Shown here in pieces: positions 1 to 64,000 of a stretch of 64,000 nucleotides of DNA. Position 1 is the stretch's first letter; every line of letters starts with the position of its first letter. The stretch spans positions 1 to 64,000 of the forward strand of contig CALUWC010000006.1 in NCBI GenBank assembly GCA_944324395.1. Reading direction: 5' to 3'. Made by a program: the position numbers and the translations under genes. This DNA comes from Candidatus Gastranaerophilales bacterium (GTDB taxonomy: Bacteria; Cyanobacteriota; Vampirovibrionia; Gastranaerophilales; Gastranaerophilaceae). The notes beneath the pieces were generated by a model, which was not told where the DNA came from, searched no databases, and was given only the letters and a program-made list of their open reading frames with translations.

Positions 1-3000
1 CAATACTTGAAGTTAAATCATTCCAATCTTCTCTATCCGTACCAATTTGATAGCTTTGATTTTTCAATTCATCAGACAGTGCAAGCTGAATAGCATCGCT
101 GCCATTTTTAATAACCTGAACAGTAAATTCTTTTGACGGAGTTTCGCCATTTACGAAATCAATAGTATCTATGAGAATAGTACCGTTTGATTTGTTTGAA
201 GTAAGAGAAATCGTATCAGAAGTTTCGTCAGTCAAATTAACATCAATTGAATATTTAACATCAGCATCAGATAAAAGTTCATTTATTCTGTAATCAGTAA
301 TATTGCCGTCATCAAGATAAATACTGCCCTTATTTGCATTAAGAATATCATTTGAATCAGCAAATGTATCAGCGTTGAATTTCAAACCGCCGCCGTTTAA
401 TGCGGTATTTGCATTTGTGATTGTTCCGTCTAAAGTTGTAATATCATCACCATTTACAGTAATATCATATTGCTCAGTACCTGTAATATTACCGTCTATG
501 TAACTATCTTTGATATTAAGTGCAGAATTTGCATTAGTTACATTGACTAAATCTTTATTGCCGGTAAATTTAATATCATTCAAATTCAAATCCGTATCGT
601 TAGCGAGTTCAAAACCTGTGTAATCGCCGAGATTAACCGTAGATTTTTCTGTTTCTGAAGATGAAACACCATTTATTGATAATGTACCATCTGTAGTTTT
701 ACCGAGATTATCGCTCACATTATAAACATTACTTGAAGCATCAAAATTAAATTCTCGATTATCTTCCGTCTGCAATTGATTAACAAGAGCCAGAGTATCA
801 CCCATTGAATCACCTTGAGCAGGAGTTGATTCGGTTCTTGTAATATTTATACCGATACTGTCATTTTCAGTAGCTGTTGTTGCTAAACCGAGTTTGCCGT
901 ATGTATAAGTTGTGTAATCTGTTTGATAATACTTATCAGCCCAGTTATTTACAGCTTTTATCTCAGCATTTTCTGAGTGAAATTCTGTTTTAACAAGATA
1001 TTCAGTTTTCGCAAGTTCATCTTTCAATGCATCAGACAGTGCCAATTGTAAATCTGAAGTCGGGGTATCAAGTATTTGAATTTTATAATTTTCATCAATT
1101 GTGTCAGCGTCAATATTACCTAAAATATTTAAGCCTGATAAAGTAACAGTACCTTTAGAACCTTCGCCGGCAGCAATTTTATCAGAAGTTTTATCGGCAA
1201 AATTAATATCAATTGAATAATTTACCTGAGAATTTGATTCAAGTTCACTGATATTATAAGTAGTCATTGCATTATCATTGAGGTTAATATTACCGGCATT
1301 TGCGGTTAACTTATTAGTTTCAGCTTTAAATGTATCGGCATTAAATTTCAAACTTCCGCCGTTTAATGATGTGTTAGCATTTGCCAAGTTACCGTTCAAG
1401 GTTGTGACATCATCACCGTTAATGACAACATCATAACTTTGTGTACCTGAAATATCTCCGTCGACATAAGTATCGGATAAAGTTACACTTGCACCGGCAT
1501 TAGTAACATTTATCAAACTTCCGTTGCTGCCTGTAAGTTTAACATTATCAAGACTTACATTAGAAGCTTCGTCCAATACAAATCCTGAATGGTTATTCAA
1601 ATCTACGGTTGATTTATTATCACCGTCAGAAACCCCGTTGATTGAAAGATTTGAACCGTTTGTATTTCCTAAATCTGAAGTCAGAGTATAAGTTTCGGCT
1701 TTATCGAAATTAAATTCTTTATTTTGATCAGTCTCAAGCTGATTCCAAAGAGCAAGAGTATCGCCTAACAATCCTGTTTCTGTTCTATCGGAATCCCATT
1801 GGGTTTCACCTTTATTTACTTCAATACTGTCATTTTTAGTTGAAGTTGTGCCTAAAGTCAGGGATCCGTATAAATCACCGCCTCTTTCATAGGTATGATA
1901 TAAATCATCATAATTTGTAACAGCATTAACTGTATCCTGCTCATCTCTTGAAACTCTGCCCAAAACAAAATTCTGACCGCTGATTGCAGAATTCAGAGCA
2001 AGCTGAATTGAGTCAGATCCATTTGAATCAAGAACTTGAATTTTTGTTGATTCAGAAAGGGCGTCAACATTTAGTAAATTTATAGAATCAATATAGATAG
2101 TACCTTTTGAAGCATTTCCGGTAATAAATTTGTCAGCCGTATTTGACAGCAAGTCCATATCAATAGTAAATTTACCGGTATTTTGCATAGTTCCGATATT
2201 GTAATTAGAAACAACATTGTCGGAAGTTGATATATTGGCACTGTTCATATCCAGAGTTCCTGCAAATCCGGCACCGTTTGCAAGGGTTAAGCTTCCGTTT
2301 GCGGTTGTTTTACCGGAGCCGGTAACAACATTTTTCAAGTTTCCGCTGAGAATTAAATCGGCATCATTGTTAATTGTACCGGAAACATTATCAGCAGAAG
2401 TTGTCAATTTACCGTTAGTTTGGATATCAACATTCTGAGAAATCTGAGCTTCATTTACAACTTCGCCCTGAATATTAGTAGAACCTTCGCCGGAGATATT
2501 GTGAGAAAGAGTACCGCCTGTAAAATTAACATCACCGTCATTTATAACATCTGAAGTTATACCGTTTGTTGCAGTTGTGACAGAACCTTCCGCACCGACT
2601 GTCAAATCGCCGTTAATAACAGAAAGTTCGCCAAGTGTCAGAGAACCTTTTTCAACATTCAGACTGTCTTGAGAAAGCTGTATACCGTCTCCGATTGTGA
2701 CATCAGCACCTGTAACATTTGTAACACCTGTTCCGGCAATACCTGTGTTAAGGATAACGTCGCCGCCTGTCATATTCAAAGTTCCTGCATTGACAACGGC
2801 ATTTGTACTGTTTGTAAATTCTACAATTACATTATTAAGATTTGCAATACCGTCCTCGCTGGAAATATTAACCAGAGAGCCGTCACGATAATTGAGATTA
2901 TCGAATGTAATATTTGAAATAGTCAATTCAGAGCCGGCTTTGTCGATAAGAAAGCCTGAATTGCTGTCCATATTGATAGTAGAAGTTTTGAGGCTGCCGT

Positions 3001-6000
3001 CAGGGTTAAGAGAAGAAACCCCTTTAACCTCAAATTTACCTTCTGACATAGAACCTAAATAATTAGTCAAATTATAGACGTTGTCAGCAGATTCAAACTC
3101 AAAGATTCTATTTTCATCTGTTTCAAGCTGGTTAACGAGTTTCAAGGTATCGCCGAGGCTTGTTTTAGTTTCTCCTTCTAGTCTGCGGATATCGTAAAGA
3201 TGCAGGGAATCGCTTTCTGTTTCCTGAGAAGCCAGATTTAATCTTCCCATAATATTATAATCCTGCTCGGTAACATTATAAACATCAGACCACATACTGT
3301 GAGCCTTAACCTCATCAATAGCAGAGATAACATGATCGGTACCTAATTGAATTTCCTGATTTAGGGCTGATTGCAGAGTTTCTGACAATTGAAGTTTTAT
3401 ATTACTATTTTGAGCATTAAGGATTTTAATTGTATATTCATCATCTTCGCTGATATCGGAAAGCAATCCGGTGAAATTCATATTTTCAAGAACGATAATA
3501 CCGGATGATGCACTTCCAACTGTAATTGTATCGGAAACCTGATTAGCGAGGTCAATATCAATTGTATAACGGGCCTGACCGGTATCGCTTGAATAGAGAT
3601 TTTCGATAACATAATTTTCGATAAGATCATTATCCATAGAGATGAAACCGTTTTGAGCAACGAAAGTTGAATCAGCGGAAGCGAAGGTATCAGTAGCGAA
3701 TGAGAAATTGCCGCCTGTTGAATCGCTGCTGCCGAGAATGACCTGAGCATTATTAACAGAACCGTTGATAGTAGAAGATTTAGAACCGTCCTGAGTTGTA
3801 ATATTGATGATACTGTTATCCGAACCTTGAATATTACCGTTAATAAAAGCACCGTCGAGGTTAACAACACCTGTAGAATCAGTAACGGTAACGACATTTT
3901 CCGCACCAGTCAATCTTATATCAGTCAGGTTGAGTTCGGAATTTTCACCGACTTCAAGAGCCTGATGGTTGCGGAAGTTAACAGTAGACATTTCATCACC
4001 TGAAACAGTACCCTTGATAGTAAATTCACCCTGAGCGATTTGTCCGATATCATCAGTAACGGTGTAAACCTCATCAGCTTTAGAAGATGAGAAGGTTTTA
4101 TCTCTGACATCTTCGGCTTTAGCGACAACTTTGAGGGTATCACCCAGGGAATCAAGCTGAGTGGTAGAATTTTCCCAATTTTCGACGAGGTCAAATTTCA
4201 CGCTGTCGTTTGCGGTATTAGTTGTGGCAAGTGACAGTTCGCCGTTCAAAACACCGTCGCGGTTTCTGTTGTAGTAAACATCAGAAAAGTCAGTGGTTTC
4301 TTTAACAATATCCTGTTCAATTCTTGAGATATCTTTGATGTAATAGTTGTTAAGATTTTCATCTAAAGCAAGCTGCAGGTTGCTGTTATGAGCGTCAATA
4401 ACCTGAACGGTAAATTCGCCTTCGCCGTCGTAGTCGTTGAGGAAGTTAACATTATCAAGAGTAACGGTTCCTTTAGAAGAAGTACTGTTAGCTTTGATAG
4501 TATCAGCTGTTTTTGAAGCCAAATCAAGGTCTAAAGAGTATCTGACATCTTCGGATGATTGCAGATTAGAAATGACATAATTTTCTACGGTGCCGTTATC
4601 AAGAGAAATTCTGCCGGCTGTAGCATTCAAACCGTTAGAATTCCGGAAGGTATCCTGAGCCATTGAAAGTGTACCGTCGTTGAGGATTACGTCAGCACCT
4701 GAAATTGTTCCGGTGAATTCCGTATCGCCGTTGATGTTAATAGTTGCAAATTGATAAGATTTTATATCACCGTCAATAATTGTATTATCAAGATTTAATT
4801 CAGCACCTGTACGGGCGGTTGACATATCAATAGCGAGATTATCTTTAGCACCTGTAATTTTAGTATTTGAGATATTCAAAGTATCGGTATTAGCCAGAGT
4901 GAAAGCTTTGTGGCCGTCAAAATCTATAACGGATAAAGTATCGCCTTCAAGACCGTTGATATTCATTGTACCCGCTGCGATAGTTGATAAATCCGTCGTG
5001 ACGGTGTAAGTTTGATTGGTATTAAAGTTAAAATTACGTATTTCATTGAGGGTTGATTTAGTGATTAAATCAAGACCGTCGTATGTTCTGTCTGCAAGAT
5101 AAGTGATACTGTCGTTTGTGGTTTTAGTTGTTGCAAGGGTGTAACCTTCGTTCTGGTGGTAGATTTTGTCGTTGTAAACGGTATCGCCGAGGTTTTCGAT
5201 AATATCTGTTTCAAGATGAATATTATCGGAATTAAGTTCCAATTGTATTTGATCATTTTTAGCGTTAATAATTTGAACGGTTTTATTGACATCAGATTCG
5301 CCGTAGTCGTTCAAATCGTCGACATAGATGATGCCTGTAGAATTGGCACCGACGGTAAAGTTGTCGGCTTCGCCAGAAGTTCTGTCAAAGTCGAGAGTAT
5401 ATTTTGCACTATCTTCTGAAGTAAATCTGGCAAAACTATAATCAAAAGCATCGTTATTAGCCATATCAATATTAACGCTGTCAGCGGTAACTCTTGTATC
5501 GACACCTGAAATAGCGTTATATAACTTGATAGTACCTGTTTCATCACCTGTTAAATATACATTGACATTCGAACCTGCCAGATCCTGAGCATCAATTCTG
5601 TCATACATAAATATTGTACCGCCGGTATTGGCATCGAGAGTCAAATGCGTATTGTCTAACAGATATATTGCCTGATTAACTTTTGTACTTTCATCACCGT
5701 TGACAATTTTATAGTTATCTTTAAATAAAGTTTCACCGCCGTTTTTGGCAACAATATCCAAACTTTGCCAGCTGCTCAAATATATAGCACCGCCTTGAGC
5801 ATAATCAGAAGATTTTGCATCAACATAGTTGCCGATAAAAGTTGAATTAACAATACCGTTGGTGAAATTTACATATGCGGTATTACTTCCGGCAATATAC
5901 AATGCCCCACCCAGAGCTCTCGCACTGTCAGATTTGGCATAGTTGTTTTTGAATATAACATTTTCGAAATTGCCAAATGTATATGTATTTGTATATGTAT

Positions 6001-9000
6001 TGGAGTTATTCGCATACATAGCTCCGCCACGGGCATTGTCAGTGCCGGAATGAGCATAGTTGTTCTCAAACAATACATCAGAAAAATTATCAATTGAAAC
6101 GGAACTAATATACATTCCACCGCCACCGCTATTAGTGCTGTGTTTGGCATGGTTATTTCTAAACGTTATATTAGAAAAATCACCTATTGAACCGCCGGAT
6201 TTGATAAAAGCACCGGCAGCACCGTTTTTACCTTCGACATAGTTATTTTCAAAGGTGACATTTTGCATTGTACCAATAGAATTGGTTGAATCGAAAGCAC
6301 CTACGGAAGCTTCACCTGAGGGGTTAATTATATAGTTGCCTCTGAAGATGGTATCTGTGATTGAACCTATCGGGCGGTCAGTAAATAATGCACCGCCATA
6401 TTTATTGTTTGTGCCGGTTGAATTTATTCCGTTATTTTCAAACAGTACGTCTTTGATATTTTCGACAGAAGAATTATTGGTTATATACAATGCTCCGCCG
6501 TAGATGGTTGCAGTTGAACTATTTGTTATTGTATTGCCGATAAAATCAGTGCCTGTAATATCTCCGACAGAAATCGCATTTAAGAATAACGCACCGCCGC
6601 TGGCTGTAGATTTATTATCCTGAAACAACGAATCTTTGATATTGACATTACTGCTGCGGTAATTGTATAAATATGCTGCTCCGCCTGCATAAGCCGCAGT
6701 GTTGCCGATGAATTTTGAATTTATTATATCACCCAGTTTTGTACCTTGTGTATAAATAGCCCCGCCTGTATATGCACTGTTATTTGAGAACGTAGTACCG
6801 ATTATCTCGCCGATTGAACCGCCGTTGGCATAAATAGCCCCGCCTGTATATGTAGTACCTGTTGTTAAGGAAACAGAGTTGTTATCAAACAGAGAATTTT
6901 TTATACCGCCTATAACTGAATTTGTGATAGCATATATAGCACCGCCATGGGAACTTGTTCTTGCTGCATCAACTGTATTATTAATAAATTTGGTATTTTC
7001 TATATTATGAATGGTAGAACTGTCAAGCGTCAATGCACCTCTGGAAGAACCTGCAGTTGATACTGATGAATTGTTGCGGAATACTGAATCTTTTATATTG
7101 GCAATAACAGACCCGCTTCTTAAAGCAACAGCTGAACTCATTGCAACATCACTTGCATCATTCAATATTGTTTTGTTATTTTCAAAAACAGTATTTATAA
7201 TCCCGCCGTTATATGTGCCGTCTGCGTTAGCAACGGTTGAGCCGACATCAACGTTAACCAAACTCAATGCCGAACCGACCAAATAAGGAGTCGAATACTG
7301 TGTATCAGAGTTTGTCAATTCGTTTGTGTTGTTTTTAAATTCCGAATCAACAATCTGCGAAATCGTACCGCTTTGAACATACACAATACCGGCAATTGTA
7401 TCTGCAGTAGTTGTATAAGAAGCCGAATTATTGACGATTGAAACGTTTACTAATCCGCCAGAAACCGTACCGTCTTCTGATACAGTACCTATTGAATTTG
7501 TTGCCTGAGTGGATTTGATAATAAAATCTCTAGCATTTTGAATAGTAACATCAGAAATATTGAGGGTTGTATTGGAATTTGTCATATTGAAGCCTGATGC
7601 ATAATTCATATCAATGGTTGATTTGGTACCTTTGTCAGCATCAGCAGCCCCGACGATATTCAAAACTCCTGAGGTTGTATCCCCAAGATCTCCTGCGGCA
7701 GAATTGCTTTCAATCATATCATCTGCAGGAACAGTATAAACATCATCTGCTGTTCTGAATCTGAAAAATCTTTCATCTTCCGTTGACATCTGGTTCCACG
7801 CTCTTAACAGATTTCCGGAGAGAGCTTCTTCTTCATCCCAGGTTGTCACAACGTCATAAACCCTTATACTGTCGTTTTCTGATACAGTTGTGGCAAGTTC
7901 AATCTGCCCTTTGACTATTCCGTCAGTATGGTATTTGTTGAAGTTTTCGTCAAAATAAACATCGGCTTTTGCTTCATCTTCTCTGCTTTTTTCAACAGCG
8001 ACACTGAAACTTCCGTCACCGTCTAATTGCAATTGAGCACCCGTTCCGCCGAACAGAACCTGTATAACTCCGTAATCGGTTTCGGTTTCAGGTGTCGGCA
8101 TACTGACAAAATTCAATTTATCTGCATTAAATTTGAATATTGCATCAGAAGCTGCATCAGAAAGAGTAATCTTGTCGGCTTTTGTAGTCGCAGCAAGATT
8201 AACATTAAATATTATATCGCCTGTTCCCGTTGCTTTATTTATGTTGAAGTTTCTGATTGTATTGTTGGCAACATCTGTAATCAAGGTTCCGTTATTTAAA
8301 TCAAGAGTACCTTCAATTGCTTTGTTAGTACTGGTACCTGCAGCGGTCATAGTTAGTTCTTTATCGATATGAGTAACTCCCGTGCCATGGATAGCTTTGT
8401 TTAGATTGCCTGACAAATACAAGTCGCCGTTATTTGTAACCCTATTGCTATTATTATCGTTTCTCAACAAATCGGCTTTTGCGGTCAAAACTCCGCCTTC
8501 CAATACATTAACGGCAGACTGGACACGTTTATCAGTTGTATTGACATTGCCGGCAATTGATACCGTTCCGTCTTTGACATCAAAATCAATATCCCCGTCC
8601 CCAAGGATTAGATTTGCCCCGCTTTTGATTTCAACATTAGTTGAACCTATATTATCCGCATCAATAGTTAATGTTGAATTGCTGTTAACTTGAAGTCTTG
8701 TAGTACTTATTATCTCGTTACTTATTACGCTGTTTGAAATCTCGGTTATGCCTGTTCCTGAAACAGTATACCCGTCAATTGTACCGCCCGTAAAACGAAT
8801 AGTACCCGTTGCATTGACATCAGATGCGATATTATCAGCATTGGTCTCAAACACCCCGCCTGTTACGGTTATTCCGCCTGCAACATCTATATAACCGTTG
8901 TTTGTAACCTTTGAACCATTGCTTCTGACCTGACCGTCACCTGTTATATTTATACCTTCGGCTATAGCAGATTTACCGGAACCATTATCTTGCACCTGCA

Positions 9001-12000
9001 ATATCCCGCCTTCTTCAACATAGACATCTGCACCTAAACACTGTCCCATATTGGCAATAAGAACCGCACCGTCTTTGACATACATATCCTGTTTAATAAT
9101 AACATTACTTGTGGTGGTTGAACCTGGAATAAATTCAAAATAACCTTTGCCTGTGATAGGGTTCTTGATATTGTTGTTTTGGCCGATATTACCGCCTGTG
9201 ACACGTATAACAGCATCATTGATTATTGTATCTGCCTGCAATGCAGAGCCGTTTAATTGTATAGATGCACCTTCTTGAACATGCAAAGTATCAGCAACAA
9301 TCAATGAACCAAAATTAGTTACATCACCCGTGATATTGACAACTCCGCCCTGTATATTGTGATTGCCGGAAGTTAATGCTCCGCCTGTGATATTTATGGT
9401 GCCGTTATTCTGCATATTGTTTGCCCACACCATATTGTTGGCAGCCGTTGTAATAGACCCGTCTTCAGCCACAGACCAGATACCCTCGGCCCTTGCACCA
9501 AGCGTTACATCACCTGTTACGTTTGTGATTGCATTTATTTGCTTACTGGTGGTGCCGCCCGTCAATACAAGTGTTCCGCCGCCGTCTACCCATTGAATCT
9601 GTGATTGAAGGTTGTCTGCATTGGTTGTCAATTGAGAATCCGCACGCAAATAAAGATTTGTGGCGGATATTACCGCATTATTAACTACCTCTCCCTGTAT
9701 ATTTAGCGAACCGCCTGCGATATTTGAAGTTAATGTTCCTGAACCCAGATGTAATGTAGCATTGTTATTTACCTCTGCATGTAAATTACTTGCAGACCCA
9801 ATTGTCACTGTTCCGGCTGTCAATTTAAGAATATCAGCAGTCAATACACTATTCTCGCCAAATGTTATAGTTCCGCCGGTAATATTTATATTATTTGCCG
9901 TGATATCACCGTCAATATTGCCTGTTGATGACAAATTGATAGTATCTTGTACTATACCCGCTCCGTCTGTCAGATTAAATATACCTCTGACTGATAACGT
10001 TCCGTCACCCGTTATCCCTGTGTTAGAATTTATTTGTGAATTGTTATTTAATAGCAACGTTCCGTTATTAATTATGCCGTTTTCTGCTGAGGATACTATA
10101 TCTACGTAAGACCCCAGAGTTACACTTCCGCCTTCGTCTACCGTTAATACGGATCCGTCATTTGTATTTGTACTGTTGATATTGAGATTTTTATATATCG
10201 CACTTGCACCGGAGCCGACTTCCACAAGGCTGTAATTCCCTGCGTTTATGGTTGATTTATTTCCCGTTGCACTATCTCTCACACCTTCTATAGTCAAACT
10301 GCCGGCGGTTATTTTGCCTGTGTTCTCGCTCAGGATATATGTTTCATCAGCTGATGATGCGTTAAACTTCCTTGTCCCTGTCAAATTTTGTGCAAGAAGC
10401 TTCAACGTATCGCCCTGCGTAACATTTGAAACTTCATTTGTCGTCTTTTCTACATAATACTCAATACTGTCAGCCGTCGTTCTGTTTGAATCGGTTATCG
10501 CTGTTCTGATACCTTCAGTTGTCACATCCTGCATTGTATGTGACAAATATACATCACTCCAGTTAGAGGTTGCATTGATTTTATCGTTTACTACATACTC
10601 CTCGCTTGCAGTTTCCTTGTGGAATTTTGCTATCAAATCCTGCGTCAGCCCGACTGATATCGTGTCAGGTGCCGTCAATACCTGTATAACTTTAGTTGTA
10701 TCAGGAACATCACCCAGTATATTCAAATTATCCAGATATATTACACCGCTTGAACCTGCTCCAAGCGTAAAGGTATCTGATGAACCTTTAGCAAAGTCCG
10801 CATCAATTGTATATTTTGCACCCTCAACGGTTTCAAGACGGTCAAAATTATAAGAAAAAATATTTCCGTCCGCTAAATCAACATTTGCCCCGCTCTGTGC
10901 ATAAACTTCCGCATTGTTTATTGCATTGTATAACGATATACGGCCTGTTCCGTCACCGGTCAAATATACCCTGTAACCTTCAACCCCGTCTATTACATCG
11001 TTCATCAAAATTCTGCCGCTGTCAGATGCGTTAAGCGTTAACACTACATTATCCGACCCTGCCCAGATAGCCTGATTAACTCTATCCGAACCGTTAACAA
11101 CATAGTTTCCGCTAAACTCCGTCGTCTTACCGGAATTTGCAGAAATATTCAAGCTCGCTGTCGTATAAACAGCCCCGCCTCTTGCTTCTCCAGTTTCTGA
11201 TATTGCACCGTTATCCGTAAACACAGAGTTTTCAATATTCAATGAACTGCTTGTATATATCGCTCCGCCTCTTGAATTTCCGGAACCCGTTTTGGCACTG
11301 TTACCGGCAAATACCGTATTTGTGATACTGTCAATGTTTCTTTCGTTCCATATTCCGGCACCATAAACATTCCCGCCCTGCGATATCCCGTAGTTGCCTG
11401 CAAATTTTGAGGAATCTATTGCTTTTATCGCTCCTGAGTTTGCTAATACAGCACCCTCTATATTACCGTTTACGGAATTTACTCCGTTCAATATAAAATC
11501 AGAGGTTATTTTTCCAATACTGCCGCTTGAACCAGCCTGTATCAGTCCGCCGTTAATTCTTGCAGAATCCGTAACAACATTGTTTGCAATAAACTCAGAA
11601 GTCAGATTGTCAACTCCGCCCAATGCTTTGACCAACGTTCCATATACAGAATTCGTCGTATCTGCCTTAACCTCATTGCCAATAAAACTTGAGGTAATGT
11701 TCTTTATATTTCCGTTAACTTCCGAAACTATTGCAGAATATTTATAATCATCAGAATTTGTTATACCGATGCTGTTTCCCTCAAATTTGGACGAAATATT
11801 ATTCGCCGTCCCGCTTACGGAAACCGCATACTTTATATCCTGCACAACATAAATTTCATCAACTAAATCAAGAGTCTCACCGCTCTGATTTATTATCGGA
11901 GATACAGAACTGTCAGGATCATACCGAAGAGTCAATACAGCTTTTGAAGAATCAGCTGTCTCAACAAGCTTAACTCCGTTATCATCCTTCGCCCAAGTGT

Positions 12001-12359
12001 AATATTTAACAGAAGACCCTTCGCCAAACTCGCTCTGCTTTAACCCGACTTCATAATAATGAACACCCTCAGTTATATTGTTCACATCAGAATATTTGAT
12101 TACATTAGGTGCTAAATTTTCCGGATCCTCAGGCTCAACCTCGGTTAGTGTATATCCGCTCTCAGGATAAACATAAGAAGTTCCCGGAACCTGCGTTCCT
12201 TCACCATTCAATTTATCTAATACGGGTGTCGGCACTGTACTATCCGCAGAGTACGCACCTGAGCCGTTCGTCAAGACTAAATACCCTGCAAACAGTGCTA
12301 CCGAGAGTCCTTTAAGGTTACCCCCCCCCCCGCAATGCCTTTTGCTGAGCGGTTTTCAT
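1..12359 (-). CDS. Giant Pmp/autotransporter-like repetitive surface protein, 3' truncated by window, phase-OFF
   Basis: One minus-strand frame (codon 5' bases at positions equal to 1 modulo 3) is open from 12322 to the left edge, about 4,107 codons. I read most of its triplets and saw no stop. It starts with a signal peptide (GNLKGLSVALFAGYLVL, then a cleavage-like AYSA). Two kinds of passenger sequence follow. Around 11400-11150 and 7450-5600 there are short repeats with FxNN and GGAI/GGAVY motifs, as in chlamydial polymorphic outer-membrane proteins and other right-handed beta-helices. Elsewhere there are Asn/Thr/Gly-rich strand repeats. A long module recurs about eight times. No membrane barrel is visible; it may lie beyond the left edge. 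In this sequence no ATG, GTG or TTG upstream of the G tract is in frame. Starts at 12410 or 12359 need 10 or 13 Gs; a start at 12393 needs 12. An adhesin-like, exported role is inferred. Confidence 0.8.
12321..12331 (-). repeat. Poly-G tract of 11 inside the 5' coding region of the giant surface gene
   Basis: The plus strand shows 11 consecutive C; the minus strand reads GCATTGC, then 11 G, then TAACCTTAAAGG. The tract lies between the candidate start codons and the signal-peptide hydrophobic core, the usual place for slipped-strand phase variation. With 11 G, the 12410/12359 frame stops at TAA immediately after the tract, and the 12393 frame stops at a TAG 21 nt after the tract. A sequencing or assembly error of one base is possible at such a homopolymer. 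Confidence 0.85.
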
Positions 12360-12593
12360 ACTTATATTTCCTGTTACGAATTCGTCTTTCCATATCCTAT
12401 CCTGTGCCATAAGTATATTACTTATACGCAGTTTGTTCATACTTCATTTGGTCGATTTTTAGGGCTTTCACCGGACAAGTCTGTTATAAACCGGCATTTT
12501 CTTATTATTTGTTCGGGCAGAACACTCGCCATCAGAATGTTAATGTAAAAGAGTATTATAAAGAGTATAGTTTTATATCACATGCATATATTT
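12360..12593 (-). promoter_or_regulatory. Leader of the giant surface gene with inverted repeats and alternative starts
   Basis: Between the promoter and the MKT start (ATG at 12359) lies a leader of roughly 230 nt with no other gene. Three ATGs occur: 12410 and 12359 in one frame, 12393 in another. A 7-bp inverted repeat (ATAAGTA/TACTTAT, 3-nt loop, 12409-12425) overlaps the first ATG. Upstream are a TGTTC/GAACA hairpin and a pair of CCGG segments. AGGA lies about 9 nt before the ATG at 12359. I could not match it to a known riboswitch class. Confidence 0.45.
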
Positions 12594-12622
12594 ATTATAA
12601 ACATGCTTCTTCCGTTTTTCAA
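12594..12622 (-). promoter_or_regulatory. Promoter of the giant surface gene
   Basis: On the minus strand TTGAAA (12622-12617) is followed after 17 bases by a perfect TATAAT (12599-12594). This is a strong vegetative sigma-70 pattern with the same -35 hexamer as the ycf23 and yebC promoters. The predicted start of transcription is near 12587. Confidence 0.65.
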
Positions 12623-12656
12623 GGGTAAAACTTTATAACTTTTTATATACAACAAC

Positions 12657-12691
12657 AAAAACACCGTCCAAATACTTGAAACGGTGTTTTT
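12657..12691 (-). terminator. Rho-independent terminator after ycf23
   Basis: The inverted repeat AAAACACCGT/ACGGTGTTTT with a 13-nt loop lies just past the ycf23 stop. It has A and T runs on both sides, so it could work in either direction. On the minus strand it separates ycf23 from the promoter of the giant gene. Confidence 0.75.
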
Positions 12692-12712
12692 ATTTATATT
12701 ACAATTGCTTAA

Positions 12713-13471
12713 CTATACTAATTGTGCAATTTTTTCAGCATTTCTATTTGCAATTTCTACAAGTGATGATATCGTTGCAATCATTGAAATTGTTGAATTT
12801 AATTTGTTTATACAAGATCCGCAGCCAATTGCTGATGCACCTGCAGCAAATGCAAACGGTGCTGTTGTCGGATTGATTCCTGTTGCTGTCATTACAGGCA
12901 TTTCAATATTTCTTACAAGTTCAATTGTATTTGAAATTGTTAACTCAGCTCTGTCCATCAATGCTCTTGCTCCGGTCAATTCAACTTCAGATGCGTAATG
13001 ACCTTCAGTCTGCACTAAATCAATTCCCATTGATTCTAATTTTACTGCCAATGCAACCTGATCAGCAGTTGAAATTTCTCCCGGAATTGTTACTGAGAAA
13101 AATACTTCTCTGTCACCTAACATTGATTTTGTTTCTTTCACCAAGTCAAGTACATCATTCGCAGTGAAAGAAGTTCCTTTTTTGTATAAAACATCAAAGT
13201 TACCCAATTCAATAGCGTCAGCACCTAAATCTACAGCCTTAACCAATTCTGCCGGTACAATAGATGATACAAATAAAGGTAAATCCGTCATTGATCTGAT
13301 TTCCTTAACTATATCTTCTCTTGCACAAATGTCTACTGCTGATGCGTTTGCACTCTGTGCAGATGTTACAACTTTTTTAATATTTTCTATATCAAAATTA
13401 TCAATCCCTGCAATAACTTTTACTGCACGTTTCTCTTCTAAATGCTGTTTGAATAAATCAATTCTTGCCAT
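12713..13471 (-). CDS. ycf23: Ycf23/DUF561 family protein, TIM-barrel fold
   Basis: This 252-residue protein matches the Ycf23/DUF561 family of Cyanobacteria and algal plastids along its length: KVIAGIDNFD near residue 18, a VDICA strand, DLPLFVSSIVP, GADAIELGNFD, a DLVQTEG segment and a C-terminal GASAIGCGSCIN phosphate-binding-like loop. The family resembles phosphate-binding TIM barrels; its biochemical role is not settled. A strong ribosome site (AAGGAG) lies 7 nt before the ATG, and a TTGAAA-17-TATAAT promoter lies just upstream. It is transcribed alone and ends in a hairpin terminator. Its presence without photosynthesis genes supports a cyanobacterial sister lineage. Function beyond the family name is unknown. 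Confidence 0.8.
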   Translation of the reverse strand: MARIDLFKQHLEEKRAVKVIAGIDNFDIENIKKVVTSAQSANASAVDICAREDIVKEIRSMTDLPLFVSSIVPAELVKAVDLGADAIELGNFDVLYKKGTSFTANDVLDLVKETKSMLGDREVFFSVTIPGEISTADQVALAVKLESMGIDLVQTEGHYASEVELTGARALMDRAELTISNTIELVRNIEMPVMTATGINPTTAPFAFAAGASAIGCGSCINKLNSTISMIATISSLVEIANRNAEKIAQLV

Positions 13472-13512
13472 AATTTTCTCCTTATTAAAATCTAAAACAT
13501 AATGTTTCCTGA

Positions 13513-13541
13513 ATTATACATTAAAATTTTAATATTTTCAA
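13513..13541 (-). promoter_or_regulatory. ycf23 promoter
   Basis: Minus strand TTGAAA (13541-13536), a 17-base spacer, and TATAAT (13518-13513). This is close to consensus and 42 nt from the ycf23 start codon. Confidence 0.7.
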
Positions 13542-13620
13542 GAAGTAACACCAAAAAAGACATACATGAGAATACATTTTGAGTTTAATAAAAAAAATAA
13601 TACTCTTAAAAGAGGTAACT

Positions 13621-14313
13621 ATGAAAAAAAAGATTTTATTTTTGTTTACTGTATTTTTATTAAGCATAAACAGCGTATTCGCCCAAATAAATTACGCTCC
13701 CGATGAACAAATCAATATAAATGTCTACGAAAAAATCAGCCCGGCAATAGTCGCTATTGAAGCTCAGGTATCAGACGGAATTTCCGCAGGAACAGGCTGC
13801 GTCGTGAGTCCTGACGGTTTAATTCTCACCGGCTCCCACGTTGTTGAAAATTACAAAAATATTGAAGTCACAACAGCTAACGGTCAAACTTACAAAGCGA
13901 AACTCGTCGCTCAAATGGGAAAAAATAAAGACCTTGCACTAATTAAAATTAATCCGCAAAAAGCCTTACAAACAGTATCCTTCGGAGATTCAGAAACAGT
14001 TAAAGTGGGGCAAAAAGTATTATCTATCGGTAATCCGTTCGGATTTTCAAATACTTTAACTCAAGGTATCATCTCTAGAATTGATTATGTCAAAAACAGA
14101 TTTCAAACAGATGCAGCCATTAACCCCGGCTGCTCCGGAGGTCCGTTGATAAATTCAACAGGCGAAGTTATCGGAATAAGCCAATCTATTTACAACCCTG
14201 ATCATAATATTTCAAATATAGGTATAGGCTTTGCTATTCCGTCTAATGAAGCTATTAAATTTATTGCCTCCGTCGATAAAAAGAAAATTGCAGAGTCCGC
14301 AAATAATAAATAA
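13621..14313 (+). CDS. Secreted trypsin-like serine protease (HtrA/S1C type without PDZ)
   Basis: This 230-residue protein has an N-terminal signal peptide (MKKKILFLFTVFLLSINSVFA) and a trypsin fold of the DegP/HtrA type. The catalytic triad is visible: His in GSHVVEN, Asp in NKDLALIKI, and Ser in NPGCSGGPL, where the usual GNSGGP is PGCSGGP. Sequence stops soon after the protease domain, so the PDZ domains of classical HtrA are absent; it would be a short periplasmic or secreted protease. I chose the ATG at 13621 over an ATG 42 nt upstream because AGAGGT precedes it and the signal peptide then begins at residue 1. Substrate unknown. Confidence 0.8.
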   Translation: MKKKILFLFTVFLLSINSVFAQINYAPDEQININVYEKISPAIVAIEAQVSDGISAGTGCVVSPDGLILTGSHVVENYKNIEVTTANGQTYKAKLVAQMGKNKDLALIKINPQKALQTVSFGDSETVKVGQKVLSIGNPFGFSNTLTQGIISRIDYVKNRFQTDAAINPGCSGGPLINSTGEVIGISQSIYNPDHNISNIGIGFAIPSNEAIKFIASVDKKKIAESANNK

Positions 14314-14332
14314 TTTATACTAAAATCTCTGA

Positions 14333-14384
14333 CTTCTAGCCCATGAATATTTTTTATGTTATATTCAAAAAAAAGGGCTAGAAG
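14333..14384 (+). promoter_or_regulatory. 10-bp perfect inverted repeat spanning the permease ribosome site
   Basis: CTTCTAGCCC (14333-14342) pairs perfectly with GGGCTAGAAG (14375-14384) across a 32-nt loop. The right arm contains the only plausible ribosome site (AGGG) of the following TTG-started permease gene and ends 2 nt before its start. A 12-codon reading frame (ATG at 14343, stop TAG at 14379) fills the loop. The repeat could sequester translation initiation, or terminate the protease transcript, although it lacks a T run on the plus strand. Confidence 0.4.
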
Positions 14385-14386
14385 AT

Positions 14387-15121
14387 TTGATTAAATTCTT
14401 AGGACTGTGTGTTCAAAATTTTATACAATGCTTAAAATACGTTATAGAAGGGAACGTTAAGTTCCGCACAATTATATCGCAAGCCGCTGCAATAAGCTAT
14501 GATTCCCTTCCAATTTCACTTGTAATAGCTTTTATTTCTGCAGCAGTTATAACAATACAGGTTTCAAAAGAATTCTTAATGACAGGTGCAGAATCTTATA
14601 TCGGCGGAACTATCGCAATCGTTATGATTCGCGAAATAGCCCCGGGGTTTGTAGCTCTGGCAATCGGTGCAAGAGCAGGAACTGCTATATCTGCAGAAAT
14701 TGCTAACATGCAAGTTACATCTCAAGTTGATGCAATTAAAACTCTAAAAATTGACCCCGTAGGCTATTATTTTACACCAAGAATTCTGGCTTCCGCAGTA
14801 ACTGTTCCAATGGTTGTTTTAATAGCTGAATTCATTGGAATTTTAGGAGGAATGTTTGTTGCTCTTGGAACAATCAATCTTAATCCGGCAAGATATATGG
14901 CTTCCGTATGGGCGTGGCTTGCTGTAAAAGATATTTACATAAGTCTTTTAAAAGCCTGCATTTTTGGAGCGTTAATTGCTCTTGTCTGTGCGTCTAAGGG
15001 TTATGAAACAAGAGGCGGAGCAAAGGAAGTCGGAACTTCTACCACCCAAGCAGCTATTCTTTCAACTATTTATATGCTTATTGCCGACTTTTTGATAAAT
15101 CTTGTGTTTTATATAGCTTAA
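14387..15121 (+). CDS. MlaE/YrbE-family ABC transporter permease
   Basis: The 244-residue integral membrane protein has about five hydrophobic segments and the MlaE family hallmark region (IAPGFVALAIGARAGTAISAEI, roughly residues 84-105, then an LKIDPVGYYFTPR loop). In other bacteria such permeases move phospholipids between membranes with an MlaF ATPase and an MlaD substrate-binding protein; in plants and Cyanobacteria the homologue is TGD1. Neither partner is encoded nearby. The start is a TTG at 14387, with AGGG about 10 nt upstream inside an inverted repeat. A lipid-transport role is inferred from family membership. Confidence 0.8.
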   Translation: MIKFLGLCVQNFIQCLKYVIEGNVKFRTIISQAAAISYDSLPISLVIAFISAAVITIQVSKEFLMTGAESYIGGTIAIVMIREIAPGFVALAIGARAGTAISAEIANMQVTSQVDAIKTLKIDPVGYYFTPRILASAVTVPMVVLIAEFIGILGGMFVALGTINLNPARYMASVWAWLAVKDIYISLLKACIFGALIALVCASKGYETRGGAKEVGTSTTQAAILSTIYMLIADFLINLVFYIA

Positions 15122-15146
15122 ATTTAAAAATTTAAAATATTCAGCA

Positions 15147-15300
15147 TAAAAAAAAGACCTTGTTAATATCAAGGCCTATCCGTTTAAATAAGAAGAGAGA
15201 GCTTTATATATTTATATAAAGTACCCTGAATTTTAAAAATTGCTAAATTCGTAATATTAAATTTACAATTCTTTACACTCATTATAAAAATGGAGAATTT
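15147..15300 (-). ncRNA. Candidate minus-strand small RNA ending at a clear terminator
   Basis: On the minus strand GGCCTTG-ATATTAA-CAAGGTC followed by eight T (down to about 15147) is a textbook rho-independent terminator. No minus-strand protein gene lies upstream of it, because the neighbours on both sides read plus. A perfect TTGACA (15306-15301) and a perfect TATAAT (15286-15281) lie further upstream, but only 14 bp apart. The intervening transcript would be about 130 nt and would contain a second hairpin (CTTTATATA/TATATAAAG). Existence of the RNA is inferred. Confidence 0.3.
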
Positions 15301-15327
15301 TGTCAAATTTTTTGTTTGTGCTAGTAT
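15300..15327 (+). promoter_or_regulatory. Promoter of the RfaE-type kinase gene
   Basis: TTGTCA (15300-15305), a 16-base spacer ending in TGC (extended -10), and TAGTAT (15322-15327), about 31 nt before the ATG. The -35 element overlaps a divergent minus-strand TTGACA. Confidence 0.6.
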
Positions 15328-15358
15328 TCATGTATAAGGTTTTACGAGAGTTGGTGTT

Positions 15359-16369
15359 ATGAATTTAGATAAAGACAAACTAATATCTTGTATGAAAAAA
15401 ATCAGTGAGCCGAAAGTTCTAATAGTTGGTGATCTGGCTCTTGATGAAATGATATACGGAGATGCAGAAAGAATTTCCAGAGAAGCTCCGGTACTTATTT
15501 TGCAGCATACAAAAACAAAACTTATACTGGGCGGAGCCTCAAATGCTGCCCACAACGCAGCAACATTAAATGGCGGCAAAGTCGGAGTCATCGGGGTTTG
15601 CGGAGATGATTATTATTCGGAATTACTGCTTGATACATTTGAAAAAGCAAATATAAACTGTTCAAAAATTGTTAAAGACAAAAATAGAAAAACCATTGTT
15701 AAAACAAGAATTTCAGGCTCCATAACAACCTCTATAACCCAGCAGATAGTAAGAGTGGACAGACAATCTAAAGGATTTGTGTCAGAAGAAACTGAACAAA
15801 AAATTATTGAAAATATAAAAAAAGTTTTACCGGATTACGATGCAATTGTTCTATCAAATTATCACATCGGAACCTTGACGGATAAAATTATTAATTTTGC
15901 AATTGACTATGCAAACCAATTAGGCAAAGTTGTTGTCGTAGATGCTCAGAAAGATTTAGGTTTTTACAAAAATGTCACATCTATGACCCCAAACCTTCCG
16001 GATACTGAAAAATCTGTAGGATTTAAAATCGAATCGGAAGAGGATTTGAAACGAGCAGGGGCAAAACTTCTTGATGAAACTAATGCAAAATCAGTTTTAA
16101 TTACCTGCGGAGCTGACGGAATGTTTGTTACAAAACTGGGCAATGATTTTACTAAAATTCCTGTATTTAATAAATCAGAAGTATTTGATGTTACAGGTGC
16201 AGGAGATACTGTTACTGCAGTATATTCATTAGCCCTTGCAGCAGGTATTGATCCCGTTTATTCGGCTCTTATCGGTAATGTGGCAGCAAGCCTTGTTGTT
16301 AAGCAATTCGGCTGTGCAACAACAACTGTTGACGAACTGGTTTCAGCCGTTAAAGATTTGAAAATTTAA
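15359..16369 (+). CDS. rfaE1: RfaE domain I-type heptose-7-phosphate kinase (PfkB family)
   Basis: The 336-residue protein is a PfkB-family sugar kinase closest to the RfaE/HldE N-terminal domain. Visible are VLIVGDLALDEMIYGD near residue 20, REAPVLIL, the glycine motif LGGASNAAHNAA, and the C-terminal catalytic anion-hole motif DVTGAGDTV with its base Asp. The HldE family phosphorylates D-glycero-D-manno-heptose 7-phosphate for inner-core LPS synthesis. The cytidylyltransferase domain of fused HldE is absent, so this is the kinase alone. It heads a run with a DUF4330-like gene (16 nt downstream) and an O-antigen ligase-like gene, which fits a surface-polysaccharide role. The exact sugar is not certain. 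Confidence 0.8.
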   Translation: MNLDKDKLISCMKKISEPKVLIVGDLALDEMIYGDAERISREAPVLILQHTKTKLILGGASNAAHNAATLNGGKVGVIGVCGDDYYSELLLDTFEKANINCSKIVKDKNRKTIVKTRISGSITTSITQQIVRVDRQSKGFVSEETEQKIIENIKKVLPDYDAIVLSNYHIGTLTDKIINFAIDYANQLGKVVVVDAQKDLGFYKNVTSMTPNLPDTEKSVGFKIESEEDLKRAGAKLLDETNAKSVLITCGADGMFVTKLGNDFTKIPVFNKSEVFDVTGAGDTVTAVYSLALAAGIDPVYSALIGNVAASLVVKQFGCATTTVDELVSAVKDLKI

Positions 16370-16385
16370 ATTAAGGAGAAATTTT

Positions 16386-16955
16386 ATGGATAAATTAAAA
16401 GAACTGATAAAAAAAATCAGAATTGTTGATTTTATTATAGTTGCTTGCGTTATCGTAGCTCTTCTTGTTGGTTTTGTTACTTATAAAGGATACAGACAAA
16501 CTGCAGACAAGCAAATTGAAGCTACCTCCGACATCATTTTTAAAGTTTATATGAGAGGTGTTACTTATACCGGTGATGATTTACCTATCAAAAAAGGGGA
16601 CAAAACATTTATCAGTATCAGAAACGTACCTTATTCAGACGTGCAAATCCTTGACGTTAAAGCTGACAGAAGGAAAATAGTTTTACCGACATTAAACTCA
16701 AAAAAGGTTGTAATCGTTGTTGAAGATGTTGCTCAGCCAGATTTGTATGATGTTGTTGTAACTTTAACAGATAAAGCTAAAATCACAAAAGACGGTGCCG
16801 TTGTAGGCGGAAATAAAGTTAAATTAGGACTGCCGATAACTTTAGAGGGAGCAGATTACAAATTCACCGGCTCAGTATCCGATATAAAAGTTGTAGATGC
16901 TGATGTTGATGAAGCTTTAGATAAAGATATGAATACTACAGATGATGTTCAATAA
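16386..16955 (+). CDS. Membrane-anchored DUF4330-like protein
   Basis: The 189-residue protein has a short basic N-terminus, one transmembrane segment at about residues 14-32, and a beta-rich extracytoplasmic part. It contains a DUF4330-like order of elements: a VRxV-like strand (YMRGVTYTG), a KKGD turn, a VxDVKADRRKIVLPT segment and a VGGNKVKLGLPITL repeat-like strand. No catalytic motif is visible. A good ribosome site (AAGGAG) precedes the ATG. It overlaps the next gene by 14 nt, so the two are probably translationally coupled, and a part in polysaccharide assembly or export is inferred from context only. Confidence 0.65.
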   Translation: MDKLKELIKKIRIVDFIIVACVIVALLVGFVTYKGYRQTADKQIEATSDIIFKVYMRGVTYTGDDLPIKKGDKTFISIRNVPYSDVQILDVKADRRKIVLPTLNSKKVVIVVEDVAQPDLYDVVVTLTDKAKITKDGAVVGGNKVKLGLPITLEGADYKFTGSVSDIKVVDADVDEALDKDMNTTDDVQ

Positions 16956-18282
16956 AATTTTTAAATTTTCTCAAAATAAATCACGTTATTTATACGAAAA
17001 CAGCTTATTCCTGCAAAATATAGATTGGTTTATACTGCCGTTTATTTTGCTGACTTTTTTCGCATCAACTGTTTTGAACTCCGATGCAATAGGATTTTTT
17101 GCACTTATTGTAATGTTCTTAACTTTTATAAAAATGCTTACTAAACCCTCAGAAACAATCAGTTTTAAAAATTTTGAAGTATGGATTGTTGCATATTTTA
17201 TGCTGGTTGTTATAAGTTTGTTCGGTTCGACTTTATTTACATTGAGTTTGAAAGGTTTTTTTAAGACTTTTGTTTACATCGGTTTTTATTTTTCAGTTGC
17301 TCAATATTTAAAAAACAACAAAGATAAAATAATTTGGCTTTTGGCTGCAATAGGTCTATGCGTTGCGGGAGAAATTATAGTAGGCTTTATGCAAAGCTTC
17401 CTGCACTTAGATGCAATCTCTACCTGGCAGGACACTTCTCACCTGAATCCAGAAGATGTCTTATCAAGAGTTTACGGAACCTTAAAACCGTTTAACCCTA
17501 ATCTTTTCGGAGGGTATTTAGTTTGCGGATTCCCTGTTATTTTAGGCTCTGTATTTTATCTTTTAAATAAAAGACATTTTAAATCTGCAGTAATAGCTCT
17601 GGGGTTAACTTTGCTCGGAGTATACACAATTTTTGAAACCGGCTGCAGAGGTGCATATTTATCTTTAATGCTTATATTTTTCTGTGCATTTTTGATTTCT
17701 GCAAAATTCTTCTGGAATACATATAAAAAATTATATATATCATTTATCAGCAGCGTAACAGCATTATTTATCTTTGCACTGACATTTGTAAGTTCATTAC
17801 GCCACAGATTCCTGTCAATTTTTGCAATGCGTAATGATTCCTCAAACTCTTTCCGATTTAATGTTTATCATTCTTCTCTTGAAATGTTCAAAGATAATTG
17901 GCTTTTGGGCATAGGTGTCGGAAATAAAAATTTCAGAGAAATCTACGGATTATATATGAAAACAGGTTTTGATGCCTTAAGTGCATATAACATTTACCTT
18001 GAAACAGCTGTCGAAAGCGGAATTTTTGCACTTCTGGCATTTTTAGGCTTCTTAATAACCGCATCTATAGAAGCTGTTAAATATATATTACATTCAAATA
18101 ACAAAGATTGTATAATCTTTGCCGCAATTTCAATAATTTCAGTTTGGGCAGTAATGTTTCATGGTCTGGTTGATACAATTTATTTCAGACCACAGCTGCA
18201 ATTTATGTTCTGGACATTTATTGCAATAATATCAACAGTTCTTCAAGATAATACTGCTAGCAATAAAAACCTCGACGAGTAG
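16942..18282 (+). CDS. O-antigen ligase/polymerase-like membrane protein (Wzy_C family)
   Basis: This 446-residue polytopic membrane protein has ten or more hydrophobic segments. A large loop between residues about 150 and 185 precedes a FETGCRGAYLSL motif (around residue 235) typical of the Wzy_C/WaaL ligase superfamily, and a GIGVGNKNFREIY loop lies near residue 330. Members join or polymerise polysaccharide on a lipid carrier at the outer face of the inner membrane. The start (ATGATG) overlaps the preceding gene by 14 nt. The 3' end overlaps the convergent gene at 18257-18691 by 26 nt. The substrate cannot be told from sequence; the neighbouring heptose-kinase-like gene suggests LPS or capsule. 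Confidence 0.75.
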   Translation: MMFNKIFKFSQNKSRYLYENSLFLQNIDWFILPFILLTFFASTVLNSDAIGFFALIVMFLTFIKMLTKPSETISFKNFEVWIVAYFMLVVISLFGSTLFTLSLKGFFKTFVYIGFYFSVAQYLKNNKDKIIWLLAAIGLCVAGEIIVGFMQSFLHLDAISTWQDTSHLNPEDVLSRVYGTLKPFNPNLFGGYLVCGFPVILGSVFYLLNKRHFKSAVIALGLTLLGVYTIFETGCRGAYLSLMLIFFCAFLISAKFFWNTYKKLYISFISSVTALFIFALTFVSSLRHRFLSIFAMRNDSSNSFRFNVYHSSLEMFKDNWLLGIGVGNKNFREIYGLYMKTGFDALSAYNIYLETAVESGIFALLAFLGFLITASIEAVKYILHSNNKDCIIFAAISIISVWAVMFHGLVDTIYFRPQLQFMFWTFIAIISTVLQDNTASNKNLDE

Positions 18283-18688
18283 TAGTGGTAATTGATACAC
18301 TTCCGCCGAACGGCATCATACCAAAACCGCCAAAGCCCATACCCATACTACCCCAGAAACCCATAGGCGGAGGGCAGAACATATAGCTTGGACAATTGAA
18401 AAACATCCAAGGCGAACAGGCACTCATTAATCCTAATGTTCCTATAGTGTTTGAAACCGGGTTGCCATAACCTGCATACATATTTATAGTATTCCCGACA
18501 GGGTTACCCCATTTTTGCATTTCATAAGCAACTTCATTTCTTGCAACACCGTTCATAAGGTTGCCAATAAGATTACCGCCGGCATAAGCAGGAGAAACTC
18601 CCATGTTCCGCTGCTGCAAATATCCGACAGCTGAAGCAAGGCCGCAATTTATATTGCTTAATATTCTCATGTTCTCGGCAAAGCCCAT
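18257..18688 (-). CDS. Gly/Met/Asn-rich hypothetical protein
   Basis: The protein has 143 residues and I do not recognise its family. The N-terminal half is mixed helix-like sequence (NMRILSNINCGLASAVGYLQQ). The C-terminal third is very rich in Gly, Met, Phe and Pro, with runs such as GSMGMGFGGFGMMPFGG, and ends in TTTTRRGFYC. There is no clear signal peptide or membrane segment. AAGGAG lies 5 nt before the second of two adjacent ATGs, so I start there. It is monocistronic and its end overlaps the O-antigen ligase-like gene. Good ribosome site and codon use support a real gene; function unknown. Confidence 0.6.
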   Translation of the reverse strand: MGFAENMRILSNINCGLASAVGYLQQRNMGVSPAYAGGNLIGNLMNGVARNEVAYEMQKWGNPVGNTINMYAGYGNPVSNTIGTLGLMSACSPWMFFNCPSYMFCPPPMGFWGSMGMGFGGFGMMPFGGSVSITTTTRRGFYC

Positions 18689-18894
18689 CATATCTCCTTA
18701 TTAGTTGTGTAATTATATATATAAAGTAATTTTGATATTAAAAATTGACTAAATTTTGATATATTGTAAAGATATATTAAGTATATACTATTTATATTAG
18801 CAATTAAGACAATAATATTTTATACATTACGGCGATTATTTTAGAGGTTTCGGGGTATACAATTCATATATAAAGACTTAGTGGAGTAAATTTT

Positions 18895-19203
18895 ATGTTT
18901 ATTGGAAATAGTTGTAATGATTGTAACAAATATAATCGCTTGGAAATGAAAAATATTGACCAAAATATTTTACCCTGGCTAGAAGATATTATCGAAGAAA
19001 ATAACAGCCGGATAGAACGTAAAGAATGGAAAAGTAAATATAACAGCTATGTTGTGTATGACTACGAACCATTCTGTACCGAAGGTTTTGAAATAAACCT
19101 GGTAATAACCTCTAAAGAAATATCATACTTAAATTTTATAAAATACCTGTATGATGAAAAGATAAGTACAATTGAATACTTGAACAATTGTGTTGCCATA
19201 TGA
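18895..19203 (+). CDS. Small hypothetical protein
   Basis: The protein has 102 residues and no family I recognise. It is acidic and rich in aromatic residues. It starts with a Cys-containing segment (GNSCNDCNKYN) and has a Trp-rich stretch (ILPWLEDIIEEN, residues about 26-37). GTGGAG precedes the ATG by 9 nt, and a hairpin lies just after the stop. There is no signal peptide or membrane segment. It stands alone between two minus-strand genes. Confidence 0.5.
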   Translation: MFIGNSCNDCNKYNRLEMKNIDQNILPWLEDIIEENNSRIERKEWKSKYNSYVVYDYEPFCTEGFEINLVITSKEISYLNFIKYLYDEKISTIEYLNNCVAI

Positions 19204-19211
19204 TAGCAAAA

Positions 19212-19238
19212 AGAGGAAGTGTAATATTCACTTCCTCT
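19212..19238 (-). terminator. Hairpin terminator between convergent genes
   Basis: A perfect 10-bp inverted repeat AGAGGAAGTG/CACTTCCTCT with a 7-nt loop. On the minus strand it is followed by CTTTTTG, so it most likely ends the zinc-ribbon gene transcript and could also stop the plus-strand gene. Confidence 0.65.
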
Positions 19239-19277
19239 GCCTAAATTATAATTTGAAACTTATATAAAACTTGTTAA

Positions 19278-19553
19278 TTATTCTTCAGGTTGCTTTTGAA
19301 AACATTCTTTGCAGAACACTTCTTTTCCCGGAATAGGTTTAAACGGAACTTGAGTTTGAGCTCCGCATTTTGAACATACAGCATCATACATTCTTCTTTT
19401 TTTTCTGTTGTTTTTTCTGCGGATAGATCTGCATTCCGGACATCTTTTTGGTTTGTTCACAAGACCTTTTTCTGCATAAAACTCCTGTTCTCCTGCTGTG
19501 AAGACAAATTCTTTGCCGCAATCTTCACATACTAATTTTTCATCTTCGTACAT
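19278..19553 (-). CDS. Zinc-ribbon protein with two CxxC pairs per half
   Basis: The 91-residue basic protein contains four CxxC motifs. The N-terminal part has CEDCGKEF and CPECR around a QEFY-AEKGL segment, the pattern of the zf-trcl probable zinc-binding domain. The C-terminal part has CSKCGAQTQVPF and CKEC, the pattern of the short CxxC-CxxC repeat family. A Lys/Arg-rich linker separates them. CAGGAG lies 8 nt before the ATG. Proteins of this type are common small zinc ribbons in environmental bacteria and may bind nucleic acid; no specific role is established. It appears monocistronic. Confidence 0.75.
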   Translation of the reverse strand: MYEDEKLVCEDCGKEFVFTAGEQEFYAEKGLVNKPKRCPECRSIRRKNNRKKRRMYDAVCSKCGAQTQVPFKPIPGKEVFCKECFQKQPEE

Positions 19554-19647
19554 TGTTTTTCTCCTGATTGTGTACTTTAGGCTTTACAACCTTGCGATTG
19601 TATTACTATATTGTACACTATTTTTCAGAATTTGCAAGGGGCTGAGC

Positions 19648-21060
19648 TTACTGCTGAAAACGGGAAGAATGCTTTAAAACTTTTCTGTTTTCAACTATGC
19701 GTCCGTCTTTTTCAACATATTGATCTTTGTGACAATTATCAGCGTGACCGCACTTTTTCATACGGGTGCGTTTTGCCTGTCTTAAGTCTTTAAAATTTTT
19801 CACTTTTTCTTTTATAACAGGAATACGTTCTTCAAAATTTCCGAGATCTATTTTTACCTTTGACGAGCGAAGTTCAAACTCTTTTTGCAAAACTTTTATA
19901 TAATCACATAAGGTATCAACCATACTGAAATTTCCACACCGGCACCACCTATCCGCAATTTCTATAAGTTTAGCAATTTGTGCTTGAATATTAGCCGGAA
20001 TATCAGCATTTTGAGAATTAATAAAATCATCAATAGGAGTGTCTGATTTAAGCTCATTCATATATTTTGAAGTCAGAATACTTACTTTTAATCTGCTTAA
20101 ATTTTGTGCTGATTCATCTCCGCTCCTGCGGGCAGCTTCTTCTGCTCTAAAAGCTTTTTGCGGGTGAATATGATCATCCGTCCCCACAGAAGGCATTAAA
20201 AGTCTTAAGCCAATTTCCTCAGAATCCCTTGGTATTTTTACAATTTCACCATTCTTATTATGAACAATTTTATATGGCTGCGAATATTTAACAATAAATG
20301 CGTGAGCAGAATCCGCAGATTGCGGTAAAAGAGAAGCGACATCAAGCATTTTCTGTTTCATTTTTGGATCTGCTATTGAAATAGATCTCAAGCCATAGAT
20401 AAAATCTTTTCGTCCAAATCTATTTTCCGGCAAAGGTTCCGGAATAAACATTTTATTATAAGAACTTTGTAAAAGTTTTCTGACTTCTAAAAATTCATTC
20501 TTAGGTAAAACTTTGCTCATCTGGCTGATTTTATTCAAAACTTTACTTTGATGATTAATCAAAGACTGTTCTGCATTTTTATATTTTAACTGAATAAGTT
20601 CCTGTAAAGTCAAATCAGGATTCTTTTTAGACAGAGTTTCCAAAAGAGAAAAAACTTCTTTTTCTACAGGAAACATATTATCTCTGTACGGTTTTAAATA
20701 TTTAATAGCAATTGAACTTTTCTTTTTCAAAACACCCAGAGATTTTAAAGCATCAATATCCTCATTAGGAATCAATATAATATCAGAATAAGCATCGGGA
20801 ATACCTTCCCTTAATAGCTTTTTGAAAAATACTTTTGTAAATTTTGTCTCAAACGCATTGCTAACATTAGCAATGCCGCCCAGAAAACTAACGTTTCTGT
20901 GCGGCATCCTGTCAATATTATTTCCATCATCAGATTTAACAAAAGTATCGTTGTCCAAAGGGCTGAAATTGTATCTTGCATCTCGAAACTTGCAAGAGCG
21001 AATACCATTTTGGATATACCCTGTACTTATATTAAATTGTTGAATTTTTGATATCAGCAT
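19648..21060 (-). CDS. Lineage-specific protein with HNH-like DHIHP motif and N-terminal FLGG segment
   Basis: This 470-residue protein matches no family I know overall. After about 55 poorly conserved residues comes NVSFLGGIAN, similar in place and pattern to the Phe-x-Gly motif of other genes here. The middle is helical and charged. Near residue 300 a segment reads GTDDHIHPQKAF, and 30 residues on NLSRLKVSILTSKYMNELKSD; the spacing recalls HNH nucleases (DHIxP, then NLxxL and a terminal N). The C-terminus is basic, with C-x4-H-C-type residues (CGHADNCH). No signal peptide is present. No strong ribosome site precedes the 21060 ATG. Nuclease activity is a hypothesis. Confidence 0.6.
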   Translation of the reverse strand: MLISKIQQFNISTGYIQNGIRSCKFRDARYNFSPLDNDTFVKSDDGNNIDRMPHRNVSFLGGIANVSNAFETKFTKVFFKKLLREGIPDAYSDIILIPNEDIDALKSLGVLKKKSSIAIKYLKPYRDNMFPVEKEVFSLLETLSKKNPDLTLQELIQLKYKNAEQSLINHQSKVLNKISQMSKVLPKNEFLEVRKLLQSSYNKMFIPEPLPENRFGRKDFIYGLRSISIADPKMKQKMLDVASLLPQSADSAHAFIVKYSQPYKIVHNKNGEIVKIPRDSEEIGLRLLMPSVGTDDHIHPQKAFRAEEAARRSGDESAQNLSRLKVSILTSKYMNELKSDTPIDDFINSQNADIPANIQAQIAKLIEIADRWCRCGNFSMVDTLCDYIKVLQKEFELRSSKVKIDLGNFEERIPVIKEKVKNFKDLRQAKRTRMKKCGHADNCHKDQYVEKDGRIVENRKVLKHSSRFQQ

Positions 21061-21123
21061 ATAGTCTAAATGTCTGTAAATATAATTTTTGTTAGTATTT
21101 TAACAAAAATTTACTCATTATAT

Positions 21124-21759
21124 TTACTTAGATAAATTAACCCCATGAACTCCCGGAGGCTGAATATACAACGGTTTCAATTCCTGCCATTTTGCAAATC
21201 CTTGCTTTAATTTATTATAAGATAGCTTAGCAAGAATTTCACCTAATTGATATTCTCCTTGTTGATAAGAGTCCCCCCCCAGAATTTTTTGCAGTTTGTC
21301 ATCTGTAATTAAATAATAATTTTCTTCAGATAGCAACTTCTTAACATTTTCCAAATCAACAGCACCTTTTACTGATCCGTCGATATAAAGATATGCACAG
21401 TTTTTACGGGCATCTAAAGCCACCATAGTTTTTTTATCCGTATTGTTAAGATGAGATAATATTTCAAGTGAAGTAACTCCGACAGCCTGAATATTTAACT
21501 GCTGAGCCATCATTCTCGCAACAGTAGTACAGGCTCTGATTCCGGTAAAACTTCCGGGACCGATATTTGTACCTATTGCATCAATATCTTCCGGTCTCAG
21601 ATTATTCTCTTTTAAAACCTCTTTTATTGTTGAGATTAAAAATGCAGAATGATATTTATTATCTTTATTGGTTACAATTTTTGACGTAAGAATTTTATCA
21701 TCATCTGCCAATGTCACATACATTTTATCTAAACACGTATCAAATACTAATATTTTCAC
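21124..21759 (-). CDS. tsaB: tRNA threonylcarbamoyladenosine biosynthesis protein TsaB
   Basis: The 211-residue ASKHA-fold protein has the TsaB signature GTNIGPGSFTGIRACTTVARMMAQ at residues about 63-86, and starts with an ILVFDTCLDK beta-strand instead of the more usual DTS. TsaB partners TsaD and TsaE to make t6A37 in ANN-decoding tRNAs. The gene overlaps tsaE by 4 nt at the end of a four-gene operon (yebC-dgc-tsaE-tsaB). Codons for LGGDS include eight consecutive G (21273-21280), a short homopolymer in an otherwise AT-rich gene. The C-terminus (PGVHGVN) is compatible with an intact frame. Confidence 0.85.
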   Translation of the reverse strand: MKILVFDTCLDKMYVTLADDDKILTSKIVTNKDNKYHSAFLISTIKEVLKENNLRPEDIDAIGTNIGPGSFTGIRACTTVARMMAQQLNIQAVGVTSLEILSHLNNTDKKTMVALDARKNCAYLYIDGSVKGAVDLENVKKLLSEENYYLITDDKLQKILGGDSYQQGEYQLGEILAKLSYNKLKQGFAKWQELKPLYIQPPGVHGVNLSK

Positions 21760-22229
21760 TTTTCCAATCCTTTTACTATTTCAATACAATCCTTTCCGAA
21801 ACCTTCAAACGAATATTTTCTATAATCATTATCCTCATAGGTAACATTGATTTTTATATGATTGAAAGGGATTTCATTCTGAGAAAACTCTGCCCATTCA
21901 ACACAGGTAATCTGCCTGCCCTCAGAATACTCCCTGAGTTCATCAGTTATAGTTTTAACACCTTCATTTTCTAACCTGTATAAATCAAAATGATACATAG
22001 GAATTTTAGCACTGTGATATTCATTAAGAATAACAAAACTCGGACTTGTAACCTTTTCGGTAACACCGATTGCCTCAGCCAAAAGTTTTACAAATGCAGT
22101 TTTACCGGCACCGATTTCACCGTACAGGTTTATAAAACAACCGTTATCTTCTATTAGTTTTGCAAATTTATATGCTAAAACTTTTGTATCGCTTAAACTT
22201 TTACAAACTATTTCATACTTATTATCCAT
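21756..22229 (-). CDS. tsaE: tRNA threonylcarbamoyladenosine biosynthesis ATPase TsaE
   Basis: The 157-residue P-loop ATPase has the TsaE layout: Walker A GEIGAGKTAF at about residues 37-46, a TSPSFVILNEY switch-like segment, HFDLYRLE, and a late CVEWAEF motif. TsaE hydrolyses ATP to help the TsaB-TsaD complex turn over in t6A synthesis. Its ATG overlaps the end of the diguanylate cyclase gene by 8 nt, and its end overlaps tsaB by 4 nt, so the three are translationally coupled. Confidence 0.88.
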   Translation of the reverse strand: MDNKYEIVCKSLSDTKVLAYKFAKLIEDNGCFINLYGEIGAGKTAFVKLLAEAIGVTEKVTSPSFVILNEYHSAKIPMYHFDLYRLENEGVKTITDELREYSEGRQITCVEWAEFSQNEIPFNHIKINVTYEDNDYRKYSFEGFGKDCIEIVKGLEK

Positions 22230-23469
22230 TATTTACCACTACCTTATTTCTTCCTGTATTCTTGGCCTGATAAAGAGCCTTATCAGCTTTTTTAAGCAAA
22301 TCCTCATCATTATCATCAGGTGTCATTTCATATATTCCAAGACTCAATGTAACATTGATTTTTTTAATATCACTGTCAGGATTTACTTTTGATATATCTA
22401 TTTCATAATTTTCAATACTTTTTCTTAAACGTTCAGCAACCCTTATTGCTTCTTCAATTTTTGTAAACGGCAGAAGTATGGAAAACTCTTCTCCGCCATA
22501 TCTGCCTGCTATATCATATTCTCTTAACTGGCCTCTGACAATTTTGGCAATAGTTTTCAAAACTAAATCTCCAACAGCATGACCATAAGTGTCATTCACG
22601 CTTTTGAAAAAATCAATATCAGTCATTATTCCGCACAATGGCGATTTTTGACGTTTAGCATTTGAAACTTCTTGTTTTAGACGTTCTTCGAGCTGGCATC
22701 TGTTATAAAATCCTGTTAAGGCATCTAAAGTTGCGTGTTTTAAAATTTCAGCATATACATTTGCACGATTTATAGTTGTTGCAATCTGTAATGAGAGTTG
22801 AATTAAATAATCCGTATCTTTATCAGTGATTATTTCGTTTGTACTTTTTGCAACAAGCACCCCGACTTCTTTTCCCTCGCTTTTTAAAGGCAAAGCCAGA
22901 GTTTTTTTGTCAGGAGTCAGCACAGGAGTTTCTATACGGGATACAATATCAAGTATAGTTTTATCATTACAGGCAGACGGCCACGCCAAATAATTACCGC
23001 CGGAATTTTCATTTTTTAGAAAAATATAAATTAAATAATCTGCAAAAAATTTATCCAGCATTTCACCAATAATTGGAATAACGTAATTCAATTCGTATTG
23101 AGTTTCTATAATTTTTGCAATATTTTTCATTGTTTCATGAAAATTGATATTTTTCTGCATTTTATCAGTCAGAATTATATTTTGAATTTTCAAAGAAATA
23201 AAAGGTGTCGTATATTTCAAAAATTTATATAATTCAATTGGAATATCCGAAAATTGCAAATAACCGATATATTTTTTATGCTTAAAAAGCGGATAGCAAT
23301 TATTTTTTTCAAGATCACTAATCGCAGCCTCATTTTTGCTGTCAATAACAATAGAAAAATCATTCACATTGAAGTTTTTTTCAAAAAAAGTCCCTAATGA
23401 ATTAGTCAGTGATTTTTCACTGTAGCTTTCATTAAGAACCTTTGAAAGTTTTTCTATTTTATCAAGCAA
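22222..23469 (-). CDS. GGDEF diguanylate cyclase with N-terminal GAF-like sensor
   Basis: This 415-residue protein has a GAF-like N-terminal region (residues about 20-240, including an ALPLKSEGKEVGVLVAKS strand pair) and a C-terminal GGDEF domain from DALTGFYNR. The active-site motif is GGEEF, and an RxxD inhibitory site (REYD) lies five residues upstream, as in PleD. It should therefore make cyclic di-GMP and be inhibited by it. There is no membrane segment, so sensing is probably cytosolic. The start is TTG, 2 nt after the yebC stop, with AGAGGT in the yebC end. It lies inside the operon with yebC and the t6A genes; the reason for that grouping is not known. Confidence 0.88.
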   Translation of the reverse strand: MLDKIEKLSKVLNESYSEKSLTNSLGTFFEKNFNVNDFSIVIDSKNEAAISDLEKNNCYPLFKHKKYIGYLQFSDIPIELYKFLKYTTPFISLKIQNIILTDKMQKNINFHETMKNIAKIIETQYELNYVIPIIGEMLDKFFADYLIYIFLKNENSGGNYLAWPSACNDKTILDIVSRIETPVLTPDKKTLALPLKSEGKEVGVLVAKSTNEIITDKDTDYLIQLSLQIATTINRANVYAEILKHATLDALTGFYNRCQLEERLKQEVSNAKRQKSPLCGIMTDIDFFKSVNDTYGHAVGDLVLKTIAKIVRGQLREYDIAGRYGGEEFSILLPFTKIEEAIRVAERLRKSIENYEIDISKVNPDSDIKKINVTLSLGIYEMTPDDNDEDLLKKADKALYQAKNTGRNKVVVNNG

Positions 23470-23471
23470 AT

Positions 23472-24221
23472 TTAAACCTCTACCTGTTCTGCGATTTCAT
23501 CAGGAATATCACAGTTAGCATAAACATTTTGAACATCATCTAATTCTTCCAGACGTTCAATCAATCTCATAACAGAGGTTGCCGTTTTAAGATCAGTAAC
23601 CTCAATAGTATTCTGAGGAATTCTTGTTAATTCTGCAGTTGAGCTTTTGAACCCTTCGGCTTCAAGACCTTCAACTACATTCTGAAAGTTTTCAACAGAT
23701 GTTATAACCTTGTAACATTCATCATCTTCTGTCACATCTTCCGCATCAAGATTGATAGCTGCTTCAAAAAGTTTTTCAAAATCAACGGATTTATCAAATT
23801 CAATTGACCCTTTTTTATCAAACATCCAGCTTACACAATTTGTTTCACCAAGGTTGCCGTTAAATTTTGTAAATATACTTCTGACATCACCTGCTGTTCT
23901 GTTTCTGTTGTCTGTCATTGCTTCTAATACCACAGCGACACCGCCAGCAGCATAACCTTCGTAAGTCAATTCTTCATAATTATCGGCAGCACCGGCTCCT
24001 GCTCCTTTGTCAATTGCTCTTTTAATATTATCATTAGGAAGTCCGGCAGCTTTTGCCTTTTCTATAGCTGTTCTCAATCTGAAATTTCCGGCAGGATCAG
24101 GTCCGCCCAATCTTGCTGCTACTATCAATTCTCTTGAATATTTCTGAAATACTACGGCTTTTTGTGAATCTGTTTTGGCTTTCTTATTTTTAATATTTGC
24201 CCATTTTGAATGTCCTGACAT
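23472..24221 (-). CDS. yebC: YebC/PmpR/TACO1-family protein
   Basis: The 249-residue protein has the family's invariant N-terminus MSGHSKWANIKNKKAK, then the AARLGGPDPAGNFRLR and AAGLPNDNI segments and the YEGYAAGGVAVVLE loop. YebC-family proteins are reported as transcriptional regulators or as translation factors aiding proline-rich synthesis. I chose the ATG at 24221 because it yields the conserved N-terminus, has AGAGGT 5 nt upstream and follows a good promoter; an upstream ATG at 24287 lies at the promoter itself. It is the first gene of the yebC-dgc-tsaE-tsaB operon. Confidence 0.9.
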   Translation of the reverse strand: MSGHSKWANIKNKKAKTDSQKAVVFQKYSRELIVAARLGGPDPAGNFRLRTAIEKAKAAGLPNDNIKRAIDKGAGAGAADNYEELTYEGYAAGGVAVVLEAMTDNRNRTAGDVRSIFTKFNGNLGETNCVSWMFDKKGSIEFDKSVDFEKLFEAAINLDAEDVTEDDECYKVITSVENFQNVVEGLEAEGFKSSTAELTRIPQNTIEVTDLKTATSVMRLIERLEELDDVQNVYANCDIPDEIAEQVEV

Positions 24222-24258
24222 TTTAACCTCTTTTATAATATGTATTACTCTTGATTTG

Positions 24259-24287
24259 ATGATAGCAAAAAGGTGTTTCTTTTTCAA
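24259..24287 (-). promoter_or_regulatory. yebC operon promoter
   Basis: Minus strand TTGAAA (24287-24282), a 17-base spacer ending in TGC (extended -10), and TATCAT (24264-24259). The predicted transcript starts about 30 nt before the yebC ATG. Confidence 0.65.
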
Positions 24288-24322
24288 TGAGTGAGTATTG
24301 ATTTATTTTCAAAACAATAACT

Positions 24323-24357
24323 AAAAAGCGGTCAAGATAATATCTTAACCGCTTTTA
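24323..24357 (-). terminator. Terminator of the SLH-protein gene
   Basis: The inverted repeat AAAAGCGGT/ACCGCTTTT has a 15-nt loop, followed on the minus strand by a T run. It lies 24 nt past the stop codon of the SLH gene. Confidence 0.75.
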
Positions 24358-24380
24358 TGCTTAATTTATACAAAATAGAT

Positions 24381-25526
24381 TTATTCAAAAATCCAGCCGT
24401 TTGTAAGATCAACTTTCACAGGCTGTAAAAGCTTAAGATTTACAGTACCTTCTGCTTGGACTTCTAATTGTTCACCTTTAAATGCCCATCTTACAAATTT
24501 CATCCACCAATTTCTGTCTTTTTTGATTTCAGCAGTTCCAACAAAAGGAACTGTCTGATCATTTTCTGTTGTAATTAAAGCATTTTTCAAAACCAGCACA
24601 CCATTGCGAACAAAATATTTGCCCGGTCTTACATCAAGAAGCTGCCCCTTCAAAACTGCACCTTCTCTAATTAGAATAAACTTTTCTCTTGTAACATAAT
24701 TTTGCGGAACTATTGCAGTATATAACGCTCCGCCTTCAGAAGTTTGAGAACTTACATAAGTATTTAATTTGACCGGAACAACTGTTCCTGCAGGAATAGT
24801 TCCAACACTGCCTTGAACTGTTGCACCTTCTACAACAAAGCCCTCGCCCGTTTTCTTTCTCATTGCTTCTGCCAGTTTAGCATTAGGATTTAATTTTGCC
24901 TGCTCCATCATATTGAAAAGTATTGCAGCAACTTCTGCTCTTGTAGCAGGACGTGTTGCTTCTAGTGAGGATTGCTGTGCAGCAGGAGCTACAACTATCA
25001 TACCTAAAATTTCGGCTTTTCCTGCCGGAATTAAAAACCATTCAGGAACTGTATCAGCATCAACATATTTCTTTGCCAATACTTCCTGAGCTTTTTGAAC
25101 GCTGATTGTTTCTGTTGTTAATGCATTAACAGCTACTGATAATGATTCTGCTCTTGAAACGGAATCTTCAGGTCTGAACAAATCATCAGAACTGTCATTA
25201 GATATTAAATCAAAGTATACTGCTTTTTGAATATCCTGATATGCCCAATAATTTTCATCTATATCAGAAAAACTCACAGGTTGAGCAACTTTTGTATGCT
25301 GCTGGCCCAAAGCTCTGATTGCCATTGCTGCAAATTCAGCCCTTGTAACATTCGCATCAGGTTTAAAAGTGCCATCAGGGTACCCTACAATTACCCCCTG
25401 CTCTGATAATGTTTTTATCTGCGGTGCAGCCCAATAGTCATCACTAACATCAGGATAAGCAAATGCAGGTGCTAATGAAAAACACAAAACCGCAACAGAT
25501 AAAACTGCTTTAATAAAATTTCTCAT
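24381..25526 (-). CDS. Secreted SLH-domain protein with C-terminal beta-rich domain
   Basis: The 381-residue protein has a signal peptide (cleavage after APAFA) and two clear SLH repeats: DVSDDYWAAPQIKTLSEQG with GYPDGTFKPDANVTRAEF, and FSDIDENYWAYQDIQKAVYF with FRPEDSVSRAES. A diverged third runs to about residue 205. SLH domains bind secondary cell-wall polymer or peptidoglycan and often tether the outer membrane. After residue 220 comes a beta-rich domain (VVPVKLNTYVSSQTSEGG, then IREGAVLKGQLLDVRPG). A similar arrangement appears in the product of 29590-30180. An AGGAGGG ribosome site and a TTAACA-17-TATAAA promoter precede it. It is probably an abundant envelope protein, but no porin barrel is evident. 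Confidence 0.8.
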   Translation of the reverse strand: MRNFIKAVLSVAVLCFSLAPAFAYPDVSDDYWAAPQIKTLSEQGVIVGYPDGTFKPDANVTRAEFAAMAIRALGQQHTKVAQPVSFSDIDENYWAYQDIQKAVYFDLISNDSSDDLFRPEDSVSRAESLSVAVNALTTETISVQKAQEVLAKKYVDADTVPEWFLIPAGKAEILGMIVVAPAAQQSSLEATRPATRAEVAAILFNMMEQAKLNPNAKLAEAMRKKTGEGFVVEGATVQGSVGTIPAGTVVPVKLNTYVSSQTSEGGALYTAIVPQNYVTREKFILIREGAVLKGQLLDVRPGKYFVRNGVLVLKNALITTENDQTVPFVGTAEIKKDRNWWMKFVRWAFKGEQLEVQAEGTVNLKLLQPVKVDLTNGWIFE

Positions 25527-25577
25527 ATACCCTCCTATTTAATATACACATTTAAATTTATCACATATATATTCCTT

Positions 25578-25606
25578 TTTATAGTATGCGGGATTAACAT
25601 TGTTAA
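25578..25606 (-). promoter_or_regulatory. Promoter of the SLH-protein gene
   Basis: Minus strand TTAACA (25606-25601), a 17-base spacer, and TATAAA (25583-25578). The -35 region lies in overlapping small inverted repeats (ATTAACA/TGTTAAT and TATTGT/ACAATA), which might be operator half-sites. Confidence 0.5.
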
Positions 25607-25708
25607 TTATTGTAACAATAAACCAACTTCGAAACATCAAACCGGCAAAAAATATATTTATCTGCTTTAATAAAAGCTATAGAAAAGAGTTAAGAAAAGG
25701 ATATTAAA

Positions 25709-26425
25709 ATGTTAGTTAATAATGTATCATTCAATAATCAGGCATACTGTTCAACAACAAAAACAAAACCTGCTTTCACCTCCGTTCATCCGGCTTTATA
25801 CTATGTTAAAGGTAATGATGGAATATATCACCGGATTTCTAATCCTAAAACAATTAAATCTCTGCAAAGAAAATTAGTTTCCTGGTTAAATAAATCGTAT
25901 AATAATACAGTAAATCTTCAACATGGTAAAAGCCCAAGAGCAGCAAAACCGTCATCTTACGATGAAGTTGTAGGAAATGAATTTGTTCATTTTTTCAAAG
26001 AAAATGATCCTGATTATGCAAAAAAACCATTTGTAAGATCATTCTACTCTCAGAATCCCAACGAAAAATTACAGTCTTTTATTCTTTCCGGTCAATCCTC
26101 AGAGCTGGTTGAAGAAGCCGCAAAACCTATAGGTCAAGCCAGAGGAGCAATTAAGTCCCGCAAAAATGAATTACATCAATATTTCGGCATTGATGAACAA
26201 AATGCAAAAAACTATATTCCGAAAGCATCTATAAATCATCTTGCAGAAGTTACAAAAGACTACCACCAGAAGGCTGAAAAAATCATCAGAAATATTTTAT
26301 CTCAAAACAGACCTCGTGATATGAAACTTGAAGCTTATTTCGTTCCATATCTAAAAGGTAAAACCTTAAAATATGAACTCATTGATGCATATTTAAAAAG
26401 AGAAGTAAAAATGAAAAAAGTTTAG
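25709..26425 (+). CDS. Lineage-specific protein with N-terminal PAFTS motif
   Basis: The protein has 238 residues and no family I recognise. A low-complexity N-terminus (LVNNVSFNNQ, residues 2-11) leads to KPAFTSVHPALYYV at about 21-34, similar to PSFTG and INFKG in neighbouring genes. The rest is basic and helical, with no signal peptide or membrane segment. AAGGA lies 8 nt before the ATG. The gene stands alone and converges on the acetyltransferase gene with a 4-nt overlap (26422-26425). Confidence 0.55.
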   Translation: MLVNNVSFNNQAYCSTTKTKPAFTSVHPALYYVKGNDGIYHRISNPKTIKSLQRKLVSWLNKSYNNTVNLQHGKSPRAAKPSSYDEVVGNEFVHFFKENDPDYAKKPFVRSFYSQNPNEKLQSFILSGQSSELVEEAAKPIGQARGAIKSRKNELHQYFGIDEQNAKNYIPKASINHLAEVTKDYHQKAEKIIRNILSQNRPRDMKLEAYFVPYLKGKTLKYELIDAYLKREVKMKKV

Positions 26426-27075
26426 ATATAATAATTTAAATTTTTTCTAAGCCACCCGTCATAGTCTTCTCCGCAGTTATATTTGGTATTTAAAATTCTT
26501 ACGGCCTTAGAACTTGACGGTAATTGCCTGAATCCGAATTCAGAATATATATGATGTCCGCCAATATAAGGAGATTGGGTAACTATATCACTAAATTGAC
26601 CTTTTGCCGTTTGAGCAATTTTATATAACAAATAATGTCCAAGATTACTGTTTGTGTGGTAGAAATCTAAGTAAATATTTTCGATAACCCCGATTTTAGG
26701 ATCCACTCCGTCCAGACTTTCCATAGTTGCATAGCCTACAACTTTCCCTTCTTCATTTTTCGCAACAAGAAGAGAAGAATTTCCGTCCGGCTTTGACAAC
26801 ACTTTGTTCAAATAAACTTTTATATCTTTCAGCCAGCTGTTTTTATTGATTTGCTTATAAAACTCTTTAGCCTCTGCTGCATTTGAACCGTAAAAATTTC
26901 TAAGCTTAAAACTTCGCATTTCACTTTGCCTGATAAGTTTTGCAACAGGAGTAATATCTTCTGCTGAAGCTTCTCCCATAGTTATTTTTCCAAGAGAAGA
27001 AATAAAAGCTTCAGTCGGAATGGGATTATTTCTGGATGTAAATGTATTTGAACTTTTTATATTTTGTATCTGCAT
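26422..27075 (-). CDS. GNAT-family N-acetyltransferase-like protein
   Basis: The 217-residue protein has a GNAT core: EGKVVGYATMESLDG (strand 4, residues about 104-118), GVIENIYLDFYHTNSNLGHYLLYKIAQTA (acetyl-CoA-binding loop region, although the usual Q/RxxGxG/A is changed to NSNLGHYLL), and a late HHIYSEFGFRQLP motif that is typical of GNATs. An N-terminal extension of about 25 residues begins MQIQNIKSSNTFTSRN, resembling the short Phe-containing leaders of neighbouring genes. AAAGGTAA precedes the ATG. The substrate is unknown. Confidence 0.7.
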   Translation of the reverse strand: MQIQNIKSSNTFTSRNNPIPTEAFISSLGKITMGEASAEDITPVAKLIRQSEMRSFKLRNFYGSNAAEAKEFYKQINKNSWLKDIKVYLNKVLSKPDGNSSLLVAKNEEGKVVGYATMESLDGVDPKIGVIENIYLDFYHTNSNLGHYLLYKIAQTAKGQFSDIVTQSPYIGGHHIYSEFGFRQLPSSSKAVRILNTKYNCGEDYDGWLRKNLNYYI

Positions 27076-27270
27076 ATCAGTTTACCTTTAACCATATTAA
27101 AAACTAACATATATTTTTTTGCTACTTAATTTTGAATATTTTTACCATAAAAATATAAAATACTGCTAAAACTTTGTTAAATATTATTAAAACTTAGCTT
27201 TATAACAGCAAAATATAATATGTTTGGAGTTTATCTTTATAGAACAAAATAAAAAGAATATGTATAAAAT

Positions 27271-28251
27271 ATGAAAATCAATGCAACAAATAATAATTTT
27301 CAACAAAAAAATCCCATAAATTTTAAAGGAAACAGAATAGAGAACTTATTGAAAGTTCTTCCGGATACAAAAATATCTAAAGGTTTAACTAATCTTGATA
27401 AAAATATTTTTCAGACATATATTATTTCAAAACAATTTCAAATGGGGATAACTGCTGATGAAATTGCGGAATTATCTAAATTTGACAATATGGAATATAT
27501 AATAAAAGCATTTGAACTTTTAACAAAGAAATTAGCAATTCCCGATAATATTAAACCAGGACTAATCACATCTCCTCTGCCAGCAAACATATTGATGGGA
27601 TACGCACCTATACTTAACGGTATTTATATAGATACTGAAAAAACAAAAAATATACAAAAATTACATGTATTTTCCACTCTCCGGCATGAATTACAGCACT
27701 ATATTCAAAACTGCAACATTTTAAGACATGAAGAATTCGGGGAAAAAGCAGTTGATTCGGCTGCAGAAAAATTTATAGAATATCAAAAACAAATTTTAAA
27801 CAGCTTTTTAGCATCAAACTCCCCTAAAGAACTGAGAGAAGCCCTCAGTTCTATTCCGGAGTGTGCATACTGGTTGAAAGCTTTAGATTATATTGAAGCA
27901 AAAGATGAAGAGGGTCTTGCAAACTACATAAATAAAATAGCACAACAATATAAATCCGAATTTTCAGAATTCAGACAAAAAATCATCTCAAACATGGGAG
28001 TAATAAAAAAAGACAGTAATCTAACACCCAGAATAGAAGCTTCATTTAAAGAATTTAATAATATTGGATACTATAATCCAAATGGGAGCATAGATTATTC
28101 AAATTATTTCAATACTTTTATTGAACAGGAAGCCATATTAGCTCAAGGACAGGCTGGATTTGAATATTCACAAGAACCTTGTTTTATTAGGTATGCAAAA
28201 AAGGACTTTTTCGAAACAATAAAAAATCAAAATAATTTGGGATTAACTTAA
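27271..28251 (+). CDS. HExxH putative zinc metallopeptidase with INFKG leader
   Basis: The 326-residue protein starts MKINATNNNFQQKNPINFKG, a leader of the Phe-x-Gly type. Near residue 140 a STLRHELQHYIQNC segment holds a zincin motif HExxH (HELQH), and a downstream glutamate-rich helix (RHEEFGEKAVDSAAEKF, residues about 152-168) could supply the third zinc ligand. The rest is helical, and I do not recognise the family. There is no signal peptide. Ribosome site is weak. A terminator hairpin lies just after the stop. Confidence 0.65.
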   Translation: MKINATNNNFQQKNPINFKGNRIENLLKVLPDTKISKGLTNLDKNIFQTYIISKQFQMGITADEIAELSKFDNMEYIIKAFELLTKKLAIPDNIKPGLITSPLPANILMGYAPILNGIYIDTEKTKNIQKLHVFSTLRHELQHYIQNCNILRHEEFGEKAVDSAAEKFIEYQKQILNSFLASNSPKELREALSSIPECAYWLKALDYIEAKDEEGLANYINKIAQQYKSEFSEFRQKIISNMGVIKKDSNLTPRIEASFKEFNNIGYYNPNGSIDYSNYFNTFIEQEAILAQGQAGFEYSQEPCFIRYAKKDFFETIKNQNNLGLT

Positions 28252-28271
28252 CAAGATATCTGAAAGCGTAT

Positions 28272-28304
28272 AAAAAAGCCTTCCATTAAAAAGAAAGGCT
28301 TTTT
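28272..28304. terminator. Bidirectional terminator between convergent genes
   Basis: The inverted repeat AAAAAGCCTT/AAGGCTTTTT with a 12-nt loop has A and T runs on either side. It lies 21 nt after the HExxH gene and 8 nt after the end of the Cys-rich gene, serving both. Confidence 0.8.
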
Positions 28305-28311
28305 ACTTTGG

Positions 28312-28731
28312 TTATTGCTGAGTTGTTGAATCTGTTGTTTTATCAGTTTGCGGAGCTTGCTGAGCTTCCGGGATTGAAGTTTCCGATGTTTCAGAAGAAG
28401 CCTCTGATGATTCCGGAGATACTTCTTGTGTGTTTTTTTCATTTAGTGAATTCTGACATCCGCAATCACAATCCTTTGAACAATCGCCGCAGGTACAATC
28501 TTGACCATTTTGACAACCACACTTACAATCTTGAGAACAATTACATTTGCTGTTTTTATCACAAGTACAATCTTGACCATTCCGGCAGCCGCAATCGCAA
28601 TCCTTAGGGCAGACTGCTTCTTGTTTAACAGATGGACAATCCGCTGCACTTACCGGACAAGCTGCAAATGTTGTATTTGTACAAACCAAAAATGCCCCGA
28701 AAACTAAAACCCCTGTTAACAAATTTTTCAT
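28312..28731 (-). CDS. Secreted Cys-rich repeat protein
   Basis: The 139-residue protein has a signal peptide (MKNLLTGVLVFGAFLVCTN, cleavage near TTFAA). The mature part holds about 2.5 copies of a Cys repeat with the pattern DCxCGCxNGQDCTC (residues about 44-95, more than 20 Cys), then a Ser/Thr/Glu/Gln-rich tail. The dense CxC and CxxxC spacing recalls metallothionein-like or disulfide-knotted proteins; in an exported protein either metal binding or disulfides is possible. AAGGAGGG lies 7 nt before the ATG. Function unknown. Confidence 0.7.
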   Translation of the reverse strand: MKNLLTGVLVFGAFLVCTNTTFAACPVSAADCPSVKQEAVCPKDCDCGCRNGQDCTCDKNSKCNCSQDCKCGCQNGQDCTCGDCSKDCDCGCQNSLNEKNTQEVSPESSEASSETSETSIPEAQQAPQTDKTTDSTTQQ

Positions 28732-28892
28732 ATCTTAACCCTCCTTTATACTCAATTTTCAATAACACATATCTGAGGTAATCGTAGTTTTGTTTAATAA
28801 TTTTGTCAATAGTATGGTGGATTATTTTTATAAAATACTGGAGAAATAAATTTGAATGATTTATAATATTTTAAACAAAAGGCGGAAGAGAG

Positions 28893-29597
28893 ATGAAAAG
28901 ATTATTAACTACATTGATATGCATTATGATATTAGCACCTTGTGCGTATTCTCTGGATAGCGAAAACGCAGAACAATTATTAAAAGAACAGGAAATTCAA
29001 ACTCGCATAGACAAAATCGGAATAAACTTATTAAACTATAATAAAATTCCGAGAAGAATAGTTTTTGTATATGATAAGAGAGAAAAAAAGAAATTTCTTA
29101 CAACTGATAAAGCCCTGACCAAACGTCAGATAATACTTTATGACGGACTGTATCAATCTATCCAGACAGATGATGAATTAGCCGCAATGCTTGCAAGGGA
29201 AATATCAACAGCAATAAAATCCTACAGCGGAATTTGGGGCGGAATGCTGGATTCTCTGGAAGTTACTCTAGGGTCCAAAAAGTTTGAAACAGTTGCCGAT
29301 AAAAGGGCTGTTGACTATATGGTAAATGCAGGTTATAATCCTCTGGCTCTAATTGTATATATAAATAAAACCTGCCCGCAGAAACGTTTCGACAAGTTTT
29401 CGCGACATAATTTGACATCAAAACGTCTTGCCAGAATTTATGAATATATAACATACAAATATCCTGATTATTTGAAAAATAACGATTATATAAACAACGA
29501 ATACTATCAAAACTTTTTACTGAATTCCATAGAAAACCGCAGAATGCTTCAAGTAAAAATAGAAAACAATTCTACAGAGGAATTGGATTATGAATAA
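28893..29597 (+). CDS. Secreted M48-like protein without the zinc ligands
   Basis: The 234-residue protein has a signal peptide (MKRLLTTLICIMILAPCAYS) and the layout of a BepA/M48-type peptidase: ILYDGLYQSIQTDDELAAMLAREIS and, after a helix, ADKRAVDYMVNAGYNPLAL. In active members the first segment contains HExxH; here it is REISTA, so both histidines are lost, and the downstream glutamate is replaced in ETVADKRA. It is probably a non-catalytic relative. The ATG follows GGAAGAGAG. It overlaps the next gene by 8 nt, so the two are an operon. Confidence 0.65.
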   Translation: MKRLLTTLICIMILAPCAYSLDSENAEQLLKEQEIQTRIDKIGINLLNYNKIPRRIVFVYDKREKKKFLTTDKALTKRQIILYDGLYQSIQTDDELAAMLAREISTAIKSYSGIWGGMLDSLEVTLGSKKFETVADKRAVDYMVNAGYNPLALIVYINKTCPQKRFDKFSRHNLTSKRLARIYEYITYKYPDYLKNNDYINNEYYQNFLLNSIENRRMLQVKIENNSTEELDYE

Positions 29598-30180
29598 ACT
29601 TTTAACAATATTGCTGGCAATCTCTTTTCTTTTACAGGGAATAACCTTTGCAAACGAAATTCCTCTGGATGAAACCAAAAAGCCCGCAGCAAATACAGAA
29701 GAAATACAAACAAATACTCAAAATACAAATATATCGGAATTGCCTTATGATTATTCCTCAACCGAAGCTATTCCTATAAAATTATCTATAATAAACGAAG
29801 TATCAACCAAAGACGGACTTATTGAAGGTCAGAAACTTAAATTCAAAGTTCTGGAAGATGTTTACTATGAAAATATGCCTGTTGTAAAAAAAGATGATAT
29901 TATAACAGGAACTGTAGAAACTATTATAACAAGCGGAATGAACGGATTTCCGGCCGAAATTATAGTTGATGATTTTGAAATTGCGGGCATCAATAGTTCA
30001 CAGTTAATAAGCACATACATAAAAAAAGGACAGAATAGATGTTTCTGGGTTTATCCTTTGAAATGGGCTTTGACAATAATACCGTTTGTCGGCTCTTTAA
30101 CAAATTTTATTATGGGCGGACACGCAAGAATAAAAACAAAAGATGTAATAACCATTTATTATTTTCCAAAGTGGAAATAA
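29590..30180 (+). CDS. Secreted beta-rich protein related to the C-terminal domain of the SLH protein
   Basis: The 196-residue protein has a signal peptide (cleavage near TFA) and an Asn/Thr-rich linker. Its domain begins AIPIKLSIINEVSTKDG and continues LIEGQKLKFKVLED and VVKKDDIITGTVETI. The order of elements parallels residues 250-340 of the SLH protein at 24381-25526 (VVPVKLNTYVSSQTSEGG, then an IREGAVLKGQLLDV strand pair). A hydrophobic segment PLKWALTIIPFVGSLTNFIMGG lies near the C-terminus. It is translationally coupled to the M48-like gene. Function unknown. Confidence 0.6.
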   Translation: MNKLLTILLAISFLLQGITFANEIPLDETKKPAANTEEIQTNTQNTNISELPYDYSSTEAIPIKLSIINEVSTKDGLIEGQKLKFKVLEDVYYENMPVVKKDDIITGTVETIITSGMNGFPAEIIVDDFEIAGINSSQLISTYIKKGQNRCFWVYPLKWALTIIPFVGSLTNFIMGGHARIKTKDVITIYYFPKWK

Positions 30181-30840
30181 TTATAAACCGCCCTGAAGTC
30201 TTGATAAAGGCTCTTTACTATGAGGTGGAAGAATTAAGGAATTAGGATTGCCGATTCTGAATTTAAACCCGAAATTATTTCCGCCTGCAGGAAATTCTTC
30301 TGTCATTCCGATATAATTAAGATACCAATCCTTTGATTCGCCTTTTGTAATAAGTTTAATGTTTCCGCAGCACATAGATTCATCGCTTCTTCTCTGTGCA
30401 ATTTGAAGAAATCTTGTACCTATATCTTTCATATATTCAAGTCCCGGTTTATAATATGGAGTATCAGGTCTTGAAAAATTTCTTAATTCATCGACAAAAA
30501 CGTGGCTGGGATCGTTATTTGAGTCAAATTTTTCCCAAGGATTAGGGAATATTTTCTTAATCTTAATTTTCATTTCACCTATTAAATCACCAAAGTCATT
30601 TGTTATGGAATATTTTTCTTCATTTGTCCCTGTATATTTTTTAAATACATTTAAATAACAATCTGACTTATCTGAAGCTTTTCTTACTCTGATTTTGCCA
30701 ATATAGCCTTCCATACAGCTGCCGATATTTGTATGAGTAAGCGTTTGAACACCGGTAAAACTTGGAACTGTATTTTGATTACGAGAAACCTTTTGATACT
30801 TTGAATAAATTTGCGGGGTATTATAAATATTATTTATCAT
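30181..30840 (-). CDS. Lineage-specific protein with VPSFTG leader
   Basis: The protein has 219 residues of unknown family. It starts with a polar leader (MINNIYNTPQIYSKYQKVSR) followed by NTVPSFTGVQTLTH at about residues 23-36, a clear example of the Phe-Thr-Gly leader motif seen in other genes here. The body is beta-rich and basic, with YIGKIRVRKASDKSD and a Cys pair in ESMCCGNIKL. There is no signal peptide or membrane segment. AAGG directly precedes the ATG. The gene ends exactly where the preceding plus-strand gene ends. Confidence 0.55.
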   Translation of the reverse strand: MINNIYNTPQIYSKYQKVSRNQNTVPSFTGVQTLTHTNIGSCMEGYIGKIRVRKASDKSDCYLNVFKKYTGTNEEKYSITNDFGDLIGEMKIKIKKIFPNPWEKFDSNNDPSHVFVDELRNFSRPDTPYYKPGLEYMKDIGTRFLQIAQRRSDESMCCGNIKLITKGESKDWYLNYIGMTEEFPAGGNNFGFKFRIGNPNSLILPPHSKEPLSRLQGGL

Positions 30841-30993
30841 ACCTTGTGTAAATCTTGTAAAGAATTTAAATTGCGTAAAAATTCAGATATCTTAAATAAA
30901 CTTAACAGAATAATATTTACAAATATTTATACTAGTTTTAAAGTATTTCAGCATTTGTTATATAATATTACAGTAATAGAAAGGAACTGTTTT

Positions 30994-31992
30994 ATGAAAC
31001 AAACTATAGTATCAGGCATGCGGCCTACCGGTAAACTTCATCTGGGGCATTATCTTGGAGTTATACAAAACTGGGTGGAGCTTCAGGATAAGTACGATTG
31101 TTATTTCTTTGCCGCAGACTGGCATGCACTGACAACAAAATATGATAAAACAGACGACTTAAGACAAAACACATTAGATGTAATTACTGACTGGCTGGCA
31201 TGCGGAATTGACCCCGAAAAATCAACAATATATGTTCAGTCTTTAGTTCCTGAAATTGCAGAACTGAATATTTATCTTGGTATGATTACTCCGCAAAACT
31301 GGGTTGAAAGAGATCCCTGTTTAAAAGATATGGCCAAAATTTTAAAAACTAAAGAAGGTCAAGGTTCTCAAATAAACTTTGGGTTAATGGGATATCCGGT
31401 TTTGATGAGTGCAGATATTATGATGCTCAATGCAGATTATATCCCTGTTGGAATAGATCAGGTTGCACATATTGAAATTACAAGAGATATCTCAAGAAGA
31501 TTTAACAATTTGTACGGAGAATTTTTCAAAGAAGCACAGCCTTTACTAAACAGCTGTTCTTTAATCTGCGGACTTGACGGAAACAAAATGGGTAAATCTT
31601 TTAATAATGATATAAAAATTTCAGATACCCCGGAGGACACCGCCAAAAAAGTAATGACAGCAATTACGGATCGTTCACGTTTACGTAAAGATGATTTGGG
31701 ACACCCCGATGAATGTGAAGTAGCATTCAAATACTGGAAAATATTTGGAGATGATGAAGAAGTTCAAAATGTAAGATGCGAATGCGAAAAAGGTTTGCGG
31801 GGATGTGCACAGTGCAAACGTCAGCTTGGTGAAAAAATCAATTCAAAACTTGCACAAATAAGAGAAAAACGTAAATATTACGAAACCAATCCACAAGAAG
31901 TAGAAAAAATTATACAAGAAGGTTCTGCCAAAACAAGAATCAAAGCTCAGGAAATCTTGGCTCAGGTAAGAAAACTTGTAAAAATGTACTAA
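30994..31992 (+). CDS. trpS: Tryptophanyl-tRNA synthetase
   Basis: The 332-residue class I synthetase has the TrpRS start SGMRPTGKLHLGHYLG (HIGH-type motif HLGHY), a GSQINFGLMGYPVLMSADIMML segment, and the KMSKS-type motif GNKMGKSF. A Cys-rich stretch (CECEKGLRGCAQCKRQLG) precedes the C-terminal helix, as in many bacterial TrpRS. I placed the start at the ATG at 30994 (AAGGA 9 nt upstream) rather than 183 nt earlier, since the family's N-terminus begins here. No T-box or tryptophan leader is visible upstream. The next gene has its own promoter. Confidence 0.93.
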   Translation: MKQTIVSGMRPTGKLHLGHYLGVIQNWVELQDKYDCYFFAADWHALTTKYDKTDDLRQNTLDVITDWLACGIDPEKSTIYVQSLVPEIAELNIYLGMITPQNWVERDPCLKDMAKILKTKEGQGSQINFGLMGYPVLMSADIMMLNADYIPVGIDQVAHIEITRDISRRFNNLYGEFFKEAQPLLNSCSLICGLDGNKMGKSFNNDIKISDTPEDTAKKVMTAITDRSRLRKDDLGHPDECEVAFKYWKIFGDDEEVQNVRCECEKGLRGCAQCKRQLGEKINSKLAQIREKRKYYETNPQEVEKIIQEGSAKTRIKAQEILAQVRKLVKMY

Positions 31993-31993
31993 A

Positions 31994-32022
31994 TTGGACA
32001 AAATAAAAATATTCGGTATAAT
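31994..32022 (+). promoter_or_regulatory. Promoter of the ssb-DUF1537-pdxA operon
   Basis: TTGGAC (31994-31999), a 17-base spacer, and TATAAT (32017-32022), beginning immediately after the trpS stop codon and 27 nt before the ssb ATG. Confidence 0.7.
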
Positions 32023-32049
32023 ATAAAAATCGAAAGGTAAATACACAAA

Positions 32050-32400
32050 ATGAATACAGTAACAATAGTTGGCAGAGTAGGCAGAGATGCTTCAGAAAAC
32101 TTTAATTCCTATGATTCAGGAAAAACAAAAGCTACTTTTTCAGCAGCCGTAAACAGATGGGATGCAAAAACAAAATCTGAAGTAACAGACTGGTTTAATA
32201 TTGAAGTCTGGGGTAATCAGGCAGAATTTGCAGCAGAATATGTAAAAAAAGGAAGACTAATTGCAGTAGACGGAAGAATTGCAAACCGCCGCTGGGTTGA
32301 TAAAGTTACAAATCAAGAAAAAGAATCTTTCTATATTGTTGCAAATACAATAAGACTATTAGGTTCTAAGAAGGACGCAGAAGCAGAAGCTGTACTATGA
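32050..32400 (+). CDS. ssb: Single-stranded DNA-binding protein
   Basis: The 116-residue protein is a single OB-fold of the SSB family: NTVTIVGRVGRDAS start, ATFSAAVNRW, DWFNIEVWGNQAEFAAEYVKKG, and LIAVDGRIANRRW. It ends with AEAEAVL and lacks the Gly-rich tail and acidic DDIPF-type tip of canonical SSB, so it may be a secondary paralogue or interact differently with repair proteins. Its TGA overlaps the ATG of the DUF1537 gene by 4 nt, placing it in an operon with sugar-acid genes. Confidence 0.85.
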   Translation: MNTVTIVGRVGRDASENFNSYDSGKTKATFSAAVNRWDAKTKSEVTDWFNIEVWGNQAEFAAEYVKKGRLIAVDGRIANRRWVDKVTNQEKESFYIVANTIRLLGSKKDAEAEAVL

Positions 32401-33716
32401 TAATAAATTCAAATACTGTCGGGATTATAGCAGATGATTTGACAGGTGCAAATGATACTGCATTACAATTTAAGCTTAATGGAGCAGATACAACAATCCT
32501 GCTAAATCCGAATATTGAAAACGAATCCGCAAAAGCCCAGCAAACATGGGCTATATCAACAGAGTCCAGAAATATTCCGCAAGAAGATGCTTTTCAGATA
32601 GTTAAAGAAGCAACTCAGTTTTTGGTTGATAATTTTAATCCTGATTTTTTCTATAAAAAAATTGATTCAACCATAAGAGGCAATATTGCAGTGGAAGTTA
32701 TGTCAATGCTTCAGGTTCTGGAATGGGACGCAGCGATAATTGTTCCGGCTTTTCCGCAAGAAGGGAGAATAACTGTCGGAGGATATCATCTTTCAAAAGG
32801 AGTGCCGATTGAAAGAACCGAAATGGCAAGAGATCCGCATTCGCCAATATATGAATCCCACGTACCAACATTATTGAAATATCAACTTGGCGAAAACCTT
32901 GCAGATTTAGTCGGGAGTCTGGAATTGAAAACTATAATGGACGGAGCAGGACCGATACTAAAAGAAATAAACAAACTCATAGAAAACGGAACTAAAATAA
33001 TTGTAGCAGATTCAGTATCAACAACAGACATTGAACAAATTGTACTTGCTATGGGTAAATCTGAATACAAAATTTTACCTGTAGGAACAGCTGCAGCAGG
33101 AAAGATTTTAAGCAACGAATGGTTTCCGCCTCAGGAAGATCATGAAATTCTGCCTATACACCTTCCAAAACTTCCAAAATTTATAATATCAGGCAGTGCA
33201 ACACAAATTACGGCAAACCAAATTGAAAAATTTGAACAATGTGATGAATATGAAGAGAACAGTTTAATAATTGAACTGGATATGAATACAATATTAGCAG
33301 GAGTGAGTGAAGAAATAGTTGACAGAGTTTCATCAAACCTTACAAACGGCAATATTGTTCTGGTTCATACCTCAAATCTGCTTCGCAATTTTAACGGTTT
33401 TGCAGACAGTACAGGTGATACAGATCTGACAAAATCAGGATTGGCAAGAGCTATTACAGATTATCTTGCAAATCTGACAAAACAGGTTCTGGCAAAGAAA
33501 AAAGCCGTTTTAATAACTCTGGGCGGTGAAACCTCTTACAAATGCTGCGAATCAATTAACGCAAATCAACTCCAGCTTATTGATGAAGTGTGTCCTGCTA
33601 TTGCTCTGAGCAGAAAAGAAAATTCCGATCAATGGATTGTTACAAAATCAGGGAACTTAGGCGGAAACAATACGCTTATAGAAATTCTCAACTATTTTAA
33701 AAAACACGAAGAATAA
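32397..33716 (+). CDS. Four-carbon acid sugar kinase family protein (DUF1537)
   Basis: The 439-residue protein shows the DUF1537 family start GIIADDLTGANDTALQF, a KKIDSTIRGN segment (residues about 90-99), and a C-terminal nucleotide-binding part ending with GNLGGNNTLIEI. Characterised members (DtnK, OtnK, DenK) phosphorylate D-threonate, 3-oxo-tetronates or D-erythronate. It is directly followed by a PdxA-family dehydrogenase gene with 3 nt between, a pairing known for C4 acid catabolism. The exact substrate is not predictable. It overlaps ssb by 4 nt. Confidence 0.8.
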   Translation: MIINSNTVGIIADDLTGANDTALQFKLNGADTTILLNPNIENESAKAQQTWAISTESRNIPQEDAFQIVKEATQFLVDNFNPDFFYKKIDSTIRGNIAVEVMSMLQVLEWDAAIIVPAFPQEGRITVGGYHLSKGVPIERTEMARDPHSPIYESHVPTLLKYQLGENLADLVGSLELKTIMDGAGPILKEINKLIENGTKIIVADSVSTTDIEQIVLAMGKSEYKILPVGTAAAGKILSNEWFPPQEDHEILPIHLPKLPKFIISGSATQITANQIEKFEQCDEYEENSLIIELDMNTILAGVSEEIVDRVSSNLTNGNIVLVHTSNLLRNFNGFADSTGDTDLTKSGLARAITDYLANLTKQVLAKKKAVLITLGGETSYKCCESINANQLQLIDEVCPAIALSRKENSDQWIVTKSGNLGGNNTLIEILNYFKKHEE

Positions 33717-33719
33717 TAT

Positions 33720-34634
33720 ATGGATAAAATTGCAATTACAACAGGGGATCCAAATGGTATTGGGGCTGAAATAACAATAAAAGCTCTAAATATTCTTGAT
33801 TTGCCGGAAGATAAAATTCTTTTGGTCTCAAATAAAAAAATTCTGGATTTTTACGGGAGATTAAACAAAAATTATGAAATTGTTGAAATTCCATATACAG
33901 CAGAAATTCAGCCTGGGAAAATAACAAAAGAAGCCGGAGAATTTTCTTTTCAAAGCTTAAAAAAAGTATGTGAAATAAAGCCCAAAGCCATAGTAACAGC
34001 TCCTGTTGCCAAAAATGCACTGTACCTTGCCGGACATAAATACAACGGACAGACTGAAATCTTACAAAAATTTTTATCACATAACGGACAATTGGCGGAA
34101 ATGCTTTTTGTAGCAAAGAAATTCAGAGTTCTGCTTCTTACAAGACACTGTGCATTAAAAGATGTTACAATTACAAAACAAATGGTTATAGAAAAAGTTA
34201 AGAATTTAGTAAAAACTTTCGAAAACCAATTCGGAATCTCAAATCCAAAATTTGCACTGTGCGGATTTAATCCCCATTCAGGAGAAGACGGAATTTTAGG
34301 GCGAGAAGAAATAGATATCCTAATCCCAGCAGTGAAAAAATTACAAAAAGACGGTATAAATATAACAATGCCCATGCCGGCTGATACACTGTTTGTAAAA
34401 GCGGCAAAACATTATTTTAATAATGAAAAAGATGAATACGATTGCTATATTGCAAATTACCATGACCAAGGATTGATCCCAATAAAAACAGTTGCAGGAG
34501 AGGAAACAGTTAATATGACAATAGGACTTGATATAATAAGAACCTCCCCCGGTCATGGAACAGCTTTTGACATTGCAGGCAAAAACATTGCATCTCCAAA
34601 CGGAATGATTGCGGCAATAACAGAAGTACTGTAA
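33720..34634 (+). CDS. pdxA: PdxA-family 4-phospho-hydroxyacid dehydrogenase
   Basis: The 304-residue protein has the PdxA start ITTGDPNGIGAEI, the metal-ligand histidines in TRHCALKDV, GFNPHSGEDG and NYHDQGLIPIKT, and a C-terminal RTSPGHGTAFDIAG. The usual GHTE substrate loop reads GQTE (around residue 109). PdxA makes pyridoxal-5-phosphate precursors, whereas PdxA2 relatives beside DUF1537 kinases oxidise 4-phospho-threonate or -erythronate. The tight coupling with the DUF1537 gene favours PdxA2, but a role in vitamin B6 synthesis cannot be excluded; no other pdx gene is visible. Confidence 0.82.
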   Translation: MDKIAITTGDPNGIGAEITIKALNILDLPEDKILLVSNKKILDFYGRLNKNYEIVEIPYTAEIQPGKITKEAGEFSFQSLKKVCEIKPKAIVTAPVAKNALYLAGHKYNGQTEILQKFLSHNGQLAEMLFVAKKFRVLLLTRHCALKDVTITKQMVIEKVKNLVKTFENQFGISNPKFALCGFNPHSGEDGILGREEIDILIPAVKKLQKDGINITMPMPADTLFVKAAKHYFNNEKDEYDCYIANYHDQGLIPIKTVAGEETVNMTIGLDIIRTSPGHGTAFDIAGKNIASPNGMIAAITEVL

Positions 34635-34661
34635 ACTGCACGAAAGGAGTTTGATTGTAAG

Positions 34662-35195
34662 ATGAAAAGTATTTATAAAACAATTACAATAACTACTGTG
34701 ATTATTCTTATTTTTATTGCCGCAGGATTTGGAATATATTTTTCACTCGATAAATATTACAACAGACCAATTACCAAAATACCTGAACAAATTCTAACTC
34801 AACAAAAAACAAAAATGATTGAATTAGAAAAAAAATCAAATTTGAATATAGAAGAAAGACTTAATCTTGCAGGATGCTATATAACATTACAGCAATATGA
34901 TAAAGCTATAGATGTATGTCAAAAACTTACGACTGTTGATAATCGAGCATACTGGTGCTTAGCATTGACCTACGATAACACAGGTAATTATAAACAGGTA
35001 ATTATAAATACCAATCAAATATTAAATGATTATCCAAAACTGCCTGAAGAAAAACTAAATACCCAAATGCAAATATTTTATCAATTACGAGCTAAAGCAA
35101 ACTGGAAACTCAAGAAATATAAAGACTGGTTCATTAATATCTGTAAAGCACTAAAATATGCCGTTTTAGACAAAACACTGATAATATTACAATAA
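34662..35195 (+). CDS. Membrane-anchored TPR-like protein
   Basis: The 177-residue protein has one N-terminal transmembrane segment (residues about 8-29) and helical repeats: LNLAGCYITLQQYDKAIDVCQKL and AYWCLALTYDNTGNYKQVIINTNQIL, matching tetratricopeptide repeats. It is followed 28 nt later by a PDZ protein with the same membrane topology. AAGGAG lies about 16 nt before the ATG, which is far but is the only clear site. A scaffold role is inferred. Confidence 0.6.
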   Translation: MKSIYKTITITTVIILIFIAAGFGIYFSLDKYYNRPITKIPEQILTQQKTKMIELEKKSNLNIEERLNLAGCYITLQQYDKAIDVCQKLTTVDNRAYWCLALTYDNTGNYKQVIINTNQILNDYPKLPEEKLNTQMQIFYQLRAKANWKLKKYKDWFINICKALKYAVLDKTLIILQ

Positions 35196-35223
35196 ATATA
35201 TAAAATTATGGAGTTCATGATTT

Positions 35224-36039
35224 ATGAAAATAAATACTATTATCTTAATTGCAATATCAATTTTGCTAATTATATTTACAGCAAGCATATTCTATTTAAT
35301 AACTCCAAAATATTTATTTAATGATAATACAGGATTTTCATACAATGACTTATATCAATCTGTAAAATACAGAGATAAGTACAAAGAACACCCTGTATCT
35401 TTCGGATATACATCAATAGGAACTAAAGATAAAAAACAAAAAATAATTAAAATCATACCTGATTCTAATGCACAAAAAGCCGGACTAAAAATAGGGGATA
35501 TAATATTAGAAATAAATAATGAAAAACTCAAAGACAACATAACCAATTTTAAAATACTTATAAAATCTCAATACCTGAACTCACCCAAAAAGATAAAGCT
35601 TTCAATAAAAAGAAAAAATGAAATCAAAAATATTCTTATAAAAAATGAGAATATAAATATTTCTAAAGAAACTATATATCTATACCCGGACAGCTTAAAC
35701 TTCAAAAACAATTATGCACTAGGCTGGTTTAAAGTATACAAAGATGCACACTTTCAACTGATACACCCTATAAGCCCTGATAAATTAAATTTTGAATACA
35801 CAAAAGAATTATATATATGTGACTGCAAAAATGGTGCAGCAAACTTAGCATACCTCGGTATCTATTCTGATAATGATAAAGAAATTCATTCCGAAAACTA
35901 TTTTAAAAATAAAAAATTTAAACTGAATAATAAAATCAAATTTGAAAATAAAGACCTTAGACTAACATACTTTTATTATGCAACCTGTATGAACTACCAA
36001 AAACAAACAGGTAATAAAATGAAAGATTTCACTAAATAA
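35224..36039 (+). CDS. Membrane-anchored PDZ-domain protein
   Basis: The 271-residue protein has an N-terminal transmembrane segment (residues about 4-26) and one PDZ domain at roughly residues 58-140, with the typical IIPDSNAQKAGLKIGDIILEIN core. The C-terminal half is unrecognised and Lys/Asn-rich, with CDCKNG and TCMNY cysteines. No protease domain is attached. It probably forms an operon with the TPR-like gene. Its 3' end overlaps the convergent nuclease gene by 8 nt. Confidence 0.65.
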   Translation: MKINTIILIAISILLIIFTASIFYLITPKYLFNDNTGFSYNDLYQSVKYRDKYKEHPVSFGYTSIGTKDKKQKIIKIIPDSNAQKAGLKIGDIILEINNEKLKDNITNFKILIKSQYLNSPKKIKLSIKRKNEIKNILIKNENINISKETIYLYPDSLNFKNNYALGWFKVYKDAHFQLIHPISPDKLNFEYTKELYICDCKNGAANLAYLGIYSDNDKEIHSENYFKNKKFKLNNKIKFENKDLRLTYFYYATCMNYQKQTGNKMKDFTK

Positions 36040-36688
36040 CACAGGAAGAATCGCAGATATTTACAAATTCACACGATTTACAATTAGAACTTATGCCCTG
36101 ATATATCGTATCTGTATTTATTTTGTCGCAGATATTTATAATTCGTTCCTGATAATCAAGTCTTAATTTATCATTAAATTCAATTACATAATTATTTTTT
36201 TCTTTAAGATTTATATAAACAAAAGAAAGCGACTCATACTTACCGTTCAATAATTTATCCATACTCAATAAATAAATCATTGTTTGATAATCATACTCGG
36301 GATTTTTAGGAACAGAACCAGTTTTATAATCCAAAATATAATACTGTTCATAATCATGAACTACAGCATCAAGCCTTCCGCCTATCCAAAATTCACCAAT
36401 TTTACAAGACAGTTGATATTCTGACTGAAGACAATCTTTTTGAAAAAACGGATTATCAAGCAGGGTATGCCAAATTTCAGCTTCAGCAGGAGCCAAAGCA
36501 GTTTCTATTCGGGAAATATTTACCCCTTTTAAAAAGTAGTTTGCAAGAGCATGTATTTTTTTACCCTTCTCAAAAGGCAGTGATGAAACAGGAACATTGA
36601 GATTTGAAATATATCTGTAAAAAAACTTTCTCGGACACTGTTCGTAAGTTTTTAACATATTAGGCGAATAAATACTAAACATTTTCAA
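36032..36688 (-). CDS. PD-(D/E)XK nuclease of the RecB/Cas4 type with putative Fe-S cluster
   Basis: The 218-residue protein starts with the RecB-family helix YSPNMLKTYEQCPRKFFYRY, then has the active-site segments GGRLDAV, YILDYKTG (the D...DxK core) and YDYQTMIYLL (the QxxxY motif). A C-terminal CKSCEFVNICDSSC with an N-terminal Cys suits the 4Fe-4S cluster of AddB and Cas4-like nucleases. It overlaps the upstream helicase gene by 14 nt, so the two probably act together in DNA end processing, like AddAB or RecBCD subunits. No cas gene lies nearby. Confidence 0.82.
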   Translation of the reverse strand: MKMFSIYSPNMLKTYEQCPRKFFYRYISNLNVPVSSLPFEKGKKIHALANYFLKGVNISRIETALAPAEAEIWHTLLDNPFFQKDCLQSEYQLSCKIGEFWIGGRLDAVVHDYEQYYILDYKTGSVPKNPEYDYQTMIYLLSMDKLLNGKYESLSFVYINLKEKNNYVIEFNDKLRLDYQERIINICDKINTDTIYQGISSNCKSCEFVNICDSSCVI

Positions 36689-39600
36689 CTACCCCCAACA
36701 ACTGTTCAAATATAACATTTATCCCCTGCTTTTGTTCTTTATTAAAACGATTTTTTGATTTTTTACTGACTGTTATATATAATTTTTGTTTAGCTCTTGT
36801 TATAGCAACATACAAAAGCCGCAAATTTTCCGATAAAATTTCCTGCTTTAGCTCATATTCTGATTTTGGTTTATATTCAGGATTGAGTTTTTTTACTGAT
36901 TCTATAAACTCAGAAGACTTCAGACTGATAGAATTTATAGTGAGCGGCAGGTTTCTTTCGGTTAATTCAGGAATAAACACAACATCAAACTCATCCCCTT
37001 TTGATTTGTGCATTGTCATAATCTGCACTTTACCTGCCAAATAAGATTTATCATCTTCATCTTCCTCAGAAAAAAACTTAAATCCGCTTAAGTTTGGTTT
37101 TTTAGATAATTCCGCAAGACGTGAAACTGCATATTCTAAAGAATTATTCCTTATGCAAATTCGTTTTATAAGAGTTGAAATCAGATGTATATTTGATTTT
37201 TCAATATCATTCTTAAAAAATCCCATACCTATTTTAACAGCCAGCTCATTCGGCGGAAGATAGCAAAGTGAAATCCAATAGTTCAAATCCCAATAAAATT
37301 GTTCTAAAACAGAATTATCAATATAATCAGCATTAATCTGAATAAACGGATTTTCATATTTTCTTATTTCATTATCCAACCCCCGTTTATAAAATCCCGA
37401 ATCTGCAAGTATTTCGTAATTGGAGGCTATAACTTCATTATCAAAAGGAGATAGAACCATTTTTAATACCGCAAATATAACCCTAAAAATAGACTTCTGT
37501 TCAAGACACTGATTTCTTGTAATAACTTTTAAGCCACTGTTTTCAATCAAATTCTGCCAGGAAGCAACCTGAAAATTATTTCTCAATAATACACCAACAG
37601 TATAATCAGGATGCTTTGATAGGATTTCTGTTATTGATTTTAAAACATAATTTTTTTCATCAATAACAGACTCAAAAATCATCGGAGTAACAGCATTTAC
37701 GCTTTGCGGATTTTTACCCTCAACAGGCTGCATATACATTTTGAAAAATGAATTCTTGCTCTCGGAATTTAAAGAAGCCTTTTCCACCAACTTATTTGCT
37801 AACGTCCAAACATCTTTTGTACATCGCTGAGAACAATTCATTGAAACATTATTATTTTCCGTAATGAAATTTCTAAACCCCTCAACATCAGCATTTGAAA
37901 ATGTTGCTGTGATTGATTGGTTAACATCTCCGCATCTTATAATATTTTTATGCTTTCCTGATAGTAGAGAAATCAATTCCTGCTGAACAGAAGAAGAATC
38001 TTGAGCCTCATCTTCGATAATATACTCACAAATATTTTGATAATGAGCCAAAATATCAGGATTTTCCTTCAAGATTTTTACAGAGCCTGTCAGCATATCA
38101 TCATAGTCAATTAGATTGTACTCTTTTAAGTTATCTGTATACGCATCATAAAAGGCTTTAAACTTCTTCAATTTAATATCAGAAATTGAAGACTCAAAAC
38201 TGCCTCCGCCAATTTTAAAAACAGAAACTGCTCTGTCAAATTCTTCAGCAGTTTTAGATTCTATTTTCAATTTAGAAGAAATTTCACGCAAAATTCTGCC
38301 CCTTTGGGAATCATCACAAATTTCAAAATCAGAAGATAAGCCCAGTTTCTCGTAATTTCCGTTTTCTTTCAATATTCGTAATGCAAGTCCATGGATTGTA
38401 CTTATATTCGGAAGTTTAGAAGAATTTTTGCGAACGTTTTTAATTCTTTCTCTAAAATTTCTTGCAGCTGAATCCATATAAGTTAAAACAAAAATATTTT
38501 CAGGATTTATTCCCCTTTCAAGTAAATTGATAATTAAAGCAAGCAATATAGTTGTTTTACCAGCACCAGGCACTGCAGAAATTCCCATATAACCGTTTTT
38601 ATAATCTAAAACCGGTTTTTGATCCGGACGAGGTACAATTTTAAATTGCGGCTTATCATCCTCTTTATTTTTTTCATCCTGAGAATGCACAATAATATAA
38701 GGTTCAATACCGCCGTAATTTTCAATACCGTTAGAATCAAATAAACTTGAATAACAATAAATCTTATCTGAAGCGCACAAGGTAAGTTTCCTTAAAACTC
38801 TGGCGGTTTTATCTTTTGATAAATTTATATTATCTTCAATAGTATAATCAGGTTTATCCCAATCTTTTTGGAAAACCCAAGCATTATATAAAGGTCCCGT
38901 ATCAGATTTTATCCATTCTGAGCTTGATATATCAAGCCAAATTTGATATTTTGTTTTAATATGATTATCTATTATCTTTTGCGGAGTTGAAACAACAAGA
39001 TCATTTTTTTTAATTTCTAATACTGAATAAGGATTTTCAGCAATAATAGAATTTTCTATCTGCAAAATAATTTCGGATTTCCTGCGATTAAAATTTTGTC
39101 CGAATATATTTTCAAAATCAACAATTTCTTTTACAAAGAAATTAAATTTATTTAACTCAGAAGATTTTATTACTCCCAAAGAAGATAGTTCCTTATATAT
39201 TAAAATAATTTGCTCAGACAACTTTTCTTCAGAAACAGCTAATCTTTCAACAAGCGTTAAAAATTTGCAGTATTTTTCTGTATAAGTTTCATCCTTAAAT
39301 TCATAAGGAATAAGTTCTTTAGAAGTATTAAATTCTGAAAGAATCTCCGCACAGTATTTCAATGGGATTTGCAAAAATTCTGACAAAATAACTCTGATAT
39401 CAAACTCGGATAATGAATTTTTTAATTCGGTATTTAATTTCAAAACAGTTATGGCAGCTTGTACAAGCCTGTTTTGAATAAGTTTTTCACTCCCTGATAA
39501 ATATAGTAAGTTGACGTTTGCTTTTAAATTTTCTCTCAGTGTAAATTTCAGCATATCATCTACAACAGGAGATATAACAGCAATTTCACAAGGAAGCACC

Positions 39601-40556
39601 TTGTTTTTTAGAAGGTTAATTATTTTATCCAATGCTGCATCAGCCATATTTGAACGTTTTGAATAAGAGTCATACTCAAATATATTTAAGATATTATTTT
39701 CATCATAACAGGAATTTTTATAAAGATTTAAAGCATCAACCGAACTCGAATCCTCAAGTTTTATAATCTGAGAATTTTTAAATATACTCTTTAGCTTTTC
39801 GAAATTATTTTTATCAGCACTTAAATAACCGCACCTGCTTGAACCTAAAGGATCTACTGCAATATAAACATCTTTTAGCTGTTTTGATAAATACTCAATA
39901 AAATCGATACAAATAGGAGTGCATTCATCAGCATCATCAACAAGTAAATACTTAATATTTTTAAAATAATCAGTATTTTTATATATAAAATTGAACATTA
40001 AACACTGGCGTAAATAGTCAAAATCTCTTAATTCAAGCGTTTTTTTCAAAAACTTCTTAATTACGAGACTCGCATCCTCAGAAAATCCTTCTTTTAAAAT
40101 TTCCGCCCTTTTATTTATTTCACTTTGAGTAAGGTTATTCTGAACTATCAGAGAATATCTTCTGAAAATTTGATGTAATAATGACATTCTCGAATTATAT
40201 CCTCTGAATTTAACTTCATTTAGGATATCTTTTAATATAAACTGAGAAACCTCTAAACCGGCTAAATTAGGTAAAATAACAGGATTATCAAAAATATTTC
40301 TATCTTCTAAAAAAGCCCAATTATCCGAAACTGCGTTATAAACAAGAGAGTAGAACGAATAGACCTGCAACTTTTCAATACAAGATACTTCAATTTTCTT
40401 AAAAACTTCATCTATAAAAGAATTTTTTAAAGTAGAATTTTGTACTATAACCAAAATTTCAGAAGTCTTAACACCATTGTTTATAAGCTCAGAATATTTT
40501 TCAATCAAAAATTCTGTTTTATTTGAGGTTATGCTGCCGTCAATTAACAAATTCAA
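36675..40556 (-). CDS. 1,293-residue tandem SF1 (UvrD/AddA-like) DNA helicase
   Basis: Residues from about 660 on form a complete UvrD-type helicase: Walker A SAVPGAGKTT, Walker B IIEDEAQD (about 845), GDVNQSI, TMHKSKGDEFDVVF (about 1177) and LLYVAITRAK (about 1250). The first 600 residues look like a second, degenerate SF1 core: GSITSNKTEF in place of Walker A, YLLVDDADE near 213 and AVDPLGSSRCGY as motif III. Coupling to the following RecB-type nuclease gene (14-nt overlap) suggests a helicase-nuclease for double-strand-break repair. It is not clearly AddA or RecB. The start at 40556 gives the leading strand MNLLIDGS. Confidence 0.8.
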   Translation of the reverse strand: MNLLIDGSITSNKTEFLIEKYSELINNGVKTSEILVIVQNSTLKNSFIDEVFKKIEVSCIEKLQVYSFYSLVYNAVSDNWAFLEDRNIFDNPVILPNLAGLEVSQFILKDILNEVKFRGYNSRMSLLHQIFRRYSLIVQNNLTQSEINKRAEILKEGFSEDASLVIKKFLKKTLELRDFDYLRQCLMFNFIYKNTDYFKNIKYLLVDDADECTPICIDFIEYLSKQLKDVYIAVDPLGSSRCGYLSADKNNFEKLKSIFKNSQIIKLEDSSSVDALNLYKNSCYDENNILNIFEYDSYSKRSNMADAALDKIINLLKNKVLPCEIAVISPVVDDMLKFTLRENLKANVNLLYLSGSEKLIQNRLVQAAITVLKLNTELKNSLSEFDIRVILSEFLQIPLKYCAEILSEFNTSKELIPYEFKDETYTEKYCKFLTLVERLAVSEEKLSEQIILIYKELSSLGVIKSSELNKFNFFVKEIVDFENIFGQNFNRRKSEIILQIENSIIAENPYSVLEIKKNDLVVSTPQKIIDNHIKTKYQIWLDISSSEWIKSDTGPLYNAWVFQKDWDKPDYTIEDNINLSKDKTARVLRKLTLCASDKIYCYSSLFDSNGIENYGGIEPYIIVHSQDEKNKEDDKPQFKIVPRPDQKPVLDYKNGYMGISAVPGAGKTTILLALIINLLERGINPENIFVLTYMDSAARNFRERIKNVRKNSSKLPNISTIHGLALRILKENGNYEKLGLSSDFEICDDSQRGRILREISSKLKIESKTAEEFDRAVSVFKIGGGSFESSISDIKLKKFKAFYDAYTDNLKEYNLIDYDDMLTGSVKILKENPDILAHYQNICEYIIEDEAQDSSSVQQELISLLSGKHKNIIRCGDVNQSITATFSNADVEGFRNFITENNNVSMNCSQRCTKDVWTLANKLVEKASLNSESKNSFFKMYMQPVEGKNPQSVNAVTPMIFESVIDEKNYVLKSITEILSKHPDYTVGVLLRNNFQVASWQNLIENSGLKVITRNQCLEQKSIFRVIFAVLKMVLSPFDNEVIASNYEILADSGFYKRGLDNEIRKYENPFIQINADYIDNSVLEQFYWDLNYWISLCYLPPNELAVKIGMGFFKNDIEKSNIHLISTLIKRICIRNNSLEYAVSRLAELSKKPNLSGFKFFSEEDEDDKSYLAGKVQIMTMHKSKGDEFDVVFIPELTERNLPLTINSISLKSSEFIESVKKLNPEYKPKSEYELKQEILSENLRLLYVAITRAKQKLYITVSKKSKNRFNKEQKQGINVIFEQLLGVVENV

Positions 40557-40613
40557 TACTCCTTATAACGTATTTTATCATAAAATTTCGCCAAAACTAC
40601 ATTATTGAAATGA

Positions 40614-40642
40614 TTGTCTAATATTCAAAAATGCACTATCAT
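40614..40642 (+). promoter_or_regulatory. Promoter of the winged-helix gene
   Basis: TTGTCT (40614-40619), a 17-base spacer, and TATCAT (40637-40642). The transcript would start near 40649, which excludes an upstream ATG at 40631 and supports the ATG at 40703. Confidence 0.6.
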
Positions 40643-40702
40643 TTGAATATCGAAAATAAAAAAGTGTCATACAAACAATCAATCAACGGAGGGAAAAAGA
40701 TC

Positions 40703-40927
40703 ATGGCAACAAAAAAATCAAACTTAACTTTAGAAGAACAAATCGGATTTTCAGCAGGAGAAATCTACAACTACCTACACACTAACGGTACAACTTCTTT
40801 TGCTAAAATGAAAAAAGAATTAGATCTAAAAGGCAACTTTGCAGATTTAGGTTTAGGCTGGTTAGCTAGAGAAAACAAAGTTGAAATTTCTCAAAAAGGA
40901 CCTGCTGTTAAAGTAAGCTTAAAATAA
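40703..40927 (+). CDS. Small winged-helix protein (DUF2582-like)
   Basis: The 74-residue protein starts MATKKSNLTLEEQIGFSAG, and continues with IYNYLHTNGTTSFAKMKKEL and LGLGWLARENKVEISQKG, the pattern of DUF2582 winged-helix proteins. These are small and possibly DNA-binding, with no settled function. GGAGGG lies 9 nt before the ATG, and both a promoter and a hairpin terminator frame the gene, so it is a single, probably well-expressed unit. Confidence 0.8.
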   Translation: MATKKSNLTLEEQIGFSAGEIYNYLHTNGTTSFAKMKKELDLKGNFADLGLGWLARENKVEISQKGPAVKVSLK

Positions 40928-40957
40928 GATTATAGTTGAATATAACTTATAATTGGT

Positions 40958-40991
40958 AAAAAGATATTACATTTTTGTAATATCTTTTTTT
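40958..40991 (+). terminator. Terminator of the winged-helix gene
   Basis: The inverted repeat AAAGATATTACA/TGTAATATCTTT with a 5-nt loop is followed by a T run on the plus strand, 31 nt after the stop. Confidence 0.8.
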
Positions 40992-41052
40992 ATTTTAGCA
41001 CTTTTTCGCGAAAAAAATTTTTAATAAGAATACAGGGGAAATAAGGAAAACT

Positions 41053-42507
41053 ATGGGGATATTACCAAAAATCATCAAAGGTGCGAAAACAATAATACAT
41101 TCAGACACCTTGAAATATGTAACAGCACCGCTGAAAAAAGAACCGGCATTGCTATCTTTTGCACCAAAAGGCGAGGTTGTATATAAAATCGGACAAAGCG
41201 GCGTAAGACAATTCCGGATAAAGCCTGATATTACAATGCCTGTCAGACCGGAAACTCTTCATTTTAATAGACCTGCTTTTCCAATACAGGGTAAATTATT
41301 AACCGACGGGAACGAACTTCAACTGGGAGAACTCGGTAATATTTCACTACGCTTGGCAGATAAATATAAAAAAGCCGAAACTGCAGCAGCAAAAGAAATT
41401 AGAGAAGTATTTGAAGGATTTGATTTTGCAGTAAGAGCAAAAGGTGCAAATTCTGTATACTCAAAACTTAAGCGAATGATTCCGAAGTTAAATAAAACAG
41501 TAAAAACTGATGAAGATGCCCGCCAAATTATACAAGATGCCATAGGCGGAAGAATACAATTAAAAGATTTAACACAAAAAGACATATTAGAAACTCTCAA
41601 TACAATAAAAATAGAGGGTAAAAATCTTACTACAGCTGAAAAAAATCTTGTTCAAAGATTATTCAAAGGGGAAAAACTGGCAGCAGCAGAAATGGAAACA
41701 GCTCAAAAACTTGCACAACCTGTTAAAATTGCACTGGCAGAAAAACAAACAGAACCTGTTGTCAAACAATTTATACTTTCAAATTTAAAAGATGCATTAA
41801 ATAGAAATATAACGACCTTTGAAAAACTTGAAAAAGCAGGTATCAGCAAAGATATTATACAAGAATTGAAAACTAATCCGAATGTCAAACCGCTCAGAAT
41901 GACAGAAATAAATAATTATAAAGGTCAAAACGGAGTAGCATATTTTTCTGACAGACAAATTCGTGAATTTGAAAAAATGCAGTTTGCAACAGGAGAAAAA
42001 ATTGATATTATAACCTGTTCTGAAAATATAGACTTATCAAAATACGGAATTGAAGAACTTCCAAAAAATGCTCAGGATGCAATAAAAGCTTCCGGCTACA
42101 CAACAGGGCAAATAAATGTCATTCTAAGCGACGGTTCATTAGCCGAAATACAAATAAGAGGATCCGGCAATTTCGCAGAATACGAACACCTTGCATACGA
42201 TGCCACACTTGAGAAAAATACACTCGGCGAAATATTTAACGATTTCAAAGCCGCAATAAAACAGATATCGAAAAAAGATATGCCTGAATATAATAAATAC
42301 AAAAGTGACTGTTACGATTATTACAGAGATTTGGAACTCGGTATAATAAGACCGAAACCCAAACTACCTGAAAAATTCGACAAAATATTGTCTGAAGAAA
42401 GTATGAAGCACTTGCATGATTTGAATGAGGCAGATCAAGCAGAAAAAATGAAAGGTTTTATTCCGCATATAGAAGCGGATACCGCAGGAACAGAATTTAT
42501 AATATAG
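41053..42507 (+). CDS. Protein with RelA/SpoT-like nucleotidyltransferase motifs
   Basis: The 484-residue protein is not a normal RelA/SpoT. It has separated motifs of that fold: FAVRAKGANSVYSKLKR (residues about 121-137, as GRxKSxYSIxxK), IIQDAIGGRIQL (as DxxGxRI), and, after a helical insert of about 150 residues, SGYTTGQINVIL and LAEIQIRGSGNFAEYEH (as EIQIRTxxxxxAEH). Catalytic-type Lys, Asp, Arg and Glu are therefore present. There is no HD hydrolase, TGS or ACT domain. An N-terminal segment includes LLSFAPKG. A small gene follows closely. Alarmone synthesis, or another pyrophosphate transfer as in RSH toxins, is possible but unproven. Confidence 0.6.
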   Translation: MGILPKIIKGAKTIIHSDTLKYVTAPLKKEPALLSFAPKGEVVYKIGQSGVRQFRIKPDITMPVRPETLHFNRPAFPIQGKLLTDGNELQLGELGNISLRLADKYKKAETAAAKEIREVFEGFDFAVRAKGANSVYSKLKRMIPKLNKTVKTDEDARQIIQDAIGGRIQLKDLTQKDILETLNTIKIEGKNLTTAEKNLVQRLFKGEKLAAAEMETAQKLAQPVKIALAEKQTEPVVKQFILSNLKDALNRNITTFEKLEKAGISKDIIQELKTNPNVKPLRMTEINNYKGQNGVAYFSDRQIREFEKMQFATGEKIDIITCSENIDLSKYGIEELPKNAQDAIKASGYTTGQINVILSDGSLAEIQIRGSGNFAEYEHLAYDATLEKNTLGEIFNDFKAAIKQISKKDMPEYNKYKSDCYDYYRDLELGIIRPKPKLPEKFDKILSEESMKHLHDLNEADQAEKMKGFIPHIEADTAGTEFII

Positions 42508-42523
42508 ACTAACAGAGGTGAAT

Positions 42524-42934
42524 ATGATAAAATTTAATCAGGTAAAAATTTTCAAACATTCAACTGACAAAATTAGCAAAAAATATATGGATAGTATTAA
42601 AGATTTAGATTCATTACTAAAAAAAATAAAAACCCGTGCAGAATTTGAAATTTCTGACACTCATTATTACAGACCAATAAACGAGGGGCTGTATTCAAAA
42701 AATAAAAAATTACCGTACAAAGGTGCTGCATTAACAATTTCTCAAGACGAAACAAATAAAGCTCAGCACATGATTGAAATTTCACTGCTCCACCCGTCAA
42801 TGGCAACTGAAATTAAAAGACCGCTTGCACTGGGAAATAAAAAAGAAATTCTTGAATATTTAAATAACAGCAATACTCTAAACAATATCAAAAATGATAT
42901 TTCAGAAATAGCTAAAAAACTTTCTGCATTATAA
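42524..42934 (+). CDS. Small protein downstream of the RelA/SpoT-like gene
   Basis: The 136-residue Lys-rich protein is of unknown family and has no signal peptide. A segment reads RAEFEISDTHYYRPINEGLYS. Its ATG at 42524 lies 17 nt after the RelA/SpoT-like stop, with AGAGGTG as ribosome site; an in-frame GTG 6 nt earlier overlaps that site and is less likely. The close spacing means co-expression, and the position would suit an antitoxin, immunity protein or chaperone, but no similarity supports any of these. Confidence 0.55.
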   Translation: MIKFNQVKIFKHSTDKISKKYMDSIKDLDSLLKKIKTRAEFEISDTHYYRPINEGLYSKNKKLPYKGAALTISQDETNKAQHMIEISLLHPSMATEIKRPLALGNKKEILEYLNNSNTLNNIKNDISEIAKKLSAL

Positions 42935-42964
42935 ATATAATTAAGAAATAATTAAAAAATCAAA

Positions 42965-43005
42965 AAAGTCTCCTATTTTATATTATCATTAGAGTAGGAG
43001 ATTTT
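42965..43005 (+). promoter_or_regulatory. Hairpin covering the dnaJ ribosome site
   Basis: TCTCCTA (42969-42975) pairs with TAGGAGA (42995-43001), extended by A-T and one G-T pair to 11 bp. The right arm contains AGGAG, the only ribosome site of the dnaJ-like gene, 12 nt before the ATG. It could act as a thermosensor. A -10-like TATTAT lies in the loop, so the hairpin may instead belong to the upstream transcript. Confidence 0.35.
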
Positions 43006-43011
43006 GAAATT

Positions 43012-44082
43012 ATGAAGTACAAAGATTACTATGAAACATTAGGTGTAAAACGTGATGCAACAGAAGCTGAAATAAAATCAGCCTACAGAAAACTTGCACG
43101 TAAATACCACCCCGATGTAAATAAAACAAAAGAAGCGGAAGAAAAATTCAAAGAAATAAATGAAGCCTATGAAGTTTTAGGAGATAAACAAAAACGTCAA
43201 AGATACGACAGCTTAGGTTCAGGCTGGCAAGGCGGAGCAGATTACACCCCGCCACCAGGATTTGAACACTTTAACTTTGGCGGAGGTCAAGGCGGATCTT
43301 ATCAGTTCAACTTTAACGGACAAGATATGGGCGGATTTTCGGACTTTTTCAGTTCATTATTCGGTGATATGATGGGAGCCGGAGCATCTTCAAGAAATTC
43401 CAGAGGCGGATTTTCAGGTTTTGATTTTGGCGACTTCGGAGATATGGGCCAGCAGGCATATTCAAGACAAACCTATACAAACCCGAGATCATCAAGAACA
43501 GCTTCCGCTAAAAAATCTGAAGATCTGGATATTACAAAAACATTAAATGTAACTGCAAAAGACTTATTTTCAGATACCCCGATAACCGTAAGATTTAATG
43601 ATATGAGAAAATGCACTCAATGCCCCGGAGGCGGAGGGTATTGCAGTGCCTGCGGAGGAACGGGGATTATAAATGAAAATAAATCAATAAAAGTCAAACT
43701 TCCAAAAGAAATAAAAGAAGGACAAAGAGTAAGACTCAAAGGCGAAGGCAAAACTGATGCCTACGGACAAAAGGGAGATTTATACCTCGTAATAACCCCC
43801 AAAGATCCGGAATATGAAATCAAAGGTTCAGACCTGACTAAAGAAGTTGAAATAACTCCTCCTGAAGCCGTTTTAGGATGTAAAAAAGATATTGAAACTT
43901 TGCATGGAACAATAGGGATAAAAATTCCTCCAATGACTTCAAGCGGGAAAACCTTAAGATTGAAAAATCTCGGACTTCCGAAAAAATCCGGAGGATACGG
44001 AAATCTTAACGCTAAAGTAAAAATTGTTCTTCCTGCAAAATTATCCCAGAAACAAATAGATTTATATAAACAACTATTATAA
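43012..44082 (+). CDS. dnaJ: DnaJ-family co-chaperone with half zinc centre
   Basis: The 356-residue protein has an N-terminal J domain ([34 protein letters not shown], residues 4-37, with the HPD triad), a Gly/Phe-rich linker to about residue 150, a shortened Cys region ([18 protein letters not shown]) and a DnaJ C-terminal substrate-binding domain. Canonical DnaJ has four CxxCxGxG motifs; two remain, enough for one zinc. It stimulates DnaK ATPase and delivers substrates; DnaK is not in this window. A strong palindromic terminator follows. Confidence 0.85.
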
Positions 44083-44100
44083 TAACCAAACTCCGAAATT

Positions 44101-44132
44101 AACCGATAAATTGAATATTCAATTTATCGGTT
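44101..44132. terminator. Bidirectional palindromic terminator
   Basis: A perfect 32-base palindrome starts AACCGATAAATTGAA and is followed by TTATTTT; on the minus strand the sequence after it is less T-rich. It lies 19 nt after dnaJ and 18 nt after the convergent HTH gene. Confidence 0.8.
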
Positions 44133-44149
44133 TTATTTTAAAACAAACT

Positions 44150-44389
44150 TCAAACCAATTCCTTTAAATCAATTTTATAACCGAGAATATCAAAAATTAA
44201 AACTGCTTCATTAAATTTCAATCTGTTATTCTGCAATTTAGCACGCAGATTAAAACGGGTATATTGTTTCCCCGATAATTCAGACATTCTTCGTGCCAAT
44301 TCCGCAATGGTAATTTTATTACGGTATAATAGCAGCCTCAGCACTTCGTTTAAGTCAGTTTTATAATCAATATCAATATTTATCCCCAT
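44150..44389 (-). CDS. Small helix-turn-helix protein
   Basis: The 79-residue protein has a Cro/C1-type HTH: LRLLLYRNKITIAELARRMSE, followed by YTRFNLRAKLQNNRLKFNEAVLIFDILGYKIDL. There is no other domain. No ribosome site is evident, but TAGAAT lies 6 nt before the ATG, which would suit a leaderless transcript. It is divergent from the pilin-like gene, whose promoter is covered by a 19-bp interrupted palindrome. Regulation of that gene or itself is a reasonable inference. Confidence 0.7.
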   Translation of the reverse strand: MGINIDIDYKTDLNEVLRLLLYRNKITIAELARRMSELSGKQYTRFNLRAKLQNNRLKFNEAVLIFDILGYKIDLKELV

Positions 44390-44418
44390 ATAAATATTCT
44401 AGATTACTTTGAAAATTA

Positions 44419-44478
44419 TTGACACTATGACGACTATTTGTTATTTTGTTAATATATATTTAACAAAGTAACAAATAG
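44419..44478 (+). promoter_or_regulatory. Pilin-gene promoter with 19-bp interrupted palindrome
   Basis: TTGACA (44419-44424), a 17-base spacer, and TATTTT (44442-44447). The -10 lies in the left arm of a palindrome: 44434-44452 pairs with 44460-44478, 18 of 19 bases, with a 7-base centre TATATAT. Each arm carries a TTTGTTA/TAACAAA half-site. The position suits a repressor operator; the adjacent HTH protein is the obvious candidate. Confidence 0.6.
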
Positions 44479-44512
44479 TTTGATTTATATTACATTTTAT
44501 GAAGGGAAACTA

Positions 44513-45184
44513 ATGAAAGAATTGCAACAAGCATTCACTCTTGCGGAAGTTCTTATAACTCTCGGAATTATAGGAATTGTTGCAGCCATGACAATTCCGA
44601 ATCTTATGACAAAATACTATGAAAAAAGAACCGTAAACCAGCTAAAAGAAACTCAATCCATAATTGCACAAGCAGTAAGAATGAGCGAAGAAGAATACGG
44701 AGATGCCTCGAGCTGGACAAACGAATACTGGACTAAAAAAGGTGCCGAAGAAATTGCTGAAAAATTAAAATATTCACTCAAAATTGCGACAGACTGCGGA
44801 ACCTCGGATCCCCAAAATGCTTGTATAAAAAAAACATATCTACGCTTGAACGGTCAAAACCATGACATAAATTATGCAACAGACAACAGATACTACAAAG
44901 TTGTACTGCTCAACGGTACCGCAGTATGGTGGAAAGCTACGGATAATGCAGAAAGAAGAAGCGGCTCATATATAGCATTTTGCATAGACACAAATGGAGC
45001 AAATCCACCTAATACATGGGGAAAAGATTTATTCGAATTTTCTTATGAAAACGGAGGTATAAGACCATTAGGGGCACCAAATTCTTATTACCCGTACAAA
45101 ACTCACTGCATTCCGAAAAATTCAACCGGGTACGGCTGTGCGTACTGGGTTTTGACAACTCAGAATATGAGTTATCTGCATTAG
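44513..45184 (+). CDS. Type IV pilin-like / pseudopilin protein
   Basis: The 223-residue protein begins MKELQQAFTLAEVLITLGII, a class-III prepilin signal with Glu at +5 of the mature protein. The residue before the cleavage Phe is Ala rather than the usual Gly. The hydrophobic helix runs to about residue 30. The body has several Cys (CGTSDPQNACIKK, CIDTNG, HCIPKNSTGYGCAYW), likely in disulfides, and a WKATDNAERRSGSYIAFCID segment common in this pilin group. I start at 44513, after AAGGGA, because this puts the short leader at residue 1. No assembly gene lies in the window. Confidence 0.8.
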   Translation: MKELQQAFTLAEVLITLGIIGIVAAMTIPNLMTKYYEKRTVNQLKETQSIIAQAVRMSEEEYGDASSWTNEYWTKKGAEEIAEKLKYSLKIATDCGTSDPQNACIKKTYLRLNGQNHDINYATDNRYYKVVLLNGTAVWWKATDNAERRSGSYIAFCIDTNGANPPNTWGKDLFEFSYENGGIRPLGAPNSYYPYKTHCIPKNSTGYGCAYWVLTTQNMSYLH

Positions 45185-45312
45185 CACTTTCAAATAAATA
45201 TTATACAGATTTCAAGAAACTACAAATAGCAAAACAATTGTAATTTATCTAAATATACCATTGACAAAAGCTTTATATGCGTGAAAAAATAGAGTATATT
45301 TCGGGGGATATT

Positions 45313-46416
45313 ATGGTAAAAGAAACGTATTTGCATGATAAACATGTTGCACTCGGAGCTAAAATGGTCGATTTTGCAGGCTGGCACATGCCTGTACAAT
45401 ATACGTCTATTATTGAAGAGCATAAAACAGTAAGAGAAGCGGTAGGTTTATTTGATGTTTCTCATATGGGAGAAGTTTTTGTATCAGGAAAAGATGCAAC
45501 TGCATTTCTAAATAAAATAGTTCCGCAAGATATTGAAAAGCTCGATTATGAAAAAGCTGTTTACTGCCAATTACCAAACAAAAACGGTGGATTGATAGAC
45601 GATTTAATAATTTATAAATTAGGGATAAATAATTATCTTGTTATCTGCAATGCGTCCCGCCTTGATGAAGATTTAAACTGGATGGTCAGAAATAAAAGAG
45701 GAATGGAAGTCAAAATAGATAATTTATCTCACAATTATTCACTTTTAGCAATTCAGGGGCCAAAAGCAATAGATTTAGTACGAAAAATGGGATATAACCT
45801 TGAACATCAAATATCTTTTACTATAAAACCTGCAATTATAGAAGGAATAAAGCTTTTGATTTCCCGCACAGGATATACCGGAGAGGACGGATTTGAACTT
45901 CTTGTAGAAAATGAACATTCAGAATTTCTCTGGGATAAAATCCTTGAACAGGGGCTGGAATTCGGAATAAAACCTATCGGATTGGGAGCAAGGGACACCT
46001 TGAGATTAGAAGCAGCACTCCACCTTTACGGTAATGACCTTGATGAAAATACAACCCCTGTTGAAGCAGGCTTATCCTGGTCAATTCCAAAAGACAAAAA
46101 AGAATACTATAACGGGAAAGAAGTAATAATGGAGCAAATTCAAAACGGCCCCAAAAAGAAATTGGTAGGACTAGAAATGCTCGATCGTAACATTGCACGC
46201 CATGGATACGATGTATATTATAACGGAGAAATTGCAGGCATTATCACAAGCGGCGGAGTTTCACCCACAACAGGCAAGCATATTGCTCTTGCCTATGTTA
46301 AAAACTTGAAAGAGATTTGCACAGGAACAACCGTTCAAGTTATGATTAGAGAAAAACTGCACAGTGCTAAGATTGTTAAACGTCCGTTTATAGAAAAACG
46401 AAATAAGGTAAAGTAA
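45313..46416 (+). CDS. gcvT: Glycine cleavage system T protein (aminomethyltransferase)
   Basis: The 367-residue protein has the GcvT features ALGAKMVDFAGWHMPVQYTS near the start, DVSHMGE, a long folate-binding core including SRTGYTGEDGFELL, GARDTLRLEAALHLYGNDLDE, and the C-terminal SGGVSPTTGKHIALAYV. It transfers the aminomethyl carbon from lipoyl-GcvH to tetrahydrofolate, releasing ammonia. The start at 45313 has GGGGGA upstream. It heads gcvT-gcvH-gcvPA. No glycine riboswitch is visible in the 130 nt upstream. Confidence 0.93.
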   Translation: MVKETYLHDKHVALGAKMVDFAGWHMPVQYTSIIEEHKTVREAVGLFDVSHMGEVFVSGKDATAFLNKIVPQDIEKLDYEKAVYCQLPNKNGGLIDDLIIYKLGINNYLVICNASRLDEDLNWMVRNKRGMEVKIDNLSHNYSLLAIQGPKAIDLVRKMGYNLEHQISFTIKPAIIEGIKLLISRTGYTGEDGFELLVENEHSEFLWDKILEQGLEFGIKPIGLGARDTLRLEAALHLYGNDLDENTTPVEAGLSWSIPKDKKEYYNGKEVIMEQIQNGPKKKLVGLEMLDRNIARHGYDVYYNGEIAGIITSGGVSPTTGKHIALAYVKNLKEICTGTTVQVMIREKLHSAKIVKRPFIEKRNKVK

Positions 46417-46448
46417 TATAATTATAAAGATATGAAAAGGAGAATATA

Positions 46449-46832
46449 ATGAGTTTTACTGATGAAATGTTATGTACAAAATCTCACGAATATATTGTAA
46501 AACAAGCTGAAAATTGCTATATTATAGGATTAACAGATTATGCAATAGAACAATTGGGAGATATAGTATTTTTAGAATTACCTGCAGTTAATGATGAGTT
46601 TTCTAAAGGCGACACTTTTGCCAATATTGAATCTGTTAAAGCAGCTTCAGAAATCTATATGCCAATCAGCGGAAAAGTTATCGAAATAAATGAAAAACTT
46701 ATTGATTCCCCTGAAATGCTCAATGAAGATTGCTTCGAAAACGGCTGGCTGATAAAAGTTGAACATACCGCAGGAAACAATGAATTGGAAGATTTGATGT
46801 CTTACACTGATTATAAAGAAGAATTGGAATAA
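46449..46832 (+). CDS. gcvH: Glycine cleavage system H protein
   Basis: The 127-residue lipoyl-carrier protein has GLTDYAIEQLGDIVFLELP, and the lipoylated Lys in ANIESVKAASEIYMPISG (around residue 64). It shuttles the aminomethyl group between GcvP, GcvT and the L protein. AAAGGAG precedes the ATG. It lies 1 nt before gcvPA and 32 nt after gcvT. Confidence 0.93.
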   Translation: MSFTDEMLCTKSHEYIVKQAENCYIIGLTDYAIEQLGDIVFLELPAVNDEFSKGDTFANIESVKAASEIYMPISGKVIEINEKLIDSPEMLNEDCFENGWLIKVEHTAGNNELEDLMSYTDYKEELE

Positions 46833-46833
46833 T

Positions 46834-48078
46834 ATGAAGAATTTTTTAGTACACAATGAAGAAACTATAAAGCAAATGTGCCAGAATATCGGCATAAGTA
46901 ATATTGAAGAATTATTTAAACAAATTCCGCCTCAAGTAAGATCCAACGGGTTAAATCTGCCCGGAGGATTAAGTGAAATGGAAACTCAGCGGACAATAAA
47001 AAATCTTGCAAAAGAAAACCAAGCCGATTACACCAGTTTTTTAGGCGGAGGAATCTACAACAAATTTATACCCGCCTGCATAGAACAAGTTGCAAACCGT
47101 TTTGAATTTAATACAGCATACACCCCCTACCAGCCTGAAATATCTCAAGGGACACTTCAGGTTATGTACGAATTTCAAACAATGATATGCCGCCTAACCG
47201 GAATGGACGTTGCAAACGCTACCGTATATGATGGAGGAACCGCTTGTGCCGAAAGTATTTTAATGGCTTGCAGAATTTCTAAAAAATACAAAGTTTGTGT
47301 AATGAATTCTCTAAATCCTGAATACAAAAAGGTCATAACAACTTATACAAACGCACAAAATATTCAAGTTGACTGGGTAGATGAAATCCCTGAAGATACC
47401 GCAGATTATGCCTGCACATTAGTACAAATTCCGGATTATTACGGAGAAATTATTCAGCCAAAAGAAGTTAAATGCTTATCTGTAATCTGCTGCGACCCTT
47501 CAACACTTTCTATACTGAAACCGCCTTCTGAATATGGTGCTGATATTGTGGCAGGAGACATTCAAACACTCGGTATTCCTATGAATTTCGGAGGACCCAC
47601 AGCAGGATTTATGGCATGTCGTGAAAAATACCTCAGACAAATGCCGGGACGGCTTGCAGGAAGAACCGTCGATAAAGAGGGGAAACAAGCATTCTGCCTG
47701 ACAATTCAAACAAGAGAACAGCATATAAAAAGAGAGAAAGCAACAAGCAACATCTGTTCCAATCAAGCATTGATTGCTCTTTGTGCAACATTATACTTAT
47801 CGGTTTTAGGCGAAAAAGGTTTTAAACAGGCGGGATACCTGTCTGCCAAAAATGCACATCTGTTATCTGACAAATTAAAAGAAAAAGGTATAAAAACTCT
47901 TAACAAAAATTTCTTCAATGAATTTACTATAGAAGTTCCTGATTCTGATGAATTTTTGTCAAAATTAAAAGAGAAAAAAATCTTAGGCGGAATAAAAATT
48001 GACAAAAACAAAATTCTTGTTGCTGCAACAGAAATGAATACAATAGAAGAAATTGAGCGGTATATTGCCGCAATATAA
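46834..48078 (+). CDS. gcvPA: Glycine dehydrogenase (decarboxylating) subunit 1
   Basis: The 414-residue protein is the N-terminal-half subunit of split GcvP: SFLGGGIYNKFIPA, TAYTPYQPEISQGTLQ, NATVYDGGTACAES, GDIQTLGIPMNFGGP and the TSNICSNQALIALCATLYLS end. It normally pairs with GcvPB, which holds the pyridoxal-phosphate lysine. gcvPB is not the next gene and not in this window, so it must lie elsewhere or be missing. Length is slightly below the usual 440-450. Confidence 0.9.
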   Translation: MKNFLVHNEETIKQMCQNIGISNIEELFKQIPPQVRSNGLNLPGGLSEMETQRTIKNLAKENQADYTSFLGGGIYNKFIPACIEQVANRFEFNTAYTPYQPEISQGTLQVMYEFQTMICRLTGMDVANATVYDGGTACAESILMACRISKKYKVCVMNSLNPEYKKVITTYTNAQNIQVDWVDEIPEDTADYACTLVQIPDYYGEIIQPKEVKCLSVICCDPSTLSILKPPSEYGADIVAGDIQTLGIPMNFGGPTAGFMACREKYLRQMPGRLAGRTVDKEGKQAFCLTIQTREQHIKREKATSNICSNQALIALCATLYLSVLGEKGFKQAGYLSAKNAHLLSDKLKEKGIKTLNKNFFNEFTIEVPDSDEFLSKLKEKKILGGIKIDKNKILVAATEMNTIEEIERYIAAI

Positions 48079-48093
48079 TAAAAAGGAGAAAAA

Positions 48094-48459
48094 ATGAAAC
48101 GACGTATTCTAATATTTACACTTTTAATATGTACCATTTCCGTATCAATGCCTGTAAATGCTGCAAGCAAAGCAGGAGGTTATTGCTGTCAGGATGATAA
48201 AGGCTGGAAATGCATTGGAAAAGGAAGAACCCCCGCTGACTATTGTGAACAATTCAAAAGATCAAATAAGGAAACCGGATATGTAGAACTTAAAGTAAGA
48301 GAAAAACGATATAAAGAATGTGTAACTTCGCTACAAAATTTGCTAAAAAACGGACAGTGTATTTCGACTGAAGATCCTAAAGAAGTGGCAGATTATATTA
48401 CAGGCAGAAAAAACCTGAAAGACAATCCTCCATCACTAAATATTGAAGGAGAAAAATAG
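48094..48459 (+). CDS. Small secreted Cys-containing protein A
   Basis: The 121-residue protein has a signal peptide (cleavage near VNA), then GGYCCQDDKGWKC, a YCEQF segment, and KECVTSLQNLLKNGQC. The spacing YC, then KEC, then Lxx-GxC is also found in the next gene, so the two may be related. AAAGGAG precedes the ATG. It follows gcvPA by 15 nt. Function unknown. Confidence 0.6.
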   Translation: MKRRILIFTLLICTISVSMPVNAASKAGGYCCQDDKGWKCIGKGRTPADYCEQFKRSNKETGYVELKVREKRYKECVTSLQNLLKNGQCISTEDPKEVADYITGRKNLKDNPPSLNIEGEK

Positions 48460-48461
48460 AT

Positions 48462-48872
48462 ATGAAATATCTCAAATTATTCTTAATTGCAGGAATTATA
48501 TTTATAACGACATCAGCAGCTTCAGCTAAACAATACACATATTATATGTGCGGATATGAAACATATACTCCTGAAATGAAGGTCTTTGATTATTGCCAGA
48601 CTATTTCTTATGGTGATACGAGAAATATGAAAGAATGCACGCAAAAATGGTTTCCAAGAATTGAACAATTGTATAACGCAGGAAAATGTAAAGAAGTAAC
48701 CTACAATACTGACAATTGCCTGAAAAGGAACAATAAAAGATTGAACTTCATATCTCGAAGAAAATGTGAAATCCGAGAAGGAAACAAAGCTCGAGCTGCG
48801 ATAATTGAAAAATATAAAAAAGAATTAGAAAAGCAGAACAAAATAATCCATAAAGAAATTTATGATAAATAA
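48462..48872 (+). CDS. Small secreted Cys-containing protein B
   Basis: The 136-residue protein has a signal peptide (cleavage near SAA/ASA) and shares with the preceding protein a YCQTIS, MKECTQKW, LYNAGKC pattern. The C-terminal half is very basic (KRNNKRLNFISRRKC and a long Lys/Glu helix). It starts 2 nt after the previous stop. Function unknown; a periplasmic role is inferred from the signal peptide. Confidence 0.6.
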   Translation: MKYLKLFLIAGIIFITTSAASAKQYTYYMCGYETYTPEMKVFDYCQTISYGDTRNMKECTQKWFPRIEQLYNAGKCKEVTYNTDNCLKRNNKRLNFISRRKCEIREGNKARAAIIEKYKKELEKQNKIIHKEIYDK

Positions 48873-48881
48873 ACATTACCC

Positions 48882-48909
48882 TTCACTTTTCTGCTTTTTA
48901 AGGTATAAT
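48882..48909 (+). promoter_or_regulatory. ftsH promoter
   Basis: TTCACT (48882-48887), a 16-base spacer, and TATAAT (48904-48909), about 43 nt before the ftsH ATG. Confidence 0.5.
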
Positions 48910-48952
48910 TTAGATACGAGAGTTTAATATTTTTTGAAAGGTTATTTTTATT

Positions 48953-50860
48953 ATGAACAAAAGTCAATCAATGGGTATGTATGTAATATTAGCTATTGTT
49001 GTTCTTGTCTTTATTTCCACAATATTTATGACAGGACCTTCAACCAGCACTACAGAAATTTCATATACTAATTTTTTACAAAAATTAGCCAATAAAGAAT
49101 TTGCAAAAATAGAAAAATACGACGAAATGATTATTGCAATTCCGAAAGATCAGCCTGCTTTACAAGAGACGAAATCAAAGGAAAATAAAAATACTGTTTC
49201 CCCGTTTCTGACTCCTGAAAATAAAAATATGCAGGCTCCGTTATACCAATTTAAAGTTCAAATTTCTGCAAACGACCCTGAATTGATGGATAAATTGAAC
49301 GCATCAGGTGCAGATATTACTGTAAAAAAAGCTCCTGAAACAAACCAGCTTGCAGGAAATATCGGGACATTTATAATTGTTTTGTTTGCTGTTATTTCTC
49401 TTGGTTTGATGATAAAAGCAATTCAAGCGGGCGGATCTCAGGCAATGTCGTTTGGAAAAAGTAAAGCGAAAATGCTTTTAGACTCAAAAGTTAAAACAAC
49501 ATTTAATGATGTTGCAGGTATTGACGAAGAGAAAAAAGAACTTGAAGAAATCGTTGACTTTTTGAAAAACGGCGAAAAATATATGAAGTTAGGAGCAAAA
49601 ATTCCAAAAGGTGTACTTCTTGTAGGGCCTCCCGGAACAGGTAAAACATTGATGGCAAAAGCTGTGGCAGGCGAAGCAAGTGTACCGTTCTTCTCAATTT
49701 CAGGCTCTGATTTTGTCGAAATGTTTGTCGGTGTCGGAGCCAGTCGTGTAAGAGATTTGTTTGAACAAGCTAAAAAACATCAGCCTTGTATTATATTTAT
49801 TGATGAAATTGATGCTGTAGGCCGTCAGCGTGGAGCAGGATTAGGCGGCGGACATGATGAACGAGAACAAACACTTAACCAGTTGCTAGTCGAAATGGAC
49901 GGTTTTGACGTTAACACTAACATTATTGTAATTGCTGCAACTAACAGACCGGATATTTTAGATAACGCTCTACTAAGACCGGGGAGATTTGATAGACAAA
50001 TATATATCAATGCTCCTGATGTTAAAGGCAGAGAACAAATTTTAGAAGTTCACGCAAGAAATAAAAAATTAGATAAGGATGTAGACCTTAAAGTTTTAGC
50101 AAAAAGAACTCCCGGCTTTACCGGTGCCGATTTACAAAATCTGTTAAATGAATCTGCACTTCTTGCTGCCAGAAACGGCGAAAATAAAATTACAATGGCA
50201 GATATCGATTGTTCAATCGACAGAGTAATCGCTGGTATAGAAAAACGAAGCAAAGTTCTGACTGATGCTGATAAAGAATTGACTTCATACCACGAAGTAG
50301 GACACGCTCTGATTGATAAATTACTTCCTGAAGCTAACGAACTTCATAAGGTTTCTATTATACCAAGAGGTATGGCTTTAGGTGTAACATGGACAAGACC
50401 CAAAGACGAAAGTGTCCACGTAAGCAAAGCAAAATTACTGGCTAAAATTGCAGTATCCCTGGGCGGACGTGCGGCAGAAGAAATTGTCTACGGCAAAGAT
50501 AACGTAAGTACAGGTGCCTCTCAAGATCTTATAAATGTAACGGATATCGCAAGAAAAATGGTTACAGCCTGGGGTATGTCAGAAAAATTAGGACCGATGG
50601 CATACGGTAAAAATCAGGAAAATGTCTTTATGGGCAGAGATTTCGGACACCAGAGAGATTATTCCGATCAGGTTGCTTTTGAAATAGATGAAGAAATTAA
50701 AAGAATTGTTGAAGAAAGATATGAACTAGCTAAACGTCTTTTAACCGAAAACAGAGATATGCTTGAGGAAATTTCAAAAGAACTGCTTGATAAAGAAACT
50801 ATTGATGATAAAGAATTTGAACAAATTATGGATAGAGTAAAAAGTGCAAGACAAGTTTAA
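48953..50860 (+). CDS. ftsH: ATP-dependent zinc metalloprotease FtsH
   Basis: The 635-residue protein has two transmembrane segments (about residues 7-26 and 131-153) flanking a periplasmic domain, then the AAA module (Walker A GPPGTGKT, Walker [13 protein letters not shown], second region [25 protein letters not shown]) and the M41 protease with HEVGH. It degrades membrane and regulatory proteins. AAAGG lies upstream of the ATG. The gene ends inside the start of the corrinoid-protein gene. Confidence 0.95.
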
Positions 50861-51632
50861 AATCACCAAAAATTCAAAACTTTTTGCGTTGTTATTAAAC
50901 ATATTCAATCCGAAGGAAAATTTTGAAATATCAAAAAACTATTTCAAATCCGAAAATCCTTCGGATTTGATAAATATTGCACAAAAAACAGACTGCGATA
51001 TTTTAGCATTAAGATTTAATATACTGGAAGAAGAACAAATTCCACAAGCCGTTAACCTTCTGCACAAAATACTGCCCTCAATCTTCAAACCTCTTATGAT
51101 ATGCGGAACAGGTGATGACGAGTTAGATAAAAAACTACTGCCAGAACTAATCAATAATCTTGATAGAAATGAGTGCATAATTTCTTATGCAAATGAAGCG
51201 ACTTACAAAAATATTGTACCGGAAGTAATAAAAAATGATCATTATTTGGTGTTAAAAAGCCCGATAGACATTAATCTAGCAAAAGAATTAAATATCTTAT
51301 CTTCAGATTTAGGACTGGCACTTGACAGAATTATAATCAATACTGATATAGGCGGTCTAGGCTACGGCTATGAATACGGGTTCAGCATTATGGAAAAAAT
51401 AAACCTTGAAAATGATAAGTACCTGAACCTTCCAATAATATCTGATGCTTCAACAGAGGCATTACAAACCAAAGAAGCAAAATCAAATGACTACTCAAAA
51501 AGCTGGGGGAATATTGAAAAAAGAGCAAGAATGATTGAACTAAGTGCCTCTGCAGGAGTTATATCAGCCGGAGCTAATATAATAACACTTAATATTCCGG
51601 AAAATATTTCTATAGTGAAAGGTTTGGTATAA
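50844..51632 (+). CDS. acsD: Corrinoid iron-sulfur protein small subunit-like (AcsD/CdhD)
   Basis: The 262-residue TIM-barrel-like protein resembles the CFeSP small subunit in [37 protein letters not shown], and the [19 protein letters not shown] motif. It is shorter than the usual about 310 residues. In the Wood-Ljungdahl pathway CFeSP carries a methyl group from methyl-tetrahydrofolate to acetyl-CoA synthase. The start is a GTG at 50844, overlapping ftsH by 17 nt. The large subunit follows 2 nt later. No CODH/ACS or methyltransferase gene is visible here. Confidence 0.75.
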
Positions 51633-51634
51633 AA

Positions 51635-52765
51635 ATGGAAATGACAGGACTTCAAATCTTCAAATACCTGCCCGGTGCTAAAAAAACAGAAAAAGCCAAC
51701 TGTAAAGAGTGCGGCTGTCCTACATGTATGGCTTATGCTTTGAAACTTGCAAAACAGAATATAGAATTATCTAAATGCCCCTATATAAATGATGAACTGA
51801 AAGAAAAATATCTTCACAGCATAAAACACCCGCAAAAAACCATTGAAATAAAAGGATTGAAAATCGGCGGAGAAAATGTGCTGCACAGACACGAAAAAAC
51901 ATTTCTAAACAGAACAACACTTGCGATTATAATTGATTGTACAAACCCCGACTATCAACATATTATAAAAAGAATCAATGAATTTGAAATAAAAGGCGTT
52001 AATGAATTATTCCATATTGATTTGATTATATTGAAAAATTTCAATAACAACAAACCTCTTGTATCTAACGTTCCTTTTATTACTTTTGAAGAATTTGAAA
52101 ATTACAAATTCATAAAAATATATGACAAAGATTTTAATCAAACAAAAACACAATTGATAGAAATACGTAAAAAAGCAATTTTAGAAAAAGATGAAAAATA
52201 TTCAGATCCGGTCTGTGTTTTTATGAACAAACAAGATGACACCTATTCATCCTGTGCCAAAGCAAGTTACTATATATGCAAATACGCAAATATGATAGTT
52301 TTTGAAAACTTTGATGAAGCAATGTTTTCAACCATTGTCAGATTAAGAGAAAATATATATACAGATCCGCAAAAACCTCTGCAAGTGGAATCCAATCTTT
52401 ATGAATTTAATAATCCGGATAAAAATTCTATAGTATTTTTAACAACAAATTTTGCACTAACATTTTTTGCAGTTGCAAACGAACTTGAAAATCTGCCTGT
52501 TCCCTCATTTCTTATAGTAATTCCGGCAGAAGGAATGAGCGTATTAACAGCCTGGTCTGCAGAAAAATTTACAGCACAAATTGTTGCTAATACCTTGAAA
52601 AATCTCGATATAAGAAACAGACTAAATACAAGAACAATTATCATTCCGGGTCTGCTTTCTCATACTATAGAAGAGCTGACAGAAGCTGTTCCAGATTTTA
52701 AATTTGTTGTCGGAACAAACGAAGCTTCTGCTATAAAAGATTTTGTAAAAAATTTACAGCTATAA
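51635..52765 (+). CDS. acsC: Corrinoid iron-sulfur protein large subunit-like (AcsC/CdhE)
   Basis: The 376-residue protein begins MEMTGLQIFKYLPGAK, and holds four cluster-type Cys (23, 26, 31 and 48, in NCKECGCPTC and SKCPY), the 4Fe-4S site of CFeSP. The C-terminal part TTNFALTFFAVANELE, PAEGMSVLTAWSAEKFTA and IIIPGLLSH matches the corrinoid-binding domain of AcsC. It is shorter than the usual about 445, with a compact middle barrel. It is coupled to acsD. It would carry a methyl-corrinoid, but the donor and acceptor are unknown. Confidence 0.8.
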   Translation: MEMTGLQIFKYLPGAKKTEKANCKECGCPTCMAYALKLAKQNIELSKCPYINDELKEKYLHSIKHPQKTIEIKGLKIGGENVLHRHEKTFLNRTTLAIIIDCTNPDYQHIIKRINEFEIKGVNELFHIDLIILKNFNNNKPLVSNVPFITFEEFENYKFIKIYDKDFNQTKTQLIEIRKKAILEKDEKYSDPVCVFMNKQDDTYSSCAKASYYICKYANMIVFENFDEAMFSTIVRLRENIYTDPQKPLQVESNLYEFNNPDKNSIVFLTTNFALTFFAVANELENLPVPSFLIVIPAEGMSVLTAWSAEKFTAQIVANTLKNLDIRNRLNTRTIIIPGLLSHTIEELTEAVPDFKFVVGTNEASAIKDFVKNLQL

Positions 52766-54307
52766 CAGTTCATGAATAATCAACACAACTGTTTCTCCAG
52801 GCTTTAAAGTCAAAGAAACCTTGCCCTTTTTAGTATCAGGCATATCAGAAATTTTGATAGGAAGCACATTCTGTTTTTTAGGATTAAATTTCGGAACTTT
52901 GACAGTAACCTTTACCGGTTCGTCAAAATTCAAATTCCCTATAGTCACAACTCTTTTTATATTATTAGCAAAAGAATATGCAAAAACTTTTTGATTATTA
53001 GTTTTTAATGGTGTAAAAGTATCTTCATTTAAGACCGGTAAAATACTCTTTTTAACATTGTTGCCTAATAGAAAATTATTTTTAATTTCAACATTTCTGC
53101 CGCCGGGTTTTCTTGAAAAATTAAAAATATCAATCTTCCCCCGATGAGTAAAATACATATCATCGTCAGTTGAGGTTTCGTCAGCTAATTTGTTACCTTT
53201 ACGGTAATAATAATCATCACCTGTCTGGAAACCGTCTACAAAATAAGAATTAACCGGCAATGTAGCATTAAGCCAAATCATCATATCACTAAGATTTTGC
53301 CCTTTTAACAGTATCGGACTAACCTCATCATGAGTAGTAAAACTGCCAATTACACTTTTTTTATCCTGAAATTTTTTAGTATTATTTAAAGTTGCAGAGA
53401 TTTGTGAATAAAGTTCTTTAGCATTTTTCCAGTCTTTTATGTTAAAAAAAGAGCCGTAATAACCGTCAAAACCTGCTTCTAATAACTTATTGTACGGAGT
53501 AAAAACAGCATACGGGGAAATTGCATCATGCCATGATTCTGAAGATTCAGCCAGCCATAAAAATTCAGGATCCTTTTCTCTTGAATATGTAATCAATTCT
53601 TTCCAAAAAGCTGCAGTTTTTGAATGTGCAACATCTGCTCTAATGCCGTCTACACCCAGACTCATCATATATTTGACAAAATCTTTATATAGAGAATATA
53701 CATTTGTATCAATTTTTTCTTCGGTACCGACAGACAGCAATCTTACATCTGTCCAATCAGAAGGGACAACAGGCTCCCCGCCGGGGGTGCTTACAAACAA
53801 ATCAGGTCTTTGCAAATACAGATCATAAGATGCACATGCAGGAACATCAACAATTACCCTGATATCTCTTTTATGAGCCTCTTCAATAAACAATTTTGCC
53901 TGTTCTTCTAATGACAATTTAGAATCTTTATCGTACAAATCCTCACTGATAGTATCGAATGCAGCAGCAGAATATAAACTGCCTGCAGTACCAAGAGCTT
54001 TCAGCTTACCTGTAGGTGTAATAGGCAAAATATGGATAGTATTAATTCCAAGATTTTTTAACTCATCTAATCTATCAATAGCATTAAGGAATGTACCTTT
54101 CTTTTCACCCATTTTTTCTTGAATAAAGCCATCCCCATTAATATCGTTGGAATTAAAAGATCTAATATTAATTTCCATAATAACTGCATCATTATTTAAA
54201 AATTTTGAACGCAAGTCATTATGCCATGTGTCTTCTATAGAATAAGCACTTAAACATGAAAAACCAAAAAGAACTGCTACAGATAAAAGTCTGCCAAATA
54301 TTTTCAT
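52760..54307 (-). CDS. Secreted GH13 alpha-amylase-family enzyme
   Basis: The 515-residue protein has a signal peptide (cleavage near SAYS) and a GH13 barrel: INTIHILPITPTG, VIVDVPACASYD, the nucleophile Asp in DGIRADVAHS, the acid/base Glu in FLWLAESSESW and the third Asp in FTTHDEVSP. A C-terminal beta domain follows. It should cleave or transfer alpha-glucan outside the cytoplasm; the exact activity is not evident. I start at the ATG at 54307 because GGAG lies 5 nt upstream, rather than at a GTG six bases earlier. It overlaps acsC by 6 nt. Confidence 0.85.
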   Translation of the reverse strand: MKIFGRLLSVAVLFGFSCLSAYSIEDTWHNDLRSKFLNNDAVIMEINIRSFNSNDINGDGFIQEKMGEKKGTFLNAIDRLDELKNLGINTIHILPITPTGKLKALGTAGSLYSAAAFDTISEDLYDKDSKLSLEEQAKLFIEEAHKRDIRVIVDVPACASYDLYLQRPDLFVSTPGGEPVVPSDWTDVRLLSVGTEEKIDTNVYSLYKDFVKYMMSLGVDGIRADVAHSKTAAFWKELITYSREKDPEFLWLAESSESWHDAISPYAVFTPYNKLLEAGFDGYYGSFFNIKDWKNAKELYSQISATLNNTKKFQDKKSVIGSFTTHDEVSPILLKGQNLSDMMIWLNATLPVNSYFVDGFQTGDDYYYRKGNKLADETSTDDDMYFTHRGKIDIFNFSRKPGGRNVEIKNNFLLGNNVKKSILPVLNEDTFTPLKTNNQKVFAYSFANNIKRVVTIGNLNFDEPVKVTVKVPKFNPKKQNVLPIKISDMPDTKKGKVSLTLKPGETVVLIIHELL

Positions 54308-54336
54308 AAACACTCCTACAAATTTCTTTTACAGCT

Positions 54337-55023
54337 TTATTGTTCAGGAATAAATAATTCCTGCCCGATATTTATTCTGTCTAAAGATTCCAGATTATTA
54401 ACTTTCCTTACTAATTCGGCTTTTTCAGGAGAAAAAGAACCATAATAATGTTTCAATATACTTTCACCGGTATCTCCAGATTTAACAATGTATTTTTTCA
54501 TTTTTGATTTATCCAAATTAGCAGCCGGCTGAGACACAGCAGAGTCAACAGTATTAGTTTCCTGCTCTAAAACAGTATTATTTTGAACCGGAGGAACAAC
54601 TTCATCTTCAGACGGTACAGTAACTTTGGCTTCTACTATATCCTGAGCTGATTCGGCTTGCTGCTCCAAAGTTGCAGGCTTATGAGATACAGCCGCAGAA
54701 TTAAAAACTAATTTGCCGGATTTTGCATAATAAAAGCCGGTTACAAAAGTCAAACCCAAACTTACAACAACACCGATTAAAAACCCCAATATAATATATG
54801 CAGTCGGAGAATTTGTATTGAACTGAGTAGCTTTGAAATTCTGCCACAACAAATCAATTTCCTGAGCTTTACTTCCGTTATCTGAATCTGAAGGTGCTTC
54901 ATAATCAACAGGTCTTATATATTCCCCCATATCATTCTCATCATCTTGCTGTCTTACCAGATTTTCAATAACTTCCATACTTTCTCTTGATAATGTAGAT
55001 CTTCTTATTGTCGAACTTTTCAT
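54337..55023 (-). CDS. Membrane-anchored LysM-domain protein
   Basis: The 228-residue protein has a cytoplasmic acidic N-terminus, one transmembrane segment (PTAYIILGFLIGVVVSLGLTF, about residues 74-94), a Val/Glu/Pro-rich linker and a C-terminal LysM domain (KKYIVKSGDTGESILKHYYG to NIGQELFIPEQ, about residues 176-228). LysM binds peptidoglycan, so it probably links inner membrane and cell wall. It lies 29 nt upstream of the GH13 gene on the same strand. Confidence 0.8.
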   Translation of the reverse strand: MKSSTIRRSTLSRESMEVIENLVRQQDDENDMGEYIRPVDYEAPSDSDNGSKAQEIDLLWQNFKATQFNTNSPTAYIILGFLIGVVVSLGLTFVTGFYYAKSGKLVFNSAAVSHKPATLEQQAESAQDIVEAKVTVPSEDEVVPPVQNNTVLEQETNTVDSAVSQPAANLDKSKMKKYIVKSGDTGESILKHYYGSFSPEKAELVRKVNNLESLDRINIGQELFIPEQ

Positions 55024-55126
55024 AACTACCTCACTACCCTGTCTTAATAATTAAAATATTAGCACGAGAAAAGCCAATATTCAAGCATTTATAAAAAGGA
55101 CTTATAAAGAGATAAAAGCAAAAAAT

Positions 55127-55153
55127 ATCCGGCAGAAATAAAAACTGCCGGAT
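55127..55153 (-). terminator. Terminator of the HU gene
   Basis: ATCCGGCAG/CTGCCGGAT with a 9-nt loop, followed on the minus strand by ATTTTTT, 24 nt past the HU stop. Confidence 0.85.
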
Positions 55154-55176
55154 TAAATTTATTCGCTAAGCAAAAA

Positions 55177-55449
55177 TTACTTAACAAGTTCTTTGAATTT
55201 TTTACCTGCTGAAAATGCTGGAACAGTTTTAGCAGCGATTTTCAAAGTAGCACCAGTTTGAGGGTTTCTGCCAGTTCTAGCAGCTCTTTTACGAGCTTCG
55301 AAAGTACCGAAACCAACTAATGTAACTTTTTTGCCTTTAGAAACTGTTTTTTGAATAGTTTCTAATGTAGCTGATAAAATGTCAGCAGTTGCTTTTTGAG
55401 AAACTTTTGCTTTTTTAGATACTTCTTTTACTAATTCTTCTTTGTTCAT
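55177..55449 (-). CDS. hup: DNA-binding protein HU
   Basis: The 90-residue protein is a typical HU: MNKEELVKEVSKKAKVSQK start, GKKVTLVGFGTFEARKRAARTGRNPQTG with the DNA-intercalating Pro in NPQTG, and FSAGKKFKELVK end. It compacts DNA as a dimer. I start at 55449, which has AGGAGG 7 nt upstream and yields the family N-terminus. Its own strong promoter and terminator make it a single, highly expressed unit. Confidence 0.95.
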   Translation of the reverse strand: MNKEELVKEVSKKAKVSQKATADILSATLETIQKTVSKGKKVTLVGFGTFEARKRAARTGRNPQTGATLKIAAKTVPAFSAGKKFKELVK

Positions 55450-55520
55450 TATGAACCTCCTTCTTCCTTTTACCACGGAGAGAATAACCATTTCCCGCAG
55501 CTTATGTAATCGACAAATTT

Positions 55521-55548
55521 ATTATAACATTTTTTTTAAGACTGTCAA
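55521..55548 (-). promoter_or_regulatory. hup promoter
   Basis: Minus strand TTGACA (55548-55543), a 16-base spacer ending in TGT (extended -10), and TATAAT (55526-55521). Both hexamers are perfect, consistent with high expression. Confidence 0.75.
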
Positions 55549-55634
55549 GGGTTTTAGATATTAATTTTCTATGAAATCTAATCATAACAGATATCTTAAA
55601 GGATATAACCCGTAAAAGTCAATCATATCAATAA

Positions 55635-56510
55635 TTAAGAGTCTTGATTAAGCTTGGCAAATTTTACATTCTGATAAAAATATTGCAAAATTTGATATGC
55701 GTTATAGCCTTGTTTTGCTAAATTATTAGCACCATGCTGCGACATACCGACACCATGACCCTTTTTACCAACCTCCTCATCAAAGGAAGGTACCGAACGC
55801 AAATAAGGAGCAGAACCACCCCATATAGAAGTATTAGTCATTCCGCCTGCGGATGCAAAGTAATATGCTGAAATTATTTTCATATCATAGGTCAAAACCA
55901 GACCATGCGTTTCTTCCACAGCTTTATTAGTAATATTAGTTTCTGAAGAAGCACCGCCGTAGGCCTGATCTTCGGTATTATCTTTTAAATCGTATCCGTA
56001 TTTTGCCTGTTTACCCAAATTAGCAAGAGCGAAACTTCTCGCAGCAATAGCCTGAGCCTTTAATGCTTCATACTCCCAGCTGGCAGGCATTTCGGAAGGT
56101 ACAACACCTTTAATATAACTTTCCAAATCAATATCATTAATAACAGTCAATTTACCGTTATCATTTTTTACCATAAGTTTACCGCGATACCATTTACCTT
56201 TAGTACTTACATAGCCGTCTGTATCAGGTCTTAAAACAATACTGCCGGTTCCGAGAGAATAATAATGACCGCCACTATAAACAGCAATTTCATTCTTATA
56301 AGGAACAAGAGTGTAACCTTTCATAGCACTTGCGGTACAAACTGTTTTGTTTGTATTCACATCAATCATTCGGCCGTTAACATTTGTGCCGATACCTGCT
56401 TGATCAACCTGGGTCAGCAGACCTATCTTTATTGCATAGCCGGGATTTGATATAATTAAATTGATTATTAAAACTGATAATAAAACTACAATCTTCTTCA
56501 TAACTTCCAT
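55635..56510 (-). CDS. SpoIID/LytB-family protein
   Basis: The 291-residue protein has a signal peptide (cleavage near NPGYA) and the SpoIID domain: ESYIKGVVPSEMPASWEYEALKAQAIAARSFA, TEDQAYGG, AYYFASAGGMTNTS and KGHGVGMSQHGANNLAKQG. SpoIID relatives are lytic transglycosylases acting on denuded glycan; non-sporulating bacteria also carry them. The ATG at 56510 and another 9 nt later are both possible. It follows the lytic transglycosylase gene by 45 nt, so the pair may remodel peptidoglycan together. Confidence 0.85.
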   Translation of the reverse strand: MEVMKKIVVLLSVLIINLIISNPGYAIKIGLLTQVDQAGIGTNVNGRMIDVNTNKTVCTASAMKGYTLVPYKNEIAVYSGGHYYSLGTGSIVLRPDTDGYVSTKGKWYRGKLMVKNDNGKLTVINDIDLESYIKGVVPSEMPASWEYEALKAQAIAARSFALANLGKQAKYGYDLKDNTEDQAYGGASSETNITNKAVEETHGLVLTYDMKIISAYYFASAGGMTNTSIWGGSAPYLRSVPSFDEEVGKKGHGVGMSQHGANNLAKQGYNAYQILQYFYQNVKFAKLNQDS

Positions 56511-56555
56511 TTTATCACTTTATACAAGAATGTAATAAACCAAAAGTATGATTTA

Positions 56556-58547
56556 TCACCTCTGATATATTCTTGTATAATTCCAATAACTTCTAAATAC
56601 CTTTATTACATAATTTTTTGTTTCATCATAAGGAATCTGCTCAATAAATTCATCTGTATCATTATAATTCAGAGTAGACTTCCATCTTGTAACAGACCCT
56701 ATACCTCCGTTATAAGCAGCAATAGCAGATACATCTTTATTACCGAGCATTCCTCTGATTGTTGAGTAATACAAATTTCCAAGCTTTATATTTAATTCAG
56801 GATTGAATAAATAACTTGTATTAAAATTTATACCGTTTTTAGCTCCTATTTCATGAGCTGTAGCAGGCATCAATTGCATTAGACCAATAGCTCCGGCTCC
56901 GCTCTGAGCTTCAGGATTGAAATAGCTTTCTTCTCTTATTATTGCCATCATTAAAGCATCATTATTTTTGTATTGGCTTGCAAAATTCTTTACCTGCTTA
57001 TAATAATTCTGCGGATAGACAAGACGCCACCTTAAATCTGATTTAACAGGCTTGACCGATAATTTTGCCATTGCATCACGAGCTATGATAGTTGAAGATG
57101 CATAATTACCCTGCTCATACTCTATCCAGCTTTTTATAAAATCATCTTTAGTATATTTTAGTATCATATCATAATCTTTAACTTCAAGAAGATTGTATAA
57201 AATCTCCTGAGGATTCGGGTATCTATACGGATAGATAACCGGTTTATAATCTAATGCAGCAGCAATTGTAGATTGATGAACTCCTTTTAAGAGCCAATAT
57301 GCACGATATGCGTAATAACTGTCAGGATATTTATTTACAATATCCTGATAATAAGTTACCGCAAGAGCAGTATTATAATACTTCTGCTCGATTTTACCCG
57401 CCCAGAACAAAACTTTAGGATAATTTTCAGACTCCGGATATTTTGCCATAAAATCTTTTGCAAGATTTCTTGCCCCGGCAAAATTTTTATTATTTATTTC
57501 AAAAAATAAAATTTGCAATAAAGAATTTTCTGCATATTCGCCATTCGGGTAATTCATATATAAATCTTTATAGCAAGCATATTTTGAACCTTGCGGAGAA
57601 TATGAGCATTTCAAATTCCAAATATAGTCTTTATTCTTACCCTTTGCCAGAGAAAAAAGTTTTGAAGAATATTTAAATTTATCTTTATCTTCAAATAATG
57701 ATAAATAACTATCTACAGCCAGCTTATAATCATCTCTTCTGACATTATCAGAATATTTTGAAACACCTTGTTCTGTTAAAGTTTTGGTTTTATTATAGTC
57801 ATGCTTTGAATATGCTGTTGCAGACTGCAGTGCCCAGCTTTCTTTTAACTGAGTTTTTTTAAATACAGTTAAAGCCTCATCATACATTTGAGCAAAATAA
57901 TAAGCCCTTGCAAGAAGAACCGCATCTTGAGATTTTATATTCGGATTAAATTTTTTCCATGTATTTGCAGCATTAACAGCCAAACGTCCGTCAGGATATT
58001 TTGTCAAATATTCTCTGAAGGATTTCTCAACATTGGCAATTTTTGCTCTCGAAAAAATTTTATTTGAATATCTTATTTTTGAGGCTGTTATTTTAGCCTT
58101 ATAAAATTCTGATGCAATTTTGTAATCTTCATCTGTTGTTAATTTTGAAACGGATTTAAAATACTTCAAAGCAAGATTGGGATTATTATCAAGAACAAGC
58201 TGCCCCGCAAGATATTTTGATTCAATACTTAATTTATCAGAAGGATAATTATTGAATAGCTGCTGATAGCGTCTGAGTTCAGATTTTTCATCACCTAAAG
58301 CCCTTGCACAAAGAGCCTGTCTGTATATTGCAACAGGTTTCAATTTTGACAAATAACTAATTTTTGAAAATAAATAATATGAATTTGAATAATTCCCATT
58401 TTCATAATCCCTGAGTGCTTGTTTATAAATATTAACCGTTTTAGCCTGAGGCTGGAACAATTTTGCAAAAACAAATCCGCACGACAAAAATATAACTAAA
58501 ACGGATATCTTAAAAATTATACTATCTTTATTTTTGAACACATACAT
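56556..58547 (-). CDS. Soluble lytic transglycosylase (Slt70-like)
   Basis: The 663-residue protein has an N-terminal membrane or signal segment (residues about 11-28), a long alpha-helical TPR-like superhelix with many YxxA-type repeats, and a C-terminal SLT domain from MMAIIREESYFNPEAQSGAG with catalytic Glu, then GLMQLMPATA and AAYNGGIGSV. It cleaves peptidoglycan to 1,6-anhydromuramyl products. It is upstream of the SpoIID-like gene in the same direction. Confidence 0.88.
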   Translation of the reverse strand: MYVFKNKDSIIFKISVLVIFLSCGFVFAKLFQPQAKTVNIYKQALRDYENGNYSNSYYLFSKISYLSKLKPVAIYRQALCARALGDEKSELRRYQQLFNNYPSDKLSIESKYLAGQLVLDNNPNLALKYFKSVSKLTTDEDYKIASEFYKAKITASKIRYSNKIFSRAKIANVEKSFREYLTKYPDGRLAVNAANTWKKFNPNIKSQDAVLLARAYYFAQMYDEALTVFKKTQLKESWALQSATAYSKHDYNKTKTLTEQGVSKYSDNVRRDDYKLAVDSYLSLFEDKDKFKYSSKLFSLAKGKNKDYIWNLKCSYSPQGSKYACYKDLYMNYPNGEYAENSLLQILFFEINNKNFAGARNLAKDFMAKYPESENYPKVLFWAGKIEQKYYNTALAVTYYQDIVNKYPDSYYAYRAYWLLKGVHQSTIAAALDYKPVIYPYRYPNPQEILYNLLEVKDYDMILKYTKDDFIKSWIEYEQGNYASSTIIARDAMAKLSVKPVKSDLRWRLVYPQNYYKQVKNFASQYKNNDALMMAIIREESYFNPEAQSGAGAIGLMQLMPATAHEIGAKNGINFNTSYLFNPELNIKLGNLYYSTIRGMLGNKDVSAIAAYNGGIGSVTRWKSTLNYNDTDEFIEQIPYDETKNYVIKVFRSYWNYTRIYQR

Positions 58548-58660
58548 AACAAAAACAGTCTACCAAATTTTATTTAAAAGTAAAAATTTTTATTAATTAT
58601 TTACATAGAGCTTTTATATAAACTTTTATATTTTATAATTGAGTAAACGAGAGGTAAATT

Positions 58661-59482
58661 ATGACAAACTGGGAAAAAGGACTTATTGCAATAGCAATTA
58701 ATATAATACTGGTAATTATATTATTCAAAATAATAAACTTTTTTGACAAGAAAATCAGCAACAAAATAAAAAATGAAGAATCTGATTCTCCTCTGTTAAG
58801 ATTTATGCCAATAATTACCAAATTACTAAAAGCTGTAATTATATTTATAGCCTGTACCGGATTTTTACAGAGTCAGGGATATTCAATTTCTTCAATTCTG
58901 GCAGGTTTCGGAATCGGAGGTATTGCAGTCGGTATGGCAGCGAAAGATGCCCTTGCAAATATCTTTGGCAGTTTTGAAATTTTATCAGACCATGTTTATA
59001 AAATCGGAGATTACGTAAAAGTTGATAATATAGAAGGCTATGTTGAAGATATTAATATGAGATCTACAAAAATACGTGATTTAGATAATTATTTGATAAG
59101 TATTCCAAACAACCTTGCTGCAAACGCTATTATCACAAATGTTTCAAATGCTAAAAAACGTTTTATCAATGTCACTTTCGGACTTACTTACGATATATCT
59201 GATGAAAATCTAAAAAAAGCTCAAGAAATTTTAAAAGAAACCGCAATTGAACATAAAGATATCCACAATGAATTCACCGTTGCCATCCATGATTTGGGAG
59301 ACAGCACAATAAATATAAGATTTAGAGGATATGTCAAAGGCGGCTCTTATGATAAATTTTTAAAAGTGCGGGGCGAATTTTTAGGGCAGATTATAGAAAA
59401 ATACAGACAGGCTGATATAGATTTTGCATTTCCTACCCGCTCTGTTTATATCGAAAACGGAAATTCTAAAATTGAAAATTAA
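58661..59482 (+). CDS. MscS-family mechanosensitive channel
   Basis: The 273-residue protein has transmembrane segments at about 5-28 and 48-65, and the pore helix SISSILAGFGIGGIAVGMAAKDALANIFGS (about 71-100), followed by the Sm-like domain (DHVYKIGDYVKVDNIEGYVEDINMRSTKI). It is similar in size to the small E. coli MscS. It should release solutes on osmotic downshock. AGAGGTAAATT precedes the ATG. Its end overlaps rlmH. Confidence 0.9.
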   Translation: MTNWEKGLIAIAINIILVIILFKIINFFDKKISNKIKNEESDSPLLRFMPIITKLLKAVIIFIACTGFLQSQGYSISSILAGFGIGGIAVGMAAKDALANIFGSFEILSDHVYKIGDYVKVDNIEGYVEDINMRSTKIRDLDNYLISIPNNLAANAIITNVSNAKKRFINVTFGLTYDISDENLKKAQEILKETAIEHKDIHNEFTVAIHDLGDSTINIRFRGYVKGGSYDKFLKVRGEFLGQIIEKYRQADIDFAFPTRSVYIENGNSKIEN

Positions 59483-59942
59483 AATTATTGCATTAGGGAA
59501 AATCAAAGAAAAATTTTTAAAAGAAGGAATTGACGAATTTTTAAAACGTCTTACTCCGTATGCTTCCGTACAGATTTTAGAACTATCTCCAATAGAAATT
59601 AAAGATGAAAATTTAACCGAAAAGATTTTAACGGAAGAAGGTGCAAAAATACTTTCTCATATTAAGCCGCAGGATTTTGTAATTACTATGGAAATAAACG
59701 GAAAGCAATTTTCAAGTGAGGAATTTTCCAGAAAAATTGAACAGCTTACAAACGAAGGATATGCAGAAATTGTATTTGTCATCGGTTCATCTTGCGGAAT
59801 CGGAAAAAATGTGTCGAATAGAGCTGATTTAAAAATGAGTTTATCTAAAATGACCTTTCTGCATCAATTTGCAAGACTTATTTTAACAGAACAAATCTAC
59901 AGAGCATTCAAAATTATCAAAGGGGAAACCTACCATAAATAA
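59472..59942 (+). CDS. rlmH: 23S rRNA (pseudouridine-1915-N3)-methyltransferase RlmH
   Basis: The 156-residue SPOUT methyltransferase begins MKIKIIALGKIKEKFLKEG (TTG start at 59472), and has FVIGSSCGIGKNVSNRADLKMSLSKMTFLHQFARLILTEQIYRAFKIIKGETYHK, matching the RlmH knot; the usual IGGxxG glycine pair is SSCG here. An ATG 48 nt upstream would add residues unlike the family. It overlaps mscS by 11 nt. Confidence 0.88.
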   Translation: MKIKIIALGKIKEKFLKEGIDEFLKRLTPYASVQILELSPIEIKDENLTEKILTEEGAKILSHIKPQDFVITMEINGKQFSSEEFSRKIEQLTNEGYAEIVFVIGSSCGIGKNVSNRADLKMSLSKMTFLHQFARLILTEQIYRAFKIIKGETYHK

Positions 59943-59951
59943 GAGGTAAAC

Positions 59952-60425
59952 ATGTCTATAGAAAAAGTCAGAGAATATTTAAAACAATATGGCAAAGATA
60001 GTGATATAAAAGAACTTGAAACTTCAAGTGCCACAGTTGAACTTGCTGCAAATGCCCTCGGGGTTATACCTGCCAGAATTGCAAAAACTCTTTCCTTTAA
60101 AATGGATAACTCCTGTATTCTTGTAATTGCAGCAGGCGATACAAAAATAGACAACAAAAAATTTAAACAAATATTCGGTTTAAAAGCTAAAATGCTAAGC
60201 CCTGAAGAAGTTATAAATTTGACAGGACATGCAATAGGAGGAGTATGTCCGTTCGGGTTGAAAACTTCTGATATAAAAGTCTATTGCGACATTTCAATGC
60301 AGAGATTTGAAACAGTATTCCCCGCATGCGGCAGCAGTAATTCTGCAATAGAATTAACCTGCGATGAGTTATTTAATATTTCAAAAAGCCAGTCCTGGGT
60401 TGATGTTTGCAATATTAAAGAATAA
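59952..60425 (+). CDS. YbaK/EbsC-family aminoacyl-tRNA deacylase
   Basis: The 157-residue protein has the YbaK/ProX pattern: TVELAANALGVIPARIAKTLSF, LVIAAGDTKIDNKKFKQIFG with the conserved Lys, ATP-independent editing pocket segment GHAIGGVCPFGLK and the late CGSSNSAIELT. Members hydrolyse mischarged Cys- or Ala-tRNA. It starts 9 nt after rlmH with AGAGGT, so mscS, rlmH and this gene form one operon. Confidence 0.88.
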   Translation: MSIEKVREYLKQYGKDSDIKELETSSATVELAANALGVIPARIAKTLSFKMDNSCILVIAAGDTKIDNKKFKQIFGLKAKMLSPEEVINLTGHAIGGVCPFGLKTSDIKVYCDISMQRFETVFPACGSSNSAIELTCDELFNISKSQSWVDVCNIKE

Positions 60426-60593
60426 ACCACAAAAGTTTTTTCAAGCTGCGTAATAAAAATAGTATTATCAAAAATTTCGTTAAACATTTAGCAAGAAACC
60501 ATAATAATAAGCAGTTTGATTGATATTTATTGTATAAATCTTCACAAAGTGATATAATCCTTTTGTAAATACATATACAAAAGGAGCTTTATA

Positions 60594-62324
60594 ATGCCAA
60601 AATTTGAACTTAATCTGACTATAGAAGAACTAGAAAAAAGAACGAATAAAGATTATTTAATAACAAAAAAATTCTTAAAAGCTGATGCACCTGAATATCT
60701 AAACTTAGAAGAAGGCGATAAAAAAGCTCTTAAATATTTATGCAGAGCAGCAGAAATCTTAGAAAAAATAAATATGCAAATAGATTGCAAACACAATCTT
60801 GAAGTCAAAAAATTTTTAGAAGAAGAAATTCAAAAAGGAAACGAACAAGCAAGACTTACTAAAATTTTATTTGACGCCCAAAAAGGTGTTAATGCAATTG
60901 ATACAATGTCAAGTCATATAAGACTCATTAAAGGAATAGAAGAAAAACCGGGCAAAGGGGTTTATCCGGAAGATTTGTCGAAAGAAGAATTTCATTCAAT
61001 TCTTACAAAAATGATTAAAGAAGGAAAAATTAATGAAGTAAAAAATATTCTTACCCAGCGTTCAATTGTTATACGTAACGGTGATGAACTTAAAGGGATT
61101 GACTATATTGATTATTTTAAAGAAGATTTTTCCAAAATGGCTGACGAACTTGATAAGGCTTCAGAAGTTTCCACAAACTCTGATTTTAACGAATATTTAA
61201 AACTTCAAGCCAAAGCACTGAGAACAGCTGATCCAATGCTCGATGCTTATGCTGATAAAAAATGGGCAACACTTCAAGACACTCCCCTTGAATTTACGAT
61301 AACAAGAGAAAACTATGAAGATGAAATGACCGGAACAATTGTTGAAAACAAAGAACTTTCAACACTGTTAAAAGCTCATAATATCTCGCCGATTCCAAAA
61401 GACTTTTTAGGCGGCAGAGTAGGAATTATAAATAAAAAAGGAACAGAAGCCTTAATGGCAATAAAAAAATATCTTCCTACACTTGCTGATAATATGCCAT
61501 ATAAAGATGAATATGAACAGACAATCTCAACAGACGAAGATGCAAAACAAACTATGGTTGATGTAGATATGGTTATGGCATCAGGCGATGTAGGAGAATA
61601 CAGAGGTGGAATAACTTTAGCAGAAAATCTTCCAAATTCTGATAAATTATCACTGACAATAGGCGGCGGAAGACGTAATGTCTACCACAGACAAATAAGA
61701 TTTATCAGTGATATGAAAAAACTGCAGGAAAGACTTGATGCGGTATTAGACCCCGAACAGCACAAATATTATCTTGATGAAGCCGATCACTGGTTTACAA
61801 TAGGTCATGAAAATGCTCATTCACTCGGACCTAAAGAAAGCAGCGAAAAACTAGGAAAATACAGAAATATAATTGAAGAAAATAAAGCAGATATGGGAGC
61901 TTTAGCATTTGTTGATTTATTAACAGAACTTGGAATGTATACTCAGGAACAAAGGCTTCAAATTATAGTAACAACAATGGCTGATAATTTTCTAAAATCC
62001 AAGCCTACACTTTCTCAGGCTCACAGAGTCCGCACTGTTATGCAAAATAAATACTTTGCAGACAGAGGCGGCTATGAAATTACTCCTGATGGAAAAATTC
62101 ATGTAAATATAGATAAAGTAGTTCCTATAGCCAAAGAAATGCTTGCCGAAATCATAAGAATCCAAATAGACGGAGATTTTAATAAAGCTGAAAAGTATGT
62201 AAAAGATAACTTTATCTGGACAGATAATATGGAACTTATCGCTCAGAAACTTCAAAAAGTTTCAAAAGCTCTCAATGGAACTCTTGAAACAGAACTTGCG
62301 AATAAACTTCTGACAGAAGAATAA
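60594..62324 (+). CDS. M49-like (dipeptidyl-peptidase III-type) metallopeptidase
   Basis: The 576-residue protein has HENAHSLGPKES (about residue 403) and, 25 residues on, EENKADMGALAFVDLL, the HExxxH plus EExKAD zinc pattern of bacterial M49 peptidases. The N-terminal half is helical. No signal peptide, so it is cytosolic; M49 enzymes release dipeptides from oligopeptide N-termini. AAAGGAG lies upstream of the ATG, and a TTGTATAAA-type A/T-rich promoter region precedes it. Convergent with the phosphatase gene. Specificity is inferred. Confidence 0.75.
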   Translation: MPKFELNLTIEELEKRTNKDYLITKKFLKADAPEYLNLEEGDKKALKYLCRAAEILEKINMQIDCKHNLEVKKFLEEEIQKGNEQARLTKILFDAQKGVNAIDTMSSHIRLIKGIEEKPGKGVYPEDLSKEEFHSILTKMIKEGKINEVKNILTQRSIVIRNGDELKGIDYIDYFKEDFSKMADELDKASEVSTNSDFNEYLKLQAKALRTADPMLDAYADKKWATLQDTPLEFTITRENYEDEMTGTIVENKELSTLLKAHNISPIPKDFLGGRVGIINKKGTEALMAIKKYLPTLADNMPYKDEYEQTISTDEDAKQTMVDVDMVMASGDVGEYRGGITLAENLPNSDKLSLTIGGGRRNVYHRQIRFISDMKKLQERLDAVLDPEQHKYYLDEADHWFTIGHENAHSLGPKESSEKLGKYRNIIEENKADMGALAFVDLLTELGMYTQEQRLQIIVTTMADNFLKSKPTLSQAHRVRTVMQNKYFADRGGYEITPDGKIHVNIDKVVPIAKEMLAEIIRIQIDGDFNKAEKYVKDNFIWTDNMELIAQKLQKVSKALNGTLETELANKLLTEE

Positions 62325-62346
62325 AAACTTATTTTATATAAGTTTT
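62324..62346. terminator. Weak hairpin between convergent genes
   Basis: AAAACTTA/TAAGTTTT with a 7-nt loop spans the ends of the two convergent genes, overlapping both stop regions. It is AT-only apart from one C-G pair, so it is a weak candidate. Confidence 0.35.
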
Positions 62347-62817
62347 AACAAACTTTTTAGCCCAGTTGATTAAATCAGGGTATTTATCAAGATGAAGTCC
62401 TCTTGCAATCCACTCGGAAATATTTTCAGACTGAGTGCCGATATGTTTGTATTCTTTATAAATAAAAGAATACATGCCAGTTCTGTCAGCACCCTGTTTG
62501 CAATGGATATGGAGCTTTCCGTTCCGGGCAGATATTTTATCTGCAACCGACAGAAAATCAAAAACTTTTTGCTCCTGCGGATACTTTGAAATTGAAGGAA
62601 TACTATGATATTTCATTCCAAGCGATCTCACAAGTTCAGCCTCATCAAAATCAATATCAGGAACAGACATTGTCCTGAAATTTACAATATCTGTAACTCC
62701 ATGATTTTTGAGCCATACAAAATCATCTTTCTTTGGCTGGGCGGAACGAGATACATAATTATCTATTTTTGCATAATTTTCAGGAATTCCCGTAAAACAA
62801 ATATTCTGAACTTTCAT
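62329..62817 (-). CDS. Dual-specificity/tyrosine-phosphatase-like protein with ICFTG leader
   Basis: The 162-residue protein holds the Cys-based phosphatase motif HCKQGADRTG (about residues 104-113; C-x5-R), with VSRSAQPKKDDFVWLKNHGVTDIVNFR before it and a helical end, as in DSP-type bacterial phosphatases. The start MKVQNICFTGIPENYAK contains the FTG motif at residues 8-10. No ribosome site is evident; TATTAT lies 6 nt before the ATG. Its start is back to back with the next gene's region. Confidence 0.75.
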   Translation of the reverse strand: MKVQNICFTGIPENYAKIDNYVSRSAQPKKDDFVWLKNHGVTDIVNFRTMSVPDIDFDEAELVRSLGMKYHSIPSISKYPQEQKVFDFLSVADKISARNGKLHIHCKQGADRTGMYSFIYKEYKHIGTQSENISEWIARGLHLDKYPDLINWAKKFVKTYIK

Positions 62818-62963
62818 AGATGAATAATAGCATGCTAAAAACCCTAAACTTAAATTTCAACTGTTCAAAGTTACAAAATGTAACCTCAAAAAATAAAATA
62901 ACGCAATTTTCTGCTAAAAAAATACTTTATAAAACTAAGGGGATAAATACAGAGGAAAAAATT

Positions 62964-63470
62964 ATGCCGGACATAAATACAAAAGTTTCAGCCTGGACAT
63001 TCCAGCAGTGCGATGGTACAAATTTTTCAACAGCAGGAATTGAAGCGGGAGTAAATATCGGAAAAGGAAGTTTAGGCGGTTATGCCGGAGTCGGAACATC
63101 CTTTACAGAAGGTTCAACAGGTGCCGTTATTGATGTAAAGGGTTCAATGCCTTATGGAAATTCTGCATTTTCAGGAGGATTCAGAGTAAGACACAATCTC
63201 AATCCGAATTCTCAATCTGTTCAATTCAGGGTGCAGCCTTGCACTGTAACCATTCCTATTACAGATAAAACAAGCATTTATACAACACCCTATGTTGCAA
63301 CAAAAGTAACTTACGGCAAAAGCGGAGCTGATACGACAGTGGGAAACTTTACCGGGATTTCAACAAAAATCGGGAAAGCAAGCGTATTTGTTGAAGGACA
63401 AATTTATGATGTAAGCAAAATTGACCCTTCAACCACAAGTGTTAATGTAGGAGTATCCATACCGTTGTAA
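62964..63470 (+). CDS. Gly/Thr-rich beta-strand protein of unknown family
   Basis: The 168-residue protein consists of alternating Gly/Ser/Thr-rich strands (GSLGGYAGVGTSFTEGSTG, YGNSAFSGGFRVRHN) and ends VNVGVSIPL, similar to small beta-barrel or porin-like sequences but without a signal peptide. An AGAGGA ribosome site lies 7 nt before the ATG at 62964. A longer frame starts at 62820 and would add TQFSAK-type leader sequence; which start is used is uncertain. Function unknown. Confidence 0.5.
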   Translation: MPDINTKVSAWTFQQCDGTNFSTAGIEAGVNIGKGSLGGYAGVGTSFTEGSTGAVIDVKGSMPYGNSAFSGGFRVRHNLNPNSQSVQFRVQPCTVTIPITDKTSIYTTPYVATKVTYGKSGADTTVGNFTGISTKIGKASVFVEGQIYDVSKIDPSTTSVNVGVSIPL

Positions 63471-63500
63471 GAAAATATAATAATTGTCTTTTAAATATAT

Positions 63501-64000
63501 TTAATAATCTATTCCTTTAAATTCCTTTTGATAAGCCCAGGCGGAATGATTATGAATACTTTCCATAGCTTCACAGTCAACCTCAAAAGAATTTATAACA
63601 GGATTATTACGCAGTTTCACAACAACCTCTCTTAAAACATCCTCAACAAACCTCGGATTATCCCAGGCATGCTCTGTCACGAATTTTTCATCCTGACGTT
63701 TTAATAAAGGATACACCGGACAAGACGCACAGGATTCAATCAAATCTATCAAATCTTCCAGCCAGACATGCTCTTTTTCCTCATAAGAAACCTTAACGGA
63801 AATTATTGCCCTCTGATTATGAGCCCCGTTATCGGATATCTCCTTTGAGCAGGGACACAATGTTGTTACGGGAACTTTTACTCCCAGTATAAATTTGTAA
63901 CTGTCATCATCCATTATCCCCTCAAAAGAACAATCATAGCACATTGGAGCCGAAAATCCTGTTACCGGAGCCTTTTTATCAACAAAATACTTAAAATTAA
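63501..64000 (-). CDS. folE2: GTP cyclohydrolase IB (FolE2), N-terminus beyond window
   Basis: The visible 166 residues include FVDKKAPVTGFSAPMCYDCSF, VTTLCPCSKEISDNGAHNQRA with the metal-binding Cys, and DNPRFVEDVLREVV, matching the COG1469/FolE2 family. FolE2 makes 7,8-dihydroneopterin triphosphate from GTP, the first step in folate and queuosine synthesis. The frame continues open to the right edge, so the first part (about 100 residues) lies outside. The C-terminus is complete. Confidence 0.88.
   Translation of the reverse strand, partial: NFKYFVDKKAPVTGFSAPMCYDCSFEGIMDDDSYKFILGVKVPVTTLCPCSKEISDNGAHNQRAIISVKVSYEEKEHVWLEDLIDLIESCASCPVYPLLKRQDEKFVTEHAWDNPRFVEDVLREVVVKLRNNPVINSFEVDCEAMESIHNHSAWAYQKEFKGIDY

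Follow-up and report, generated by a model that had tools for sequence, protein, structure and literature searches.

The most probable reading of a run of eleven G near the start of a giant open reading frame, held with a probability of roughly three in four on the strength of sequence comparisons, is that it acts as a slippage switch for a phase-variable giant autotransporter adhesin whose leader module is reused elsewhere and for which OFF is the commoner assembled state. Replication slippage would add or remove one G in the tract, and each such change would decide whether the signal peptide and a beta-rich passenger of more than 4,000 residues are read in frame with an upstream start. The giant gene is one of a set of prepilin and adhesin genes that share a reused leader consisting of a ribosome-binding site, an ATG, about 30 nt and G8–G14. 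We infer that slippage occurs in DNA within one population and that expression comes only from in-frame lengths.

The window, that is, the whole 64,000-nt stretch analyzed, has a GC content of 34%; MEL.A1 from the human gut has 32.9% GC and a genome of 1.9 Mb (PMC5877343). The tract lies on the minus strand (C11 on the plus strand) exactly where the sequence-only reading had placed it, and its claim that long G tracts are very rare here holds: this is the sole G or C run of at least nine in the window, and no 11-G run arose in 100 dinucleotide shuffles of it. The next longest run is C8 at 21273–21280; read as G8 on the minus strand, it falls in frame at about codon 160 of a TsaB-like gene (21124–21759), probably by coincidence.

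The tract is located between candidate starts and a signal-peptide-like stretch, in which a hydrophobic segment ending in GAYSA was recognized by eye. The open frame 3′ of the tract begins GGGGNLKGLSVALFAGYLVLTNGSGAYSADS and runs on for 4,118 amino acids until the contig ends, in agreement with the earlier estimate of about 4,107 codons in one frame. Since it reaches base 1 of contig C6, which is also base 1 of the window, the assembly cuts the gene short. With 11 G the giant frame extends back only to KPLSKRHC, and no ATG, GTG or TTG is found in that frame 5′ of the tract before a stop. As assembled, the sequence is OFF, which bears out the claim made earlier from the absence of an upstream in-frame start. 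To this we add two candidate starts in two different frames. Start A is 28 nt from the tract, resembling the 30 nt seen in relatives, and with 11 G reads MKTAQQKALRGGG up to a stop; start B is 62 nt 5′ of the tract and with 11 G reads MERRIRNRKYKYENRSAKGIAGGGVTLKDSR, likewise to a stop. Because the two starts are in different frames, an ON state could arise in two of the three classes of tract length. Thus, as at contingency loci, a long uninterrupted repeat is present within the 5′ coding region, and a change in its length shifts the frame. All Rfam matches near the leader were below gathering scores. The adjoining gene belongs to DUF561 (225 bits in a profile search), which we take to be the cyanobacterial and plastid Ycf23. 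Of 14 control genomes, Synechococcus elongatus and Thermotoga maritima matched this family, only one of the two above cut-off. Taken together, DUF561, the GC content and the genome size of 1.89 Mb suggest Gastranaerophilales. The genome of the window has no 16S gene in its assembly; that of the relative G001 has one of three cyanobacterial primer sites and lacks the other two, and was set aside as a guide to lineage.

Table. Features at the giant gene (window coordinates).
Feature	Position	Strand	Basis
G11 homopolymer, proposed slippage switch	12321..12331	-	run scan, shuffles
Leader from candidate start A	12332..12359	-	ATG 12359, AGGAAA ~8-13 nt upstream
Leader from candidate start B	12332..12393	-	ATG 12393, AGGATAGGAT upstream
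Signal-peptide-like stretch NLKGLSVALFAGYLVLTNGSGAYSA directly behind tract	12245..12319	-	by eye
Giant passenger open frame, ~4,107 codons, cut by contig start	2..12331	-	ORF translation
Chlamydia-type PMP repeat region	5888..7387	-	PF02415 60.4 bits; all-beta single-sequence model
Promoter-like TTGAAA-17-TATAAT, 5′ of giant gene	12594..12622	-	consensus match only

Searched over its full length against Pfam and NCBIfam, the giant protein had no match; only the repeat region, once cut out, matched a family, the PMP repeats (PF02415; 60.4 bits versus a cut-off of 20.6). A single-sequence structure model of this region was all beta (pTM 0.82), and a PDB fold search with the model gave no match at E≤0.001. 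No Pfam family besides PF02415 was found in the three pieces of the protein that were searched and the C-terminus is missing; for these reasons we do not file the protein as a Pmp. The window gene is cut before its C-terminus, and the orthologue in genome G002 ends in a barrel matching TIGR01414 (24.9 bits, cut-off 16). Judged by these features, the product is most likely a surface-displayed autotransporter adhesin, with adhesion and surface location both presumptive.

Orthologues differ in the state of the tract. The G031 orthologue (56% identity, GGGGGGAGGGG) and that of G003 have interrupted tracts and are in frame. The related G003 adhesins L065 and L066 are in frame as well. The G042 orthologue has G10 and is out of frame. 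In G029 the leader is the same as in G031, the tract is uninterrupted, and the assembly breaks exactly at it. The G002 orthologue has no tract and an intact ORF of 6,185 amino acids. A search of named genomes for further relatives yielded a single weak match, at 42% across about 45 residues and with no tract, in a rumen MAG of the Alphaproteobacteria; it was set aside. The frame of the giant gene as assembled, together with the decay of locked-OFF copies elsewhere, could be taken to mean that the tract is simply a frameshift in a decaying pseudogene. We regard this as highly improbable given the more than 4,000 stop-free codons beyond the tract and the orthologues that, at 45–56% identity, are open over thousands of codons. 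Intact ORFs and low dN/dS led us to abandon the broader notion that every tract gene is a pseudogene.

The genome has at least four surface genes with such a tract, of which the sequence-only reading saw just the giant gene. The 1.89-Mb genome contains only five G tracts of at least nine, against an expectation from base composition of 0.4 (0.01 for tracts of at least 11), and all five are followed by TAACC or TAGCC. Four of them open surface genes, namely three prepilin genes and the giant gene; in each of the four the tract stands between the start and the secretion or prepilin signal, and each is out of frame. The three prepilin loci share one layout, with a ribosome-binding site, ATG, 30 nt and G9 or G10, followed by an intact, out-of-frame ORF. 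The prepilin N-terminal methylation motif (PF07963/TIGR02532) is above cut-off in L062 and L063, both by TIGR02532, and just under the PF07963 cut-off in L064 (18.7 versus 21.2). The genome has 29 prepilin-like matches in all. Among the other prepilin-like genes whose 5′ ends were read, none has a G run of at least six, and many of the tract-less genes begin directly before the prepilin motif. One prepilin-like gene without a G tract is found in the window itself, at 44480–45184 on the plus strand (TIGR02532, 22.2 bits).

The fifth tract, a G10 at L061:1007–1016 (G000:C1:7306–7315), occupies the last codons of an acyltransferase-like ORF. It is followed by TAACCCTTGATAGCC..., which resembles the adhesin post-tract motif, and no long ORF was found behind it. 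It is perhaps a relic or a rearranged module.

The same stereotyped module, in which a ribosome-binding site, ATG, about 30 nt and G8–G14 precede a prepilin or adhesin, was found in relatives. G tracts of at least nine are present in 35 of 46 same-genus genomes. The pattern ATG-NNN-AAA-N21-G8 gave 194 matches, summed over a table of pattern matches in 191 family genomes, versus one for the reversed pattern; it occurs in 13 of the 41 genera of the family, and no match was found in 22 genomes from six other families of the order. Genome G001 contains about 40 tracts, mostly 5′ of prepilins and with the leader ATGCTAAAATTCAATCATAGCTTGAAAAAC, and in G004 the same leader type stands 5′ of both prepilins and an adhesin. 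The 2.2-Mb G001 genome has 121 prepilin-like matches, about one third with leader and G tract, an unusually large expansion.

Several further arrangements were observed. In G054, which belongs to another genus, leader and G11 form a short upstream ORF separate from the pilin (L251, L268, L274, L289); behind it are a conserved stretch with ACCTCC, which could pair with the ribosome-binding site of the leader, a hairpin GCCGTG..CACGG, and then the pilin gene with a start of its own. The module may thus have a second way of acting. L073 of G010 and the second tract of L249 (G211) are G12 runs in the 5′ part of acetyltransferase-like genes (by eye, of surface sugars), the L073 copy being in frame. 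Many tract pilins of G014, G025 and G004 (L076, L079, L217, L223 and others) have long N-terminal extensions, which separate tract and pilin domain and resemble dispersed repeats in translation (RHSERSEESPE, VILNLIQDL).

Tract lengths in related genomes, the counting of which had been proposed as a check, differ across paralogues and species (G8–G14). In G025, paralogues have 10, 10, 11, 12 and 14 G, and in G013 lengths range from 10 to 13 G. In G053, whose leaders are closely similar, a single G separates four in-frame copies (12 G) from six out-of-frame ones (13 G). Both in-frame and out-of-frame lengths are therefore seen among related loci, the comparison being across paralogues and species rather than at one locus within a species. 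When uninterrupted loci with a downstream ORF of at least 100 amino acids were pooled, 16 were in frame and 86 out (58 and 28 in the two other frames); 16 of 102 is below one third (p 8e-5, with paralogues not independent).

Assembly through long G runs is difficult: the G029 contig breaks at its tract, and G001 has NN inside one. An error of assembly or sequencing could accordingly have altered the tract length of a gene that is in truth constitutively in frame. We consider such an error very unlikely, because tracts of 8–14 G, mostly out of frame, are found in many independent genomes and loci, and because a tract miscounted by one would still be conserved in the module and prone to slippage.

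Loss of the uninterrupted run changes the pattern. Tracts interrupted by substitutions and followed by intact ORFs are in frame in seven cases and out in four (Fisher p 0.001), several interrupted, locked-OFF copies have decayed, and among out-of-frame copies in G013 decay affects five of seven interrupted versus none of eight uninterrupted ones (Fisher p 0.007); these Fisher p-values are guides only, because the paralogues are related, the interrupted tracts were drawn from among the matches listed for a few genomes, and a long ORF was a condition of entry into the uninterrupted set. Between pilin paralogues with tracts, the majority of which are out of frame, dN/dS is 0.11–0.33. As at contingency loci, ORFs are kept while OFF and states become locked after slippage is lost, the exceptions being the four interrupted copies that are OFF and intact. 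The variable lengths and frames in relatives, the pattern at interrupted tracts and the intact OFF ORFs with low dN/dS all support the interpretation of the tract as a slippage switch that had been put forward from the window.

In G001, G014 and G251 assembled lengths are nearly constant and OFF. Gene conversion among near-identical leaders, selection for the OFF state, a mutational mode or slippage at the RNA level could account for this. The last of these leads to programmed recoding, whereby slippage of RNA polymerase or the ribosome at the G tract would give every cell a steady low amount of product from an out-of-frame gene, and the length of the DNA tract would have no switching role. 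The constant out-of-frame lengths in G001 and G251, where ORFs are intact, favor recoding, which also predicts in-frame interrupted tracts and has a precedent in bacterial transcriptional slippage on homopolymers, for which A/T runs of nine are the best-studied case (PMC1088944). We nevertheless consider it unlikely, since paralogues whose leaders are similar differ in DNA tract length, with one-base ON/OFF pairs in G053. Both out-of-frame phases occur, so there is no fixed frameshift direction, and a fixed −1 frameshift signal was dropped as a candidate on the same grounds.

DNA slippage as the switch would make the module a family-wide device, a stereotyped, reusable leader with many targets in a host-associated, probably non-photosynthetic cyanobacterial lineage. 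Tentatively, one modular leader-plus-poly-G cassette, common to unrelated surface genes, might subject prepilins and giant autotransporters, as many as about 40 in a genome, to stochastic control with OFF as the default throughout this family of uncultured gut bacteria (probably Gastranaerophilaceae), each cell then displaying its own small subset of pilins and adhesins. Mixed tract lengths are predicted in metagenomic reads. Because the assembled state is usually OFF, annotation pipelines would miss or truncate tract genes.

Slipping repeats are known as a source of surface variation chiefly in pathogens. The literature search found no paper coupling phase variation with Gastranaerophilales; the lone paper mentioning both Melainabacteria and phase variation appears to concern flagellin diversity. 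The mechanism is already known, and it is the reused leader cassette and the lineage that appear to be new. Campylobacter tracts are not known to share such a leader. Campylobacter jejuni NCTC11168 has 29 poly-G/poly-C contingency loci of at least seven (PMC4965091). The two systems have in common a set of long G tracts per genome with the reading frame setting ON or OFF; they differ in that many paralogues and several gene families here use one leader, whose ATG stands at a near-fixed distance from the tract. For the pmp genes of Chlamydia pneumoniae, homopolymer phase variation has been hypothesized (cited in PMC4514472). The giant gene is similar, encoding a putative PMP-repeat surface protein with proposed homopolymer switching; unlike the pmp genes, it belongs to another lineage, and the profile match is to the short PMP repeat only, the rest being without a Pfam family. 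NalP and MspA of Neisseria meningitidis are phase-variable autotransporters with coding poly-C tracts of 6–15, whose length varies between strains and at which some assemblies break (PMC3723659), as happens here in G029. Like them, the giant gene probably encodes an autotransporter and has a coding homopolymer, of which only in-frame lengths are here proposed to be ON. In contrast to NalP and MspA, the passenger is far larger and has PMP repeats, and the leader-plus-tract module is common to prepilins; the likeness is one of mechanism.
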